Under the pieces are notes generated by a model. That model ran no database searches and was not told where the DNA came from. It saw only the letters and a list, made by a program, of their open reading frames with translations. This document shows, one piece after another, positions 1 through 64,000 of a stretch of DNA of 64,000 nucleotides; position 1 is the first letter of the stretch; every line of letters begins with the position of its first letter. The DNA lies in the NCBI RefSeq assembly GCF_003326015.1, contig NZ_CP023860.1, positions 1,054,001 to 1,118,000 on the forward strand, given 5' to 3'. The position numbers were made by a program, and so were the translations under genes. The stretch is from Candidatus Thioglobus sp. NP1 (GTDB taxonomy: Bacteria > Pseudomonadota > Gammaproteobacteria > PS1 > Pseudothioglobaceae).

Positions 1-342
1 GTTCTATCAACGGCTGTTGGCAGTACCTTGTTTGCTGGAATTATGATGATTGGTTCAGAGTGGGATACTGTTAGCACAGTGTCATGGTTGCTCATTCTTG
101 GTGCGGCTGTTGCCATTTTGATCGCTACTTTATTGAGTGTCATGGCTATGCGAATTGGCGACATTGGTTTCGTTTCTCCTTTTCGATATACCTCTATGCT
201 TGGAGCAATTGGGTTGGGTATTTTGATGTTTGGCGATTGGCCTGACCAACCGACTTTAGTTGGAACCGTTATTATAGTCAGTACAGGCATTTATACTTTT
301 CATCGAGAACAAAAGGTTAGTAGAAAAGCAACAACACAATAA
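1..342 (+). CDS. EamA/DMT-family transporter, C-terminal part (start outside window)
   Basis: The frame is open from base 1, so only about the last 113 residues are present and the first visible ATG is not the start. The fragment has three to four hydrophobic segments separated by short loops, including an FRYTSML stretch and a GTVIIVSTGIY helix near the end. This is typical of the last helices of the second EamA repeat in drug/metabolite transporters. Such proteins are 10-helix inner-membrane carriers exporting amino acids, metabolites or drugs; the substrate cannot be read from this fragment. It ends in a short basic tail. Confidence 0.7.
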   Translation, partial: VLSTAVGSTLFAGIMMIGSEWDTVSTVSWLLILGAAVAILIATLLSVMAMRIGDIGFVSPFRYTSMLGAIGLGILMFGDWPDQPTLVGTVIIVSTGIYTFHREQKVSRKATTQ

Positions 343-443
343 ATTACTTTCCAGGTTTTGAAATATAAATGAATATCATTTAATTAAACTATTATAATAA
401 TTTATTGTTAACATCCAATGTTGGTTGTTAAGCAAGAACAATG

Positions 444-482
444 ACGTTTATTTGGGTTTATTCCTAGGTAAGCGTTTTTTTT
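444..482 (+). terminator. Intrinsic-terminator-like hairpin 1 in the glnK upstream region
   Basis: Bases 444-456 can pair with 463-475 over 13 positions (several G-U), leaving a 6-nt loop, and a run of eight T follows (475-482). It lies about 100 nt after the EamA stop and about 95 nt before glnK. It could terminate the EamA transcript or act as an attenuator in the glnK leader. A short unsupported ORF (418-444, no Shine-Dalgarno) ends on its first stem base. Confidence 0.6.
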
Positions 483-515
483 CGTCAGCTTAAAGTTGAG
501 TTCAACTGGTATAGA

Positions 516-553
516 AGCCTACTATCTTTTTTTTAAGGTAGTGGGCTTTTTTG
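516..553 (+). terminator. Intrinsic-terminator-like hairpin 2 directly upstream of glnK
   Basis: Arm 516-528 pairs with 535-547 over 13 positions (two G-U), followed by a T-rich tail. It is only 24 nt upstream of the glnK start, leaving no room for a promoter after it. Unless the promoter overlaps the hairpin itself (a weak TTGAGT-N18-TACTAT at 496-525 is possible), the structure lies in the glnK leader RNA and reads as an attenuator. Confidence 0.6.
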
Positions 554-576
554 TTTTTATTATATGGAGTATTAAT

Positions 577-921
577 ATGAAAATGGTAACAGCGATTATT
601 CAGCCAAAGAGGTTAAGTGGCGTTAGAGAAGCGCTTTCTGAGATTGAAGTAACTGGAATTACAGCAACTGAGGTTAAAGGTTTTGGCAGGCAAAAAGGAC
701 ACACTGAGCTCTATCGTGGGGCAGAGTTTGTGGTTGAATTCTTACCCAAAGTAAAACTAGAGATTGCCATCACTGATGAGCAGCTTGAGCAGGTCATTGA
801 GACCATCATTAAAGCATGCAAGATCAATGGTGGGAAGATTGGTGACGGTAAAATTTTTGTATCAAGTCTTGAGCAGGTCATCCGTATCCGTACGGGTGAA
901 ACTGGTCCTGAAGCGGTATAG
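577..921 (+). CDS. glnK: PII nitrogen regulatory protein GlnK (Phe at position 51)
   Basis: A 114-residue trimeric PII signal protein. GlnK binds 2-oxoglutarate and ATP/ADP and blocks AmtB by inserting its T-loop in the pore. The start is ATG at 577 (MKMVTAIIQ), with GGAG 7 nt upstream; the same frame extends further 5' but lacks homology there. Conserved: VKGFGRQKGH, ELYRGAE, FLPKVK, GKIGDGKIFV and the RIRTGE tail. The T-loop residue normally uridylylated (Tyr51, in GAEY) is Phe here (GAEF, codon TTT), while Tyr46 remains. There are about two extra residues before the B-loop. amtB follows 12 nt later, the classical glnK-amtB operon. Confidence 0.95.
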   Translation: MKMVTAIIQPKRLSGVREALSEIEVTGITATEVKGFGRQKGHTELYRGAEFVVEFLPKVKLEIAITDEQLEQVIETIIKACKINGGKIGDGKIFVSSLEQVIRIRTGETGPEAV

Positions 922-933
922 GGGGAGGTAGCT

Positions 934-2148
934 ATGGAAAATCAAATATTAGAACTACAATATGCTATAGATACTTTTTATTTTTTAGTAATGGGTGCTC
1001 TTGTCATGTGGATGGCTGCAGGTTTCTCAATGCTTGAGGCTGGCCTGGTTAGGAGTAAAAATACAGCAGAGATCTTAACTAAGAATATTGGTTTGTTTGC
1101 CATTGCTTGCACCATGTATATGGTTTATGGTTATGACGTAATGTATGGCGGCGATGCATTCTTATCAGGGATTAGCGGGCAAGGTGAGTCTTACTCAAAC
1201 GCAGCAGATTTTTACTTTCAAGTAGTGTTTGTAGCTACGTCAATGTCAATCGTTTCTGGAGCAGTGGCAGAGAGAATGAAGTTGTTTACTTTCTTTGCTT
1301 TTGCAGTAATTTTTACAACAGTCATCTATCCATTAGAAGGTTCATGGACATGGGGCGGAGCAAGCGTTTTCGGTCTATATTCATTGAGTGACTTTGGATT
1401 TTACGACTTTGCCGGTTCTGGAATTGTACATATGGCAGGAGCTGCTGCTGCACTTGCAGGCGTTCTATTGCTTGGGGCGAGAAAAGGTAAGTATGACAAA
1501 GATGGAAAATCAATGCCAATTTTAGGTGCAAACCTACCTTTAGCAACTCTTGGAACATTTATTTTATGGATGGGTTGGTTTGGCTTTAATGGTGGCTCGG
1601 TACTAGCAATGGCGAGCAAGGAAAGTGCGGACGCTGTAGCAATGGTATTTGTAAATACCAATGCTGCTGCAGCTGGCGGGGTTATTGCAGCGCTTCTTTT
1701 AGCGAAAATGTGGTTTGGAAAAGCAGACTTAACTATGACGTTAAATGGAGCTTTAGCAGGGCTTGTAGCAATTACCGCCGGTCCAGATACGCCAAGCGTA
1801 TTAGTTGCCACTCTAATTGGGGCTGTTGGTGGAATTCTAGTAGTTCTTTCAATAGTTTGGTTAGATCGCAAGCTGAGAATTGATGATCCAGTTGGCGCAA
1901 TATCGGTCCATGGAGTTGTTGGTTTATGGGGTCTTTTGGCTGTACCACTAACAAATAGTGACGTTACATTTACTGGACAGTTAGTTGGTGCTGTTACTAT
2001 TTTTGTCTGGGTATTTGTAGCTTCTGGAGTTGTTTGGTTTGCCCTTAAAACTCTTATGGGAATTCGAGTAACTAAAGAGGATGAAGATGAGGGTGCCGAT
2101 ATTTCTGAGTGTGGCTTAGAGGCTTACCCAGAGTTTGTAACTAAGTAG
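934..2148 (+). CDS. amtB: Ammonium transporter AmtB
   Basis: A 404-residue inner-membrane ammonium channel with about 11 hydrophobic helices. A GGGGGAGG ribosome site lies just upstream. The twin pore histidines are visible as H166 in GIVHMAG and H326 in AISVHGVVGLWG, with the family Asp in the DFAGSG segment. The cytoplasmic tail keeps the SECGLEAYPEF motif that contacts GlnK. There is no long cleavable signal peptide; the N-terminus enters helix 1 at about residue 15. It is the second gene of the glnK-amtB operon, so GlnK is the likely gate of this channel. Confidence 0.97.
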   Translation: MENQILELQYAIDTFYFLVMGALVMWMAAGFSMLEAGLVRSKNTAEILTKNIGLFAIACTMYMVYGYDVMYGGDAFLSGISGQGESYSNAADFYFQVVFVATSMSIVSGAVAERMKLFTFFAFAVIFTTVIYPLEGSWTWGGASVFGLYSLSDFGFYDFAGSGIVHMAGAAAALAGVLLLGARKGKYDKDGKSMPILGANLPLATLGTFILWMGWFGFNGGSVLAMASKESADAVAMVFVNTNAAAAGGVIAALLLAKMWFGKADLTMTLNGALAGLVAITAGPDTPSVLVATLIGAVGGILVVLSIVWLDRKLRIDDPVGAISVHGVVGLWGLLAVPLTNSDVTFTGQLVGAVTIFVWVFVASGVVWFALKTLMGIRVTKEDEDEGADISECGLEAYPEFVTK

Positions 2149-2165
2149 GATAGTTTTAAAAAATT

Positions 2166-2191
2166 GCCAGTGGATTTTTTTGTCCACTGGC
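2166..2191 (+). terminator. Hairpin downstream of amtB
   Basis: A perfect 9-bp inverted repeat (arms GCCAGTGGA and TCCACTGGC) with a T-rich loop starts 17 nt after the amtB stop. There is no T-run on the plus strand after the stem, but on the minus strand the stem is followed by six T. On the plus strand it may stabilise the mRNA 3' end or terminate weakly. Confidence 0.55.
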
Positions 2192-2304
2192 TAACCATCA
2201 AGATGGATCACAATAAAAATGATATCTTTGAAGTCATTCTATTTCTCTTAAAAGTTCTTCCTAGTTTAAAATGATGTTTAATTTTTTCAAGAAAAAATTT
2301 ATTT

Positions 2305-2706
2305 ATGGAAGCTTTTAAAGACAAAAAACCTGAGGATATTATTGAATGTTGGGCAATATCCTTTAATAATGGGGATTTAAAGGCAATTCTAGATTTGTAT
2401 AATAATGAAAGTGTTTTGATGCCAACTTTTTTGCCTGACATCCTAACTAATAAGAGTCAAATAAAAAATTATTTTGAAAGAGTGATTAAAAGTAATGTTG
2501 GGGTAGAACTTGATTATACAAAGATCATAATAAAAGAAATATCAAAAAATAATTATGTCTTAACTGGTCCCTATATATTTATTAATAAGAAAGATAAGAA
2601 TATTAAACATCATTCGAGGTTTACCTTTCTACTAGATATGCTATCTAGTTCGCCAATAAGACATCATCACTCTTCTAAAGATGTATCTAAATCTGAATCT
2701 ATTTAA
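2305..2706 (+). CDS. SnoaL-like / CaMKII-association-domain-like protein
   Basis: 133 residues resembling the NTF2-like fold proteins of the SgcJ/EcaC and CaMKII-association type. It has an N-terminal helix with WAISFNNGDLKAILDLY, then LMPT, and a C-terminal beta region RFTFLLD ending in RHHHSS, which corresponds to the family's conserved HHSS end. The usual W-x-I strand is replaced by a divergent stretch (MLSSSP). Substrate and role are unknown; such domains act as small-molecule binding or isomerase modules. The gene stands alone between amtB and a cupin gene, with an AT-rich leader and no clear ribosome site. Confidence 0.55.
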   Translation: MEAFKDKKPEDIIECWAISFNNGDLKAILDLYNNESVLMPTFLPDILTNKSQIKNYFERVIKSNVGVELDYTKIIIKEISKNNYVLTGPYIFINKKDKNIKHHSRFTFLLDMLSSSPIRHHHSSKDVSKSESI

Positions 2707-2814
2707 AAATTACTTCCTTAAATAATTTTTATTCAAATATTGATTCTAAAGTTTATTATTTAGTCCATAAAGCTATGGATAATAACTCTTTTAGATTAAG
2801 TATATATTTTTAAT

Positions 2815-3156
2815 ATGCACATGAAAATTAACAATATAGATGGGGAAGTGGTTAAGGATAATGAAACTTACATTCTTAAAGATAATACCTCTCTAAATAA
2901 CTTTGTTATTAGCTCAACGACTCTTCACGCTGGTAAATCAACAAAAGGCCATAATCATGATGGTAAAGAGGAAGTTTACTTAATAATCAGTGGAACTGGA
3001 AAAATGGATCTTGATGAAAAGACTATCCCAATTGAAGGAGGTGACATGGTTTTAATTGAGGATGGGGTATTTCATCGTGTTCACAATACTGGTGACGTAG
3101 ATCTATATATGGTTTGTATATTTGATGGGGACCGAGAAAATGTCTATAGAACTTAA
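2815..3156 (+). CDS. Single-domain cupin protein
   Basis: 113 residues forming one small beta-barrel cupin. Cupin motif 1 is visible at about residues 42-62 (H-N-H-x4-E-x6-G, within GHNHDGKEEVY), giving two His and a Glu for metal. Motif 2 at about 80-95 (GDMVLIEDGVFHRVHN) supplies the third His. Such small cupins can be sugar isomerases, dioxygenases or binding proteins, and nothing here decides. Two in-frame ATGs occur at the start (2815 and 2821). The following glucokinase gene suggests, weakly, a sugar-related task. Confidence 0.75.
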   Translation: MHMKINNIDGEVVKDNETYILKDNTSLNNFVISSTTLHAGKSTKGHNHDGKEEVYLIISGTGKMDLDEKTIPIEGGDMVLIEDGVFHRVHNTGDVDLYMVCIFDGDRENVYRT

Positions 3157-3197
3157 ATATTTAGGATATTCTAATCATTAGCGAGCAAAGTTATAAT

Positions 3198-4136
3198 TTG
3201 GTAGGTGATATAGGTGGAACAAATGCAAGGTTTGCCCTTGTAGTTTCAGGTAAATCAGAGTTAACTAATATAAAAACTCTGCAATGTCGTAAATTTGAAA
3301 CTATTCAAGATGCTATTCATTCTTATCTTTCATCAATTGATAATGTTCAAATCGAGTCAGCTTCTATAGCTACTGCCGGAACAACTCACCTAGATGTCTT
3401 CAAGTTAGCAAATAATAACTGGACTATTAATAAAGCTAATGTTTCAATTGCATTAAATCATATTGAAGTTAAATGGATTAATGACTTTTCAGCACAAGCA
3501 CTTGCAACAACTTCACTAACAAATGATGATGTTATTATTTTAAATAAAGGGATTATTCAACAAGATAGAGTCAAGTTAGTTATTGGTCCTGGAACAGGTT
3601 TGGGAACTTGTGGGCTAATAAAATCAGCAGAAAGATGGGTGCCTCTTCCAGCTCAAGGTGGGCATTCAACCTTTGCACCAAACTCAACTTTAGAAATTGA
3701 AATTTTAACTATATTAAAAAAACAATTTGGTCATGTCTCAGTTGAAAGAGTTTTGTCAGGCGGTGGCATTGTTAATTTATACAAAGCTTTATGTCAAATT
3801 AATGCAAAGGAGCCATTATTCAATAAACCTGCTGAGATATCATCTGCTGCAATACAATCAAAGCCAGATCAAGTAGCTAAGGATACTCTTCAATTATTTT
3901 GTCAAATCTTTGGCTCAGTTACTGGAACTATTGCATTAACAACTGGATGTTTAGGTGGTATCTATATTACAAGTGATTTAGTAAGAAATTTTTTAGATTA
4001 CTTTATTAAAAGTGACTTTTTAAAGTGTTTTGAAGATAAGGGTCGCTTGCAATATTATATGACTGATATTCCGATATTTATATCCAAAAAAGAGAATATG
4101 GGACTTATAGGAAGCACCTACCATTTAAATAATTAA
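3198..4136 (+). CDS. glk: Glucokinase (ROK-independent Glk family)
   Basis: About 312 residues; phosphorylates glucose with ATP in the cytoplasm. Motifs: phosphate-binding VGDIGGTNARFAL at the N-terminus, catalytic WINDFSA, GPGTGLGTCGL, and QGGHSTFAP plus VERVLSGGGI in the glucose site. The C-terminus carries GGIYITSDLV. Annotation here begins at a TTG at 3198, but homologues carry about seven more residues. The frame is open back to 3165 and reads SEQSYNLVGD before the motif, with AGGA at 3163-3166. A rare ATC (3174) or ATT (3177) start is therefore plausible; no ATG is available. Confidence is high for function, low for the exact start. Confidence 0.9.
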   Translation: MVGDIGGTNARFALVVSGKSELTNIKTLQCRKFETIQDAIHSYLSSIDNVQIESASIATAGTTHLDVFKLANNNWTINKANVSIALNHIEVKWINDFSAQALATTSLTNDDVIILNKGIIQQDRVKLVIGPGTGLGTCGLIKSAERWVPLPAQGGHSTFAPNSTLEIEILTILKKQFGHVSVERVLSGGGIVNLYKALCQINAKEPLFNKPAEISSAAIQSKPDQVAKDTLQLFCQIFGSVTGTIALTTGCLGGIYITSDLVRNFLDYFIKSDFLKCFEDKGRLQYYMTDIPIFISKKENMGLIGSTYHLNN

Positions 4137-4146
4137 ATTAGTATTT

Positions 4147-4515
4147 TTATTTTATATCTAATGCTGTTTTAATGAGAATTTCAGCAATCTCATCCCTAGA
4201 ACCAAAGTAATTTGCAATTTTTATTTTTAAGTTTGGATTTTTCGCATATGCCTTACTTATCTCTTCTGGAATATCTCTTGTAATATGAACACCAGCAGAT
4301 AAAAAATAAGGAAGAATTGTTACCGAAGATGCACCCATATCAGAGCACTTTTGGATAGCTTCCTCAATATTAGGGCTGGCAAACTCAAGAAAACCATGAA
4401 TAACTGAATCAAATTCTTCATTATTAAGTGAGGTAATTTTCTTTACCAAAGATTCAATTTCAAGATTTGATTCTTCTCTTCTACTGCCATGTGCGATTAA
4501 TAATAATATATTCAT
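4147..4515 (-). CDS. Small CbiX/SirB-type sirohydrochlorin chelatase
   Basis: A 122-residue single-domain class II chelatase. It inserts Fe2+ (siroheme) or Co2+ (cobalamin) into sirohydrochlorin; the sequence does not separate the two. Visible motifs are the N-terminal LLIAHGSRREESN, with the metal-binding His, and LPYFLSAGVHITRDIPEE, with the second His, plus the family helix IEEAIQKC. The length matches short CbiX/SirB proteins. It is divergent from hemH, so two metal-tetrapyrrole insertion genes share one 107-bp intergenic region. Confidence 0.85.
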   Translation of the reverse strand: MNILLLIAHGSRREESNLEIESLVKKITSLNNEEFDSVIHGFLEFASPNIEEAIQKCSDMGASSVTILPYFLSAGVHITRDIPEEISKAYAKNPNLKIKIANYFGSRDEIAEILIKTALDIK

Positions 4516-4622
4516 TTTTAATCCGATAAAAGACGTATAAATACTATTGTCATGTTTTACAGTGAAACAAATGTTATAGGGTATCTTATCACATTGTAAA
4601 AATTAATATTTGAGGGCTAGTT

Positions 4623-5657
4623 TTGTATAAAAGTTCATCTATTCATGAATCGGGAAGTGATTCAAAAATTGGCATTCTTTTAGCCAATTTGGGGACTCCT
4701 GATGCACCCACAGCAAAAGCAGTAAAACCCTATTTGAGGCAGTTTTTATCAGATACTCGTGTCATTGAGCCACCACCACCAAAGTGGATTTGGCAATTAA
4801 TTTTAAATATAGTTATTTTGAATTTAAGACCAAGGAGATCAGCAAAACTATACAAAAGTGTCTGGGACACTCATGGTGAGGGCTCTCCACTTTTATCAAT
4901 TTCAAAGATGCAGAAAAAGGCAATTTCATCAGAGCTTGAGAGAAGATTGCCAGGTAAATTTAGTGTTGCCTTAGGTATGTGTTATGGGAATCCCTCTATG
5001 GCCTCTGCACTTGGTGAATTAGAGGCTCAAGGGTGCAATAAAATTTTAGTTTTACCTTTATATCCTCAGTACGCAGCTTCTTCTACTGGCTCAGTTTTTG
5101 ATGCTGTTGCAAGAGAACTATCAAGTTGGCGAAATGTTCCAGATATAAGGTTTATTAGCAGTTATAACAAAGAAGATTTATATATCGAGGCGCTAGCAAA
5201 TAGTGTTAAGGAGTATCAAAAAATTAATGGTAAGCCTGATTTTTTATTGATGTCGTACCATGGCATTCCTAAAAAATATTTTGATAAGGGTGATAACTAC
5301 CCATGCCAGTGTTGTAAAACCTCTTTCTTACTTGCCTCAAAATTAGACCTTAAGCCTGAGCAATATAAGATGACTTTTCAATCAAGGCTTGGTGTTGCTG
5401 AATGGATGAAAGACTATACAGATGAGACATTAAAGTCTCTTCCTGCTAAGGGCATTAAAAGTGTCCAAGTAATTTGTCCTGGATTTTCAGCTGATTGTCT
5501 TGAAACTATTGAAGAAATAAGTGGAGAAAATAAAACATATTTTATGGAAGCAGGAGGTCAGTCTTTTGATTACATACCGGCACTAAATGATAGAAAAGAT
5601 CATATTAATTTTTTAACTGAGTTGCTATTAAAAAATTCCTCAGATTGGACTATTTGA
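4623..5657 (+). CDS. hemH: Ferrochelatase (protoheme ferro-lyase)
   Basis: 344 residues; inserts Fe2+ into protoporphyrin IX in the last step of protoheme synthesis. Motifs: GILLANLGTPDAP at about residue 17, FLSDTRVIE, YPQYAASSTG, the catalytic-His segment LMSYHGIPKKYF, FQSRLGVAEW, and CPGFSADCLETIEEI with the second acidic cluster. A PCQCC segment adds cysteines of unknown role. No ATG is near the N-terminus; the TTG at 4623 is supported by GAGGG at 4612-4616. The next gene starts 1 nt after the stop, so the two are co-translated. Confidence 0.95.
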   Translation: MYKSSSIHESGSDSKIGILLANLGTPDAPTAKAVKPYLRQFLSDTRVIEPPPPKWIWQLILNIVILNLRPRRSAKLYKSVWDTHGEGSPLLSISKMQKKAISSELERRLPGKFSVALGMCYGNPSMASALGELEAQGCNKILVLPLYPQYAASSTGSVFDAVARELSSWRNVPDIRFISSYNKEDLYIEALANSVKEYQKINGKPDFLLMSYHGIPKKYFDKGDNYPCQCCKTSFLLASKLDLKPEQYKMTFQSRLGVAEWMKDYTDETLKSLPAKGIKSVQVICPGFSADCLETIEEISGENKTYFMEAGGQSFDYIPALNDRKDHINFLTELLLKNSSDWTI

Positions 5658-5658
5658 C

Positions 5659-6510
5659 GTGAAAATAGTTGTATTAGGTGGAACTGGACTAATTGGAAAG
5701 GCTTTAAGGCAGAATTTATCTTCAGATCATATTATTGAATGTTTTGGTAGGCAAGCTTTTCAATCAGTCGATAAGTTGTTATCTTGTATTGAAGGAAGTG
5801 ATTTAATAATTCAACTTTCTGGTTCAACTATAGCTAAAAGATGGACTAAAAAGCATCTCAAGGAAGTCTGGACAAGCAGAGTTGATGCAAATCATATGCT
5901 TGCAGAAGCATTTAAGCTACTGAAAGATAAGCCAAGAGTTATATGTGCCTCAGGAGTAGGGTATTACCCCGAATCAAATTGTGATAAACCATATCTAGAA
6001 ACGCATAATGAATCTGGAAGTGACTACCTAGCAAAGCTTTCAATAGCGTGGGAGGATGCTGCAAAATTGATTTCAAATGAGGTCATTATTTTTAGATTTG
6101 GCGTTGTCTTATCGAGAAAAGGTGGAGTACTTAAAAAGTTATATCTTCCATATTTTCTTGGTTTAGGTGGCCCGATTAAAGATGGAAGTCAATGTTTCTC
6201 TTGGATTCATGTTAATGATCTAATAAAGGTATTTAATTATATTATTTTAAATCCTAAAAAAACTGGAATATATAACGTCACATCACCAAAGCCTATTCAG
6301 CAAAGATATTTTGGAAAAGTTCTTGCAAAGGCTCTGAAAAGACCTTTTATTGCCCCCCTTTTTGAGTGGCAGCTTAAACTATTATTTGGCAGTGGCTCTA
6401 GAGTTCTAACTCAAAGTGTTTCTGTTTTTCCTGGGCGCTTAATAGATGAAGGCTTTGAATTTGATTACCCTGACATTGAAAGTGCCATTGATAATTTAGT
6501 TTTAGGGTAA
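5659..6510 (+). CDS. TIGR01777-family SDR epimerase
   Basis: A 283-residue extended short-chain dehydrogenase-like protein (YfcH/SulA type). The Rossmann motif GGTGLIGKAL is at residues 7-16. The family signatures GSTIAKRWTKKHLKEVW, ICASGVGYYP and FSWIHVNDL follow, with a C-terminal DUF1731 region (VFPGRLIDEGFEFDYPD). The biochemical reaction is unknown; in other bacteria the family is annotated as a nucleoside-diphosphate-sugar epimerase by homology only. It starts with GTG one base after the hemH stop, which suggests translational coupling. Confidence 0.9.
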   Translation: MKIVVLGGTGLIGKALRQNLSSDHIIECFGRQAFQSVDKLLSCIEGSDLIIQLSGSTIAKRWTKKHLKEVWTSRVDANHMLAEAFKLLKDKPRVICASGVGYYPESNCDKPYLETHNESGSDYLAKLSIAWEDAAKLISNEVIIFRFGVVLSRKGGVLKKLYLPYFLGLGGPIKDGSQCFSWIHVNDLIKVFNYIILNPKKTGIYNVTSPKPIQQRYFGKVLAKALKRPFIAPLFEWQLKLLFGSGSRVLTQSVSVFPGRLIDEGFEFDYPDIESAIDNLVLG

Positions 6511-6526
6511 TTTATACTCTTTTCCT

Positions 6527-6554
6527 TTGACATGAAATTCACTATGAGTATGAT
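6527..6554 (+). promoter_or_regulatory. Sigma-70-type promoter upstream of the slyD-like gene
   Basis: A perfect TTGACA (6527-6532), a 16-bp spacer and TATGAT (6549-6554) predict transcription starting near 6561. That gives a leader of about 105 nt before the slyD-like ATG. Confidence 0.65.
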
Positions 6555-6587
6555 AAAATGCATTAGTTTGATGACCTTAAGGACTTT

Positions 6588-6617
6588 ATGAAGTTTTTTC
6601 GTTCATTAGTAATTTAG
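6588..6617 (+). CDS. Possible 9-residue leader peptide of the slyD-like gene
   Basis: ATG at 6588 with AAGGA at 6579-6583 reads MKFFRSLVI and stops with TAG at 6615-6617. The stop lies on the first bases of the terminator stem that follows. The placement suits translation-coupled attenuation, but such a short ORF can occur by chance. Confidence 0.35.
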   Translation: MKFFRSLVI

Positions 6618-6644
6618 GCCTTCAGTTAAAAGAAGGTTTTTTTT
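6616..6644 (+). terminator. Terminator/attenuator in the slyD-like leader
   Basis: Arms 6619-6623 (CCTTC) and 6632-6636 (GAAGG) pair, extendable outward to about 8 bp using G-U pairs, with an 8-nt loop and a run of eight T. It lies between a good promoter and the ATG at 6666, so it sits in the leader, not at the end of a gene. Confidence 0.7.
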
Positions 6645-6665
6645 GTATTTAATTTTGGAGTAAAC

Positions 6666-7151
6666 ATGAAGGTAAGTAAGGATAAAGTTGTTTTAATGCA
6701 TTACACTCTTAAAAATGATAAAGGTGAGGTTATAGATTCTTCTGACGGTAAAGAGCCTTTAGCATTTTTACAAGGCCATGGAAATATCATTCCTGGCTTA
6801 GAAAATGCTTTAGAGGGCTGTAAATCTGGTGATAAAAAGGAAGTTTCTGTAGAGCCAGAAGAAGGCTATGGCCTTAAAATGGATGATGCTATTCAAGAAA
6901 TTCCAAGTTCTGCATTACAGGGTATAGAAGAGGTAACCGTTGGTATGCAGCTCCAATCGCAAGATCAAGATGGAAATCCATTTGTTGTGTCTGTAATTAA
7001 AATTGAAGATGATAAAATTACAGTTGATGCTAATCATCCTTTAGCTGGCGAGACCCTTCATTTCTCTGTCAGTATTGAAGAGGTTAGAGACGCACAAGAA
7101 GAGGAATTATCTCATGGCCATGTTCATGCGCCAGGCGGTCACTCACATTAA
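6666..7151 (+). CDS. SlyD-like FKBP-type peptidyl-prolyl isomerase
   Basis: 161 residues; a cytoplasmic prolyl isomerase/chaperone of the SlyD class. The FKBP half (residues 1-70) has VLMHYTLKNDKGEVIDSS and FLQGHGNIIPGLENAL. The inserted IF chaperone domain (about 71-125) follows EPEEGYG, then the barrel closes with NHPLAGETLHFSV. The His-containing tail (HGHVHAPGGHSH) could bind Ni2+ or Zn2+ but is shorter than in E. coli SlyD. TTGGAG lies 6-8 nt before the ATG. Expression is probably controlled by the attenuator-like leader. Confidence 0.9.
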   Translation: MKVSKDKVVLMHYTLKNDKGEVIDSSDGKEPLAFLQGHGNIIPGLENALEGCKSGDKKEVSVEPEEGYGLKMDDAIQEIPSSALQGIEEVTVGMQLQSQDQDGNPFVVSVIKIEDDKITVDANHPLAGETLHFSVSIEEVRDAQEEELSHGHVHAPGGHSH

Positions 7152-7176
7152 ATTTCAACATTAATAGCGGGTTTTA

Positions 7177-7818
7177 GTGAGTTCTATAATCACTTGCTCG
7201 CTATGTCAATCAGATAAAACGAGTCATTTTCATAAGGAAAATTCTAGGCAATTCCTTATTTGCCTGAACTGTGAATATGTCTTTGTTCCTAAAATTTACC
7301 AGCTCTCAGAAGATGAAGAGAAATTGAGGTACGACACTCACAATAATGATCCTAAGGATGTTCGTTACCGACAATTCTTATCACAGTTATCAGAGCCTCT
7401 TTTAAAAAAAATTTCAGACAATTCATTTGGCTTGGACTTTGGCTCTGGTCCTGGACCTACTTTATCTTTAATGCTAGAGGATTATGGACATAAAGTAGCT
7501 TTATTTGATAAGTTTTATGCTAAAGATACGTCAGTATTTAATCGAAAATATGATTTTATTACTGCTACCGAGGTTATAGAGCATTTAAGTAATCCAATGA
7601 CTGAGATCAATAGATTAATTAAATGTCTTAATGCTGGCGGTTATCTTGCAGTAATGACTCAAATATTGACGTCTAAAATTGATTTTAGTAATTGGTATTA
7701 CAAAAATGATCCCTCACACATTGGTTTTTTTAGCAAGAAGACCTTAAATTACTTAGCAAGTAACCTTGATTTGGAAGTTGAATTTATTTCTGAGAGAGTT
7801 ATTTTTTTTAGAAAATAA
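7177..7818 (+). CDS. Class I SAM-dependent methyltransferase with N-terminal zinc ribbon
   Basis: 213 residues. The N-terminus has two CxxC pairs (CSLC at about 7-10, CLNC at about 30-33) as in zinc-ribbon methyltransferases. Motif I is LDFGSGPGP near residue 88, followed by the acidic end of strand 2 (LFDKF), then ATEVIEHLSNP and a GGYLAVMTQ strand. The substrate is unknown; the type includes Methyltransf_11/23-like enzymes acting on small molecules. The start is GTG at 7177, since an ATG near the N-terminal cysteines is absent. Confidence 0.75.
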   Translation: MSSIITCSLCQSDKTSHFHKENSRQFLICLNCEYVFVPKIYQLSEDEEKLRYDTHNNDPKDVRYRQFLSQLSEPLLKKISDNSFGLDFGSGPGPTLSLMLEDYGHKVALFDKFYAKDTSVFNRKYDFITATEVIEHLSNPMTEINRLIKCLNAGGYLAVMTQILTSKIDFSNWYYKNDPSHIGFFSKKTLNYLASNLDLEVEFISERVIFFRK

Positions 7819-7821
7819 TGG

Positions 7822-8784
7822 TTACGGGAGAATATTTAAATAGCTTTCATAACGAGAAGAGTTAATATTTCCAGATTCTATTGCCTTTTTTATAGCACAA
7901 TTTGGTTCATTGATGTGCTGACAGTTCCTGAATCGACACTTACCAATTAATGATTTAAATTCTCTAAAGCCATTAACTATTTGCTTTTCAGTGAGATCAT
8001 CTAATTGAAACTCTCTAATTCCTGGCGAGTCAATTAAGTCACCACCAGAAGGGATATGATAAATAGTAGTATTAGTTGTTGTATGCTTTCCTAACTTACT
8101 TTTTGTTGATATTTCATTTACTCTTAAATCTAAATCAGGGATAAGTGAATTGATTAGTGATGACTTGCCGACACCAGATTGACCAAGAAATATATGAGAT
8201 CTATTAACAAGACTTTTCTTTAATTTCTCCAAGTTTATTTTATTTTTGACACTAAGAAAGTGGACATCATAGCCAAGGTCAATATAGTGAGAAAAATCAT
8301 TAGAGAGTTGATTATCATTATTTGAAAGCTCAATTTTATTAACAATAATATTTATTGGTAGATTCGAATTTTCGGCCATTATTAGGTAACGATCAATAAG
8401 CTCAAACTGGTAATGGGGCTCAATTGCAACGACAAGCCATAATTGGTCAATATTTGCTGCTATAAGACGATCTTGTCTTTTAAGTTCAGTTTTACGAGGA
8501 TATATTGCAGTTACAACCCCTTCATCACCCTCAACTTTTTGAAATAGGACCCTATCTCCTGCTACAGACAGCCCAATATTTTGTCTACCTGTTGCTTGGA
8601 AAAGGTCACCATGATTAGACTCTATTAATTGCCGTTGACCATATCTTGTTATTACAAGGCCATGGAGCTCTTCTGTACCTTTTTCAATACTACTTTCTGC
8701 TTTAATTGATGCATTATTAGCACGACTAATTTTTTCAGATTGAACTTTCTCAATACGCCACTTTTGTCTTCTTGTGAGTGTCAT
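7822..8784 (-). CDS. rsgA: Ribosome small subunit-dependent GTPase RsgA
   Basis: 320 residues; a circularly permuted GTPase that helps late 30S assembly. Order seen: basic N-terminal tail, OB fold, G4 (NKIEL), then G1 (GQSGVGKSSL, about residue 200), switch region KLGKHTTTNT and G3 (DSPGIREF). A C-terminal zinc site (C-x5-C-x-H-x5-C in CRFRNCQHINEPNC) follows. Its end lies 3 nt from the convergent methyltransferase end. Confidence 0.95.
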   Translation of the reverse strand: MTLTRRQKWRIEKVQSEKISRANNASIKAESSIEKGTEELHGLVITRYGQRQLIESNHGDLFQATGRQNIGLSVAGDRVLFQKVEGDEGVVTAIYPRKTELKRQDRLIAANIDQLWLVVAIEPHYQFELIDRYLIMAENSNLPINIIVNKIELSNNDNQLSNDFSHYIDLGYDVHFLSVKNKINLEKLKKSLVNRSHIFLGQSGVGKSSLINSLIPDLDLRVNEISTKSKLGKHTTTNTTIYHIPSGGDLIDSPGIREFQLDDLTEKQIVNGFREFKSLIGKCRFRNCQHINEPNCAIKKAIESGNINSSRYESYLNILP

Positions 8785-8879
8785 TAAGCTATTTGTTTTT
8801 TTTAATCTTTGAAATAAAAAAAGAACTTATTAATACTATAAAAAAAATATTTGATTTAAGACTATTGATAAATTATCCT

Positions 8880-10124
8880 TTATTGAAGACGCTCAATTCT
8901 CAGCACAGCACTTGGATGAGAGTCATGAAATGCTGAATAAAGCTTATCAGGTGATAACGAAGATGAATTTTCTTTGTACAGCTTTATTAAAGATGAAATT
9001 AAATCTTTAGCATCTGTATGAGTTGCTGCAAAAGCGTCTGCTTGATATTCATGTTTTCTTGACATTAAATTACTAAAAGGGGTAATAAAAAAACTAAAAA
9101 CAGGCAAAGCAAAACTAAATAACACTAGTGCTGTATGTGCTGATGGAGTGGAAATACCAAGTCCATTATAAAACCATACTTGATTAATTAGATAGCCAAG
9201 AATTGCTAGACTTACGAAGCTAAAAATAAATGAGCTAATCATTCTTTGTCGTGTATGTTTATGATGAAAATGACCTAGTTCGTGTGCAAGAATTGCTTCA
9301 ATTTCCTTATCTTCCATGCCGTTAAGGAGTGTATCAAAGAAAACAATTCTTTTATTTTTACCAATCCCTGTGAAATAGGCATTACCATGCGATGAACGTT
9401 TTGATCCATCCATTACATAGATACCATCACTGCCAAAACCTGTTCTTTCAAGAAGGTTAGTAATTCGATTTTTTAAAACTTCGTTATCTAGTGGATTAAA
9501 TTTATTAAAGATAGGTGCAATAAACGATGGATAGATCCACATCATAGTTAGAGTGAAAAGAGTAATAATTATCCAAACATAAATCCACCAGAAGTCTCTA
9601 ATAGAATCTAAATTCATAAGATACAAAATGGCATATATAAGTGGCAACATTAGAATTAGAGTTATCAATATTTCTTTAATCAAATCACCAATAAAAGTTC
9701 TCACTGTCATTCGATTAAAGCCAAACCTCTGTTCAAGAATAAAGTTACGGTAAATACTAAATGGCAGGTCTACGAAGCTCGCAATAAGCATGATGCTTAA
9801 AATAAATATAGTTCCCATTAATATTGGATCTGAAATCCTTAAACTCCAGAATTGATCAAGCCAGTTCATTGCGCCACCAAGAGTCCATATCAGCAGAACA
9901 AGTGTAGAAAAAATAATTTCAAAATGATTGACTAGTAACTTTGCTTGAGTATATTTACCAGCTTTTTGATGATCTTCAATGCTAATATTATCACTAAAAC
10001 CCTGTGGGACTTTATTGAACGAGTTCTTAATAGATTTATCTTGCCTAAAATTAAGCCAAAGAAGGGCTATGACTGAAGTTAGTATTGCAAGTAAAAATAA
10101 AAATGTAAAAAAATTAAATTCCAT
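8880..10124 (-). CDS. M48-family (Ste24-like) membrane metalloprotease
   Basis: 414 residues with about seven hydrophobic segments and the zinc site HELGH (in ILAHELGHFHHKH, about residue 280), with the third ligand in EYQADAFAA about 75 residues later. The N-terminal helices plus YRNFILEQRFGFNRMT match the CAAX-protease-1/Ste24 N-terminal domain (peptidase M48_N). In bacteria such enzymes act in membrane protein quality control. The C-terminal DSHPSAVLRIERL is a typical M48 ending. It lies upstream of rsgA on the same strand with about 95 nt between. Confidence 0.9.
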   Translation of the reverse strand: MEFNFFTFLFLLAILTSVIALLWLNFRQDKSIKNSFNKVPQGFSDNISIEDHQKAGKYTQAKLLVNHFEIIFSTLVLLIWTLGGAMNWLDQFWSLRISDPILMGTIFILSIMLIASFVDLPFSIYRNFILEQRFGFNRMTVRTFIGDLIKEILITLILMLPLIYAILYLMNLDSIRDFWWIYVWIIITLFTLTMMWIYPSFIAPIFNKFNPLDNEVLKNRITNLLERTGFGSDGIYVMDGSKRSSHGNAYFTGIGKNKRIVFFDTLLNGMEDKEIEAILAHELGHFHHKHTRQRMISSFIFSFVSLAILGYLINQVWFYNGLGISTPSAHTALVLFSFALPVFSFFITPFSNLMSRKHEYQADAFAATHTDAKDLISSLIKLYKENSSSLSPDKLYSAFHDSHPSAVLRIERLQ

Positions 10125-10219
10125 TTGTCTGATTTATTTTAAAAAATTAAGATTAAATTATACCTTGAGAATTAATAATAGTCTTCATCAGTAAAATCAT
10201 ATCATATTCAATGAATGCC

Positions 10220-10240
10220 CATATGAGATGGGTATAATTT
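10220..10240 (+). promoter_or_regulatory. Likely ilvE promoter -10 with adjacent dyad
   Basis: A perfect TATAAT at 10235-10240 is immediately preceded by the dyad CCCAT-N5-ATGGG (10220-10234). A dyad abutting a -10 suggests a repressor site, but only one copy is seen and the -35 is weak. Confidence 0.4.
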
Positions 10241-10303
10241 TGTGTTTATATCTATAATAATATTAAATTTTTATTGATTACTTTTTAAAGAATTAGGGTT
10301 TTT

Positions 10304-11236
10304 ATGATGACTATGGAAGATAGAGATGGCTTCATTTGGATGGATGGAGAGTGGTTAGACTGGAGAGATGCTAAGATTCATGTTCTTACTCATACTCTCC
10401 ACTACGGCATGGGAGCCTTTGAGGGTGTTCGTGCTTATGAAACAGAAGATGGACCTGCAATATTTAGACTCGATGACCATACGAATCGTCTGTTTAATTC
10501 AACAAAAATTCTTGGAATGAAAATACCATTCAGTGTTGAATCTTTAAATCAAGCCCAAAGAGAGGTTGTTGTTAAAAATAATTTAAAGTCAGCTTACATA
10601 AGACCAATGTGTTTTTATGGTTCTGAAGGAATGGGCTTAAGGGCGGATAATTTAAAAGTACACGTTATGATCGCAGCTTGGGAGTGGGGTGCATACTTGG
10701 GTGAAGATAATATGAAGAATGGGATAAGGATTCGAACCTCTTCTTATGCTAGAGTCCATGCTCATCCGTCAATGGCTGGTGCAAAAACAAATGGTAATTA
10801 TGTTAACTCAATGATGGCGCTTAAAGAGGCTCAGGACCATGGTTTTGATGAAGCCTTAATGCTTGACTCTGAAGGACTGGTTTCTGAGGGCAGTGGTGAA
10901 AATATTTTTATTATTAAAGATAATATCCTCTACACGCCTCATTTAACTTCTGCATTGCCTGGAATAACTAGGCACACTATTTTTACTCTAGCAAAAAATT
11001 TGGGATATAAGATAGTAGAGAAAAATTTAAATTGCGATGAAATTTACAATGCTGATGAAGCATTTTTTACAGGAACTGCTGCTGAAATTACGCCAATAAG
11101 AGATTTAGATGCGAATCAAATAGGAGCTGGTACCAGAGGCCCTCTAACAGAAAAATTACAAACACTTTACTTTGACTGTGTTCATGGTCGTAATACTGAT
11201 TATCTAGAATGGATTAATAATGGGAGATGTGTTTGA
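10304..11236 (+). CDS. ilvE: Branched-chain amino acid aminotransferase
   Basis: 310 residues, fold type IV PLP enzyme; last step of Leu/Ile/Val synthesis. Motifs: FIWMDGEWLDW at the N-terminus, THTLHYGMGAFEGVRAY, the PLP-lysine segment AGAKTNGNYVNS (about residue 160), EALMLDSEGLVSEGSGENIF, and FFTGTAAEITPI. Three ATGs cluster at the start (10304, 10307, 10313); the first two follow a GGG-containing site. The stop overlaps the next gene by 10 nt, so they are probably co-translated. Confidence 0.95.
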   Translation: MMTMEDRDGFIWMDGEWLDWRDAKIHVLTHTLHYGMGAFEGVRAYETEDGPAIFRLDDHTNRLFNSTKILGMKIPFSVESLNQAQREVVVKNNLKSAYIRPMCFYGSEGMGLRADNLKVHVMIAAWEWGAYLGEDNMKNGIRIRTSSYARVHAHPSMAGAKTNGNYVNSMMALKEAQDHGFDEALMLDSEGLVSEGSGENIFIIKDNILYTPHLTSALPGITRHTIFTLAKNLGYKIVEKNLNCDEIYNADEAFFTGTAAEITPIRDLDANQIGAGTRGPLTEKLQTLYFDCVHGRNTDYLEWINNGRCV

Positions 11237-11415
11237 CAAATCTTAATTCGCCACAATTAAGTTTTACTATTGTTTCTAAGGGAGAATTGCCTTTTCATTG
11301 TCCACCAAAAGAATCATCAAAATGGAATATGCATCCAAAAGTTTTCCTATCTTTTTCTAAAGATGGAGCTGCAAGTTGTCCTTATTGTGGTGCTAATTAC
11401 CAATTAGATCAATAA
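11227..11415 (+). CDS. zf-CHCC zinc-finger domain protein
   Basis: 62 residues with the zf-CHCC pattern: FHCPP, then HPKVFLSF and CPYCGANY, giving a C-H-C-C metal site. The family includes small cytosolic proteins and the NDUFS6-like subunit; the role is unknown in most bacteria. The ATG start overlaps the end of ilvE; a TTG at 11233 is an alternative. It sits between ilvE and aroK in a likely operon. Confidence 0.8.
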   Translation: MCLTNLNSPQLSFTIVSKGELPFHCPPKESSKWNMHPKVFLSFSKDGAASCPYCGANYQLDQ

Positions 11416-11430
11416 TCTTTAATTGTTAAA

Positions 11431-11955
11431 ATGAAAGTTGATTCAAATATAAATATTATTCTAGTTGGGCCAATGGGGTCTGGCAAAACAACGGTTGGTA
11501 GAAAACTTTCAGAGAGGTTAAAAAAAGATTTCTATGATTCAGATCATGAAATTATTAATAGGACTGGTGTAAGTATTGATCATATATTTGAAATTGAGGG
11601 TGAGAGTGGCTTTAGGGAGAGAGAGACTGAAATTTTAAAAAATTTATGTTCTATGAAAAATATTATTATTGCAACGGGTGGAGGAGTTGTTTTAAGTCAT
11701 GAAAATAGAGATTTAATGAAAGTTTCGGCCATGGTAATATATTTATCATCCTCAATAGAGCAAATCCTTAGAAGAACATCTAAGTCAAAAACACGGCCAC
11801 TTCTTGAGCGAAGCAAAGATCGTAGAAAAACAATTTCTGATATTATTGATGCTAGAGAGGGGTTCTACCAAGATGTTGCTTCTGTTAACATAAATACTAA
11901 TGGAAAAAAACTCACTGAAGTAATCGAAGAGATTGTAAATAATATTGAATCATAA
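11431..11955 (+). CDS. aroK: Shikimate kinase
   Basis: 174 residues; phosphorylates shikimate in the chorismate pathway. Motifs: Walker A GPMGSGKTTVG (residues 13-23), shikimate-binding DSDHEI, FREREIE-like segment GFRERETEIL, the ATGGGVV loop, and the lid region RTSKSKTRPLL. Length is standard. It is the last gene of the ilvE-zf-CHCC-aroK group; the usual neighbour aroB is absent here. Confidence 0.95.
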   Translation: MKVDSNINIILVGPMGSGKTTVGRKLSERLKKDFYDSDHEIINRTGVSIDHIFEIEGESGFRERETEILKNLCSMKNIIIATGGGVVLSHENRDLMKVSAMVIYLSSSIEQILRRTSKSKTRPLLERSKDRRKTISDIIDAREGFYQDVASVNINTNGKKLTEVIEEIVNNIES

Positions 11956-12070
11956 TTTATTTTTTAGTCTTTTAAGTAAAGTGTATCAAAAATTCACTAA
12001 AATATTTAGTTCAAGATTTATACTATTGGTTGTAATTATTTAGTTTTGTAAGATTAAAAGGGAGAATGTG

Positions 12071-13444
12071 TTGAGAAAAATTATTTTATTATTTGGCTTG
12101 GTTGCAGCTTTGAATGTGCATGCCATTACTATAAATGAATTTAGTTCGAAATTAGTGGAATCACACCCCTATTTTGTGCAATTATCCCTGTCTGAAAAAA
12201 CAAGTTTAATAGATCAAAAGTCTTCTTTAACATACTCTGATTGGAATATTAAGGCCTCTGCTGGTAATTCTTATCAAAGTGGCGAAGATACCGCAGCAAG
12301 AGCCTATAAAGAGCTTTACACAACTAGTTATGAAGTCTCTGCTGATAGGAAGGTTGAAAATTCTGGATCTACTGTAAATTTAAAGCACTCATGGAATAGA
12401 AATGATAAAGATTCTACTGCAGTTAATAGTAATGTATTTGAAGTTGGTTATATAAGACCCTTGCTGCAAAATAAGGACGGTATAAATGATCGTTTAGCTA
12501 TTGATATTGCTTCTCTTGATCTTGCAGCAAATAAGGTCAATCTTGAAGAGCAAGCTGAAAATTTCCTAGCATCTAAGCTTAAAAAATTCATTGATCTAGC
12601 TCTAAAGCAAGAAATTGTTAAAATCCATAAACGTGATCTTGAATTAACCAAGCAGCAACTTGATCTTTCAGAGGAGAAGTATTTAAATTCTTTAATAGAT
12701 AAATCTACTCTTCTTCGAGACAAAGATCTCTATGTTAAATCCAAGCAGCAATCTCTTCAGTCAAGTAAGGAGTTAATTATTGAAAGACAAGAATTGGCTG
12801 CTCTGATAGGCGCTCGTGAGTCGGACATGATTGTCAATATGAATTTATTTGAAGAGCAAGAATTAACCAAGATTGATCCAAAGGTTTTCGTTAGACAATC
12901 AAGATCTTTTAAAAAGTTTGATTTCGATAAAGCGAGGTTGCAAAGACAACTGCAAACTTATGATAATAAAACTATGCCAAATGTTAATCTTAATCTAGGA
13001 CTATCCTCACAAGGGGAAGATAATAAATACTTTAGTAGTTTTGGAAATAGGGATTATTCTTGGAATATAGGCGTTGATCTGTCTTATCCACTCGGAGTAA
13101 GAAAAGAACTTCTTGATGTTGAGAGAACAGAAATTAGCATGTCAAATATCGATGCCTTAAGAGATGAAGCGGAAATAAATGATGTTTATCAAATTAATTA
13201 TTTACTGGCGCAAGTTGATCTTTTATCTGACCTTGTGATTCTTTATTTAGAACAAGGATCATTAGCTGATGAGAAGGTTATTGAGGAGCAAATTAAATAT
13301 GGTGAAGCTAGAGGTGAAAAATCGCTTGTAATAGCTGCACAAAAGAATGCAAACCTAGCCAATCTTACATATGTCCAAGCAGCAGGAACTTATCAAAAAA
13401 TAATTATTGACTACAAATCCGCGATTGATCAGTTATTTAATTAA
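12071..13444 (+). CDS. TolC-family outer-membrane efflux protein
   Basis: About 457 residues. A signal peptide (KKIILLFGLV-like hydrophobic core ending in VHA) is followed by paired long alpha-helical stretches (residues ~140-260 and ~360-455) and short beta segments (NVNLNLGLSS, SWNIGVDLSYPL), the layout of TolC-type trimeric channels. GTG at 12068 and TTG at 12071 are both possible; GGGAG at 12060-12064 is better spaced for the TTG. No membrane-fusion protein or inner-membrane pump is adjacent; an RND pump gene lies 24 kb away. Function as an export channel is inferred. Confidence 0.8.
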   Translation: MRKIILLFGLVAALNVHAITINEFSSKLVESHPYFVQLSLSEKTSLIDQKSSLTYSDWNIKASAGNSYQSGEDTAARAYKELYTTSYEVSADRKVENSGSTVNLKHSWNRNDKDSTAVNSNVFEVGYIRPLLQNKDGINDRLAIDIASLDLAANKVNLEEQAENFLASKLKKFIDLALKQEIVKIHKRDLELTKQQLDLSEEKYLNSLIDKSTLLRDKDLYVKSKQQSLQSSKELIIERQELAALIGARESDMIVNMNLFEEQELTKIDPKVFVRQSRSFKKFDFDKARLQRQLQTYDNKTMPNVNLNLGLSSQGEDNKYFSSFGNRDYSWNIGVDLSYPLGVRKELLDVERTEISMSNIDALRDEAEINDVYQINYLLAQVDLLSDLVILYLEQGSLADEKVIEEQIKYGEARGEKSLVIAAQKNANLANLTYVQAAGTYQKIIIDYKSAIDQLFN

Positions 13445-13446
13445 AT

Positions 13447-14295
13447 ATGACTGGTCTTTTTTTGTCTTTATGCTCTATTCTGCCTCTAAAGACTAATCAT
13501 CTTTTAGGCTCTTTTATTGGTAAGTTACTCTTCATATTTAATACTAATGCTAAAAGAGTAACTTCTCAAAATATTCAAATATGTTTGCCCCATTTATCTT
13601 CTATTGAAAAAGATTTACTTGTAAAAAAATCTTTAGTTGAAACTGGAAAAAACTTAACTGAATCTGGCTTAATTTGGAATCAAGATTTTTCAGAAAATTC
13701 TAAATATATTAGAAATATTAATGGCTCTGATCTTCTTGAGTCTTCTAAAAAAACAATTTTATTGGTACCCCATATTGGATGTTGGGAGATTACGGGGCGA
13801 GTTCTTGCTGATTCACGTAAAGTGACATTCATGTTTAAACCTCTTAGAAATCAAAAGCAAAATAATTATCTATTTAAAAGAAGAAATCAAGGAAACCTTT
13901 CAATGGCAACTGCCGATAAAGCTGGTGTTCTTCAAATTCAACGTACTTTAAAAAATGGTGATTTAGTTGGTATTTTGCCTGATCAAGACCCTGGAGAGGA
14001 GGGTGGAATTTTGGCGCCATTTTTTAACAAAGAAGTTAATACAATGACTTTATTAGTCAGATTAGCAAAAAAACATAACGCTCAAGTTTTAATGTTTTGG
14101 GCTAATCGTCTTGACAATGGAAAAGGCTATGATCTAAATTATGAGTCATTAGATATAAATTTTGATAGTGATGATATATTACAACAAGTTACAACTATGA
14201 ATATTGCCATCGAAAATCTGATTAAAAGACTTCCTGAGCAATATATGTGGAGTTATCGAAGATTTAAGTCAACTCATTCCTATAATAAGCCTTGA
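13447..14295 (+). CDS. Lipid A biosynthesis acyltransferase (LpxL/HtrB family)
   Basis: 282 residues. N-terminal membrane anchor (FLSLCSILPLK), RVTSQNIQICLP, the acyltransferase HX4E motif in VPHIGCWE (about residue 110), GILPDQDP, and a C-terminal QYMWSYRRFK. These enzymes add a secondary acyl chain to Kdo2-lipid IVA at the inner membrane. Which acyl chain is used cannot be told. The ATG lies 2 nt after the TolC-like stop, so the two probably share a transcript. Confidence 0.9.
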   Translation: MTGLFLSLCSILPLKTNHLLGSFIGKLLFIFNTNAKRVTSQNIQICLPHLSSIEKDLLVKKSLVETGKNLTESGLIWNQDFSENSKYIRNINGSDLLESSKKTILLVPHIGCWEITGRVLADSRKVTFMFKPLRNQKQNNYLFKRRNQGNLSMATADKAGVLQIQRTLKNGDLVGILPDQDPGEEGGILAPFFNKEVNTMTLLVRLAKKHNAQVLMFWANRLDNGKGYDLNYESLDINFDSDDILQQVTTMNIAIENLIKRLPEQYMWSYRRFKSTHSYNKP

Positions 14296-14310
14296 TGGTA
14301 TAATCTTTCT

Positions 14311-14985
14311 ATGAAAATTATAGAAGATATCCGGAGTGTCTTTGACCGTGATCCCGCTGCCAGGAATATGTTTGAAATTATTACCTGTTACTCTGGCGTT
14401 CAGGCAGTTATTATTTATAGATTAACTCACCTATTATGGGGTTATAAGCTTTATTGGTTAGCGCGTTTTATTTCTACATTTGCTAGATTAATTACTGGAA
14501 TTGAAATTCATCCAGGAGCTATTATTGGTAGACGTTTTTTCATTGATCATGGAATGGGTGTAGTAATTGGTGAGACTTCTGAAATTGGTGATGATTGTAT
14601 GATTTATCATGGGGTTACACTAGGAGGAACTTCATGGGATAAAGAGAAGCGCCATCCAACTTTAATGGACGGCGTTATTATTGGTGCTGGAGCTAAAATT
14701 TTAGGGCCAGTTACACTTGGAAAAAATGTTCGTGTTGGCTCTAATTCAGTTGTTGTGAGATCCATAGATGATAACGAAACTGTAGTGGGTATTCCTGGAA
14801 GAGTTGTAAGAAAGAAAAGTAGTGAAATTGACACCTTTGACTCCTATGCTGCCAGCTCCTCAGGAACTACTAATGATCCGACTTTGCAAGCTGTCAATTC
14901 TATTATTGAGCGTTTGGCTGAAATGGATGAAAAAATGGCAAAGTTAACGCTAGATACAAAAATTCATGATGTTGAGAAAAAGTAA
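14311..14985 (+). CDS. cysE: Serine O-acetyltransferase
   Basis: 224 residues, shorter than the E. coli enzyme, of the EpsC/short type. It makes O-acetylserine for cysteine synthesis. Left-handed beta-helix hexapeptides begin at [11 protein letters not shown], with catalytic [12 protein letters not shown] and [13 protein letters not shown]; the C-terminal part is a predicted helix ([15 protein letters not shown]). It lies 80 nt upstream of iscR. Neighbouring cysE and isc genes, as in Azotobacter, supply cysteine for IscS. Confidence 0.95.
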
Positions 14986-15001
14986 ACTTTTAATGAATTT
15001 A

Positions 15002-15036
15002 ATACTTGACTAAATTCCTTGGTTACTAGTATAATT
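15002..15036 (+). promoter_or_regulatory. iscR promoter with an IscR type-1-like half site
   Basis: TTGACT (15006-15011) and TATAAT lie about 18 bp apart. The stretch 15002-15015 matches the left half of the E. coli type-1 IscR consensus (ATAsyyGACTrwww) and covers the -35; a loose right half (ACTAGTAT) precedes the -10 at non-standard spacing. This suggests autorepression by holo-IscR. Confidence 0.6.
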
Positions 15037-15064
15037 TCACCAAATTTTATTAGTAGAGAATTTT

Positions 15065-15493
15065 ATGCAACTAACAACTAAAGGAAGGTACGCAGTTACC
15101 GCTATGCTTGACTTGGCTTCTAATGAATCTGCTAAGCCAGTTACGCTAGATATGATATCTCAAAGACAGAACATTTCACTTTCATATTTAGAACAACTTT
15201 TTGCTAAATTAAGAAAAGCATCTCTAGTCAAAAGCGTTAGAGGGCCGGGTGGAGGGTATCTTCTTAATGTCAATGCTGTTGATGTCACGCTTACAGAAAT
15301 TATAGAGGCAGTTGATGAAAATATTGATCTTCGTCGCTGTCATGGTGCTAAGGATTGCTTAAGGGGTAAGCAGTGCTTGTCTCACCATTTATGGTGTGAG
15401 GTTAGTGATCAAATTAGAGGTTTTCTAAGTACTAGAAATCTTCAACAGGTAATTGATGATTACCAATCTAACCAAGATTTAAATTTAAATTAA
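15065..15493 (+). CDS. iscR: Fe-S cluster regulator IscR (Rrf2 family)
   Basis: 142 residues. N-terminal winged helix (MQLTTKGRYAVTAMLDLA, QRQNISLSYLEQLFAKLR, VRGPGGGYLL) and the three cluster cysteines in the RRCHGAKDCLRGKQC segment, with a nearby His in SHHLW. It senses Fe-S status and represses the isc operon when it carries [2Fe-2S]. It is the first gene of iscRSUA-hscBA-fdx, behind a promoter with an IscR-like half site. Confidence 0.97.
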   Translation: MQLTTKGRYAVTAMLDLASNESAKPVTLDMISQRQNISLSYLEQLFAKLRKASLVKSVRGPGGGYLLNVNAVDVTLTEIIEAVDENIDLRRCHGAKDCLRGKQCLSHHLWCEVSDQIRGFLSTRNLQQVIDDYQSNQDLNLN

Positions 15494-15512
15494 TAATTAA
15501 AGGAATAAAATT

Positions 15513-16727
15513 ATGTTGACTCCTACATACATGGATTACTCATCTACTACGCCAGTTGATGCTCGGGTTGCTAAAAAAATGGCTAAATATTTAACAATGG
15601 AAGGTGATTTTGGTAATCCTGCTTCTCGCTCTCATCATTATGGATGGCAAGCTGAGAAAGCAGTTGATAATGCCCGAAACCAGGTAGCAGAGCTAATTAG
15701 CGCTGATCCTAGGGAAATTGTCTGGACTTCTGGCGCTACTGAATCTAATAATCTTGCATTAAAAGGTATTGCTAATTTTTATCATAAACGTGGTAAACAT
15801 ATTATCACTCTTAAAACTGAGCATAAGGCTATTCTAGATACCTGCCGTCAATTAGAACGAGAAGGTTTTGAGGTCACTTATCTTGATCCTCTTCCCAATG
15901 GTTTGTTGGATATTGACTTATTTAAAAGTGTTATTAGAGAGGATACAATTCTTGCCTCATTTATGCATGTTAATAATGAAATTGGTGTTATTCAAGACCT
16001 TCAGGCAATTGGTGATATTTGTAGAGAGAATAAGGTATTTTTTCATGTAGATGCTGCACAATCTGTTGGTAAGATTGAAATTGATTTAAGCTCTCTGCCA
16101 GTTGATTTAATGAGTTTCTCAGCGCATAAGATTTATGGTCCAAAAGGTATGGGAGCACTATACGTCTCTAGGAAGCCTAGAGTTAGACTAGAGGCTCAAA
16201 TGCATGGCGGTGGCCATGAGCGTGGAATGCGTTCTGGAACTTTAGCTACCCATCAAATTGTTGGTATGGGTGAGGCTTTTGCAATTGCTCAGGCTGAGAT
16301 GAAGGATGAGGGAGTAAGAACTAAAAAACTTAGAGATAGACTTTATGCTGGTTTTTCCGATATGGAAGAGGTGGTTGTTAATGGTGATCTTGATCAGAGA
16401 ATTGGAAGTAATTTAAATATTAGTTTCAATTACGTTGAGGGTGAGTCATTAATGATGGCTATTTCTGGAGTTGCTGTATCTTCAGGTTCAGCATGTACAT
16501 CAGCAAGTCTTGAGCCTTCTTATGTGTTAAGAGCATTAGGGCTAAGTGATGAATTAGCTCATAGCTCAATTCGCTTTAGTGTTGGTCGATACACAACAGA
16601 AAAGGATGTTGATGATGCGATTACGCTAGTACGTGAAAAAGTTGAAAAATTAAGAGATTTATCGCCTTTATGGGATATGTTTAAGGATGGCGTTGATTTA
16701 AGTTCTGTTGAGTGGGCTGCCCACTAA
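15513..16727 (+). CDS. iscS: Cysteine desulfurase IscS
   Basis: 404 residues, PLP enzyme that takes sulfur from cysteine for Fe-S clusters and tRNA thiolation. Motifs: N-terminal [31 protein letters not shown], the PLP-lysine [12 protein letters not shown], and the catalytic cysteine loop [13 protein letters not shown]. The C-terminus ends in SVEWAAH, typical of IscS. AAAGGAA precedes the ATG. Second gene of the operon, 19 nt after iscR. Confidence 0.98.
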
Positions 16728-16797
16728 GCAAAAGGAAGAGTTATCGAAAACTTGAATCATGTATAGAGTAAAATTAATAGTTAAATCGGAGTAATTT

Positions 16798-17178
16798 ATG
16801 GCATATGGAAAGAAAGTACTAGATCACTATGAAAATCCTAGAAATGTTGGTGTCTTAGATAAAGATGCCTCTAATGTAGGTACTGGTATGGTTGGTGCAC
16901 CAGCATGTGGAGATGTAATGAGGTTACAAATCCAGATTAATGATGATGGTGTTATCGAAGAGGCAAAATTTAAGACTTATGGTTGCGGATCTGCAATTGC
17001 TTCATCTTCACTTTTAACCGAATGGGTTAAAGGAAAGACGCTTGATGAGGCTTCACAGATTAAGAATACTGAAATAGTTGAAGAATTAGAATTACCACCT
17101 GTAAAAATTCATTGCTCAGTATTGGCTGAAGATGCAATTAAAGCAGCAATAAATGATTTAAAAAGTAAAGCTAGCTAA
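16798..17178 (+). CDS. iscU: Fe-S scaffold protein IscU
   Basis: 126 residues; the scaffold on which IscS and ferredoxin build [2Fe-2S]. The three cluster cysteines are in [22 protein letters not shown] and [10 protein letters not shown], the Asp next to the first Cys is kept, and the HscA-recognition segment LPPVK is present. The 70-nt gap after iscS is the longest between the main isc genes and may hold a secondary promoter, but I see none convincing. Confidence 0.98.
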
Positions 17179-17183
17179 TAATT

Positions 17184-17507
17184 ATGGCAATAACGTTAAC
17201 TGAAAAAGCTGCTAAAAGAATGAGCGATTATTTATCTAATCGAGGTTCTGGTGTTGGCGTTAGGCTTTCAGTTCAAACCACTGGTTGTTCAGGCTTAGGT
17301 TATAACATGGAGTTTGTTGATACAGTGAATGACGACGACACACTATTTGATGATAAGGGTGTCAAGGTCATTGTTGATGCTAAAAGCCTAATATATATAG
17401 ATGGTACTGAGGTTGACTACCAAAAAGAAGGGCTTAATGAGGGCTTTGAATTTAACAACCCTAATTCTAAGGCTGAATGTGGTTGCGGTGAATCATTCAC
17501 CGTATAG
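17184..17507 (+). CDS. iscA: A-type Fe-S carrier IscA
   Basis: 107 residues; carries Fe-S clusters to targets. The three conserved cysteines are in TTGCSGLGY and the C-terminal ECGCGESF. It starts 5 nt after iscU. Confidence 0.97.
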
Positions 17508-17540
17508 ATAGTTCTTAACAGCTCTTGAGGGACTAGCTTG

Positions 17541-18056
17541 ATGCAAAATTATTTTGAGTTATTTGATCTTGAAACCTCTTTTTTTATTGATGAAGTCGCT
17601 TTAAAAGAAGCATATAGAAAAGAAATCTCCAGATTTCATCCTGATCAGTATGCAACCAAAAGTGAATCTGAAAAACTTCAGGCACTACAAAATACTTCTC
17701 TACTAAACTCAGCATTTAAAGCTTTAAAAAGCTCTCTAAATAGGGCTGAATATCTACTTAAACTTCAAGGTGTTGACCCTTTTGATGAAAAAGATACAGT
17801 AATGGATGAACATTTCTTGTTATCACAGATTGATCTTAGAGAAGAGCTTGAGGCTATTAAGGAGTCTAAAGATAGCCTTGGTTTGGATGATTTTACTGAG
17901 AATATCAAACTTAAGATTGATGAAAAATCTCAATCAATCTATAGTGCTTTTGAGAAAAATAGTGACGCAATGCATATTAAAAAAGATGTCAGAGAGTTAA
18001 AGTTTTTTGACCAGCTTTATAATCAGGCTAATAGCTTGATGGATCAATGGTTATAG
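17541..18056 (+). CDS. hscB: Fe-S co-chaperone HscB
   Basis: 171 residues. J domain at the N-terminus with NYFELFDL and the HPD triad (RFHPDQYA), then the all-helical IscU-binding domain with the YLLKLQG stretch. It brings IscU to HscA and stimulates its ATPase. ATG at 17541 is preferred to the upstream TTG because GAGGGA lies 8 nt before it and the homologues begin this way. Confidence 0.95.
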   Translation: MQNYFELFDLETSFFIDEVALKEAYRKEISRFHPDQYATKSESEKLQALQNTSLLNSAFKALKSSLNRAEYLLKLQGVDPFDEKDTVMDEHFLLSQIDLREELEAIKESKDSLGLDDFTENIKLKIDEKSQSIYSAFEKNSDAMHIKKDVRELKFFDQLYNQANSLMDQWL

Positions 18057-18067
18057 GGGCTAGATAG

Positions 18068-19915
18068 ATGGCATTATTGCAAATTTCAGAACCCGGACAA
18101 TCAACTGCTCCCCATCATCATAATTTAGCATGCGGAATTGATTTAGGCACAACTAATTCACTAGTTGCTAGTGTAATAAGTGGGGAGACTCAGCTTATTC
18201 TGGATAAAAATAATGAGGCCATGCTTCCCTCAGTAGTTCATTGTGGTCAAAGCAAATTAACGATAGGCAAAAAGGCCATTAAATTTGCTTTAAGTGATCC
18301 AACAAATACTATTTTCTCAATCAAGCGCTTTATGGGGATCAGTTATAGTGAGGCTGATAATATTGAAAACCTCCCATATAATTTGATTGATTCTGGTGGA
18401 AATTTTTCATTCCAAACATCCAGAGGTAAACTCTCAGCCATAGAAATTTCTGCAAGTATTCTCTCTGAATTAAAAAAACGTGCTGAAGATACTCTTGGAG
18501 GCGATCTTGTTGGTGCTGTTATTACTGTTCCCGCCTATTTCAATGACGCTCAGAGGCAATCAACAAAGGACGCTGCAAAAATTTCTGGTATTAATGTCTT
18601 AAGGCTTATAAATGAACCAACTGCTGCTGCCATAGCTTACGGCTTAGAGTCAGGTGAAGAAGGCATTCATGCCATATATGACTTGGGTGGCGGTACCTTT
18701 GATATCTCAATACTGAGCTTTAATAAAGGGGTTTTTGAAGTACTCTCCACTGGAGGTGACTCCAATCTTGGAGGTGATGATTTTGACAAGCTAATATTTG
18801 ACGATTGCATAAAGTCTCTTAATATAACTAATTTATCAGCAACTCAAATTCAAACCATAAGGCAGCTTGCAAAAATAGCAAAAGAGGAACTAACAACAAA
18901 AAATAGTGCTGATTTTTTAGTTAATGGCGATACTTATAGTATTTCAAAAACTCATTTTGAGAGTTTAAGTGAAGAGTTGATTTCAAAAACTTTACTTTTA
19001 ACAAAAAGAGCCATTAGAGATGCGGGGGTTGATTTGTCTGATGTAAAAGAAGTTATTATGGTTGGAGGCTCTACAAGAATGTCACTCGTTAGGGATCGAG
19101 TCAGTAAGATCTTTAATAAACCAGTATTGTGCTCAATTAATCCTGACGAAGTTGTAGCAAAGGGTGCTGCCATTCAAGCTAATATTCTGGCTGGAAATAA
19201 GAGTAAGGACGATGTTTTATTGCTTGATGTTTTACCCCTTTCTTTGGGACTGGAGACTATGGGTGGCCTTGTAGAGAAGGTAATTCATAGAAATACAACA
19301 ATCCCAATAACGCGAGCTCAGGAATTTACTACCTACAAGGATAGTCAAACTGGGATGAGTATCCATGTTTTCCAAGGCGAGAGAGAATTAACTAAGGATT
19401 GTAGGTCATTGGGACGCTTTGAGTTAAAGGGAATACCACCTATGGCTGCAGGACGAGCACGTATCTTAATTGAGTTTCAAGTAGATGCAGATGGTTTACT
19501 ATCAGTCTCAGCAAAAGAAGAGACATCTGGAGTTAAATCTGAAATTGTAATTAAACCCTCTTATGGTCTGAGTGATTCAGATTTAGAAAAAATGCTCAAA
19601 GATTCTGTAGTATTTGCTCAGGAAGATATTCTTTTAAGACAACTTCAAGAGCAAAGAGTTGACGCAAATAGAACAATTGAGGCTATAGATTCTGCCCTAG
19701 AGGCTGATAAAGGTCTTCTAGATGAAAACATGCTAAATAATATAATTAGTTCAAGAGACGAACTGGCAAAAGTTGTTGAATCTGATGATTCAGTTCTAAT
19801 CAAGGATGCGACATTAAATCTTGAGAAAGTCAGTTCAAAGTTTGTTGAAATGAGAATGAATAAATCAATAATGAGTGCAATGCAAGGTCGAAGCATTGAT
19901 GAATTTAATGAATAA
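18068..19915 (+). CDS. hscA: Fe-S chaperone HscA (Hsp70 family)
   Basis: 615 residues. ATPase domain with [39 protein letters not shown] and MVGGSTRM; a substrate domain follows from about residue 385 with [12 protein letters not shown]. The helical lid ends in DEFNE without the DnaK-type charged tail. It drives cluster release from IscU. Starts 11 nt after hscB. Confidence 0.97.
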
Positions 19916-19930
19916 CTTTAAAATATCAAT

Positions 19931-20269
19931 ATGCCTCAAATAATTATCCTCCCTAATCAAGAATTCTGTCCAGATGGTGTAGTCATTGAAACAGATACTG
20001 GTAATAGTATCTGTAGGGCATTATTAGATAATAGTATTGAAATTGAACATGCCTGTGAGATGTCAAATGCATGTACAACCTGTCATATCTATGTCAGAGA
20101 GGGATTTGATACTATGGAAGAGTCTGATGAAATCGAAGACGATTTATTGGACAAAGCTTGGGGGCTTGACCCAGACTCACGTCTCTCTTGTCAGGCAATT
20201 CTATCGGAAGAGGATATCGTTATTGAAATCCCGAAATACACTATCAATCAAGTTTCAGAAAACCATTAA
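19931..20269 (+). CDS. fdx: ISC-type [2Fe-2S] ferredoxin
   Basis: 112 residues, adrenodoxin-like. The cluster ligands are C-x5-C-x2-C in CEMSNACTTC and the distal Cys in RLSCQAIL. It donates electrons for cluster assembly on IscU. It is the last isc gene; iscX is not found after it, and the convergent apbC ends 12 nt away. Confidence 0.96.
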   Translation: MPQIIILPNQEFCPDGVVIETDTGNSICRALLDNSIEIEHACEMSNACTTCHIYVREGFDTMEESDEIEDDLLDKAWGLDPDSRLSCQAILSEEDIVIEIPKYTINQVSENH

Positions 20270-20281
20270 GTCTAAAACTAG

Positions 20282-21364
20282 TTACTCAATTGTAATTTTA
20301 GGAAAGGCTCCAACGGATTCACTTTGAAGGGATAAAGTTGCTGCAACTTTTCGCCCAATCTCCTGATACATCATTGCTACTCTACTATCTGGATCTCTAG
20401 CAACACTAGGAATACCCTCATCAACATCGGTTCTTATATCTATTTGAAGAGGTAGAGCGCCTAAAAAATTAGTATTTGAGTTCTCTGCCATAAGCTTACC
20501 CCCTCCATGACCAAAGATTTCCTCTGCATGATCACAGTTTGAGCAGATATGGATTGACATGTTCTCAACGATACCCAATATTGGAATATTAACCTTCTCA
20601 AACATAGCAAGGCCCTTCTGCGCATCAATTAGTGCAATATCTTGAGGGGTTGTAATAATAACGGCACCACTAACTGGAATCTTTTGAGATAAGGTTAATT
20701 GTGTATCTCCTGTTCCTGGTGGCAGATCAATAATCATATAATCAATATCGTCCCATTCAGTGTTCTTTAAAAGTTGCTCTAAAGCTTGCGTAACCATTGG
20801 GCCACGCCATACCATTGGTGAGGCTTCTTCAACCAAAAATCCAATAGACATTGTCTGCAGACCATGAGCCATAACTGGCTTCATATTACCATCTGTAGAC
20901 TCTTGGGGCCTAAGGTCTTTAACACCTAGCATGCGTGGTTGAGAGGGTCCGTAGATATCGGCATCCAGTAAGGCTACTCGGGCACCCTCAGACTGCAGGG
21001 AGAGGGCCAGATTAACAGCGGTAGTTGACTTTCCAACACCGCCTTTTCCAGAGGCAACTGCGATTATATTTTTAACACCTGGTAAAGCTGCAACGCCACC
21101 CTGAACAGCATAGGTCGCAATTTTTGATTTAACCGTTATATTTGAATAGTTCACTCCAGCTTTTGAGAGTGCTTCTTCAACTGAGCCTTTAAGATCTTCA
21201 TGATAATTGATGGCTGGATACTTTAAAAGAAGTTCAACATTAACTATCTCATCATCAATAGTTATGGATTTAACATTATCAGAGGTTACAAGATCTTTGT
21301 CAGTATGAATATCTTTGACAGTACTAAGAATATTTTTAATTTTGTCTTCAGTGAAATTTGTCAA
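20282..21364 (-). CDS. apbC: Mrp/NBP35-type Fe-S carrier ATPase ApbC
   Basis: 360 residues. N-terminal MIP18-like (DUF59) domain (about 1-90), then a deviant Walker A P-loop (ASGKGGVGKST), LDADIYGPSQPRMLG, the switch segment IDLPPGTGD and the cluster-binding CxxC in HICSNCDH. It binds and transfers Fe-S clusters. Convergent with fdx and divergent from metG. In E. coli the same apbC-metG divergent arrangement exists. Confidence 0.95.
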   Translation of the reverse strand: MTNFTEDKIKNILSTVKDIHTDKDLVTSDNVKSITIDDEIVNVELLLKYPAINYHEDLKGSVEEALSKAGVNYSNITVKSKIATYAVQGGVAALPGVKNIIAVASGKGGVGKSTTAVNLALSLQSEGARVALLDADIYGPSQPRMLGVKDLRPQESTDGNMKPVMAHGLQTMSIGFLVEEASPMVWRGPMVTQALEQLLKNTEWDDIDYMIIDLPPGTGDTQLTLSQKIPVSGAVIITTPQDIALIDAQKGLAMFEKVNIPILGIVENMSIHICSNCDHAEEIFGHGGGKLMAENSNTNFLGALPLQIDIRTDVDEGIPSVARDPDSRVAMMYQEIGRKVAATLSLQSESVGAFPKITIE

Positions 21365-21454
21365 TTTGATGACCTCAGTCGGTAAAATAACGCTATTTTA
21401 TCGTACAACTATCTCTACAATCCCTAATAATACTCGGATAATTGATAACAACTT

Positions 21455-23095
21455 ATGAGTAAACGAAGAATACTTGTTACTTCTGCACTGCCTTATGCTA
21501 ATGGTGAAATTCATTTAGGGCATCTGCTCGAATATATTCAGACTGATATCTGGGTTAGATTCCAAAAAACGCAGGGTCATGAATGTCACTATGTATGCGC
21601 AGATGATGCCCATGGCACACCAATTATGCTTAAGGCCGATGAGATGGGTATCGAGCCTGAAGCGTTAATTGCTGAAGTTAGCAAAAGACATCAGTCAGAC
21701 TTTAGTGATTTTAATATTAACTTTAGTCAATTTCATTCAACTCATTCAGAGGAGAATCGTTATTTTTCAGAGTTAATCTATTCCAGACTTAAGGATTCAG
21801 GTTTTATCGAAAAACGCGTTATTTCGCAAGCATTTGATCCTGAAAAGGAGATGTTTCTACCCGATCGATTTATTAAGGGTGAATGTCCTAAATGTGGGGC
21901 TGATGATCAGTACGGCGATAATTGTGAGGCATGTGGTGCAACTTATTCAACTACAGAGCTTAAAAATGCCAGGTCGGTTGTTTCTGGTGCTATTCCAATT
22001 GAGAAGGACTCTGAGCATTATTTCTTTGATTTGCCGCAGTTTGAAGATCAACTTAAGGAATGGACAAATGCTGGGCATCTTCAGGATGAAGTTAGCAACA
22101 AATTAGCAGAATGGTTTGAGCAAGGCCTTCAGCAGTGGGATATTTCAAGAGATAAGCCCTATTTTGGTTTTCAAATCCCAGGTACTGAAGATAAATATTT
22201 TTATGTCTGGCTTGATGCACCAATTGGTTATATGGCAAGCTTTAAAAAGCTTTGTGATAATAGTGATCTTGAGTTTGATGATTTCTTTGCTAAAGGCTCT
22301 GATACTGAGCTTTATCACTTTATTGGCAAGGATATTGTTTACTTTCATGCGCTATTTTGGCCTGCGACTCTAATGGGCTCAAACTTTAGAACGCCTAATG
22401 CAATATTTGCTCACGGTTTCTTATCGGTAAATGGTCAAAAAATGAGCAAATCACGTGGAACCTTTATTCAGGCAAGGACTTACCTAGACTCTTTTAATCC
22501 AGAGTGTCTTCGTTACTACTATGCCTATAAGCTATCAGCAAAGATCGATGACATTGATTTAAACCTAGAAGACTTCAAGCAGCGTGTTAATTCAGACATA
22601 GTCGGCAAGGTTGTCAATATTGCCTCAAGGAGTGCATCCTTTGTCACTAAGAAGTTTGAGAAAGAGCTATCGAGTCTGTGTATAGAACAAGACCTCTATG
22701 ATGAGTTTGTGGCTGCTAATAGTGAAATTGCTCAACATTATGAGGCTAGAAACTTTGGACACGCTATGCGCTCAATTATGAAGCTTGCGGATAAAGCAAA
22801 TCAGTACATAGATGACAAGAAGCCTTGGCAGCTAATAAAAGAAGAGGGTAGGGAGCAAGAAGTCCATGAAATAACCTCACTTGCTATTAATTTATTTAGA
22901 GTGTTAATGACTTATCTAAAACCAGTACTTCCAGAAATGGCAAAACAGTCTGAAGTCTTCCTTAATATAGATTCACTTAATTGGGATGATGTTAAAACTC
23001 CCCTTTTGAGTCATCAAATTAATAAGTTTAAGCCTTTAATGACTCGTATTGAGGATGAGCAAATCGAGGCGATGGTTGAATCGTCCAAAGGGTAA
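21455..23095 (+). CDS. metG: Methionine--tRNA ligase, form without C-terminal EMAP domain
   Basis: 546 residues. Class I synthetase with the HIGH-type motif HLGHLLEY, a four-cysteine zinc knuckle ([18 protein letters not shown], about 145-162), WLDAPIGY and KMSKS (KMSKSRGTF). The anticodon-binding helical domain follows. The dimerising tRNA-binding domain of E. coli MetG is missing: the protein stops near the end of the catalytic and anticodon modules. The tRNA-Ser gene starts 14 nt after the stop. Confidence 0.97.
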
Positions 23096-23109
23096 AAATC
23101 AATAGTTCA

Positions 23110-23197
23110 GGAGGAATGGCAGAGTGGTCGATCGCGCACGCTTGGAAAGCGTGTAAACCTAACGGTTTCATGGGTTCGAATCCCATTTCCTCCACCA
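23110..23197 (+). tRNA. tRNA-Ser (anticodon GGA)
   Basis: An 88-nt class II tRNA with encoded CCA. Acceptor arms are GGAGGAA and TTCCTCC, the anticodon loop CTTGGAAAG has anticodon GGA, a long variable arm follows (ACCTAACGGTT region), and the T-stem ATGGG/CCCAT flanks TTCGAAT. The discriminator base is A, where E. coli serine tRNAs have G. Confidence 0.96.
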
Positions 23198-23206
23198 AAC
23201 TAAGTT

Positions 23207-23225
23207 CTTAGTATGTCTTACTAAG
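23207..23225 (+). terminator. Probable terminator of the tRNA-Ser transcript
   Basis: A perfect 7-bp inverted repeat (CTTAGTA / TACTAAG) with a 5-nt loop begins 10 nt after the tRNA. The following sequence is AT-rich but has only a short T-run, so termination may be partial. Confidence 0.45.
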
Positions 23226-23347
23226 ATTTAATAAGTGTAGATAAAGTATATAATTAAATTGGTGATGATTCTTATCTAGGTTTTTAATGGTTCTTTCTTA
23301 AACTGAGTTATAATTCCATCTTTTGCATTAATAGGTAATAGAACATA

Positions 23348-23758
23348 ATGAAAGATAAGTTAAACGAAAGGCTACATTGGACTACAACAGTTACAGAAAA
23401 ACTAATGCTTGGTGGCATAGGTATATTGACTGTTTTAGCCGCTGCCAACGAAGTATGGGGTATGTGGTTGCTGCAAAATATTGAACTAGCAGACTTATTT
23501 TTGCTATTCATTTATACAGAAATTGTAGGCATGGTTGGTACTTATTATATTAGTAATAGAATACCAGTAACACTGCCACTTATTATTGCAATGACGGCAT
23601 TGTGTAGATTGATTATATTACACAGTAAAGATGCTGACCCTTGGGTATTAATAGCAGAAGCAGGTGCTATCGTTTTATTAGCAGGAGCAGCCTATGTTAT
23701 GAGTGCTAAAGAAAAACTAAGTTTAGAAAAGAAGAAACAAAAGGAGTTATTAAGTTAG
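23348..23758 (+). CDS. PsiE-family (phosphate-starvation-inducible) membrane protein
   Basis: 136 residues with four predicted membrane helices (about 20-40, 50-70, 77-95, 102-122) and a basic C-terminal tail. The segment LFIYTEIVGMVGTYY and the pattern of helices match the PsiE family, which in E. coli is induced by phosphate starvation but has no known activity. It lies right behind tRNA-Ser and before an AlpA-like gene. Confidence 0.75.
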   Translation: MKDKLNERLHWTTTVTEKLMLGGIGILTVLAAANEVWGMWLLQNIELADLFLLFIYTEIVGMVGTYYISNRIPVTLPLIIAMTALCRLIILHSKDADPWVLIAEAGAIVLLAGAAYVMSAKEKLSLEKKKQKELLS

Positions 23759-23782
23759 AGTTCTTTGAATATCAAAAACAAT

Positions 23783-24016
23783 ATGGATAAGCTACTAACA
23801 GAAAAACAAGTATGTGAGATTGTGGGTTTTAAAAAAACTAAGTTATTCCAAATGATTAAAGATGGTCAATTTCCACCACCTAAGAAATATGAAAGAAGCA
23901 ATAGATGGTTTAAGAGTGACATTGAACAATGGCTAAAAAAGGAGAAGGAAGAGCTCCATAATGAGCAAGGATTCTTCGGTGAAATTGGCAAAGCCATTGA
24001 TGATTTATTTAGTTAA
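23783..24016 (+). CDS. AlpA-like MerR-type DNA-binding protein
   Basis: 77 residues from ATG 23783 (TTG at 23765 is an alternative). A single winged helix-turn-helix: LLTEKQVCEIVGFKKTKLF, then FPPPKKYERSNRWFKSDIEQWL, the AlpA/excisionase pattern. Such proteins regulate or excise integrated elements, or act as small chromosomal regulators. Next to a tRNA gene it hints at an old integrated element; no integrase or attachment repeat is seen. Confidence 0.75.
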   Translation: MDKLLTEKQVCEIVGFKKTKLFQMIKDGQFPPPKKYERSNRWFKSDIEQWLKKEKEELHNEQGFFGEIGKAIDDLFS

Positions 24017-24049
24017 TAATCGTATTTTTTTTAAAGTACAGTTAATACT

Positions 24050-24421
24050 TTACAACTCAATTTCAGTTAAACCATCCTCTCTATCTAAAAACTTATATTC
24101 AACTTTAACAGGGTCAAACTGTTTAATTTCTTCAAATATAATATCTGCAGGAAGCTCGCCACAAGTATAAACATCCAGCTGTAATAAGCCTGGATCTGTC
24201 TCGTCCCAACAATGCAGAGCTATATGAGATGTCTCAATAATAACTAAACCAGTCAAACCTCTATTACCTGGTATATCTAAATATGTTGTAATCGGTCCTT
24301 GACATATTTGCATCCCAATTTTTGAAACTAATTCTGTCAACCAGGTATGAGCCCACTTTTGGTCAGTAGGGGGTTTTCTAACTTCTGCTCTTACAATTAG
24401 ATGTTTGTGTTGGACAGTCAT
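24050..24421 (-). CDS. S-adenosylmethionine decarboxylase-like protein (SpeD/SpeH class 1b fold)
   Basis: A 123-residue pyruvoyl-enzyme-like protein. The processing site is IETSHIALH: the Ser that becomes pyruvoyl and the following His are present, but the usual Glu before Ser (as in ISESH) is Thr. The catalytic Cys region DVYTCGE is kept. AdoMet decarboxylases make decarboxylated SAM for spermidine. Some homologues of this fold are known to decarboxylate ornithine or arginine instead, so the substrate is open. No speE is nearby. It is convergent with the AlpA-like gene. Confidence 0.75.
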   Translation of the reverse strand: MTVQHKHLIVRAEVRKPPTDQKWAHTWLTELVSKIGMQICQGPITTYLDIPGNRGLTGLVIIETSHIALHCWDETDPGLLQLDVYTCGELPADIIFEEIKQFDPVKVEYKFLDREDGLTEIEL

Positions 24422-24511
24422 TTAACCCTATTCTTAACTAGCAAAATTCTTTGTATTAGCTCCACTCCCAAATATCCCAAGTTTGCTATTTTTTGCTATT
24501 AAATAAAATTT

Positions 24512-25174
24512 CTATTTAGAAGGGTCTGGAACTTTTCTTAAATAAGGCTTTAAAGTTTTCCAACCATTTGGGTATAACTTCTTAGCCTCTTCATCTTTAA
24601 CAGCAGGAACAATAATCACATCTTCACCTTTGTTCCAATTCGCTGGAGTAGCAACTTTATGAGTGAGTGTTAATTGCATCGAGTCGATAGCTCTCAATAT
24701 CTCATCAAAGTTTCTTCCTGTTGCCATTGGATAGGTTAAATATAATCCAATTCTTTTGTCTGGTCTAATAATAAAAACAGTTCTAACTGTTTGGTTATCA
24801 ACTGCGGTACGTCCCATAGATTCAACTCCCGCATCCTCCTCCAACATATTATAGAGTTTTGCAACTTCCAATTTCTCATCAGCAATAATTGGATAAGTTG
24901 GCTTAATTCCTGATACGTCTTTAATGTCGTCTAACCACTTAATATGATCAGAAACTGGATCCACGCTTAAACCAATAACCTTTACATTCCTTGCGTCAAA
25001 CTCAGGTTTCATCTTAGCCAATTCACCAAGCTCAGTTGTACAAACTGGTGTAAAGTCTTTTGGGTGGGAAAATAATACTCCCCAACTATCTCCAAGCCAA
25101 TCGTGAAAAGATATATCTCCTTCTTGAGTTTTGGCTTTGAAATCTGGAGCTATGCTGTTTATTTTTAACGTCAT
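24512..25174 (-). CDS. 1-Cys peroxiredoxin (Prx6 family)
   Basis: 220 residues. The peroxidatic Cys is in HPKDFTPVCTTELG (about residue 45). No resolving Cys is apparent; the long C-terminal domain (HKVATPANWNKGEDVIIVP, ending RKVPDPSK) is typical of Prx6. It reduces hydrogen peroxide and organic peroxides in the cytoplasm. It lies 178 nt downstream of pntB on the same strand; an NADPH-generating transhydrogenase beside a peroxidase is consistent with redox defence. Confidence 0.93.
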   Translation of the reverse strand: MTLKINSIAPDFKAKTQEGDISFHDWLGDSWGVLFSHPKDFTPVCTTELGELAKMKPEFDARNVKVIGLSVDPVSDHIKWLDDIKDVSGIKPTYPIIADEKLEVAKLYNMLEEDAGVESMGRTAVDNQTVRTVFIIRPDKRIGLYLTYPMATGRNFDEILRAIDSMQLTLTHKVATPANWNKGEDVIIVPAVKDEEAKKLYPNGWKTLKPYLRKVPDPSK

Positions 25175-25352
25175 TTTTTTCCTTTTTTGATTTTTTTAAT
25201 ATAAATTTAAAATAAATTAATTTAATTTATTTACAACTAAGATTATAGCAATTTGTAGTTCATTTTAGTGCTTATATTTTATTTTATAAAGTCTTCATTA
25301 TTTAGTGCAAGAACTATCTTTAATAAGGCTGAGTATAAAACTATTTCATTAA

Positions 25353-26786
25353 TCAGTCGATCATAGGTAAGAGTTTGTCGAGAGAATCTTTCGCATTGCC
25401 GTAAAGCATTCTTGTATTTTCCTTAAAGAATAATGGGTTTTCAATGCCAGAATAGCCCGTACCCTGTCCACGTTTCAAGACAAATACGTTTTTAGCCTTC
25501 CAACATTCCAAAACTGGCATCCCTGCAATTGGACTATTGGGGTCATCTTGCGCAGCAGGATTAACAATGTCATTGGATCCAATTACGATAGCAACATCGG
25601 TATCTGGAAATTCATCATTGATCTCCTCCATTTCCATAACAAAATCATATGGCACCCGTGCTTCGGCAAGAAGCACATTCATATGACCCGGTAAACGACC
25701 TGCAACTGGATGGATAGCAAAGCGTACATTTTTCCCCTGAGCTCTTAACTTATTAGATAATTCAGAAACTGTTTGTTGAGCTTGAGCAACAGCCAAACCA
25801 TATCCTGGGATTATTATAATACTATCAGCATCATTCAATACTGATGCTACGCCGTCGGTATCAATAGTTATTTGCTCACCATTAATTTCCATTTGAGGGC
25901 CAGATTTACCCCCAAAGCCACCAAGAATTACGCTTACAAAAGATCGATTCATCGCCTTACACATGATATAAGATAAGATAGCACCTGATGAACCCACCAA
26001 TGCTCCAACAACAATCAAAAGGTCATTCCCAAGACTAAATCCAATTGCTGCCGCTGCCCAACCAGAATAGGAGTTCAACATTGATACAACAACTGGCATG
26101 TCTGCTCCACCAATGCCCATAATCAGGTGATAACCAATGAATAAAGCCATGATTGTCAAAATCACCATTGACAATAATTCACCAGAGTTTAAATACCAAA
26201 CCACTGATAATAAGGACACAGCAGCTGCAGTAGCATTAAGAAAGTGACCACCAGGTAATTTGGTAGCTTCGGTAGTTACTTTGCCTGCAAGCTTAGCATA
26301 GGCAATCACAGAGCCTGTAAATGTAACAGCACCGATCCAGATACCCAAGGATGTCTCAACTCGCAGAATATTAATCTCAACATCTGATTTTTTGGCAAGT
26401 AATGCTGAAAAACCCTCTAGTGTCTTCTTAACTGCATCATCCAATGAGGCAATATTAATAAGCTCAAAATGTGTATTAAAACCGACAAATACTGCAGCTA
26501 GTCCAACAAGTGCGTGCATGCCAGCAACGAGTTCTGGCATTTGAGTCATTTCGACTTTTGATGCCAATTGATAACCTACTAAGCCTCCAGCAGTAATAAG
26601 AATAAGTGAGAGCCACCATAGTCCAAGCCCAGGTCCTAATAGCGTTGCAGTAACAGCTAATGCCATTCCAACAATGCCATACCAAATAGCTCGTTTTGAG
26701 CTTTCCTGTCCAGAAAGCCCACCAAGCGATAAAATAAACAAGATTGCTGCAAGAACATAAACAGCGGAAGTAAAGCCCAATCCCAT
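25353..26786 (-). CDS. pntB: NAD(P) transhydrogenase subunit beta
   Basis: 477 residues: nine or so membrane helices at the N-terminus (domain II), then the soluble NADP(H)-binding domain III with [40 protein letters not shown] and [10 protein letters not shown]. With PntA it couples proton entry to hydride transfer from NADH to NADP. It starts 11 nt after pntA. Confidence 0.97.
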
Positions 26787-26797
26787 AACAGCTCCCC

Positions 26798-28369
26798 TTA
26801 TGATTTCTGGAACATGGCAAGCATGCGCCTTGTTACAAGGAAGCCACCAAATATATTGATTCCAGCAAAAAACACTGAAATACCAGCAAGTATGACCACT
26901 AGAGAGCTCGTTGAGCTTATCTGAAGGATTGCTCCCAAAATTATAATCGATGAAATAGCATTAGTTACAGCCATCAGAGGGGTATGTAACGAGTGGCTAA
27001 CATTCCAAATAACCTGAAAACCAACAAAAACAGCCAAAATAAAGACAATAAAGTGCTGCATAAAACTAGCGGGTGCGTAGCTTCCAACTAGGAACATCAG
27101 GGCGCCACCAACTGCCAGCAGTATAACTTGAGTTTTGGTTTGTTTTTTAAAAGCTGAAATTTCATCAGCACGTATTTCTTCAGTTGTTTTTTCTGGAATC
27201 CTCTCTTTTGGAGGAGTCGCAATAGCTTGAACTTTAGGAGGAGGGGGTGGATAAGTTATCTCACCGCTGTGCACGACAGTTGCACCCCGAATTACATCAT
27301 CTTCCATATCATGCATAATTACTCCATCTTTTTCAGGAGTTAAATCTGTAATCATATGACGAATATTACTAGCATAGAGCATACTAGCTTGGGCAGCCAT
27401 GCGGCTTGGATAATCTGTATAGCCAATTATAATAACGCCGTTGTCTGTCACAATGCGTTCATCAACAACAGTCAACTTGCAATTTCCACCCTTTTCAGCA
27501 GCTAGATCAATAATTACTGAGCCTGTTTTCATGCTTTCAACCATATCTTTAGTCCATAGCTCAGGTGCTTCATGATTAGGGATCAAGGCTGTAGTGATGA
27601 CAATATCCATCTCTGGGGCAATCTCAAGAAACTTAGCTAATTGTGCAGCAGTGAATTCTGGTGAAGATACTGCTGCATAACCACCAGTTGATGAGCTATC
27701 AACCTCATCATCAGCAAAATTAAGGAATATAAATTTAGCCCCCATAGATTCGACCTGTTCAGCTACTTCTGGGCGGACATCAAAGGCATAGGTTATTGCA
27801 CCAAGGGAGGTTGAAGCACCAATTGCAGCAAGTCCAGCAACACCGGCACCAACTACTAGGATTTTTGCTGGCGGAACTTTACCTGCAGCAGTCATTTGAC
27901 CAGTAAAAAAACGGCCAAAATTGTTACTAGCTTCAATCACAGCTCGATAGCCCGAGATATTGGCCATTGATGAAAGGGCATCCATTTTCTGGGCACGGCT
28001 AATTCGTGGCACCATGTCCATAGCAATCACATTGGCTTTTCTAGACTTTGCTAGTTCCATCAACTCCTCATTAGCACCAGGATAGAAAAAGGAAATTAAC
28101 GTCTTGGAGCTGGAAAGTTTTTCAATCTCAACTTTGTTTGGTGGGCTAACCTTAACAATAACATCACTCGCCTCAGAGAGATCTGCAGCATTAGTAGAAA
28201 TTTCAACACCCACAGCTTTATATTGCTCATCATTGAAACCTGCTGCTTGACCAGCGCCTTTTTCAATAAGACATTCATGGCCAAGCTTTTGCAACTGAAC
28301 AGCGCTATCAGGTGTTAGTGCAACGCGCAGCTCACCTGTAGAAATCTCTTTGAGGGCTCCAATTTTCAT
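26798..28369 (-). CDS. pntA: NAD(P) transhydrogenase subunit alpha
   Basis: 523 residues, the full-length fused form with NAD-binding domain I ([24 protein letters not shown], a [12 protein letters not shown] stretch) and four C-terminal membrane helices (alpha2), joined by a proline-rich linker (PPPPPK). Its ATG overlaps the stop of the preceding small gene by 4 nt (ATGA), so they are translated together. Confidence 0.97.
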
Positions 28370-28674
28370 AATTTTTGTCCTATATAATTTTCATCAGTCC
28401 AAAGAGTATTGGGCTCTCTGTCTCTATCTATTTCTAAAGGCTCATTACCATATCTTTGTCTCATATGAAACTCAGAAATCTGAATAGGTTCGTATGTATC
28501 AAATACAAGCTTTCCCTTAATTAAAAATGCTAATCTTTCAGAGATTGAAACATCTTTAATAAGAATTTCAACTAGATTTTCCATATCTTTGGCAGCCACG
28601 TCAAGCATAGTTTTATCATCATGGAGCTCTTTTCCATCATTGCTCAATAAGAAGTGGACTTGGAAAACACGCAT
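28366..28674 (-). CDS. Unrecognised 102-residue protein coupled to pntA
   Basis: No family recognised. Soluble, acidic, no signal peptide or membrane helix. It begins with a beta-strand-like MRVFQVHFLL and has a helical middle (MLDVAAKDMENLVEILI); the C-terminus is polar (QRYGNEPLEIDRDREPN). It overlaps pntA by 4 nt and follows ehuD after about 31 nt, so it belongs to the same transcription unit. The coupling to pntA suggests a role linked to the reductase or transporter, but this is inference. Confidence 0.6.
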   Translation of the reverse strand: MRVFQVHFLLSNDGKELHDDKTMLDVAAKDMENLVEILIKDVSISERLAFLIKGKLVFDTYEPIQISEFHMRQRYGNEPLEIDRDREPNTLWTDENYIGQKL

Positions 28675-28705
28675 ACTTAATCAATAAATAATACCTAAGA
28701 GCTTT

Positions 28706-29368
28706 TTAGGCTACTTTTACTTGCTTATATTTCTTCTCTAACTTCATTGCTAGCATTGCAGATGGAATAGACACAATCAAAAAGAATGCGCCAACCAGAG
28801 TCATAGGTTCGAGATAGGTGTAATAACTATTACTATATTGATCCGCTGCTCTGAACAATTCAACTACTGTTATGAATGCTAATAACGGAGTCTCCTTAAA
28901 CATTGTAATTAAATAATTTGCAAGTGGAGGAATCATAGGAGGGATTGCTTGAGGTAATATAACATGCTTCCAAGCTTGATATGGGTTATAGTTTAGTGAC
29001 TTTGCAGCTTCCCACTGACCTTTAGAAACATTTTCAATACCCGCCCTAAAAACTTCAGAAGTGTATGTGCTAAAGTGAACACCTAATACAATGACGCCAC
29101 ATGTAAAGGCTTCAAGGAAAATTCCAAAGTCAGGTAGAACATAAAATACAACGTATAGCTGAACCAGGATTGGTGTTCTTCTAACAAACTCAGTAATCCA
29201 ATATAAGCTTACTCGTGTTACTTTACTTTTAGACATTTTAAGAATAGCTATTGCTAAACCTAAAATATAAGCAATCAATGAAGCAACAATCGTAGCTTCA
29301 ATTGTAATTACTAAACCTTTAAGAAGTTGAGGTAAGACTGCGTATGCATGATCCCAATTCCATTCCAT
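28706..29368 (-). CDS. ehuD: Ehu-type ABC transporter permease (EhuD-like)
   Basis: 220 residues, five to six membrane helices, polar-amino-acid permease family. The EAA loop is present (EAAKSLNYNPYQAWKHVILPQA). It forms the channel with EhuC. It starts 2 nt after the ehuC stop. The symbol rests on the adjacent EhuB-like binding protein. Confidence 0.8.
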   Translation of the reverse strand: MEWNWDHAYAVLPQLLKGLVITIEATIVASLIAYILGLAIAILKMSKSKVTRVSLYWITEFVRRTPILVQLYVVFYVLPDFGIFLEAFTCGVIVLGVHFSTYTSEVFRAGIENVSKGQWEAAKSLNYNPYQAWKHVILPQAIPPMIPPLANYLITMFKETPLLAFITVVELFRAADQYSNSYYTYLEPMTLVGAFFLIVSIPSAMLAMKLEKKYKQVKVA

Positions 29369-29370
29369 GA

Positions 29371-30039
29371 CTATTTGTCTCCTGCATTCATAATGTTTCT
29401 ACCTTTAGAAAACTTTTTAGCTATCAGATCTACAATCTGCACTAAGATCGTAGCAATAACAAAATAAATAATAAGTATTAATAGAAATGGCTCTAAAGTT
29501 AAAGCTGTCTGAACTCTAATTATTTGAGCCATAAAAGTAAGATCTGAAATTGTAATAAGAGAGCAAACTGCCGTTAATTTCATCAGCTCAATAAGTAGAT
29601 TTCCAAATGTAGGAATCATAATTGGGATTGCTTGAGGAATAATGACGTATCTATATTTCTTTAAAACTGAGTAATTTAAAGCTTTAGCTGCTTCATGTTG
29701 CTCCTTGCTAACAGCAAGTATAGCTCCTCTAACAGCTTCAGATCCATAAGCACCAACATTAAGCCCACATGCAATAACACCGGCAGTTATGGCATCAAAA
29801 TATATGCCCCACATTGGTAACACAAAATAAATAAAAAACATTTGAACGAGGGCTGAACTACCACGAAAAAATTCTAAGTAAACAATTGCTATTACTCTTA
29901 CAGCTTTGAATGAAGATATTCTTGAAAGCCCAACAATAAATGAAACAATAAGTGCTAAGATTGCCCCTAACACTGTCAATTGCACTGTTGTGATTGTTCC
30001 TTTAATCAGTATTGGGTAAAACTCTAAGACTTCATTCAT
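29371..30039 (-). CDS. ehuC: Ehu-type ABC transporter permease (EhuC-like)
   Basis: 222 residues, about five helices. EAA loop: EAAKALNYSVLKKYRYVIIPQA, preceded by VRGAILAVSKEQ. Its ribosome site is poor (AGAG then T-rich), and a strong terminator-like hairpin ends 13 nt upstream, so its expression depends on read-through from ehuB. It heterodimerises with the next permease. Confidence 0.8.
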   Translation of the reverse strand: MNEVLEFYPILIKGTITTVQLTVLGAILALIVSFIVGLSRISSFKAVRVIAIVYLEFFRGSSALVQMFFIYFVLPMWGIYFDAITAGVIACGLNVGAYGSEAVRGAILAVSKEQHEAAKALNYSVLKKYRYVIIPQAIPIMIPTFGNLLIELMKLTAVCSLITISDLTFMAQIIRVQTALTLEPFLLILIIYFVIATILVQIVDLIAKKFSKGRNIMNAGDK

Positions 30040-30052
30040 AAAAAAAAACTCT

Positions 30053-30086
30053 AAAAAAATCTGCCCTGTAAAAATACAGGGCAGAT
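30053..30086 (-). terminator. Terminator between ehuB and ehuC (intercistronic attenuator)
   Basis: A perfect 12-bp stem (30059-30070 with 30075-30086), a 4-nt loop and, on the minus strand, a run of seven T. It is placed between binding-protein and permease genes of one operon, where partial termination would keep the binding protein in excess. Confidence 0.8.
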
Positions 30087-30150
30087 TAGGTTAAATATAT
30101 TCAAGACAAATCTTCTTAAGCGTTAACAAAGATTTAATTCTCAAATAAAT

Positions 30151-30993
30151 TTACATTCCATCAGGACATTGAGTCAAGTAGGATTTACTAGCAGTTGCCT
30201 CTGCAGAGAAGCCATAAGGCTCAATAATCGCTGCAAATTCACCAGTAGCCTTTAACATAGCCAAAGCCATGTTATATTCAGATCTAAACTCTAAATCATC
30301 CTTGTTGAATGCCGCACCAGCACAACCCATTGGAACACCTGTAACAGGCATTATCAATTCTAGGTTTGGATCATTAGTTTTATTCAGTAGATCTGCTGTA
30401 CCTAGACCTGATAAAGCGAATACATCAACTCTACCCTGTTGTAGCATTTTAATACCACTTGGAGGTGCATCAAAATATACAATCTGGTCAGCACTTACAC
30501 CGCGCTCTAAAGCATACTTCTCTTCAGCACAACCAGCACAAGTAGTCATCTTTAGAGCTGGATTAGCAGCAATATCTTCATAAGTTAGAAGATTATTTGG
30601 ATTTCCTACTGGAACTGCAAAAGCTTCCGCTCCACATAAGTCAGGCTCTGAATAAATGATTGACTCACATCTACCAGGTTTAATATAAAGACCAGAAGTT
30701 GCCATATCTACTCTTCTTGCTTGTAGAGCAGGAATCATAGCACCATACATAATAACTTCAGCTCTTAATTCTGGAACACCTAGAACTGCTAAAACTGCAC
30801 GTGCAACATCTGGTGCAGCACCAGTTACATAGCCATCAGATTTGATGTCACTGTATGGTGGCTCATTAGCTACAGCAACGGTTGCATAACCTTGTTTCTT
30901 AAGTTTTTTTAATGTATCAGATTCTGCAGACGATGTTTGTGCAAGACCTAAAACAAGAAAAAAACAGGTAAAAATCGAAATGATTTTTTTCAT
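30151..30993 (-). CDS. ehuB: Ectoine/hydroxyectoine-type ABC transporter substrate-binding protein (EhuB-like)
   Basis: 280 residues. A signal peptide (MKKIISIFTCFFLVLGLA, cleavage after SSAE) is followed by a type II periplasmic binding fold. Signatures resembling EhuB: NEPPYSD, GAAPDVARAVL, MYGAMIPALQ, SEPDLCGAEAFAV and ADIAANP-like EDIAANP. It probably captures ectoines or a related zwitterionic solute. It has its own -35/-10 (TTCACA, 16 bp, TAGAAT on the minus strand) about 50-80 nt upstream and AAGGAG before the ATG. Confidence 0.85.
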   Translation of the reverse strand: MKKIISIFTCFFLVLGLAQTSSAESDTLKKLKKQGYATVAVANEPPYSDIKSDGYVTGAAPDVARAVLAVLGVPELRAEVIMYGAMIPALQARRVDMATSGLYIKPGRCESIIYSEPDLCGAEAFAVPVGNPNNLLTYEDIAANPALKMTTCAGCAEEKYALERGVSADQIVYFDAPPSGIKMLQQGRVDVFALSGLGTADLLNKTNDPNLELIMPVTGVPMGCAGAAFNKDDLEFRSEYNMALAMLKATGEFAAIIEPYGFSAEATASKSYLTQCPDGM

Positions 30994-31134
30994 AAAGTTC
31001 TCCTTTAATTGTTATTTATGAAAATTCATTCTAACACCAACATATGGCATGTGAACAGATATATTGGGTTTTTATTTCGTATTATGAAAAAGAGTGGTTT
31101 GATATGACCCATTAATCAAAAAAAAACTAACTAA

Positions 31135-31911
31135 CTAATTAACATTATTTATAAATTTCTTAAGAAACTCTTTGGTTCTTTTCTTTTTTGGATTTGAAAA
31201 AATACTATCAGGTTTGCCTGATTCAACAATCTGACCTGAGTCAAAAAATAGAACTCTGTCAGCAAATTCACGAGCAAAATTCATTTCGTGGGTAACCGTC
31301 AGCATAGTAGTGTCTGAATCAGAAGCTAATTTACGAAGTACAGTTAATACCTCATCGACAAGCTCTGGGTCTAAAGCTGAAGTGACCTCATCAAATAACA
31401 TAATCTTAGGATCCATTGCGAGAGCTCTAGCGATTGCTACTCGTTGCTGCTGCCCTCCTGATAATTGATGGGGATACTGATCTTTTTTATCACCAAGGCC
31501 AACTAAATTAAACAGCTCTTCAGCTTTTTCTTTAGCTTCAGCATCAGTTTTTTTCTTTATTAAAATTTGGGGTTGTTTGACATTTTCAATAGCTGTCAGA
31601 TGAGGAAATAAGTTGAACTGCTGAAATACCATACCTATATGATCACGCATTTTATGCAAGTGATTTTCAGAAGCAGGAACAATATTTCCATTATTTTTTT
31701 CATGCCATAGATATTCACCGTTGACAGAAACAAAGCCATCATCGATAGTCTCTAAGGTCATTAAAATTCTCAAAATTGTAGTCTTGCCTGAGCCACTGGG
31801 GCCAATTAGGGCAAGTTTTTCGCCATCCTTAACCTCTAGGTTCAAATTATTTAAAACTTGCAAGTCACCAAAAGATTTTGAAACATTTTCGAATTGTATA
31901 ATATTTTTCAT
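31135..31911 (-). CDS. ehuA: Ehu-type ABC transporter ATP-binding protein (EhuA-like)
   Basis: 258 residues. Walker A GPSGSGKTT (residues 38-46), Q-loop VFQQFNLFPH, signature LSGGQQQRVAIARALA, Walker B IMLFDEVTSALDPE and the switch His in TVTHEMNFAREFAD. It powers polar-amino-acid-type uptake with the EhuBCD proteins downstream. It lies 29 nt after the molybdoenzyme gene, so reductase and importer are likely co-transcribed. Confidence 0.88.
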   Translation of the reverse strand: MKNIIQFENVSKSFGDLQVLNNLNLEVKDGEKLALIGPSGSGKTTILRILMTLETIDDGFVSVNGEYLWHEKNNGNIVPASENHLHKMRDHIGMVFQQFNLFPHLTAIENVKQPQILIKKKTDAEAKEKAEELFNLVGLGDKKDQYPHQLSGGQQQRVAIARALAMDPKIMLFDEVTSALDPELVDEVLTVLRKLASDSDTTMLTVTHEMNFAREFADRVLFFDSGQIVESGKPDSIFSNPKKKRTKEFLKKFINNVN

Positions 31912-31940
31912 TAGCTTTAATTTGTAATTAGTTATTTTTT

Positions 31941-34238
31941 TTAAGACCTTTTGCTAAGCATTTCTGGGCTTTTAAAAATACTAACCTCAGAAATTTCCTT
32001 TTTGTTTGCTTTCCTCAGTTCCACTAAAGTTGTATGACAAGTTGGTCCTTGACTTAAAGAAGAGGTCCCAACATCCTTAGTCAACACATTAGGATTTCCA
32101 TGTTTCTCTAGTTCTAAATCATAATCTGGATCAAACCATGCTCCAGTAGATAAGACAACAACTCCAGGCATCACATTATCAGAAATATTGGCACCAGCTA
32201 AAACTTTTCCACGTGCATTATATAACATAACAATATCCCCATTTTTAATATCTCTGTTTGACGCATCTAATGAATTAATCATTACAGGTTCTTTGCCATT
32301 TATTTTGCTGTCCAAGCTACCAGGTGCATTATCAAGCTGACCATGAAGTCTGTGCTTTGGTTGATTAGAAATTAAGTGTAAAGGATATTTATTAGCGTTT
32401 CCTAGCCACTCATAGGGTTCGAACCAATAGGGATGAGAAAAACAATCTGTTAGCTCAAAATTAGCTATCGTTTCAGAAGATATTTCTATTTTTCCTGAAG
32501 GGGTATTCAGCGGAAATTTGTTTGGGTCTTTTCTAAAATCATTGAGCATAACTTTTTCAGTTTCTGGCTTTGGGAGCTCAAAGAAACCCTTTTCCCAAAA
32601 ATCTTCAAACTTTGGAAAACTTACATCTTTTCGCTGGTGTGCTTTTGAGCTACTATCCCATATAAATTTAATCCAATCTAATTCATCTTTGTTTTCTGTA
32701 AATGCTTCTAAAAAACCAAGTTCTTTTGCTAAACCTGAAAATATTTCATAATCATTTTTTGAATTATGAAAGCTTTCCATAGCTTTTTTATTTGCAATGA
32801 GTGTAGGGTCCCTTGGATTTAACATTAAATCATTTCTTTCTAAAGCAGTATTGGCTGGAAAGATAATATCAGCATGTCGAGCTTGAGAATTCCACCATAT
32901 TTCATTAACAATAATGGTATTAGGTTTTTGCCAAGCTTTAACAAGTCTATTTAAATCTTGATGATGATGAAAGGGGTTACCGCCTGCCCAATAAATTAAT
33001 TTTATGTCAGGATAAGTGAGTTTTTTCCCATCATAATCAAACTCACCTCCTGGGTTTTCCAACATATCAGTCACTCTAGCAACTGGAATAAAATCTCTTA
33101 TCTTATTTTTACCCTGAGGTAAGCTTTGCCACGGCATTCTATTGAAAGAATCACCTGTACTATTTACACTAGAATAACCAAATCCAAAGCCGCCACTTGC
33201 TGTTCCTATATGACCTAACATGGCTGCAAGGGTAATCCCCATCCATAAGGGTTGTTCGCCACATGATGCACGTTGAAGACTCCAAGATAATGAAATCATA
33301 GTTTTTTTTGATATTATTTGATCTGCTAATTCATAAATTTTCTTTACTGGGATATTTGTAATTTTTGATGCCCATTCAGGACTACATTCTTGATTATTTT
33401 TATTACCTAAAACATACTCAGAAAAACTGTCAAACCCAACCGTATACTTAATTATAAATTTTTTATCATACGTATTATTTTTAATCAATATATAGGCAAG
33501 AGCCAACATTAAAGCAGTATCAGTATTTGGCCTTATAGGAATTTGTTTGGCATTTAAAAATTCTGGTGCATCATCTATAAGAGGGCTAATGTTGATAAAC
33601 TCAATCCCATTATCATAGCATTTCTTTATACCTTCTTTAGTAACATGCTTGCCTACGCCTCCAGCTGAAACTTTAGAGTTTTTTAGGGGCATTCCTCCAA
33701 ACATTACTATTAACTCACATTCTTCAGATAAGGCATCCCAAGTGGTATGCTCTTCTAGGGTTGAGTACAAATCTAAACCTATTATATGAGGCAAGAGGGT
33801 CTGAGCTGCAGCGTATGAATAACTTTGAAAAGATGAGCTAAAACCACCAAATAAATTAAAGAAACGATTTACTTGACTTTTAGCATGATGAAAACGACCA
33901 GCACTTGCCCAACCATAAGATCCAGCATAAATTGCTGAATTACCAAACTTATTTTTAGTTTCTAATAACTCATCAGATGCTAGCTTTAATGCCTCATCCC
34001 AGCTAACAGGAATAAAGTTATCTCGACCCCTTCTACCATCACTTTTGCCTTTATTTTCTAGCCAACCTTTTCTAACATGCGGCTGCTTAATTCTAAGGTC
34101 ATCTGTCGCTGCATCAGCTAAACCTAAACCAAACTCGGTTGGAGAGGGGTCTGACTCCCAATTAGTTAAGCTTAATTTTTGATTTTTGTCTACTGAAAAT
34201 TTATAAGTTCCCCAGTGCGTACTTATGAAATTTGACAT
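31941..34238 (-). CDS. BisC/DMSO-reductase-family molybdopterin oxidoreductase
   Basis: 765 residues, cytoplasmic (no Tat signal). Molybdopterin guanine dinucleotide enzyme; the Mo ligand is probably the Ser in YGWASAGRFHH (about residue 108), as in biotin sulfoxide and DMSO/TMAO reductases. No N-terminal Fe-S cysteines. Other family segments: SWSLQRASCGEQP, GGNPFHHHQDLNRL, HADIIFPANTALERND, and C-terminal QPKHRLHGQLDN and GDIVMLYNARG. Probable substrates are S- or N-oxides such as methionine or biotin sulfoxide. It heads the run bisC-like, ehuABCD, unknown, pntAB. Confidence 0.85.
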   Translation of the reverse strand: MSNFISTHWGTYKFSVDKNQKLSLTNWESDPSPTEFGLGLADAATDDLRIKQPHVRKGWLENKGKSDGRRGRDNFIPVSWDEALKLASDELLETKNKFGNSAIYAGSYGWASAGRFHHAKSQVNRFFNLFGGFSSSFQSYSYAAAQTLLPHIIGLDLYSTLEEHTTWDALSEECELIVMFGGMPLKNSKVSAGGVGKHVTKEGIKKCYDNGIEFINISPLIDDAPEFLNAKQIPIRPNTDTALMLALAYILIKNNTYDKKFIIKYTVGFDSFSEYVLGNKNNQECSPEWASKITNIPVKKIYELADQIISKKTMISLSWSLQRASCGEQPLWMGITLAAMLGHIGTASGGFGFGYSSVNSTGDSFNRMPWQSLPQGKNKIRDFIPVARVTDMLENPGGEFDYDGKKLTYPDIKLIYWAGGNPFHHHQDLNRLVKAWQKPNTIIVNEIWWNSQARHADIIFPANTALERNDLMLNPRDPTLIANKKAMESFHNSKNDYEIFSGLAKELGFLEAFTENKDELDWIKFIWDSSSKAHQRKDVSFPKFEDFWEKGFFELPKPETEKVMLNDFRKDPNKFPLNTPSGKIEISSETIANFELTDCFSHPYWFEPYEWLGNANKYPLHLISNQPKHRLHGQLDNAPGSLDSKINGKEPVMINSLDASNRDIKNGDIVMLYNARGKVLAGANISDNVMPGVVVLSTGAWFDPDYDLELEKHGNPNVLTKDVGTSSLSQGPTCHTTLVELRKANKKEISEVSIFKSPEMLSKRS

Positions 34239-34335
34239 TAAAATTAATCGAGTTTTTATTTCTAAATTACTCTAATTTTAACTCATTTTAAGTTAGAATG
34301 ATTCGCCGTAATATTTGACCTAAATAACACTATTT

Positions 34336-35343
34336 ATGTATTCACAATTCAATGACTTAAACAATCGATTTAACTTACTTTTTCCAGGTCTAATTGTTGT
34401 TGGAACTATTGCTGCTGCAGCTGGTTTTCTGAGTATTCACTATAAAGCGCCAGTGATGCTATTTGCGCTTCTTATTGGTATTGCATTTAACTTTCTAGCT
34501 AGTGATGAACGTTGTGCGCCAGGTATTGAATTCTCAAGTAAGAAAATATTACGCTTTGGTGTTGCATTATTAGGCTTTAGAGTTACCCTAGATCAAATTT
34601 TAGGTCTCGGTACAAATGTATTATTACTCGTTCCAATTTTAGTTATATCGTCTATTGCTATTAGTTGGCTAATCGCAAAATTAATGGGAAGAAAATATCT
34701 TTTTGCACTTTTAACTGCTTGTGCTGTTTCTATTTGTGGTGCGGCTGCAGCCCTTGCTGTAGCATCAGTCCTTCCAAACTGGAAAGAAAGGCATCGTGAT
34801 ACTTTATTTATTGTTGTCTGTGTTACAGCCTTGTCAACTTTTGCAATGATCACTTATCCAATTTTATTTACTGTAGCAGATTTTAATGATATTGAAATTG
34901 GTATTCTCATTGGATCAACCATTCATGATGTAGCGCAAGTGGTTGGTGCTGGCTATGCGGTATCAAATGAAGCTGGGGATGTGGCCACTTTTATTAAATT
35001 ACTGAGAATCTCAATGCTACCAATTATTGTTATTCTAATAGCAGTTCTATTAAAGGGCGATGATGAATCAAGGACAATTAGTTCTAAAGCCTTTCCATGG
35101 TTTGCGCTTGGTTTTGCGTTGTGCCTTGTGGTTAATTCAAGTGGTTATATCCCCCTTTTAATTACAGGTTTTCTTGCTAATGTATCTCAATGGTTTTTAG
35201 TTTTTGCAATAGCTGGATTGGGTGTCTCTACTTCACTTAAATCGATGATGGAGTTGGGTGGAAGATCAATTCTACTAATGGTATTGCAAACTATTGCTCT
35301 ACTGGGGATTGCAGTGCTTGCTGTTTCTACTGAGTTCATATAA
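34336..35343 (+). CDS. YeiH-family (UPF0324) membrane protein
   Basis: 335 residues with about ten membrane helices. Family signatures: PGIEFSSKKILRFGVALLGFRVT, SICGAAAALAVASVLP and IGSTIHDVAQVVGAGYAVS. The family has been annotated as putative sulfate exporter by homology and is often next to sulfur-metabolism genes; activity is not established. It is divergent from the BisC-like gene with a 97-bp gap. Confidence 0.88.
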   Translation: MYSQFNDLNNRFNLLFPGLIVVGTIAAAAGFLSIHYKAPVMLFALLIGIAFNFLASDERCAPGIEFSSKKILRFGVALLGFRVTLDQILGLGTNVLLLVPILVISSIAISWLIAKLMGRKYLFALLTACAVSICGAAAALAVASVLPNWKERHRDTLFIVVCVTALSTFAMITYPILFTVADFNDIEIGILIGSTIHDVAQVVGAGYAVSNEAGDVATFIKLLRISMLPIIVILIAVLLKGDDESRTISSKAFPWFALGFALCLVVNSSGYIPLLITGFLANVSQWFLVFAIAGLGVSTSLKSMMELGGRSILLMVLQTIALLGIAVLAVSTEFI

Positions 35344-35359
35344 TTAAGGTAATAGAGTA

Positions 35360-35551
35360 ATGAATGTTAATGCACTAATAGAAATGGCCTGGAGTGATGA
35401 AGCAACTTTCTCAGATATTGAAAGAGAGTTTGGCATTAAAGAGCCTGAAGTTAAACGCATAATGCAAAAAAATCTGAAACCAGGCTCTTATAGGCTTTGG
35501 CGAAAAAGAGTGCGCTGGATTAAAGAAAAGCAAAAGAAATCTAGAGACTAA
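35360..35551 (+). CDS. TIGR03643/DUF2805-family small protein
   Basis: 63 residues, basic, with a helix-turn-helix-like AWSDEATFSDIEREFGIKEPEVKRIMQ and the family end RVRWIKEKQ. Function unknown; it may bind nucleic acid. It starts 16 nt after YeiH and its stop abuts the convergent djlA end. Confidence 0.85.
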   Translation: MNVNALIEMAWSDEATFSDIEREFGIKEPEVKRIMQKNLKPGSYRLWRKRVRWIKEKQKKSRD

Positions 35552-36331
35552 TTAGCGCATTCCTCTGTGCTTTTTAATGAGCTCATAAGCACTAATAATT
35601 TCTTGAGTTTTTTCATTAGCTACCTTGATCATTTCTTCTGGCAAGCCTTTAGCAACTAATTTGTCAGGATGATGCTGGGCTAATAGTCTTCGATAGGCTC
35701 TTTTGAGTTCTTTATCTGTAAGATCTTTATCAATACCAAGAATTCCATAGGCATCATCAATATTTAGTTTGTTAGCACCTCCTCGAGCAGCTGAAAATTG
35801 CTGAATAAGGTTTTCAAGCTCATGAATAGGAAAGCGAAGCTTTTGAGCGATGTATTTTAAAGCTTCATGCTCTTTATTATCAAAGACACCATCTGCATAT
35901 GAGGCTTGAATTTGAATCTCTAAGAACATACGAATTAAATGAGTTCGCCTATGACTTTCAGCTCGGAATTGATCTAAAACTTCATCTAAGTTGAAACTAT
36001 TATCTTTGCCTTGATTAAAGAGCTCTTTTGCAACTTTTTGCATTTCCTCTGATAGTTGCATCTGCTCCATAACTTGCTGAGCCATGATGATTTCAGATTT
36101 TGATACCTTGCCATCAACTTTAGCAATATATCCCATGACTGAAAATACACTACTAAAGAACGCTGCTTGAACACGTTGCTGATTGCCTGGCCCATAATTT
36201 CCAGAAGAGCCGCCAAAACTAGAGCTCCGTCTAGAGATATTTCCAGCAAACGCAACACCAAGCATAGCTCCTAGAGGTCCACCAATCATGTAACCCAATG
36301 TGCCACCTAAAACTGTTTTCCACCAACTCAT
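35552..36331 (-). CDS. djlA: Co-chaperone DjlA
   Basis: 259 residues. A glycine-rich membrane segment at the N-terminus (TLGYMIGGPLGAMLGVAFAG), a TerB-like central helical domain (about 60-170) and a C-terminal J domain with HPD in LLAQHHPDKLV. It anchors DnaK activity at the inner membrane. Confidence 0.93.
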   Translation of the reverse strand: MSWWKTVLGGTLGYMIGGPLGAMLGVAFAGNISRRSSSFGGSSGNYGPGNQQRVQAAFFSSVFSVMGYIAKVDGKVSKSEIIMAQQVMEQMQLSEEMQKVAKELFNQGKDNSFNLDEVLDQFRAESHRRTHLIRMFLEIQIQASYADGVFDNKEHEALKYIAQKLRFPIHELENLIQQFSAARGGANKLNIDDAYGILGIDKDLTDKELKRAYRRLLAQHHPDKLVAKGLPEEMIKVANEKTQEIISAYELIKKHRGMR

Positions 36332-36363
36332 AATTAATCCTCTATCTTATTTTTACAAAAAGA

Positions 36364-36759
36364 TTAGTCATTAATCTTACCTTCAATATTGCCATCTTTG
36401 AGAACATATTCTTTCGTTTTTACACCATTTTCATAGAAAATAGATTTACCATTAAGGAGTGCATTTTTATAGTCTTGCTCAGATTCAATTTGGCCTTCCT
36501 CATTCCAGGCTCTTAGAGTTCCTTCAAGTTTATTATCTTTATAAAAGCCCTCTGATGCCTTCAGTCCATTTTCATACCAATAAGTTAATGTTCCTTCAAG
36601 CATATTATCTTCGTAAGAACCTTCGGATGCCTGCTGACCATTAGCATACCAGTATATCTCTCTTCCATGCTTCATACCATCTTTATAATTAGACTCCATC
36701 CTCATACCGTTATCTAAATATTCAGTATGCAATCCACTTTTATTATCATCTTTTGACAT
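36364..36759 (-). CDS. MORN-repeat (YwqK-like) protein
   Basis: 131 residues with about five MORN_2-type repeats of 20-24 residues (patterns such as YKDGMKHGREIYWYANGQ, YEDNMLEGTLTYWYENG, YKDNKLEGTLRAWNEEG), so the DNA also shows imperfect ~69-bp repeats. Family name 'toxin-antitoxin system YwqK antitoxin' is by similarity only; no toxin is seen nearby. Function unknown, possibly a scaffold. It lies between djlA and the phosphorylase gene. Confidence 0.75.
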   Translation of the reverse strand: MSKDDNKSGLHTEYLDNGMRMESNYKDGMKHGREIYWYANGQQASEGSYEDNMLEGTLTYWYENGLKASEGFYKDNKLEGTLRAWNEEGQIESEQDYKNALLNGKSIFYENGVKTKEYVLKDGNIEGKIND

Positions 36760-36776
36760 AACTTACCCCAGAGTTG

Positions 36777-37703
36777 TTAAGTTTGATCTTTATGTAATTC
36801 TACCAACGCATTTAAACCAATTGCAATTGTGTTATCAATTGCTTTGTCATAGTCTATAACCGCAGCACTTGTTGTTGGCCCACTAATGACCGTACAAATT
36901 GTGCCAGCACGGTAACCCATTTGGGCACATAAGTGAAAAAATAGACTGGATTCCATCTCCATATTTAGAACCTTTAAGCCATCAATATCAATCTTTGAAA
37001 GGCTACCCTTTATATCTGGAAATGTATTTTTTAGGCCCTCAATATGACGCGAAGATGGACCGTAAAACCCGGGTGAGGAAGAGGTGATACCTACCTTGTA
37101 TTCAACGCCAAGTTTTGAAGCTTGGTTTGTCAATGCCTTAGTTACTTCCATTGAAGCTTTAGATGCGTAGGGAATTAGCTTCCCTTTGAATCTTGATTGA
37201 CTAGGAATAGCCTCATTCAATATTTTATTAGCAGACTGCTCAATTCTTTCAACTGTAGAATCTTCTGCAGGCTCATCAAAATAGATACCCGTATTATCAA
37301 GGCCAAGAGCGTATGACCCTATTGCCTGTGAGCCAGGATTGATATCTGACTGAACACCACCAGAAGTTCCAAGTCTAATAAAAGTCATAGGATTGCATTT
37401 GATATTTCTTGTCTTACTTTCAAAGTCAAATTCATGCTCAATGAAAGCTTCTACCAGTGCGATTTCAACATTATCTGTGCCAATACCTGTGCCAATTACG
37501 GAAACTGGAATGTCCTTGTAAGTGCCGGTAAACGTTAAATACTCTCTATTTGAAATTTCATGCTGAATCGAATCAAACTCTTTAGAGACTCTTATTGCAC
37601 GTGCTGGATCACCAACAATAAAGACATTGTCTGCAAGCTGACCTTTTTTTAAACCAAGATGATAGAGCCGCTGATTAATAATGACGATTTCAGATTTTTT
37701 CAT
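36777..37703 (-). CDS. Nucleoside phosphorylase (uridine-phosphorylase-like)
   Basis: 308 residues, PNP_UDP_1 family. Phosphate and nucleoside-site segments: VGDPARAIRVSKEFD, VSVIGTGIGTDN, IRLGTSGGVQSDI and the C-terminal NMEMESSLFFHLCAQMGYRAG. It splits a nucleoside with phosphate to base and ribose 1-phosphate in salvage. It is longer than E. coli Udp (253), and I cannot tell uridine from purine substrate. Confidence 0.85.
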   Translation of the reverse strand: MKKSEIVIINQRLYHLGLKKGQLADNVFIVGDPARAIRVSKEFDSIQHEISNREYLTFTGTYKDIPVSVIGTGIGTDNVEIALVEAFIEHEFDFESKTRNIKCNPMTFIRLGTSGGVQSDINPGSQAIGSYALGLDNTGIYFDEPAEDSTVERIEQSANKILNEAIPSQSRFKGKLIPYASKASMEVTKALTNQASKLGVEYKVGITSSSPGFYGPSSRHIEGLKNTFPDIKGSLSKIDIDGLKVLNMEMESSLFFHLCAQMGYRAGTICTVISGPTTSAAVIDYDKAIDNTIAIGLNALVELHKDQT

Positions 37704-37829
37704 TATGAACTTTATTGTATTTAAAACATAATTAATATGCTGTATATTTTAGTCTGAGTTAAATTTAAATTTATGCTTTAAGTGTAAAGTATCATAGCGT
37801 TTTCTTGTTTTAGTTTATTAGGTGTCTTT

Positions 37830-40800
37830 ATGAACTCTTTTTTAAATTTTCTTGTACGTCAAAAAAAACTCGCTCTACTATTTACATTGTCAATTGTTGT
37901 GTTGGGCTTTATGACCCTGCAAAAAATTCAGCGTGATACTTACCCAGTTATTGAATTTGATCGGCTCTCGATTAATACTTCTTATCCAAGCGCTTCACCA
38001 AGGGGTGTTGAGAAAAATATTACTAATGTCATTGAGAATAAGATTAAGGGAATTTATGGAATTAAAGAACTAACTTCTACATCATCTGAGGGTTCGTCTC
38101 GTATCAATATTGAAATTGAAGAAGGTGTTGATGATATTCAAGAGGTGAAGAATAGTATTTCTGAAGCAGTTAACGAAATAGAAGATTTACCTGAAGATGC
38201 TAATGACCCACTGGTAGTTGATAGGACGAGTTCTGAGTGGCCCATCTTGACAATAGTTATTGGAGGCGATGAAATCAGTATTGAAACTGCCAAAGCTATT
38301 GCTAATAATATTGAGAAAAATCTATCTTTGATTGATGGTGTTGCAGGCGTAAACATGAGTGGAGATTCAGAGAGAGAGGTGCAAATAAGAATTAATCCAG
38401 AAAAGCTACTACAATACCAACTCTCTTTTGACCAAGTAAGAAGTGTCATCGCGGATCAAAATATTCGTTCTGCTATTGGCGATAATAATCAAGGCAGGAG
38501 TCAAAAAAATATAGTTATTATCTCTGAATATGAAACTATGGAGTCTTTGGAGAATGTTGTTGTAAAGTCAAGCTTTGATGGGCCAACAATTCTATTAAAA
38601 GACATTGCTTCGATAGATGAGGGTGAGATTGGCTTCAACACTATCACCCGCATTAATGGGACTAAGGGCTATATTCTTAAGGTCACAAAAACAGAAAAAG
38701 CAGACGTAATTAGAACGATCGAAAAAGTAAGAGAGTCTTTAGATGTCCTTAAAGATTCATACCCTTCAGAACTTAATCTAATTGTTACTGATGACAGATC
38801 AAAGCCAGTATCCAATCGACTCGGTATCGTGATGAATAATGCCCTAGTAGGGCTAGTCCTAATAATGGTAGTTTTGGGGTTGTTTTTATCATTAAAAACT
38901 GCATTTTGGGTTGCTGTAAGTATTCCTGTAACACTTTTAGGGACAGTGGCTTTTTTGGGATTCATAGGTGAAACTATTAATTTAATTTCAACGATAGGAA
39001 TGGTGCTAGTTTTAGGACTTGTTGTTGATGATAGCATCATCATAGCTGAGAGTATTCACCACTATAAAGAGAAGGGGGGTGATGTCTATCAAAATATTGT
39101 TGATGGCTTCAAAAGAGTCATCATGCCTGTTATTACAACTATTTTAACTACTGTCCTTGCAATATCAACCGTTCTATTAGTGAGTGGTACAACTGGTAAA
39201 TTTATATACATACTCCCTATTACTGTTATCTGTGCATTAGCTTTCTCATTTCTTGAGGTGAGCGTTGCTTTACCAGCCCACATGTCTGGTAATAAAGTTA
39301 ATAAACCAAAAACATGGTTTAAGTCAGTCGAGAGATGGTTTGAAAAAGTATTAGTAGTAATTCTTAGGTGGCGCTTTATAGTTCTTAGCCTGTTTATTGC
39401 ACTTTTGGCTTTTAGTGCTTATATCGGATTTAAAGAGATTAGTTATATCCAGTGGCCATCAAGTGGCACAAATTCAATAAATATAAGAGTACAAGCCCCT
39501 CTTGGAACGCCAGTTGAGACAACAGAGCAGTCCATTATTGAAATTGATAAGATTATTATCGATAAAGTGGGCTCAAACCTAGACTTTTTTACAAGCACAA
39601 TTGGATCAAGAGGATCTAATCGAGCATCAATTGCTATAACTTTGATTCCAGCTAATGATCGTGCAATTACTGCCAAAGAAATTATTGAGATTCTAAAGGC
39701 AGAAACAAAAGCTATTGAGGGTGTTTCAAGGATTAATTTTAGGACAAATAGGGGTGGTCCACGTGGAGCACTTGATATCGAGCTAAGTTTAATTGGAAGT
39801 AATGATGCGCAGCGCCAAGCAGCAGTTGATGAACTTGAAAAAATTCTTAATAGCTATGATGGTGTAAGTGACATTGATCGTGACGATGATTTAAGTAAAA
39901 ATCGTATAGAAGTTCTATTAGATTACGAGTCAATGGCAAGATTAGGAATTCAATACCAGCAGGTATACAGCCACTTAAGAACCATTTACTCTGGGATGGA
40001 TGTCTCTGATGTTGATTTTAATAATACTAGCCTAAACGTAAAGATGTATCTTGGTGATAGTAATTATTCTGATGACTATATTACCAAAACCTCTATCCGA
40101 AATAACCAAGGAAGAATGATTCCAATGGCTCAATTTGCAAGTGTTGCGGAAACTCCAGGAGATCCAAATTTCAAGCATTTAAATGGTGAGCGTGTTGTTA
40201 AGGTAAGTGCGGCGGTTGAAGATGCAATAACTACTGCTCAATCTGTATCAAAAAGAGCACTTGATGATCTTGATTTAATTAATAATTTTCCTGAAGTTCG
40301 TGCCATAGAGGGTGGAAGCTCTTTAGAAGCAAAAGAAGCTTTGAGTGACTTCTCTTTGGCGCTCGGTTTTGCTGTCTTTGGAATATACATGTTAATAGCA
40401 CTTCTTTTTAATTCATACTCGCAACCAATATTAGTGATTCTTAGTATTCCTTTTGCTTTGATTGGCGTTGTCTGGGCCTTCTTCTTTCACTCTGAAACAT
40501 TTAGTTTCTTTGTTTTATTGGGAGTCTTAGCCCTGGTGGGAGTTGTGGTAAATGACTCATTAGTCATGATAAGTCACCTTAATTTCATTAAGAAAAGTCA
40601 GGATAAGAGTAGTACTTCTATCCAGTGGATTGCAGCGGGAGCTAAGGATAGGCTAAGAGCAGTAGTATTAACGACTCTTACAACGCTTGCAGGAGTTCTG
40701 CCACTTATATATGGTTTTGGGGGTAAGGACGCATTCTTACAACCAATGGTAATGGCATTGGGATATGGTTTGCTGTTTGGTACTTTTGTAACTTTAATAC

Positions 40801-40886
40801 TTCTTCCATGCCTCTATTCAATGAACTTAGATATATCTAACTGGTTAATTAAGATAAAAAATAAAATTTTAAAAACTGAAGCTTAA
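37830..40886 (+). CDS. RND-family efflux permease, no partner genes adjacent
   Basis: 1018 residues: two six-helix halves with large periplasmic loops. The proton-relay Asp pair in helix 4 is seen in GLVVDDSIIIAE (about residue 400); the corresponding TM10 site reads GVVVNDSLVMI. Terminal GFGGKDAFLQPMVMALGYGLLFGTFVT is typical. It would work with a membrane-fusion protein and a TolC channel; neither is adjacent, and the TolC-like gene is at 12.1-13.4 kb. Substrate unknown. Confidence 0.88.
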   Translation: MNSFLNFLVRQKKLALLFTLSIVVLGFMTLQKIQRDTYPVIEFDRLSINTSYPSASPRGVEKNITNVIENKIKGIYGIKELTSTSSEGSSRINIEIEEGVDDIQEVKNSISEAVNEIEDLPEDANDPLVVDRTSSEWPILTIVIGGDEISIETAKAIANNIEKNLSLIDGVAGVNMSGDSEREVQIRINPEKLLQYQLSFDQVRSVIADQNIRSAIGDNNQGRSQKNIVIISEYETMESLENVVVKSSFDGPTILLKDIASIDEGEIGFNTITRINGTKGYILKVTKTEKADVIRTIEKVRESLDVLKDSYPSELNLIVTDDRSKPVSNRLGIVMNNALVGLVLIMVVLGLFLSLKTAFWVAVSIPVTLLGTVAFLGFIGETINLISTIGMVLVLGLVVDDSIIIAESIHHYKEKGGDVYQNIVDGFKRVIMPVITTILTTVLAISTVLLVSGTTGKFIYILPITVICALAFSFLEVSVALPAHMSGNKVNKPKTWFKSVERWFEKVLVVILRWRFIVLSLFIALLAFSAYIGFKEISYIQWPSSGTNSINIRVQAPLGTPVETTEQSIIEIDKIIIDKVGSNLDFFTSTIGSRGSNRASIAITLIPANDRAITAKEIIEILKAETKAIEGVSRINFRTNRGGPRGALDIELSLIGSNDAQRQAAVDELEKILNSYDGVSDIDRDDDLSKNRIEVLLDYESMARLGIQYQQVYSHLRTIYSGMDVSDVDFNNTSLNVKMYLGDSNYSDDYITKTSIRNNQGRMIPMAQFASVAETPGDPNFKHLNGERVVKVSAAVEDAITTAQSVSKRALDDLDLINNFPEVRAIEGGSSLEAKEALSDFSLALGFAVFGIYMLIALLFNSYSQPILVILSIPFALIGVVWAFFFHSETFSFFVLLGVLALVGVVVNDSLVMISHLNFIKKSQDKSSTSIQWIAAGAKDRLRAVVLTTLTTLAGVLPLIYGFGGKDAFLQPMVMALGYGLLFGTFVTLILLPCLYSMNLDISNWLIKIKNKILKTEA

Positions 40887-40919
40887 TTCAAATTAAGATA
40901 TCAATAAAACTTGTAATTA

Positions 40920-41057
40920 ATGAAACAAGAGAAGGACTGTAAAACCTGTGGAAAGCCCTTCACTTGGAGAAAGAAGTGGAGGAAAGACTGGGACAATGTT
41001 CTTTATTGTAGTGAAAGATGTCGTCGAAATAAACAAAAGGAACAAGGAGATAGATAA
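40920..41057 (+). CDS. DUF2256-family zinc-ribbon mini-protein
   Basis: 45 residues starting ATG at 40920. Two paired cysteine motifs (CKTC and CSERC) flank a conserved [14 protein letters not shown] stretch, the DUF2256 pattern. A metal-binding protein of unknown function, 33 nt after the RND gene. Its stop (TAATG) overlaps the next ATG by one base. Confidence 0.88.
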
Positions 41058-41242
41058 TGAAAGTATTAGAGGTTTTAGATGCAGAATTAGTGTTGGTTGA
41101 TTTAGAGGTTAACTTAGGAAAAAATAAACAAAATGCACCTACACTTTGTGCAAGATACAAAGGAAAAATTATTCCACTAAATACTGCAGATGGGCGGCCA
41201 ATTCTAATGAAAGAAGAAAATGCCATAGAGCCTATTTCTTAA
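41057..41242 (+). CDS. Small uncharacterised protein coupled to DUF2256
   Basis: 61 residues (VLEVLDAELVLVDLEV at the N-terminus, then GRPILMKEEN), a beta-rich, slightly acidic protein that I do not recognise. It starts in the TAATG overlap with the DUF2256 gene, and AAGGAG lies about 15 nt upstream, so it is probably real. Confidence 0.6.
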   Translation: MKVLEVLDAELVLVDLEVNLGKNKQNAPTLCARYKGKIIPLNTADGRPILMKEENAIEPIS

Positions 41243-41294
41243 CTATATTTTTTGAGTTATAATTTCTGACTTAATTACTTAGGCAAATCATAAA

Positions 41295-42311
41295 ATGGAC
41301 TTTAGTCTTCAATTATCAGCCTATTATCCTGATAAATCATATGGTGGAGACCACCTATATGGAGATATGCTCGAGCAGGCAGTTTTAGCAGATCAACTTA
41401 AGTATGATGCAGTTTCTGTTACTGAGCATCACTTCATGAATATTTTGTTAATGCCAGCGCCTTTACAGTTTGCAGTGAAGATTGCAGCTCATACCGATCA
41501 CGTTAAGATTATTACCTCGATTACTGTTCTTCCAATCCATGACATGAGGACTTATGCTGGTGAGGTTGTTGTAGCAGATATTTTTACTGAGGGACGTCTC
41601 ATGCTAGGGGTTGGACGTGGAGCTTTTGAGTATGAAATTGAACGCTTAGGCTTGCCAATGTCAGAAACACAGGAAAAATTCAATGAATCCTTAGATGTCT
41701 TACAAGCACTACTGAGCCAAGAAGAGGTCTCCTGGGATGGCAAATATTACAAATTCGATCCAATAACCATTATGCCGCGTCCTGTTCGACAAACAAACTT
41801 GATGATGGCAGTCATGAATCCTGAGGGAATTTACCATTGTACGAAACGTGGTTTTCATATTTTGACAACACCACTAGCCGGAAATCATCAACTATTGGTG
41901 GATCAGGTGGATAGCTTTAATAATGCAAAATCTGAAATGGGTCAAAAGGGTAAGGATTTATCCTTGTCATTGTCTCGAGTAGCTTTTGTCTCTGACAATC
42001 CAAAAGATCGCTGGAAGAAAGTTGAACAGGCGCACGATTATTACAGTCGCTTTGATAATGTCTATACAGGTCCCGGTATAGTTGAGAATGGTATGATTAA
42101 ATCACTGCCTCGGACACAGACGATTGAAGAGCTTGATCAGAGTCTATTAATATGCACACCTCAGCAAATGATTGATGAACTGGGCGTCTACTCCAATTTA
42201 GGAATAGATCGAGTTATTTTGAATATGAATTTTGGTGCTGAGCAATCTGAAACTCTTGATAATATTCAGCGTTTTGCTGAAGAAGTGATGCCCCATTTTC
42301 ATAATGTATAG
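41295..42311 (+). CDS. LLM-class (luciferase-like) flavin-dependent oxidoreductase
   Basis: 338 residues, TIM-barrel flavin monooxygenase. Seen: SVTEHHFMN, VKIITSITVLPIHD, GRLMLGVGRGAFEYE, and the C-terminal GIDRVILNMNFG. Uses FMNH2 and oxygen on an unknown substrate. Followed 29 nt later by an alpha/beta hydrolase gene, so the two may act on the same catabolic intermediate. Confidence 0.88.
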   Translation: MDFSLQLSAYYPDKSYGGDHLYGDMLEQAVLADQLKYDAVSVTEHHFMNILLMPAPLQFAVKIAAHTDHVKIITSITVLPIHDMRTYAGEVVVADIFTEGRLMLGVGRGAFEYEIERLGLPMSETQEKFNESLDVLQALLSQEEVSWDGKYYKFDPITIMPRPVRQTNLMMAVMNPEGIYHCTKRGFHILTTPLAGNHQLLVDQVDSFNNAKSEMGQKGKDLSLSLSRVAFVSDNPKDRWKKVEQAHDYYSRFDNVYTGPGIVENGMIKSLPRTQTIEELDQSLLICTPQQMIDELGVYSNLGIDRVILNMNFGAEQSETLDNIQRFAEEVMPHFHNV

Positions 42312-42340
42312 CTTGATTTTTAAATGTCAATCTAATAGCA

Positions 42341-43120
42341 ATGGCTAGCGTAAATTGTAATTACTCAGTAACTGGCACTGGACCATGCATTATCTTTGTT
42401 CATGGGATTGGTGCCAGCAAATCAACATGGAATTCAGTTATTAAACATTTAGAAAGTGACTTCACTTGTGTCAGTTACGACCTAAGAGGTCACGGTGATT
42501 CTCCAACTGGAGAGTTTCCATATAGCTTAGAGGATTTAGTTAACGATGTTGAGGTAATCAGGCGTCAGCTTAATATCAAAAAAATGCATATTGTTGGTCA
42601 TTCATTAGGCGGCATGATTGGGCCTTTATATGCTTTGAACTATCCTAAACAAACTCTCTCAGTATCACTTTTAAGTACCGCAGCATTTAGAACTGAAGAT
42701 GATAAAAGTAAAGTCAATGCAGTTCTTAAGAGTATGCATGAAAAGGGTATTGAGCGAATCCTTGGCACTCTGACCAATAGGTGGTTTACTGATGACTTTA
42801 TCGAACAAAACTCTATTGCTGTTGAGTCACGTTTACAACAAGTACTCGATACTAATCCAGAGGTCTTTTTAGAGGTCTTTCGTATCTATGCGGAAACAGA
42901 AATGTCACCATGGTTAAATCTTGTAACTAAACCTTGTCTTGTTCTTACTGGAGAGAATGATGGGGGTTGCAGTCCCAGACTTAACAAACTTATTGCAGAA
43001 GAATTACCAAATTCTGAATTATGCATTCTAAAAGATTATAAGCACTCACTCCTAATTGAAGCTCCAGATCAAGTGGCACAACAAGTCTATAAATTCCTTC
43101 TATCTAAAAATCCAATTTAA
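42341..43120 (+). CDS. Alpha/beta hydrolase (enol-lactonase/BPHL-like)
   Basis: 259 residues. The nucleophile elbow GHSLGG (Ser about residue 88), oxyanion HGIGASKSTW, acid in LTGENDGGCSP and catalytic His near DYKHSLLIE. Length fits enol-lactonase or esterase types; the substrate is unknown. Neighbour of the flavin oxygenase. Confidence 0.85.
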   Translation: MASVNCNYSVTGTGPCIIFVHGIGASKSTWNSVIKHLESDFTCVSYDLRGHGDSPTGEFPYSLEDLVNDVEVIRRQLNIKKMHIVGHSLGGMIGPLYALNYPKQTLSVSLLSTAAFRTEDDKSKVNAVLKSMHEKGIERILGTLTNRWFTDDFIEQNSIAVESRLQQVLDTNPEVFLEVFRIYAETEMSPWLNLVTKPCLVLTGENDGGCSPRLNKLIAEELPNSELCILKDYKHSLLIEAPDQVAQQVYKFLLSKNPI

Positions 43121-43217
43121 TCAATTACTTATAAGATCTTAGTAATAAAACAGGGTTATAATTGAACTGTAATATTCGGATTTTTATTATTAAAAATAAT
43201 TATAAGGGAGAAGAATT

Positions 43218-44846
43218 TTGAATCAAATTTATCAATTGCAGCCATTAAGTTTGCAAAAAATAATCTCAGGAATACTTCTGAGTTTTTTAGTTTCATTAGG
43301 CATGTATAGTCAGCCATCAATGGCTGCAGGGCACAAGATACTTAATCTTACAATCCTCCATACTAATGACTTTCATGCTCGTTTTAGACCGATCAGTAAG
43401 TACGACAATAATTGTTCGGCGGAGAGCAATGCTGAGGGTAAGTGTTTTGGTGGTTCAGCTCGATTAATTTCAGCAATTGAAGATGCCCGTGCAAGACATG
43501 AAAATACAATACTTTTAGATGGTGGTGATCAATTCCAAGGTACGCTTTTCTATAATTTGTACAAAGGAAAGGTTGCAGCAGAAATGATGAATAAATTGCA
43601 ATATGATGGAATGGCTGTTGGAAACCATGAGTTTGATGATGGGCCTGAAACATTGCGAGCTTTTATGGATGCGGTGAATTTTCCTGTTTTAATGGCAAAT
43701 GCTAATATTGATATGGAGCCAGAACTTAAGGGTAAGCTGCAAAAATCAACGGTTATAGAAAGAAGTGGCCATAAAATTGGATTAATTGGAGTTGTTACAG
43801 AGGATGTTGTTGACTTATCAAGTCCTGGTCAAAATATTATATTTACTGATGCTATTTCTGCCGTCCAAGCTGAAGTAGATTCTTTAACAGCTGATGGTGT
43901 AGGCATAATTATTCTTCTATCACACTCCTCATATGAAATCGATAAAGAAATTGCAGCAAACACAACAGGTGTTGATGTTATCGTTGGAGGCCATGATAAT
44001 GCCTATCTATCAAATGTTAGTGATAGAGCAAAAGGACCATACCCAACGGTAGTTAATGATACTCAGATAATTCAGGCTTACGCATATGGTAAATACCTGG
44101 GTGAGCTTTCGGTTGTATTTGGTGAAAAGGGAGAGGTTATTTCAGCAACTGGTGAGCCAATTACAATTGATGCATCAATAGAAGAGGATGGAGATATTGT
44201 TGCCCGTTTGGATGAACTAGAGTTACCAATTAACGAGCTTAAAGAAACTCTTGTTGGAAATGTATCTAACCCACTTACTGGGAACAGAGAGGTCTGTCGT
44301 GCTCAAGAATGTGACATGGGTAATATGATTGCAGATGCTATGAGAGGTGCAGTAATTGATAAAGGTTATACAATTGCATTGGCAAACTCAGGTGGTATTA
44401 GGGCATCTTTAGATGCTGGTGATGTAACACTTGGAGAAATCATGACAATCCTTCCTTTTCAAAACACTTTATCTACTTTTAAAGTTACGGGTAAGCAACT
44501 TCTTGCTGCCATTGAAAATGGGGTAAGTGAGCATGAAGATGGTGCTGGAAGATTCCCTCAGGTATCTGGTATGAGATTTTCATTTGATCCAACTAGACCA
44601 GCTGGAGATAGGGTAACTTCGATTGAGACTCAAGGCAGTTATGGTTGGAGTGCGTTGAATCTATACGGCACATACGGTATGGTTTCTAATAACTTTATTC
44701 GGGGTGGTGGAGACGGATATAAAATGTTTAGATCTGCAACTGATATCTATGACTTTGGGCCAGATTTAGCAGATGTTATTGCTGATTATATTGGAGCAAA
44801 TCCAGGATATAAAGGTTATACCGATGGTCGTATTAAGCAAGACTAA
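43218..44846 (+). CDS. Periplasmic 5'-nucleotidase/UshA-family metallophosphatase
   Basis: 542 residues. Signal peptide (LQKIISGILLSFLVSLGMYS, ending AA). Metallophosphatase motifs: LHTNDFHARF, LDGGDQFQGT, GNHEFDDG, HSSYEID and GGHDN. The C-terminal 5'-nucleotidase domain has ALANSGGIRASLDAG and FQNTL. It dephosphorylates extracellular nucleotides for uptake. TTG start at 43218 with AAGGGAG 7-12 nt upstream; no ATG in the right place. A terminator follows. Confidence 0.92.
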   Translation: MNQIYQLQPLSLQKIISGILLSFLVSLGMYSQPSMAAGHKILNLTILHTNDFHARFRPISKYDNNCSAESNAEGKCFGGSARLISAIEDARARHENTILLDGGDQFQGTLFYNLYKGKVAAEMMNKLQYDGMAVGNHEFDDGPETLRAFMDAVNFPVLMANANIDMEPELKGKLQKSTVIERSGHKIGLIGVVTEDVVDLSSPGQNIIFTDAISAVQAEVDSLTADGVGIIILLSHSSYEIDKEIAANTTGVDVIVGGHDNAYLSNVSDRAKGPYPTVVNDTQIIQAYAYGKYLGELSVVFGEKGEVISATGEPITIDASIEEDGDIVARLDELELPINELKETLVGNVSNPLTGNREVCRAQECDMGNMIADAMRGAVIDKGYTIALANSGGIRASLDAGDVTLGEIMTILPFQNTLSTFKVTGKQLLAAIENGVSEHEDGAGRFPQVSGMRFSFDPTRPAGDRVTSIETQGSYGWSALNLYGTYGMVSNNFIRGGGDGYKMFRSATDIYDFGPDLADVIADYIGANPGYKGYTDGRIKQD

Positions 44847-44868
44847 AAAAGCTTAATATATGGCATTT

Positions 44869-44899
44869 AAGGGCTGATAGCATATCAGCCCTTTTTTTT
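44869..44899. terminator. Bidirectional intrinsic terminator between ushA-like and photolyase-related genes
   Basis: Perfect 11-bp stem (AAGGGCTGATA / TATCAGCCCTT) with a 3-nt loop and a run of T on the plus strand and of A before it. It ends both convergent transcripts; the T-run overlaps the photolyase stop. Confidence 0.9.
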
Positions 44900-46391
44900 A
44901 ATTTTTGGTAAATTGGGTTATAAATTCTTCAGCCTTAATAATGATGCGTTGCTTTCTTTCCACATTCATTTTATCGAGCAGTCTGGCTTGCATTGATAGC
45001 CTTGGATTAGAATCATAGAACTTTCTGTTTTTTTCAATAAATCGCCAATAGAGTCCATCGACAGTATCACACCAGTCACCTCTCTTATAGTTACTCATCT
45101 TAAGTAAATAATTTGAACCACAGGTGTAGGGCTTTGTTGACATTAAGCCACCATCAGAGTATGTTGCCATGCCAAATACATTAGGAACCATTACCCATTC
45201 AGAGGAGTCTATATACATCTCCATAAACCACCTATAAATCTCTTTAGGATCAATCTCACAAAGGTTCATTATGTTGCTAATTACCATGAGTCTTGGTATA
45301 TGATGATTGTAACCATCTTGAACTGCGGTTTTAATACAATCATCCAGTGGAACTATTCCTGTCGAACCGTCATACCAATTAGAGGTAATCTTCTTTGAGT
45401 GACCCCAATAATTATGACTAAGCTGAAAATCCCCTTTAGTTTGGTAAATTCCTCTAATAAACTCTCTCCAGCCCAGAACCTGACGAATAAAGCCCTCTAA
45501 AGAATTCATTGGAATCCCAAGCTCATTAGCACTATTGAGTAATTCATCGATAACTTTTTGTGGTGATAAAAGCCCAATATTCATTGAGGCACTAATACAG
45601 CTATGAAACAAAAAGTTTTTGCCTTCTAGCATGGCGTCTTCATAGATACCAAAATTAGCCATTCTTATTTTTATAAAGTTTTTAAATTGGATTTCAGACT
45701 CACTACGTGTAACTGGAAACCAAGGATTATCAAGGCTACCAGGGTGGTCAGCAAAATACTGCTCTATAAGACTACAAATAGCATCGTGATGAATTGATCT
45801 TGTAATCTTTGGTAAATCTGGAATAGGGGTGTTGGCCGGTATTTTTTTTCTATTCTCTTCATCAAAGGACCACTTTCCACCTATGGGTTTATTTTGATCA
45901 TCCATTAAGATATTGAATTTTTTTCTACCCTGTTGATAAAAATTTGCCATTCTCAAAAGCTTTTTATCTTTCGCAAAAGAGTCAAACTCCTCTCTAGAGA
46001 ATAAAAACATAGGGGATTGGTGGATCTTATAATTGATATTATTATCTTTTAAGCCTTCTAAAAGAACTTTTTCAAACTCTTTATCTTCAACTTCAAAGAG
46101 ATTGATTTGCTCAATATTATTATTCTTAACATACTCAATTAGGCAGTTAAGATAAGGCTGTTTTTTTTGACGTTCATTTAAAAGATGATAATGGACTTTA
46201 ATATCTTCTAACTCAAGCTCATCTCTATATTCTCTCATTGCACAGAGGAACAAATAAAGCTTTAACTTATGGTGTTTTTCATAGGTGCATAGACCAAAGT
46301 CCTCAGCCATAAATACATCACTACAGCCAAGATTTTTAATAATCTTAGGGTCGAAGAGTTGGTTGCCAAGAATTACAAATAGCGTTTTCAT
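44898..46391 (-). CDS. Cryptochrome/photolyase-related protein (FeS-BCP-like)
   Basis: 497 residues. N-terminal Rossmann half (TLFVILGNQLFDP), then the FAD-binding helical domain: LGWREFIRGIYQTKG, WYDGSTGIVPLDDC, ATYSDGGLMSTKPYTCGSNYLLKMSNY. It matches the prokaryotic (6-4) photolyase/CryB family. In PhrB-type members a [4Fe-4S] cluster is held by four Cys, two of them in a CxxC after MSxY; here that stretch reads MSNYKRGDWC with no CxxC, so the cluster is probably lost. Repairs UV lesions or senses light; not tested. Confidence 0.85.
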   Translation of the reverse strand: MKTLFVILGNQLFDPKIIKNLGCSDVFMAEDFGLCTYEKHHKLKLYLFLCAMREYRDELELEDIKVHYHLLNERQKKQPYLNCLIEYVKNNNIEQINLFEVEDKEFEKVLLEGLKDNNINYKIHQSPMFLFSREEFDSFAKDKKLLRMANFYQQGRKKFNILMDDQNKPIGGKWSFDEENRKKIPANTPIPDLPKITRSIHHDAICSLIEQYFADHPGSLDNPWFPVTRSESEIQFKNFIKIRMANFGIYEDAMLEGKNFLFHSCISASMNIGLLSPQKVIDELLNSANELGIPMNSLEGFIRQVLGWREFIRGIYQTKGDFQLSHNYWGHSKKITSNWYDGSTGIVPLDDCIKTAVQDGYNHHIPRLMVISNIMNLCEIDPKEIYRWFMEMYIDSSEWVMVPNVFGMATYSDGGLMSTKPYTCGSNYLLKMSNYKRGDWCDTVDGLYWRFIEKNRKFYDSNPRLSMQARLLDKMNVERKQRIIIKAEEFITQFTKN

Positions 46392-46490
46392 AAGTGGGTA
46401 ATTTTAGTTAATTAAAATTAAAAAAAAACAAGATATTTATATTTTTTTTAATCAATGTAAAATAATTTTTTTATAAATAACTTATTGTGA

Positions 46491-47114
46491 ATGATTATGA
46501 GGGAACCTACAGATGTTTTTGGAGAATGGGCTGAGATAGGAAAAGACAGAGGGATGGAAGACTCTCACGCAATTGCTGTTAATGAAATGATCAATTTTGC
46601 ATTAAAAGAAAGATTAGAGATTGGTGAAAAATTTAGCTTTTTAGACCTTGGTTGTGGCAATGGTTGGGTGGCTCGTCTCGCAGTAAATAATGCATTATGC
46701 AGCCAATCCATTGGAATCGATGGGGCTCAACAAATGATTAGTAATGCTCAGTCAAGAGGAGGCAAGACTAAATATATTCTAGCGGATATCAATACTTTTA
46801 ACTCACCCGAGAAGTACGATGTAATTCACTCTATGGAGGTATTGTATTATTTAGAAAATCCTGCAGATATTGTGAAAAGAATTTCAGATTCTTGGCTCAA
46901 CAAAAATGGGAGATTGATTGTTGGTTTAGATCACTATTATGAAAATAAAGATTCCCATTCTTGGCAAGAAAAGATTGATACTCCAATGCTGATGCTTAAA
47001 GCTGCAGAGTGGGTGCAGATGTTTAAAAAAGCGGGATTGAATGATGTTGAGACTTGGTATTCAAATAAACATGCAGATTGGAATGGAACGCTAGTCATCA
47101 CTGGAATAAAGTAA
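46491..47114 (+). CDS. Class I SAM-dependent methyltransferase
   Basis: 207 residues. Motif I is FLDLGCGNGWVAR (about residue 52), then IGIDGA, an acidic strand YILADINTF, and MEVLYYLENPAD. Substrate unknown; the fold is Methyltransf_25-like. ATG at 46491 or 46497. It is divergent from the photolyase-related gene and convergent with the ABC exporter. Confidence 0.75.
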   Translation: MIMREPTDVFGEWAEIGKDRGMEDSHAIAVNEMINFALKERLEIGEKFSFLDLGCGNGWVARLAVNNALCSQSIGIDGAQQMISNAQSRGGKTKYILADINTFNSPEKYDVIHSMEVLYYLENPADIVKRISDSWLNKNGRLIVGLDHYYENKDSHSWQEKIDTPMLMLKAAEWVQMFKKAGLNDVETWYSNKHADWNGTLVITGIK

Positions 47115-47173
47115 ATTATTAGTTATTTTAGATAAATTCCTAATAAATCCTGAATATTGATCGTGAGCTAAAA

Positions 47174-48964
47174 TTACTTCCGAGCTTGCTTGTTGACTTG
47201 TATTTGCCAAAGTCTTGCATATTGGCCATTCAGATCTAGCAATTGCTGATGCTTACCTTGTTCAGCAATTGTGCCATTTCCAAGAACAATAATTTGATCA
47301 GCATCAACAATTGTGGATAGGCGATGAGCAATCACCAGCGTTGTATGCTTATGCGCCAAACTAGCTAAGGCCTTTTGTACCATTTTTTCTGAATATGAAT
47401 CAAGTGCTGAAGTGGCCTCATCAAAAATCAATATTGGAGGATTTTTTAACAATACTCTTGCAATCGCTAAACGCTGCTTTTCACCACCTGAGAGTTTTAA
47501 GCCTCTCTCACCAACTAGGGTGTCATAACCTTCTGGAAGAGAGTCAATAAAGCTGTCAATAAAGCTAAGCTTTGCTGCCTGTTTAACTTCGGATTCGGTT
47601 GCACCTGCTCGACCGTAAGCAATATTGTAATAAATACTTTCATTAAACATCACTGGATCTTGAGGCACGACTCCTAAAACGCTTCGTAAAGAGTCTTGAG
47701 TAAATTGTTTAATGTTTTGCTGGTCTATGAATATTGCACCCCCTGAAATATCATAAAAACGAAAGAGCAGTTTAGCAAGTGTTGATTTGCCAGCACCAGA
47801 AGGACCTACAATTGCCACTTTTTGACCTGGTTTAAGTATAAAGTTAATATTACTTAGGACCTCATTCTTACCAGTGTAAGCAAAAGATACATTATTAAAT
47901 TCAACCTCACCTTTAGAGACTTTGAGCTCTGATGCGTTGGCAACATCAGTAACCTTAGAGGATCGATCTAATAGGTCAAACATATTATTCATATCGATGA
48001 AGTTATGCTTAATTTGACGATAAATAATACCTAAACCACCTAATGGTATAAAGAGCTGTAAGAGGAGCGCTTGAATCATAATAAGGTCTCCTAAGCTTAG
48101 GATCTTATCAACGACACCTTGGGCTGCCATAATCAAAATAATAGTCACACCGATCGCTATCACTGCACCTTGGACAAAATTAAGTGCTGTCATGGAAGTA
48201 AAACTTTTGGTGGCAAGATCTTCCCAACGCTGCATTGTCTCACCGTAACGATCTACCTCAAATTTCTCCTGATTAAAGTATTTGACAGTCTCATAATTAA
48301 TCAAACTATCTACTGCATTAGTATTGGCCTCAGATTGCATATCGTTCATTTGATAGCGAAACTTCATTCGCCAAGTGGTAATGGCCAATGTTAAAGCAAC
48401 ATAAAAGAACACTGTTAGTAAAGAGATACCAGCAAAAAGAAGGTCATAATTAAGCCATAAAATGCCAATTACTAAAAATATTTCAAATAATGAAGGCAGA
48501 ATATTAAAGACAAAAATTGAGAGTAAGGTTGATACACTTAGGGTGCCTCGGTCAATATCTCGGGTAATACCACCAATACGTCGATCTAAATGAAAGGATA
48601 AATCTAAAGTATGAAGATGCTTAAAGACGCCATGTGCAATTAAATTCATAGCGTGATAACGAACTTTGGCAAAAATGGCATCACGAAGCTCATTAAACAG
48701 AGAACTTGCTAGTCTTAAAAGGCCATATGCTAGCAACATACCAAGTGGCAATACTAAGATTAAATTGGTCTGATCAAGGCCATCAACAATCTCTTTTAGC
48801 GCAAGGGGAATTGCAACATTAGCTAATTTTGCCAACATTAAAAAACTAACAGCCCAAATAACACGAGCTCGCATTTTGAGCAAATACGGAAGAAGTTTTT
48901 TTAAAACCTTAATATCTCTAGTTTTAAAATCGTAAGCTTTAGTTTGGTTGCTGCTTGCAGGCAT
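47174..48964 (-). CDS. Atm1/HMT1-type ABC exporter (half transporter)
   Basis: 596 residues: N-terminal six-helix transmembrane domain (about 30-310) then an ATPase domain with GPSGAGKSTLAK, LSGGEKQRLAIARVLL and FDEATSALD. The segment NYETVKYFNQEKFEVDRY is characteristic of the Atm1/ABCB7/heavy-metal-tolerance group, which exports glutathione-linked persulfides or metal conjugates. This fits the Fe-S theme of the window, but substrate is inferred. Probably homodimeric. Confidence 0.88.
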   Translation of the reverse strand: MPASSNQTKAYDFKTRDIKVLKKLLPYLLKMRARVIWAVSFLMLAKLANVAIPLALKEIVDGLDQTNLILVLPLGMLLAYGLLRLASSLFNELRDAIFAKVRYHAMNLIAHGVFKHLHTLDLSFHLDRRIGGITRDIDRGTLSVSTLLSIFVFNILPSLFEIFLVIGILWLNYDLLFAGISLLTVFFYVALTLAITTWRMKFRYQMNDMQSEANTNAVDSLINYETVKYFNQEKFEVDRYGETMQRWEDLATKSFTSMTALNFVQGAVIAIGVTIILIMAAQGVVDKILSLGDLIMIQALLLQLFIPLGGLGIIYRQIKHNFIDMNNMFDLLDRSSKVTDVANASELKVSKGEVEFNNVSFAYTGKNEVLSNINFILKPGQKVAIVGPSGAGKSTLAKLLFRFYDISGGAIFIDQQNIKQFTQDSLRSVLGVVPQDPVMFNESIYYNIAYGRAGATESEVKQAAKLSFIDSFIDSLPEGYDTLVGERGLKLSGGEKQRLAIARVLLKNPPILIFDEATSALDSYSEKMVQKALASLAHKHTTLVIAHRLSTIVDADQIIVLGNGTIAEQGKHQQLLDLNGQYARLWQIQVNKQARK

Positions 48965-49014
48965 TAAGTATCAATTTAGTTAAAAAGACTTGAATATAAG
49001 TAATGATCAATAGA

Positions 49015-49034
49015 AACAACATTATCAAGTTGTT
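49015..49034. terminator. Weak hairpin downstream of the small membrane gene
   Basis: AACAAC / GTTGTT arms (6 bp, 8-nt loop) with a T-rich tail on the plus strand. On the minus strand it follows the 129-aa gene end after about 60 nt; a weak terminator at best. Confidence 0.3.
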
Positions 49035-49092
49035 TTTATTAATGATGGGTATTATTCCTTTTTAATTGATAGAGAGCTTAGACTTTAACTTA

Positions 49093-49482
49093 TTATTTTC
49101 TTGAAAAAAAAGTACTTAAAAGAAGAATTATAAAAAGCATTAGAGCTATAACACCAAGCAAAATAAAGCGCCCAGAAAATGAATCTATGTAGTTTTCTTT
49201 GAAGGTTGCTTGGAAGCTTCGGTCGTTGGACTTATCCTCAAGTTCTGATATCTCCTTAAGATCGTTCTCAATTTGTTTGAGAAGCTCCTCTAGGTTGGCT
49301 GTGCTATTTTCAGAATCCTGGGAAACAGCTTGTTGATTTGCCTCTTCTAAAGAGCTATTTATTTCATCATTAGCTGTATTAAGAGAGTTTAACGGTAACT
49401 CTTGATCTCTATCATCACCTCCTGCAAAAGATGTTCCAATAACGCTAAAAGCCAGAAATAGTATTAAAAGTATTCGTTTCAT
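49093..49482 (-). CDS. Uncharacterised exported membrane-anchored protein
   Basis: 129 residues. Signal peptide (residues 1-20, KRILLILFLAFSVIG, cleavage near FAGG), a polar acidic region with Gln/Asn/Glu-rich coiled-coil-like stretch (NLEELLKQIENDLKEISELEDK), and a C-terminal helix (FILLGVIALMLFIILLLSTFF) with a short basic tail. No family recognised. Its role is unknown. Confidence 0.65.
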   Translation of the reverse strand: MKRILLILFLAFSVIGTSFAGGDDRDQELPLNSLNTANDEINSSLEEANQQAVSQDSENSTANLEELLKQIENDLKEISELEDKSNDRSFQATFKENYIDSFSGRFILLGVIALMLFIILLLSTFFSRK

Positions 49483-49593
49483 TGAGTTTTAATAATATAC
49501 CTGTTGGGTGAACTAATCAAAATAATAATTGTTTTTTTTATATTTCAAATCCATTCTGTTAGTATATTGTTTAATTTAATCGGAGAAATAACT

Positions 49594-49785
49594 ATGGCAA
49601 CTTATGAATGTGATCAATGTGGTATGGCAGTTAATGCAACTTGTGCGAAGTGTGATACACCTCTAGTTGATGATGTACTTGTATTAGATGATGGCAATAA
49701 GGTTCAAATATCAAAATGTCAGAATGGTCATGGCAAAATTAAGTCACCAATGTGCTGTGGTAATGATATGTCCTGCCCAGTCTAG
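49594..49785 (+). CDS. Cysteine-rich small metal-binding protein
   Basis: 63 residues from ATG 49594, with CGGAG 8 nt upstream; a longer in-frame extension upstream has no ribosome site or composition support. Nine cysteines: CDQC, CAKC, a mid C, CC and a terminal C, with one His in NGHGK, resembling a rubredoxin-like or double zinc-ribbon fold. Function unknown. Lies between the exported protein and the PhyH-type dioxygenase. Confidence 0.75.
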   Translation: MATYECDQCGMAVNATCAKCDTPLVDDVLVLDDGNKVQISKCQNGHGKIKSPMCCGNDMSCPV

Positions 49786-49848
49786 TATATAAAATATATA
49801 AATATAATTAGCAAAAGTAGCTATAAGTAATACTTCTTCCTTGTAAAA

Positions 49849-50679
49849 ATGTTAAATAAAGACGAAATAAAAAAATTCAATGAGGATGGAGCTGTTCATA
49901 TCAAAGGGAAGTTTGATATGGAATGGATAGAAAAGTTAAGAAGGGGGATTGATGAAGACTTGAATAATCCAAGTTCTAGATTTGAAAGGCATACTAGAGA
50001 TGACAATATGCCTGGTTATTTTGAGGATTTTTGGACTTGGGATCTATTTAAGGACTTCAAAGACTTCGTTTTTAACTCTCCAACAGCAAAAATGGCATCA
50101 GAGTTGATGGATGCTAAAAAAATTAACTTAGTAATGGATAACTGGTTTTATAGAGAAGCTGGCTCTCAGTCCGGCGCTCCATTTCATCATGATATCTCTT
50201 ACTTTGATTTTGAAGGGACGATGTGTGTTCTTTGGCTTCCACTGGAGCCAGTATCCAAAGAAGAGGGTATTGCTTGGATAAAAGGCTCTCACCTATGGGA
50301 TAAGCTATTTATTAGAACTCGATTTAATGAAGGCCATCTAGTTGATGGTGAGGCTGGTATTGTCAATGGTAAAACCTATGATATTACCCCAGATATTCTT
50401 AATAATAAGAGTGACTATGATTTTTTGCAGTGGGACCTTGAGTTGGGTGATTGCATCTTTTTTGATATGAGAACATTACATGGAAGTTTAAACCAAGTAG
50501 TGCCAAAGAACAATATCCATAGATATACTCTTAGAATGGCTAAAGAAGGCTCTATGATTGAGTATCGAGGCGATTGGGCCCAAGAAGAAAGAGCAATGAT
50601 GGAAGCAAATGGTTATCAAAATGGTGATGAATTAAGTGGCAAAATGTTTCCAACTCTCTATGAGCAGAGCGAAGTATGA
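49849..50679 (+). CDS. Phytanoyl-CoA dioxygenase (PhyH) family protein
   Basis: 276 residues, Fe(II)/2-oxoglutarate dioxygenase fold. The facial triad is suggested by the H-x-D in FHHDISYFDF and the distal His in RTLHGSLNQ, with a 2-oxoglutarate-binding Arg in RYTLRMAKEG. The substrate is unknown: marine relatives oxidise fatty acids, osmolytes or natural products. Confidence 0.85.
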   Translation: MLNKDEIKKFNEDGAVHIKGKFDMEWIEKLRRGIDEDLNNPSSRFERHTRDDNMPGYFEDFWTWDLFKDFKDFVFNSPTAKMASELMDAKKINLVMDNWFYREAGSQSGAPFHHDISYFDFEGTMCVLWLPLEPVSKEEGIAWIKGSHLWDKLFIRTRFNEGHLVDGEAGIVNGKTYDITPDILNNKSDYDFLQWDLELGDCIFFDMRTLHGSLNQVVPKNNIHRYTLRMAKEGSMIEYRGDWAQEERAMMEANGYQNGDELSGKMFPTLYEQSEV

Positions 50680-50711
50680 ATGATTTTGGTTTGACTGTTT
50701 TTGATTTAAAA

Positions 50712-50737
50712 AACCCTACTAGAATCTAGAAGGGTTC
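50712..50737. terminator. Bidirectional terminator between PhyH and the 89-aa gene
   Basis: Arms AACCCT and AGGGTT around an inner CTAG...CTAG stem; A-run before and T-rich sequence after on plus, and a T-run on minus. It separates two convergent genes. Confidence 0.65.
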
Positions 50738-50752
50738 TCTTTAATGTTTTAT

Positions 50753-51022
50753 TTACTCAACTAATTTTATCATTGATTGAGTTTCTAAAATAACACCAGC
50801 ATTTTCTCTTAGTGTTACCATGTCGGGATCTTTTAACATATCTTGCATAACTTCCATTGCTGGAATCTCAATAACTGAGTAGACATTATTTTCATTATCA
50901 TCAGCGTGGCCATAAGCTAATAAATTAATATTATGTCTTTGTCTCATTGGTTCATTAGCTAAAAAGGCTTTTTTCCAAGTTTCGTAACCCTTAGATACTT
51001 CAAAATTCATAATTAATTTCAT
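50753..51022 (-). CDS. DUF3764-like dimeric alpha-beta barrel protein
   Basis: 89 residues with strands and helices of the antibiotic-monooxygenase-like ferredoxin fold (MKLIMNFEVSKGYETWKKAFLAN, then INLLAYGHADD and YSVIEIPAMEVMQDML). It resembles small DUF3764-type proteins; no catalytic residue is assigned. AAGGAGC precedes the ATG. Function unknown. Confidence 0.6.
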   Translation of the reverse strand: MKLIMNFEVSKGYETWKKAFLANEPMRQRHNINLLAYGHADDNENNVYSVIEIPAMEVMQDMLKDPDMVTLRENAGVILETQSMIKLVE

Positions 51023-51105
51023 CTTTTTTGCTCCTTAAATAATAAAAAAAACCTGCATTAATTATACTTAACACAGGCCTATTGCACAAAGAAACAAATT
51101 TTTGA

Positions 51106-51252
51106 TTACTCCGAATCCTCAAATGTTGCTGCTTTTTCTTGATCGGTTTTTGCTTCAAATTCTTCAGCAGACAGCATATGCCAACCAATGCAATCACCAG
51201 TTGGTGATCGACCACATCCACAAGTACCGTTATCATTTCTGACGTTTTCCAT
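51106..51252 (-). CDS. 48-residue CDGSH-like iron-sulfur mini-protein candidate
   Basis: Begins ATG at 51252 (MENVRNDNG), with AGGGAG 5-6 nt upstream; longer reading upstream is unlikely. The core is CGCGRSPTGDCIGWH: C-x-C-x7-C-x3-H. This is one residue shorter than the CDGSH motif (C-x-C-x8-C-x3-H) that binds [2Fe-2S], with Ser in the same place. The rest (SAEEFEAKTDQEKAATFED) is acidic and helical. A similar motif could also bind zinc. It is divergent from a LysR gene. Confidence 0.6.
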   Translation of the reverse strand: MENVRNDNGTCGCGRSPTGDCIGWHMLSAEEFEAKTDQEKAATFEDSE

Positions 51253-51275
51253 GTTACTCCCTTTAGTAAAACTAT

Positions 51276-51307
51276 AAAAAAGCCAGATTATTAATAACAG
51301 CTCTGGC
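51276..51307 (-). terminator. Terminator-like hairpin in the leader of the 48-aa gene
   Basis: On the minus strand GCCAGA and TCTGGC pair with a 14-nt loop and a run of six T follows, 24 nt upstream of the ATG. Another inverted repeat (AAGTGC/GCACTT, 51321-51347) lies further upstream in the leader. Confidence 0.6.
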
Positions 51308-51353
51308 GGGCTGAAAGAAAAAGTGCCTCCGCGGATAAATAGCACTTGATCAA

Positions 51354-51429
51354 TTTAATTAGCTAATAATAACTAAAAAAATAAAATTATAATGATTTAA
51401 AATATGCAATAAATACTTTAATTAGCTAA
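51354..51429. promoter_or_regulatory. Divergent promoter with paired 13-bp repeats between the 48-aa gene and lysR
   Basis: The 13-mer TTTAATTAGCTAA occurs at 51354-51366 and 51417-51429, exactly 63 bp apart, each with the perfect palindrome TTAGCTAA. Between them lies ATTATAAT (51386-51393), which gives a TATAAT -10 on both strands. The pair probably binds the LysR-type regulator or another dimeric factor. Confidence 0.55.
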
Positions 51430-51445
51430 CTTACTATTTCATAAA

Positions 51446-52330
51446 ATGAAACAATACTCATTAATCGATCTTGAATCTTTTAAAGCTGTCGTTGAGGCTG
51501 GTAGTTATCATCTTGCAGCAGAAAGATTAAATACAAGTTCTGCTACTGTTAGTCGCCGAATTAACTCTCTCGAGCTAGCTTTGGGCGTTAGATTAATTAA
51601 TAGGACAACAAGAAATTTAAGCATGACTGAGGCTGGTGAACAGTACCTTGAAGATGTTAATATTATCTTGAGTGACATTGAAAGCTCTGAAGAAAAATTA
51701 AGGGAGGGCAAATCTGAGATTAAGGGAGAGCTTCGCATTTCAGCACCACTAAGCTATGGTATTAAGTGCTTATCTCCAATACTTTCAGATTTTCTAAAAG
51801 AATATCCTGATATCTCTATAAATTTACAATTAGAAGATAGACAAACAGATCTTCAGGCAGAGGGAATTGATATCGGCATTAGGATTGCATCAGAAATTAA
51901 GGATTCTACTATTGTTGCTACCGCAATTGGTTCTATTGAGTTTGCCATGGTTGCTTCGCCAGATTATATAAATAACAATGGCAATCCAAAAAATAATAAG
52001 CAATCAGAAGGCCATAGTTTTTTAGGCTACACTCTTGATAAACCTAATATTGATACTAATGATAATATTATTAACCCAATGAATCAAAACAGATTTGTAG
52101 CAAATAATGGTGAGTCGCTTCGAGATGCAGCAATCAATGGACTAGGAATTGTTGGTCTTCCAGAGTTTATTATTGATAAAGAGCTAGCAAGTGGGAAGTT
52201 GGTAAGAGTTTTTGAGGAGCACAAACTTGAGCCAGCTACTCTATATATCATCAGACTGTCTCGGCGTTATACTCCAAACAAGGTTAGAACAATGATTGAC
52301 TTTTTAAAAGAAAATCTTGGAGATAATTAA
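51446..52330 (+). CDS. LysR-type transcriptional regulator
   Basis: 294 residues. N-terminal helix-turn-helix (LESFKAVVEAGSYHLAAERLNTSSATVSRRINSLE), then the periplasmic-binding-like effector domain. It may govern the aldolase/aminotransferase operon downstream on the opposite strand or the divergent mini-protein gene; the shared promoter repeats make the latter more likely. Inducer unknown. Confidence 0.92.
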   Translation: MKQYSLIDLESFKAVVEAGSYHLAAERLNTSSATVSRRINSLELALGVRLINRTTRNLSMTEAGEQYLEDVNIILSDIESSEEKLREGKSEIKGELRISAPLSYGIKCLSPILSDFLKEYPDISINLQLEDRQTDLQAEGIDIGIRIASEIKDSTIVATAIGSIEFAMVASPDYINNNGNPKNNKQSEGHSFLGYTLDKPNIDTNDNIINPMNQNRFVANNGESLRDAAINGLGIVGLPEFIIDKELASGKLVRVFEEHKLEPATLYIIRLSRRYTPNKVRTMIDFLKENLGDN

Positions 52331-52346
52331 TTATTCTTTCACTTCT

Positions 52347-53594
52347 TTAAATCTTTTTTAGAGCACTAATTAAATTATCAACATCTTCATGGGTGTTGTA
52401 GTGGACCATACTTGTTCTTACAACGCCATCATCAACATCAATTCCTAGTGCTTTAAGGCATCTCCAGGCATAAAAGTTATCATTTCTTGTTGCAATACCA
52501 TATTTAACAAGATTACTACTAAGTTCCTTTGAGGACTTATTATTCATAGTAAAGGCTATCGTTGGAGCTCTATCTTTGTTTGATATTTGATTTTTTCCAA
52601 TCAGATTAATATCATCTCGAGAGTTTATATAATCGAGCAAAGGGTTAGCAATCTCCATTTCATGATGAGCAATCAGTTCATTAACAGCTACAATTTTTTC
52701 CCTAACAGAGCCTTCTTGTCCTGGAAAGTGGTGCTCAAATAAATTATTAAAGTATTCATATACTCCAATCAAACAAGAAAGCTCTTCATGATTTGGCCCA
52801 CCTGGATTAAGAGTGTAGGGTACGTCTCCCTCAAGAAACTCATGATTTTGATTTGGGAGTAGGTCTAAAATTTCCTTTTTTCCATAAAGTAGTCCTAAGT
52901 GAGGTCCATAGGTCTTATAAAGACTAAATGCGTAAAAATCAACGCCTAGGTCCTTGACATCAGGAAAACCATGAGGAGCATAAGAAACCCCATCACCAAC
53001 TATATAAGCATCATATTCATGAACTAACTTTGCAATTGCTTTAAGGTCATTAATGGAACCAACGATATTTGAGCAATGCGTTACCGCAACAATTTTTGTT
53101 TTATTTGATAAAAGTGACTTTAGGTCATCAATTTCAAGTTCAGCAGTATTGGCATTAATTTGCCATTCTTTTATAACCATTCCATGTTCAGCAAGTCTTC
53201 GCCATGCACCAACATTAGCTTCATGATCTTGATTTGTAACAATAACCTCATCACCTGGCTGTAAAAGACTCCTCATAGCATTTGAGAGAACATACATGTT
53301 CATTGTTGTTGAGCCACCAATAATAATTTCATCAGTTTTAGCATTAATCATTTCAGCAAATAGAGCCGTTGCCTGATCCATATTGTCACCTGCAATTGCA
53401 GAAGTATCAAACTCTGCATAGGGTTGTACTTTGGTAGAGGTCATAAAATGATTTAAATGATCAATGACATTGATGGGTACGTAGCTTCCACCTGCATTCT
53501 CAAAAAAAGACCATTTAGAGCTCTTGGGATCTTTAAAGGCTGGAAATTGTGACTTTACATAGTCAACATCTAATGCAACGGTATTTTTTGACAT
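52347..53594 (-). CDS. Class V aminotransferase (cysteine-desulfurase-like)
   Basis: 415 residues, PLP fold I. Seen: FFENAGGSYVP, GGSTTMNMYVLSNA, NQDHEANVGAWRRL, THCSNIVGSI, VGDGVSYAPHG and the PLP lysine in YKTYGPHLG. No IscS/SufS catalytic Cys loop is evident, so it is not an evident desulfurase; a role on an unusual amino acid is more likely. It follows the aldolase gene by 38 nt. Confidence 0.85.
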   Translation of the reverse strand: MSKNTVALDVDYVKSQFPAFKDPKSSKWSFFENAGGSYVPINVIDHLNHFMTSTKVQPYAEFDTSAIAGDNMDQATALFAEMINAKTDEIIIGGSTTMNMYVLSNAMRSLLQPGDEVIVTNQDHEANVGAWRRLAEHGMVIKEWQINANTAELEIDDLKSLLSNKTKIVAVTHCSNIVGSINDLKAIAKLVHEYDAYIVGDGVSYAPHGFPDVKDLGVDFYAFSLYKTYGPHLGLLYGKKEILDLLPNQNHEFLEGDVPYTLNPGGPNHEELSCLIGVYEYFNNLFEHHFPGQEGSVREKIVAVNELIAHHEMEIANPLLDYINSRDDINLIGKNQISNKDRAPTIAFTMNNKSSKELSSNLVKYGIATRNDNFYAWRCLKALGIDVDDGVVRTSMVHYNTHEDVDNLISALKKI

Positions 53595-53632
53595 TGGTGC
53601 TCCTTATCAATTAAGTAAATTTTTTAAAAAAA

Positions 53633-54358
53633 CTAATTTTTATAGTCTGGCTCTTCCTTATCTAGAATTCTTTTTAGTGCATCAAAATGAAGATCAGATG
53701 CATCATATTTTTCCCACTGTTGAGCTGTTTTATGTGCAACTTCATGACTTGCTAAATGTAATTTTTGACCTGTCTGATAGGCGCCAATAAGTGTTTCGCA
53801 TGATTTTTCATAAAAATAAAGATCATCAAATGCTCTAGCAATAGTTTTTGCAGCAGTAAGAACACCGTGGTTGCCCATTAATAATACTGATTTATTGCCC
53901 AGAAGCATGCTTAATCTTTTAGCTTCCTCACCAAGACCCATTCCACTATACTCATAATCAATCGCAACATTCTCATAAAAACGCATCGTATTTTGATCTA
54001 TGGGTTTCATTACCTTATCATCGAGGCAAGCTAGAATAGTAGCGTATTTAGGATGAACATGAAGGATGCATCTCGCATTTGAATTTTTTCTGTGCATGGC
54101 TCCATGAATTGCCCAGGCAGTTGGGTCTGGAGCGTTAGGTTTTGACATGGTTGACTCATCATTGGTGTCAACTAAAATGATATCACTAGCGCGTATCTCT
54201 GAGAAATGCTTACCAATGGGATTTAATAAAAATTGAGATCCATCCTTAGATACTGCAAAACTAAAATGATTAGCAACAGCCTCATGCATATTGAGCCTGG
54301 CAGCCCAGCGAAATGCTGCAGCTAAATCGATACGTTCTTTTTGAAAATCATTATTCAT
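53633..54358 (-). CDS. Class II aldolase/adducin family protein
   Basis: About 241 residues from ATG 54358 (MNNDFQKERIDLAAAFRWAARLNMHE), the usual family start; an upstream TTG (54400) adds 14 residues without support. Zinc ligands: the HVHP in ILHVHPKYA and the distal His in GNHGVLTA, plus N-terminal NHFSF. Retro-aldol or epimerase on a sugar-like phosphate or a hydroxy acid; substrate unknown. It forms a two-gene unit with the class V aminotransferase. Confidence 0.85.
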   Translation of the reverse strand: MNNDFQKERIDLAAAFRWAARLNMHEAVANHFSFAVSKDGSQFLLNPIGKHFSEIRASDIILVDTNDESTMSKPNAPDPTAWAIHGAMHRKNSNARCILHVHPKYATILACLDDKVMKPIDQNTMRFYENVAIDYEYSGMGLGEEAKRLSMLLGNKSVLLMGNHGVLTAAKTIARAFDDLYFYEKSCETLIGAYQTGQKLHLASHEVAHKTAQQWEKYDASDLHFDALKRILDKEEPDYKN

Positions 54359-54502
54359 TGCATTAATTTTAACCTCAACCTTATGAGTAAGGGATAACAA
54401 AAATATGTAATATTTTTAATTAAAATAGAACCTTGAAGACCAAGGCATTAGTGAATTATCGCTTTTTTCGGGTAAACTATAATTATATTTTACTGAAGCA
54501 AA

Positions 54503-55468
54503 ATGATGTCACTACTGCATAACCTTACTAACAAGGCAATAGCAAAATTTCCTCGAATTTTATTACCAGAGTCTGCTGATCCTCGAATTATTCAAGCTGC
54601 TGAAATAATTTCAAGAAAAAAAATTGCCCAAGTGATTTTACTAGGTTCAAATACAAATCCACCATCAGGTATTGAGTATATTAATATAGATGATGAAGAT
54701 TTGAAGATGGAATATGCAAATAGCCTTTATGAGAGAAGAAAACATAAAGGACTTGACTTAATTGAGGCTCTGGAGCTTGTTTCAAATCCAAGCGTATTTG
54801 CCATGGTTGCTCTTTTAAGGGGTGATATTGATGGAGTTGTGAGTGGTGCAATTACTCCAAGTCAGGAGGTATTAAGTAATGCACTTCGAATTATTGGGGT
54901 ATCTGAGGGAAGTCAACTTGTATCAAGTTTATTCCTTATGGTTTTTGATGAAAATCATAAGTCGTATGGTGAAAATATAATTTTTTCAGATTGCGCTATG
55001 AATATAGATCCTAGTTCAGAAGAGCTCGTTGAAATTGCTAAGAGTGCCTATAAGACTGCGGAATCTTTTCTTGAAGATCAGCCAAAATTAGCGATGCTCT
55101 CATTTTCTACAAATCAGAGCGCAAAGCATGCTCAAGTTGATAAAGTGAGGCTCGCAACAGAGGCACTAAGGGATGAGTTACCAAAAGCTGATATTGTTGG
55201 TAATATTCAACTTGATGCCGCGTTAGATAAAAATGTATTAAAAATTAAGTATCCAGAAACTTCATTTATACCACCTGCAAATGTGTTGGTTTTTCCAAAT
55301 CTTGATGCTGCCAATATTGGCTATAAGTTAGTGCAGCGTTTTTCTGGTGCAAGGGCAATAGGACCAATTCTACAAGGTTTAGCCAAACCAGTTAATGATT
55401 TATCACGAGGTTGTAGTGTTGATGAAATTGTTGATACAGTGGTTATTACAGCTAATCAAACTAAATAA
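54503..55468 (+). CDS. pta: Phosphate acetyltransferase (short form)
   Basis: 321 residues, only the PTA_PTB catalytic domain: RILLPESADPRI, SGAITPSQEVLSNALRIIG, FSDCAMNIDPSSEEL, AMLSFSTNQS, GNIQLDAALD, VFPNLDAANIGYKLVQR. It converts acetyl-CoA and phosphate to acetyl phosphate. No ackA adjoins. ATGs at 54503 and 54506. A -10-like TATAAT lies at 54478. Confidence 0.93.
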   Translation: MMSLLHNLTNKAIAKFPRILLPESADPRIIQAAEIISRKKIAQVILLGSNTNPPSGIEYINIDDEDLKMEYANSLYERRKHKGLDLIEALELVSNPSVFAMVALLRGDIDGVVSGAITPSQEVLSNALRIIGVSEGSQLVSSLFLMVFDENHKSYGENIIFSDCAMNIDPSSEELVEIAKSAYKTAESFLEDQPKLAMLSFSTNQSAKHAQVDKVRLATEALRDELPKADIVGNIQLDAALDKNVLKIKYPETSFIPPANVLVFPNLDAANIGYKLVQRFSGARAIGPILQGLAKPVNDLSRGCSVDEIVDTVVITANQTK

Positions 55469-55470
55469 GT

Positions 55471-57090
55471 CTACATACCGACATAATTAGGGCCACCACC
55501 ACCTTCTGGAGGAGTCCAGTTGATGTTTTGAGATGGGTCTTTAATATCACAGGTCTTACAATGGAGACAGTTTTGAGCATTAATCTGAAAATAATCTTCA
55601 CCTTCTTTTTCTAGTATCTCATAGACTCCAGCAGGGCAGTATCTTTGAGCTGGCTCATCGTAAGTAGGTTTATTATAATTTAATGGAATATCAGCATCAG
55701 TTAGCTTTAAGTGGACAGGCTGATCCTCCTCATGATTTGTACCAGACAAAAATAAAGATGAAGTAATGTCAAAACTTAATTTATTATCAGGTACGGGGTA
55801 GATTTTTAATTTAGAGGATTTACTTGGTTTTAATGAGTCACAATCTCTTTTTTCATCCTTGATAGTAATTGGTAGAGTATTACGAAAGATATTTGATTCA
55901 ATAAAGTTATATGCTGCGCCAATATAGAAGCCAAATTTATGCATCGCACTACTGAAGTTTCGAGAAGCGTAAAGTTCTTTATAGAGACCACTATTTTTAA
56001 ATAGATCATCGAAATCACAAATTTCCTCTGCAAGTAATTTATTTACATACTCAGCAGCTAGCATTCCAGATTGAAGGGCGCAGTGACTGCCTTTTATTTT
56101 GCTAGGATTTAAAGTTCCTGCGTCACAGCCAATAATCATGCCACCATTAAATTCCATTTTTACAAGAGAATTTATACCACCTTTGGTAATTGCTCTTGCG
56201 CCATAGGAGACTCGCTTACCTGATTCTAGATATTGTTTGATAGCAGGATGTTGTTTATATTGCTGAAATTCTTGGAAGGGACTATGATGTGTATTGGAAT
56301 AATTAAGGTCAACGATTAGACCAACTGCAATCCTATTATTATCAAAGTGATAAAGAAAACCTCCACCTGAAGTTTCACCTGTAAGTGGCCATCCCATAGT
56401 ATGAACAACATCTCCGGGACTATGCTTATTATTATCAACTTCCCAGATTTCTTTAAAGCCTATAGCAAAATGCTGAGGTGTTTTACCTTCATCTAAATTA
56501 AATTCTTTTATTAATTTTTTACCTAAATGACCCCTTGCTCCTTCAGCAAAGATTGTTTGCTTTGCAAGAATATCCATTCCAGGTGTATAGGTCCCTTTTT
56601 GATTACCTTCTTTGTCAATTCCCATATCACCAGTAGCAATTCCAGTAACTCTTCCACTTTTATCAGTAATGTAGTCTTGTGCAGGAAAGCCTGGAAAGAT
56701 GTCAACCCCAAGATCCATAGCTCTTTCAGCAATCCATTGGCATAACTCTCCAAGTGAGATAATATAATTGCCTTTATTATGAAGGCTTTTTGGCATCATC
56801 CAAGAGGGTACTTTTATACTTTTATTATTATTAGTAAGCCAATAAAGGTCATCCTTAACAACAGAGGTTTTAAGAGTAGGACAGTTCTTTGCTTCTTCAG
56901 GGAAAAGATCAAATAATGTTTCAGGTTCAAATACTGCACCAGAAATGATATGAGAGCCTATTTCAGAACCTTTTTCAAGTAAACAAACAGATAGGTTAGG
57001 ATTAAGTTGTTTAAGCCTACATGCTGAAGCTAAGCCGGATGGACCACCACCCACTACAACTACATCATATTCTATTGACTCCCTTTCCAT
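55471..57090 (-). CDS. Electron transfer flavoprotein-ubiquinone oxidoreductase
   Basis: 539 residues. N-terminal FAD-binding GGGPSGLASACRLKQL, ETF-QO segments (GAVFEPETLFDL, GCDAGTLNPSKIKGSHCALQSGM) and a C-terminal [4Fe-4S] ferredoxin-like domain with CPAGVYEI and CLHCKTCDI. It passes electrons from ETF to the quinone pool at the membrane. Together with etfBA upstream on the same strand it forms the beta-oxidation/amino-acid-oxidation electron path. Confidence 0.95.
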   Translation of the reverse strand: MERESIEYDVVVVGGGPSGLASACRLKQLNPNLSVCLLEKGSEIGSHIISGAVFEPETLFDLFPEEAKNCPTLKTSVVKDDLYWLTNNNKSIKVPSWMMPKSLHNKGNYIISLGELCQWIAERAMDLGVDIFPGFPAQDYITDKSGRVTGIATGDMGIDKEGNQKGTYTPGMDILAKQTIFAEGARGHLGKKLIKEFNLDEGKTPQHFAIGFKEIWEVDNNKHSPGDVVHTMGWPLTGETSGGGFLYHFDNNRIAVGLIVDLNYSNTHHSPFQEFQQYKQHPAIKQYLESGKRVSYGARAITKGGINSLVKMEFNGGMIIGCDAGTLNPSKIKGSHCALQSGMLAAEYVNKLLAEEICDFDDLFKNSGLYKELYASRNFSSAMHKFGFYIGAAYNFIESNIFRNTLPITIKDEKRDCDSLKPSKSSKLKIYPVPDNKLSFDITSSLFLSGTNHEEDQPVHLKLTDADIPLNYNKPTYDEPAQRYCPAGVYEILEKEGEDYFQINAQNCLHCKTCDIKDPSQNINWTPPEGGGGPNYVGM

Positions 57091-57102
57091 TTAAATCAAT
57101 TC

Positions 57103-58029
57103 CTAGACCTTATAATCGTTCAATTCTTTTAATGCATCAAATAAATCTACTTGCCAAACTAAATCAGCCATTCTCGACATAGGTGCATCTGGATCACTAT
57201 TAATGACAACGATGACCTGTGAGTCTTTCATTCCAGCAAGATGTTGGATAGCTCCAGATATTCCAACTGCTAAATAGAGTTTTGGCGCAACAACCTTACC
57301 TGTTTGCCCAACTTGGTAGTCGTTAGAAATAAATCCAGCGTCTACTGCTGCTCTTGAAGCTCCTACTGCTGCATCAAGTTTATCAGCAAGTTGCTCAATT
57401 AATACAAAATTTTCTTCAGATCCAAGACCACGTCCACCAGAGACAATTCTTTCAGCTGTTGTTAACTCAGGCCTCTCTGATTGAGACTCCTGAAGAGAAA
57501 TAAAGGTTGAGTTTGACTCAGGAATATCTACAGATAGAGTCTCAACTTGAGCTGATCCACCATCACTAGAATGTTCAAAGGCAGTAGCTCTAACAGTCAT
57601 TACGATAGTTTCATCAGATGATTCTACAGTTGCCATAATGTTTCCAGCATACAAAGGACGAACAAATGTATTGTTCGATTTAATTTCGCAAACATCAGAG
57701 ATTGGCTGAACATCTAAAAGTGCACCAACACGTGGAAGAATATTTTTACTGTATGTTGAAGATCCAGAAACTAGAAATTTGTAATCACTCATAGCATCAG
57801 CAACTAATTTACTAGCAACTTCTACATTTGCATTTTCTAATGCGGCATCAACAATCATTTTGACAGTAATTATCCCTGCAAGTGCAGCAACAGAAGCTGA
57901 GTTTGATGATGCATTAGTTAATACTAATGCATCAATATTATCAGTAAGTTGAGAAGCAGCAGTAATAGCAGCTCTGCTACTAGCGCTGACTTCTGATCCA
58001 TTTAATTCAATTAAGACAAGTGCAGACAT
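57103..58029 (-). CDS. etfA: Electron transfer flavoprotein subunit alpha
   Basis: 308 residues. FAD site in the C-terminal domain: [47 protein letters not shown] and [10 protein letters not shown]. It takes electrons from acyl-CoA and other dehydrogenases. Its start overlaps the etfB stop by one base. Confidence 0.96.
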
Positions 58030-58790
58030 TATAAGACTCCCAATTGGTTTAATTCTGAGAAGAACTCTTCAGCTGAACTTATTTGCTTCGAAGCTCTATC
58101 CTTGGTTCCTGACTCCTCAACACTGATTACTTTAATTCTTGGAGAAGTATCAATATCAAGACTAGATAATTCAATAGTTTCTAGCGGTTTTGATCTTGCT
58201 TTCATAATATTTGGTAATGAAGCATATCTTGGCTCATTTAATCTTAAATCAACTGTAACAATTGAAGGGAGACTAAGTTTTCTAGTTTCAATACCAGAGT
58301 CTATTTCACGACTAACTTCTACACTAGAGGCATCATCACTTAGTTTAAATTCAGAAATGAATGTTCCAAGGGAGTAATTCAGAAGGCCTGACAATATCTG
58401 ACCAGTTTGGTTATTATCATTATCAACAGCTTGTTTGCCCATAATAATGAGCTCTGCTTCTTCACGTTTAATAATATTCGCTAGAATCTTACCAACATGT
58501 AATGGTTGCAGATCAAGCTCAGATTCAGTTTTAATAAAAATAGCACGATCAACTCCCATAGCAAGAGCAGTTCTCAGAGTGTCCACTGTCTTATCTGTAC
58601 CAATACTAACTGCAATTGTTTCACTAGCAGAACCACTCTCTTTAATAGTTAAGGCTTCCTCAACTGCAATTTCACAAAATGGGTTCATTGCCATCTTAGC
58701 ATTAGCAAGATCTACTTGTTGTGTTTGACTATTTACTCGTGCCTGAGTATAAGGATCCAGTACACGTTTAATTGGAATAATTATTTTCAT
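58029..58790 (-). CDS. etfB: Electron transfer flavoprotein subunit beta
   Basis: 253 residues. Family signatures: IKRVLDPYTQARVN, KMAMNPFCEIAVEEAL, LIIMGKQAVDNDNNQTGQ and VDLRLNEPRYASLPNIMKA. Dimer partner of EtfA, binds AMP. First gene of etfB-etfA-ETF-QO. A palindrome-bearing promoter precedes it. Confidence 0.96.
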   Translation of the reverse strand: MKIIIPIKRVLDPYTQARVNSQTQQVDLANAKMAMNPFCEIAVEEALTIKESGSASETIAVSIGTDKTVDTLRTALAMGVDRAIFIKTESELDLQPLHVGKILANIIKREEAELIIMGKQAVDNDNNQTGQILSGLLNYSLGTFISEFKLSDDASSVEVSREIDSGIETRKLSLPSIVTVDLRLNEPRYASLPNIMKARSKPLETIELSSLDIDTSPRIKVISVEESGTKDRASKQISSAEEFFSELNQLGVL

Positions 58791-58822
58791 ATTGAGTTAT
58801 TTTTTTGTTACAAATCCCGCGA

Positions 58823-58860
58823 ATAATACCATATAAATATGCTTTGTCTAGAGAGACAAA
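58823..58860 (-). promoter_or_regulatory. etfB promoter with a perfect palindrome
   Basis: On the minus strand TAGACA (-35) and TATTAT (-10) are 16 bp apart. The -35 is embedded in the perfect palindrome TTTGTCT-N4-AGACAAA (58843-58860), a plausible repressor site. Confidence 0.5.
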
Positions 58861-58925
58861 AACACAATTTTTTTAAAGATAAATCTTACTAAAGAAAAAA
58901 AACTTATTTTTTATAATCATTACTT

Positions 58926-60386
58926 TTAATTGTTACTAATTGGAAATCTTAATTTTGCTTCAGCACCTTTTTGAATAAAGCGATTTTGAAGCGTTATCTC
59001 ACCACCATGAAGTTTCATTATTTTCTTTACAAAACGAAGTCCTAAACCATTTCCTCTAACCCCAGTATCTGGTCTAGAGACAGAGAAAAATCGAGTAAAT
59101 AGCTTTCTTAGAACATGATCAGGTATGCCTGGACCATCATCAAGAACAACTATTGACATAGCAGTATTTGTTTCAGATGCCTTAATAGTAATAGTCCCTC
59201 CAGTTGGGCTAAAGTCTAGAGCATTATTTATAATATTTCCAATAGCTTGTTCTAATAATATCTTTTCAGCATTTATGGTTGATTTTTTAGCAATCTCTAT
59301 AACAACTTTAATTTTTTTACTTGCAATTGCTTTAATCCTAATAGGTGCATTTAAGACATCATTTACTACAGAAACAATTTTTAATTTCTCGATTCTTGTT
59401 AGTTCCTCTAACCGCTCTATTCTTGAAAGATCAAGTAATCTAGTTACTAATAGATCCATATGTTTATTTGACTCTAAAATATTTTCAATAAATCCCTTTC
59501 TCTTTTCATCACTCATTGGTTCTAATAGAACACCTGCAGTAAGTTGAATTCCAGCTATTGGAGTCCTAAGTTCATGAGCTAGAGTACTAATATATTGCTC
59601 TACATCATCTTTAAGTTCTACTTCATTTCTAGCATCTTCAATTGTCTTAGCAAGACTATCAAACTGAATATTAAGATCTGGCATAGAAACGTCCTCTCCC
59701 TTGAATAGACTAGTGGTATATTTTTGAATACGGCGGATGTTTCGAGAGATTCTATAACTCCCAAGAACTCCAAAAATTAATGAGATTAAAAATATATAAA
59801 AAATAAATTTAAATAAATAATTAATATCTAATAAGTCCATCATTGGAGCAACAACTACAAGTGCCCCAATTACCTCGCCAGTATTACTATAAATTGGATT
59901 TGAGGCATGGAGAAACTCTGATTTATAGAACCATTCAGTGATAGCACCTCTTCCTTTTTTTGGTCCTGGAATGAGTTCTGTAACAACCCTGATAATATCT
60001 TCCTCACCCTTTAGAACCGAATCAACTTGATTCAGGACACGCATATCTATACCAAGAGCTAGACCCCTTGAATCAAGAACAAGTAGGCCATCCTTGTTTG
60101 TGACGTAAATAGCGAGATTCTCAAGTTTTTGATTGGATTCAATGGCTACAGTATTCTTTTGTGAGCGCAAATAATTAACCACTAGGCCTTCAAAGGTTTC
60201 TAGATCAATTTCACCATCTTTATTATTTTGAGAAGCAACTCTACTCATTAAACTTGAAACTTCAATCATCACTGATTTTGCAGATTCGATACTGGTTCTA
60301 TAAGCAAAAAACCAAACCAATGTTGAGCTTACCAAAAAGTAAAGTATAAAAAGTTTGGTTCCAATATTTAATTTAAAGTGTCTCAT
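58926..60386 (-). CDS. CreC-like sensor histidine kinase
   Basis: 486 residues. Helix 1 (about 10-29), a periplasmic sensor region (about 30-190) with LAIYVTNKDGLLVLDS, helix 2 (about 190-212), HAMP-like linker, then HisKA with the phospho-His in LAHELRTPI and HATPase with NNALDFSP, DDGPGIPD, NGLGL and the FTRFFSVS segment. Periplasmic sensor and layout resemble E. coli CreC. It follows the regulator with a 4-nt overlap. Signal unknown. Confidence 0.88.
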   Translation of the reverse strand: MRHFKLNIGTKLFILYFLVSSTLVWFFAYRTSIESAKSVMIEVSSLMSRVASQNNKDGEIDLETFEGLVVNYLRSQKNTVAIESNQKLENLAIYVTNKDGLLVLDSRGLALGIDMRVLNQVDSVLKGEEDIIRVVTELIPGPKKGRGAITEWFYKSEFLHASNPIYSNTGEVIGALVVVAPMMDLLDINYLFKFIFYIFLISLIFGVLGSYRISRNIRRIQKYTTSLFKGEDVSMPDLNIQFDSLAKTIEDARNEVELKDDVEQYISTLAHELRTPIAGIQLTAGVLLEPMSDEKRKGFIENILESNKHMDLLVTRLLDLSRIERLEELTRIEKLKIVSVVNDVLNAPIRIKAIASKKIKVVIEIAKKSTINAEKILLEQAIGNIINNALDFSPTGGTITIKASETNTAMSIVVLDDGPGIPDHVLRKLFTRFFSVSRPDTGVRGNGLGLRFVKKIMKLHGGEITLQNRFIQKGAEAKLRFPISNN

Positions 60387-61051
60387 TCAATAAGACTGTA
60401 TCCAATTCCCCTGTGAGTCTCAATATACTCCGCCTTATCATCAATTTTTTTAAGACTCTTGCGGATTGACTTTATATGAGTATTGATTGTTTTTGTATCT
60501 GATCCATGGGGACTATCCCACATAATATTCATCAAATCCTCTCTTGAATGAACTCTATTAGGGTTTTTAATTAAGTGCGATAAAATTTTAAATTCTATAG
60601 GAGTAAGAGTTAGCTCAATTTCATTAAATACAACTCTTTGCATGGCTTGATTAATACTGAATTTAGAATCACCAGGAGTTGCGTTTGGACGATTATTTCT
60701 TAACTGGGAGCGAACATGAGCCACTACTAATCTTGGGCTTAATGGCTTTGTCACATAAGCATTTGCACCCAATCCCTCTAGACCAAGAACTTGGTCAGAC
60801 TCATCATCTCTTGCAGAAATAATAATTATGGGAAGGGTATGAGTTTTTCTAACTTTTCGAAGAATATCAAAACCACTCATATCAGGAAGGCCAATATCAA
60901 GAAGCATTAAATCGACATTATTATTATCAAGATATTCAATTGAATCTTTGCCATTATCAAACCACTTACAACTAAAAGAATCCTGCTCAAGAATAAATAT
61001 TATGCTTTCAGCAATGGTTTTATCGTCTTCTACAATTAGTATTTGTTGCAT
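60383..61051 (-). CDS. CreB-like OmpR-family response regulator
   Basis: About 222 residues from ATG 61051 (MQQILIVEDDK), which is preferred to an upstream TTG at 61072. Receiver domain with LDIGLPDMSG, then the OmpR winged helix (LTPIEFKILSHLI, THIKSIRKSLKK) and the CreB-like end YIETHRGIGYSLIE. Overlaps the kinase gene. The three 11-bp CTTCA repeats 64 bp upstream of its start look like CreB-type (TTCAC-N6-TTCAC) sites. Confidence 0.88.
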   Translation of the reverse strand: MQQILIVEDDKTIAESIIFILEQDSFSCKWFDNGKDSIEYLDNNNVDLMLLDIGLPDMSGFDILRKVRKTHTLPIIIISARDDESDQVLGLEGLGANAYVTKPLSPRLVVAHVRSQLRNNRPNATPGDSKFSINQAMQRVVFNEIELTLTPIEFKILSHLIKNPNRVHSREDLMNIMWDSPHGSDTKTINTHIKSIRKSLKKIDDKAEYIETHRGIGYSLIE

Positions 61052-61114
61052 TAGAGCTTGTTTTATATCCAAAAAAAAGATTATTGTAGTTTAAAAACAA
61101 ATAAAAGAAATAAT

Positions 61115-61147
61115 CTTCATAAATTCTTCACATAAACTTCATTTATA
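61115..61147 (+). promoter_or_regulatory. Three tandem 11-bp CTTCA repeats (CreB/PhoB-type site)
   Basis: CTTCATAAATT, CTTCACATAAA and CTTCATTTATA lie head to tail. They fit TTCAC-N6-TTCAC, the E. coli CreB site, with TTCAT in two units. One helical turn per repeat and a position just upstream of the -35 suit an activator. Confidence 0.6.
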
Positions 61148-61153
61148 AAACAT

Positions 61154-61182
61154 TTGACACTTTGTTGCAAAGTCTATTATGT
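61154..61182 (+). promoter_or_regulatory. Promoter with an internal dyad, downstream of the CreB-type repeats
   Basis: TTGACA (61154-61159) and TTATGT (61177-61182) are 17 bp apart. The spacer carries the dyad ACTTTG-TTG-CAAAGT (61159-61173), perfect over six bases. Confidence 0.5.
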
Positions 61183-61396
61183 GCATATTGTTTTTAGTTT
61201 ATTAGAGTCTATGTAACGAAAACCCCTTTTAGTTACATTTTAAAAATAATGGCTAGTGAACTGTCTAATAATTTTAGATTATACATTAGCTTAATATTTT
61301 TCTCTAATAGCTAAAAACAATATTATTGATTAGTTTTTTTTAAAGAACCTCGGAATCTCATATCATTCTCTCTCCGTTTGATATATGAGGTACTCG

Positions 61397-61439
61397 CTTC
61401 AGTTGGTCGGTCACTCCTACCAACCAACTGAAGTTTTTT
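61397..61439 (+). terminator. Strong terminator-like hairpin before the 56-aa ORF
   Basis: An 11-bp perfect stem (61397-61407 with 61423-61433), an inner 3-bp pair and six T. A second hairpin (61357-61389) lies just upstream. It ends 11 nt before the ORF start, so most transcripts would stop here, leaving a ~250-nt RNA. Confidence 0.75.
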
Positions 61440-61450
61440 AAAGGTGATAT

Positions 61451-61621
61451 ATGATTACACGATCTAAAAATAAAATTATCAAAACTCCTAGTAAAAGCTT
61501 AACGAGCTCTTATTGCCAGAGAAATAATATTAATGAACAACAGTTTTTAAAGGCAATGGCATGGTACCAAAGCGCTATTATTAGTTCTAAAAAAAATACA
61601 AATAATCTTTCAACGAACTAA
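61451..61621 (+). CDS. Small basic ORF with possible helix-turn-helix
   Basis: 56 residues (MITRSKNKIIKTPSK, then SSYCQRNNINEQQFLKAMAWYQSA), with AAGGTG 5 nt upstream of the ATG. The middle resembles the homeodomain-like segment of IS66 TnpA-type proteins, but it is too short to be sure. Ribosome site and codon use support it as a gene. It is preceded by a terminator and followed by the peroxiredoxin gene 35 nt later. Confidence 0.5.
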   Translation: MITRSKNKIIKTPSKSLTSSYCQRNNINEQQFLKAMAWYQSAIISSKKNTNNLSTN

Positions 61622-61656
61622 GTTTGCTGTTTTTTTAAATAGGGTATTATTTTCGC

Positions 61657-62184
61657 ATGCGTCTATCTGTTATTAAACCACTATTCTTTTTAGTATTTCT
61701 ATTAATTACTTCTTCCTCAGTATTAGCCAATCTTGAAGTTGGAGATAAAGCTCCAAACTTCATTCTGAATGATCAAAACAATGAATCTCACCAATTGAGT
61801 GATTATGAGGGTAGGTGGGTAATTCTTTATTTTTATCCTAAAGACGATACTCCAGGTTGTACCACTCAAGCCTGCGACTTTAGAGATGCAGTTAAAAGGA
61901 TTATTGCGAGCCGATCTGTTGTATTTGGTTTAAGTTTGGATAGTGTCGAGTCGCACAAACGCTTTTCTGATAAAAATAACTTGCCATTTTCACTATTATC
62001 AGATGAGGAGGGTGTGGCTGCAAAATCTTATGATTCTCTTAACAACTTTATGGGTTATAAAAGTGCAAAGCGTAATACTTTTATAATTGATCCTGAAGGC
62101 TTCCTATCCAAGATCTACCTTTCAGTAGATCCTAAAACACATTCACAGATGGTTTTAAATGACCTCTCTTTATTACAAAAATAA
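61657..62184 (+). CDS. Exported BCP/PrxQ-type peroxiredoxin
   Basis: 175 residues. Signal peptide (PLFFLVFLLITSSSVLA), then the thioredoxin fold with catalytic YPKDDTPGCTTQACDF (peroxidatic and nearby resolving Cys) and DSVESHKRFSDKNNLPFSLLSD. It would remove peroxides in the periplasm. Distinct from the cytoplasmic Prx6 at 24.5-25.2 kb. Confidence 0.93.
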   Translation: MRLSVIKPLFFLVFLLITSSSVLANLEVGDKAPNFILNDQNNESHQLSDYEGRWVILYFYPKDDTPGCTTQACDFRDAVKRIIASRSVVFGLSLDSVESHKRFSDKNNLPFSLLSDEEGVAAKSYDSLNNFMGYKSAKRNTFIIDPEGFLSKIYLSVDPKTHSQMVLNDLSLLQK

Positions 62185-62195
62185 ATTTAATTTTT

Positions 62196-62465
62196 CTAAT
62201 TATTATTTATTAAATTTTCTTTAGATTTTTTTGACATTTTTTTAATAGTTATTTCACGCTTTAAAGCCTCACCTCTTGATATAGCATTCTCCTGATAAAC
62301 TATTTTTAATGGCTTTCTAGATCTAGTATATTTTGCACCACCATTAATTTCACCATGATGTTGTTTAAGACGTCTATCTAAGTCATTAGTGATTCCACAA
62401 TAGAGGGATTTATCCCCACATTCAAGAAGATAAATTATCCATTTTTTTGTAGGAATATCAGTCAT
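62196..62465 (-). CDS. GIY-YIG domain protein
   Basis: 89 residues: WIIYLLECGDKSLYCGITNDLDRRLKQH (GIY-YIG core with conserved Tyr and Arg), ending with KREITIKKMSKK. Single-domain UPF0213/YhbQ-type nuclease-like protein of unclear substrate, convergent with the peroxiredoxin gene. Confidence 0.9.
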   Translation of the reverse strand: MTDIPTKKWIIYLLECGDKSLYCGITNDLDRRLKQHHGEINGGAKYTRSRKPLKIVYQENAISRGEALKREITIKKMSKKSKENLINNN

Positions 62466-62554
62466 TAGAAAGTTTTAAGCATAATTATTCATTAGAATAT
62501 TTAATTACATTATAATGCGCGTTTTTTAGAATATTTATATAGTCATTAATAATC

Positions 62555-63808
62555 ATGTTAACTAATGTAATGCGCTCAATCTGGCCTCTATTTCTAGGTG
62601 TTTTATTCATAAGTCTAGGGAATGGTCTCCAAGGTACACTAAGTAGCTGGAGAGCAGATTATGAAGGCTTCTCAGTAATTACTACTGGACTCGTTATGTC
62701 AGGTTACTTTTTAGGCGCTTTTGCAAGCTCACTGATTTCACCAAGTCAAATCAATAAGACAGGCCAAATTAGAACTTATGCTGCATACGCCTCAATAGCC
62801 TCAACAGCAATTTTGATACAACTTCTTTTTATTGAGCCTCCTGTTTGGTTTGTATCAAGATTTCTTTCAGGCTTTTGCGTTGCAGGAATTATGATTATCG
62901 TTGAGGGCTGGCTAAATTCAATTTCTTCTAATGAAAATAGGGGGCAAATATTCTCAATACATATGATGGTCGTATGGGGTGGCTTAGCAATGGGCCAGGG
63001 TTTGTTTGTAGTTGATGATCCTAAAGGAGTGAGCTTATTCTTACTTGCTTCAATTTTACTTTCAATCTCACTGATACCTATTCTTCTAACTGAAATTAAA
63101 GCCCCTGAGTCTGAGCTTCAAGAGTATTTAGGCTTTAAAGCTCTTTGGAAGGCCTCACCTTCAGGCGTTGCTACAATTGGCATCTCTGGACTTGCTTCTG
63201 CTGGATTTTTTGGAGTTGGAACAATTTATGCCATTAAATCTGGTCTAAGTGTTTCTGAGACTGCATTATTTATGACACTTTTCATTGGTTTTGGTGCTCT
63301 ATCTCAATGGCCATTAGGCTGGCTTTCTGACAGAATTGATCGCAGAAAGGTGATTTTATTATGTTGTTCAATAGTTATAGGTCTTTGTATTATTCTTGCT
63401 TTATTTGATTTTTCTAAGACTACATTCTTAATCTTAAATGGGTTAATTGGAGCAACAACATTACCTCTATATTCCCTTGGAGTAGCTCAAACTAATGATC
63501 GTCTAAAGCTGAGCCAAATGGTAAGTGCTAGTGGCACAATTATCTTTGTTTACAGTGTTTTTGCAGCATTAGGACCATTCACAATGAGTTATTTTCTTGA
63601 ATTATTTGATAGTAATGGGTTTTTATTATATTTAAGTATAGTTCACCTAGTTATTGCACTAACAGTATTTGTAATGATGTTTATTACTGAGGACGTTGTA
63701 GAGTCAGATCAAGCAGACTTCCAAGTTATGGCTCAAACTCCAAGCTTAGTTGCAATGGAGGTAATAGCAGAGGAAGCTCTAGAATCGCAAATAGACTTAG
63801 AAACTTAG
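62555..63808 (+). CDS. MFS transporter (YcaD-like)
   Basis: 417 residues, 12 predicted helices. Conserved family loop GWLSDRIDRRKVIL between helices 8-9 region, and FLSGFCVAGIMIIVEGWLNS; the tail is acidic. YcaD-like members are uncharacterised drug/metabolite carriers. Its stop abuts the end of the minus-strand AA_synth gene. Confidence 0.88.
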   Translation: MLTNVMRSIWPLFLGVLFISLGNGLQGTLSSWRADYEGFSVITTGLVMSGYFLGAFASSLISPSQINKTGQIRTYAAYASIASTAILIQLLFIEPPVWFVSRFLSGFCVAGIMIIVEGWLNSISSNENRGQIFSIHMMVVWGGLAMGQGLFVVDDPKGVSLFLLASILLSISLIPILLTEIKAPESELQEYLGFKALWKASPSGVATIGISGLASAGFFGVGTIYAIKSGLSVSETALFMTLFIGFGALSQWPLGWLSDRIDRRKVILLCCSIVIGLCIILALFDFSKTTFLILNGLIGATTLPLYSLGVAQTNDRLKLSQMVSASGTIIFVYSVFAALGPFTMSYFLELFDSNGFLLYLSIVHLVIALTVFVMMFITEDVVESDQADFQVMAQTPSLVAMEVIAEEALESQIDLET

Positions 63809-64000
63809 TTAAACGCTTGCAGGGTTATCCACATCATGACCTAAATCTTTTAAGTCTTGATATCGATCACCAATTCTATGATGAGGCCTGCCACCAATTG
63901 ATGCGCCTAATGCTACGACTATTTCATCATCTGCTGGTGCATCTGGGACAGAGAGATGAATAGTCAAATAATGGGACCTCCTACCAACATCGTTTTTATC
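63809..64000 (-). CDS. AA_synth (DUF1185)-like protein, C-terminal part (start outside window)
   Basis: The last 63 residues are visible (RRSHYLTIHLSVPDAPADDEIVVAL, then SIGGRPHHRIGDRYQD). They match the C-terminus of amino-acid-synthesis family proteins by the RSH...VPDAP...DEIVVAL...GRPH pattern. Function of the family is not established. Confidence 0.6.
   Translation of the reverse strand, partial: DKNDVGRRSHYLTIHLSVPDAPADDEIVVALGASIGGRPHHRIGDRYQDLKDLGHDVDNPASV

Follow-up and report, generated by a model that had tools for sequence, protein, structure and literature searches.

The window analysed here is a 64,000-nt stretch of the Candidatus Thioglobus sp. NP1 genome, which is a single contig of 1,689,404 bases. 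Within it, an RNA locus is flanked on one side by a creC-creB-like gene pair (58926-61051, minus strand) and on the other by a small ORF and a peroxiredoxin gene (plus strand). The genes and the elements between them are as follows.

58926..60386, minus strand: creC-like sensor kinase gene (best NCBIfam model CreC)
60383..61051, minus strand: creB-like response regulator gene of the OmpR/PhoB family (best NCBIfam model CreB)
61083..61088, minus strand: TACAAT, probable -10 element of the divergent creB promoter
61115..61147, plus strand: three 11-bp units, CTTCA-N6, a putative CreB site
61148..61158, plus strand: AAACATTTGAC, conserved, continuing the 11-bp register, a possible fourth, degenerate unit
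61154..61159, plus strand: -35-like TTGACA
61175..61180, plus strand: -10-like TATTAT, after a 15-bp spacer
61187..61439, plus strand: structured RNA of ~253 nt, its ends placed from the promoter and terminator positions
61451..61621, plus strand: small ORF of 56 aa (YCQRNNINEQQFLKAMAWYQSAI), 3′ of the RNA and outside the RNA itself
61657-62184, plus strand: peroxiredoxin gene

A small GIY-YIG domain protein (PF01541, 89 aa) is also encoded in the window at 62196-62465. The small ORF, which has no Pfam match, is possibly regulated.

The product of the creB-like gene carries Response_reg and Trans_reg_C domains. The initial annotation had described it as CreB-like, and the NCBIfam models bear this out. 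CreB scores 237.1 bits against 176 for the next model (equivalog cut-off 273), and CreC scores 303.7 bits for the sensor kinase against 134 for the next model (equivalog cut-off 356). Each leads the other models clearly, and neither reaches its equivalog cut-off, so we refer to the proteins only as "CreB-like" and "CreC-like". CreD (PF06123) is present in 0/29 genomes of the genus, while the E. coli control was positive. Because of the scores below cut-off and the absence of CreD, the DNA specificity of the regulator is assigned by analogy. The cre tag is defined as TTCAC-N6-TTCAC (PMC4689548), and the repeats fit it as proposed; the window has TTCAT-N6-TTCAC-N6-TTCAT, and the exact tag occurs in seven loci of the set (L013, L014, L018, L020, L022-L024). 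The best-matching regulator and kinase families, the TTCA-c half-sites and the 11-bp period are those of the CreBC (BlrAB) systems of E. coli, Aeromonas and Pseudomonas. The locus differs from these systems in having three units rather than the two of the known tag, in the lack of CreD and the scores below the equivalog cut-offs, and in that the site here putatively controls an RNA. With a CreB/CreC-like pair beside a match to the cre tag, activation of the RNA promoter by the CreB-like regulator is the best reading, though an unproven one.

The three repeat units, CTTCATAAATT (61115-61125), CTTCACATAAA (61126-61136) and CTTCATTTATA (61137-61147), stand where they had been placed in the initial annotation, with a perfect CTTCA in each at an 11-bp period, and they end 6 bp before TTGACA as it had noted. 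The window has no other perfect CTTCA triple at that period. The first 400 kb of the same genome, used as background only, contained no triple at the 11-bp period with two or fewer mismatches. A degenerate pattern (three or fewer mismatches), run against the genus's 29 genomes, matched the locus in 23, once in each, and was present in all 11 near-complete genomes; a reversed control pattern gave a single match in one of the 29 genomes. The same 29 genomes held no further triple-box site except one 3-mismatch, repetitive-looking site in one genome (G012). As far as the triple-box search shows, the CreB-like regulator appears to serve this one RNA only. The 11-bp period is itself conserved. In the alignments the register is free of indels in sister genera and across the same-genus loci whose contigs reach the repeats. 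The mean information is 1.48 bits for the CTTCA columns, 1.49 for AAACATTTGAC and 0.37 for the promoter spacer; in this alignment the anchoring went wrong for three loci (L008, L025 and L043) through contig ends or anchor failure. On the other side of the intergenic region, the alignment also keeps ATTGTA, the probable -10 of the divergent creB promoter. The CTTCA repeats start near the expected -35 position of that promoter (61083-61147), thus the repeat site could be a control point for creB as well.

The spacer of 15 bp between TTGACA and TATTAT is short for an unaided sigma-70 promoter. Since AAACATTTGAC is conserved and stands in the 11-bp register, TTGACA may in part reflect a fourth, degenerate repeat unit. 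In genus g3, AAACAT is retained and TTGACA is not, a pattern that suits an activator-dependent promoter. A second factor had been proposed to repress the promoter at a dyad in the spacer. The dyad, ACTTTG-N3-CAAAGT, is indeed present in the window (61159-61173); the stretch that holds it is the least conserved one, and relatives do not have the dyad, so we rejected it as a repressor site.

The structured RNA that had been expected behind the promoter is conserved across the genus, with its predicted start six nt after the -10. The sequence 61187-61439 folds with a z-score of -8.7, and the copy of one relative with -7.5. It contains the following elements, all on the plus strand.

61187..61197, plus strand: closing stem, left arm, ATTGTTTTTAG
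61211..61216, plus strand: relic start codon followed by an immediate stop (ATG TAA)
61211..61238, plus strand: 5′ hairpin with loop ACCCCUU, replacing former signal-peptide codons
61311..61321, plus strand: closing stem, right arm, CTAAAAACAAT, which forms K-N-N codons in coding relatives
61347..61391, plus strand: hairpin A, covarying stem, C/U-rich loop (UCUCUCUCC)
61396..61439, plus strand: hairpin B, covarying stem, loop CACUCCU and U-run, terminator-like

No Rfam family matched the window RNA at the gathering score or at a permissive E-value. R1, a covariance model of the final 112 nt of the RNA, found one strong site each in 23 of the genus's 29 genomes; all 11 genomes with a completeness of at least 90% have it. 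Covariation in the two 3′ hairpins is well above that in shuffled and slid controls. The closing stem shows paired deletions, its T run and its A run each being one base shorter in the same four sequences. One early-branching locus, L021 (genome G017), retains the repeats, the 3′ hairpins and an open frame 75 codons long, and has no 5′ closing stem. The window RNA was also considered as a coding gene and rejected: its ATG is followed directly by TAA, and no frame of at least 12 codons starts in the first 60 nt.

In sister genera, the creB neighbour at this locus is a gene of ~207-214 codons for a protein with an SH3 domain and a membrane anchor (TIGR04211; both of the two SH3 proteins tested score over the cut-off). 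Its promoter bears the same CTTCA repeats. ATTGTTTTTAG also stands at the start of the SH3 mRNA. There it pairs with codons about 35-40, and the 5′ stem formed in this way encloses the ribosome-binding site and the start codon (L031-L044, first 150 nt). All eleven pairs of this stem hold in 14 SH3 loci, where the changes are one-sided only. This enclosure suggests that the coding relatives control the SH3 gene at the level of translation. The 3′ end of the message is also shared. In the coding loci, two hairpins with C/U-rich loops and strong covariation follow the SH3 gene, and a class GN sortase gene comes next; R1 also matches directly 3′ of the SH3 stop codon in 14 sister-genus loci. A covariance model built from the coding relatives only (R2) has the window RNA as its only match (E 7e-7), and in 321 genomes of the class no match was found outside the window's own under strict filters that may lose weak matches. 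From the 5′ stem common to both and the matches of R1 and R2, the two ends of the RNA are homologous to the two ends of the SH3 mRNA. The window RNA thus appears, from these comparisons, to be the remains of an SH3 protein-coding message.

One observation concerns the gene upstream of the CreB-like gene in L027 (genome G051), which resembles the VIT-domain protein of a dedicated sortase system. From this neighbour, CreB-like regulators may be linked more widely with sortase systems.

The reading frame is lost in steps, and both RNA parts persist. A well-supported branch of the CreB tree splits the SH3-coding loci from the window's genus, and the frame goes from about 210 codons to 75, 51, 13 and 0. 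Early-branching members of the genus keep a shortened frame: 73-76 codons are left in L013, L014, L018, L020 and L021, 51 in L022 and L024, and 13 in L023. There is none in the main group. The pN/pS of the eroded frames is 0.4-1.1, against about 0.2 in the coding ones, though the counts are small. A distant TIGR04211 paralog is retained elsewhere in the genome. The sortase gene at the locus survives within the genus only in L014 and L018, and the RNA persists where the sortase is gone. The small ORF is retained at the locus from which the SH3 and sortase genes were lost. It has relatives within the genus, and the ORF that follows the sortase in L026 (ITEQQFKQAQAWYQGAK) is probably another relative. 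A decaying frame of this kind could also mean that the whole locus is a functionless relic of the SH3 gene, conserved only because the loss is recent. We regard this as very improbable, as compensatory changes, including the paired deletion on both stem arms, and conserved loops are seen after the frame was lost, and since the RNA is present in 11/11 near-complete genomes and the site upstream of it is conserved as well. We would put at about an even chance that the loci form a complete natural series from a bacterial mRNA to a regulatory RNA, in which the promoter, the 5′ stem and the 3′UTR hairpins are kept while, from one sister species to the next, the frame is worn away in steps. What is left would be a two-component system with, judging by its binding site, only one non-coding RNA to serve.

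The loops point to a mode of action. The anti-Shine-Dalgarno motif CUCC is found in the hairpin A loop of 35/35 sequences. Loop A is about 90% pyrimidine and loop B about 82%, and TTCTCTCTCCGTT of loop A is almost invariant within the genus. CCUCC occurs in many loops of the coding relatives. Several known sRNAs are comparable. LhrC, an sRNA family under LisRK, binds Shine-Dalgarno regions through multiple CU-rich motifs (PMC4132741), a group of rhizobial sRNAs is marked by anti-Shine-Dalgarno CCUCCUCCC loops (PMC3927594), and CpxQ is carried in the 3′UTR of an envelope gene driven by an envelope-stress two-component system (PMC4817254). The window RNA resembles LhrC of Listeria in having several C/U-rich loop motifs, and its putative two-component control would be a further likeness. 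Unlike the multicopy LhrC, it is single copy, and the window gives no LhrC (RF00616) match. In a permissive Rfam scan, LhrC was the best weak match to one 3′ element of the coding relatives (L034), at 38.9 bits, far below the gathering score of 110. With the rhizobial SmelA075 and SmelA099 families (CCUCCUCCC loops) it shares several hairpins, conserved anti-Shine-Dalgarno loops and variable stems; those families are alphaproteobacterial and have another genomic context, and no such Rfam family matches here. The likeness to CpxQ, from the 3′UTR of cpxP, lies in the coding relatives, which have an envelope-protein mRNA with a 3′UTR RNA element. In the 14 sister-genus loci this element is directly downstream of the coding sequence and in the same predicted transcript, as for an RNA of the CpxQ type. 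The difference is that in the window's genus, with the protein lost, only the RNA remains under the promoter. Taking the CUCC loops together with these three parallels, an sRNA that is switched on by the CreB-like regulator and pairs with Shine-Dalgarno sequences is the best reading.

Exact complements of loop A show no excess over the control. This would fit an RNA that acts as a sponge for a protein or the ribosome through anti-Shine-Dalgarno-like loops, instead of pairing with particular mRNAs, and so would the recurrence of one short C/U-rich motif in several loops with variable stems. We consider a sponge improbable. Loop A is longer and, within the genus, more conserved than the bare motif (TTCTCTCTCCGTT), which suits specific pairing, and no GGA loops of the kind found in CsrA sponges were seen.

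The main rival to a stand-alone sRNA is a cis-acting leader, in which hairpin B would be a conditional terminator, an attenuator that sets read-through into the small ORF (in basal members, the sortase), and the loops would be sensors for a protein, ligand or ribosome. In nearly all loci, whether coding or non-coding, the next gene starts just after hairpin B, and the RNA usually ends in the hairpin and U-run ahead of the small ORF. In one sub-clade (L010, L012, L015 and L017) the U-run after hairpin B is missing, so some read-through into the genes behind the RNA is possible there and, in the case for a leader, counts as likely. The initial annotation had named these genes as targets together with the RNA. 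A leader is harder to reconcile with an RNA that stays in place while the next gene switches from the sortase to the small ORF. Hairpin A, loop A and the closing stem are conserved as well, though a terminator needs none of them, and a non-systematic look revealed no alternative antiterminator pairing. Thus, we find a leader rather unlikely, though less so than a sponge or a relic.

We therefore return to a CreBC-activated sRNA that pairs with ribosome-binding sites and was exapted from an mRNA, an explanation that, taken whole, we think somewhat likelier to be right than wrong. The repeats would be bound by the neighbouring CreB-like response regulator, which in its phosphorylated form would activate the short-spacer promoter and give the ~253-nt RNA. 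The C/U-rich loops of this stand-alone sRNA (ACCCCUU, UCUCUCUCC and ACUCCUA) would most likely pair with Shine-Dalgarno regions, and the pairing would repress the target mRNAs. Its ancestor would have been the mRNA of the SH3 envelope protein, with the 5′ closing stem and a two-hairpin 3′UTR, followed by the sortase gene and the small ORF. Loss of the protein frame in the window's genus would then have brought the two RNA ends together.

In a literature search, we found no papers joining Thioglobus with a small RNA or with a two-component system, and the papers naming both CreBC and an sRNA appear, from their titles, to do so incidentally. The origin of bacterial sRNAs is rarely visible because the intermediates are usually gone. 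At this locus the coding relatives, the truncated intermediates and the RNA without an ORF coexist in one conserved place and under one conserved promoter. With such a series one can test whether the RNA was already active inside the mRNA and then outlived the protein. The CreB-type regulator of these streamlined marine bacteria would also gain a concrete and apparently single target.
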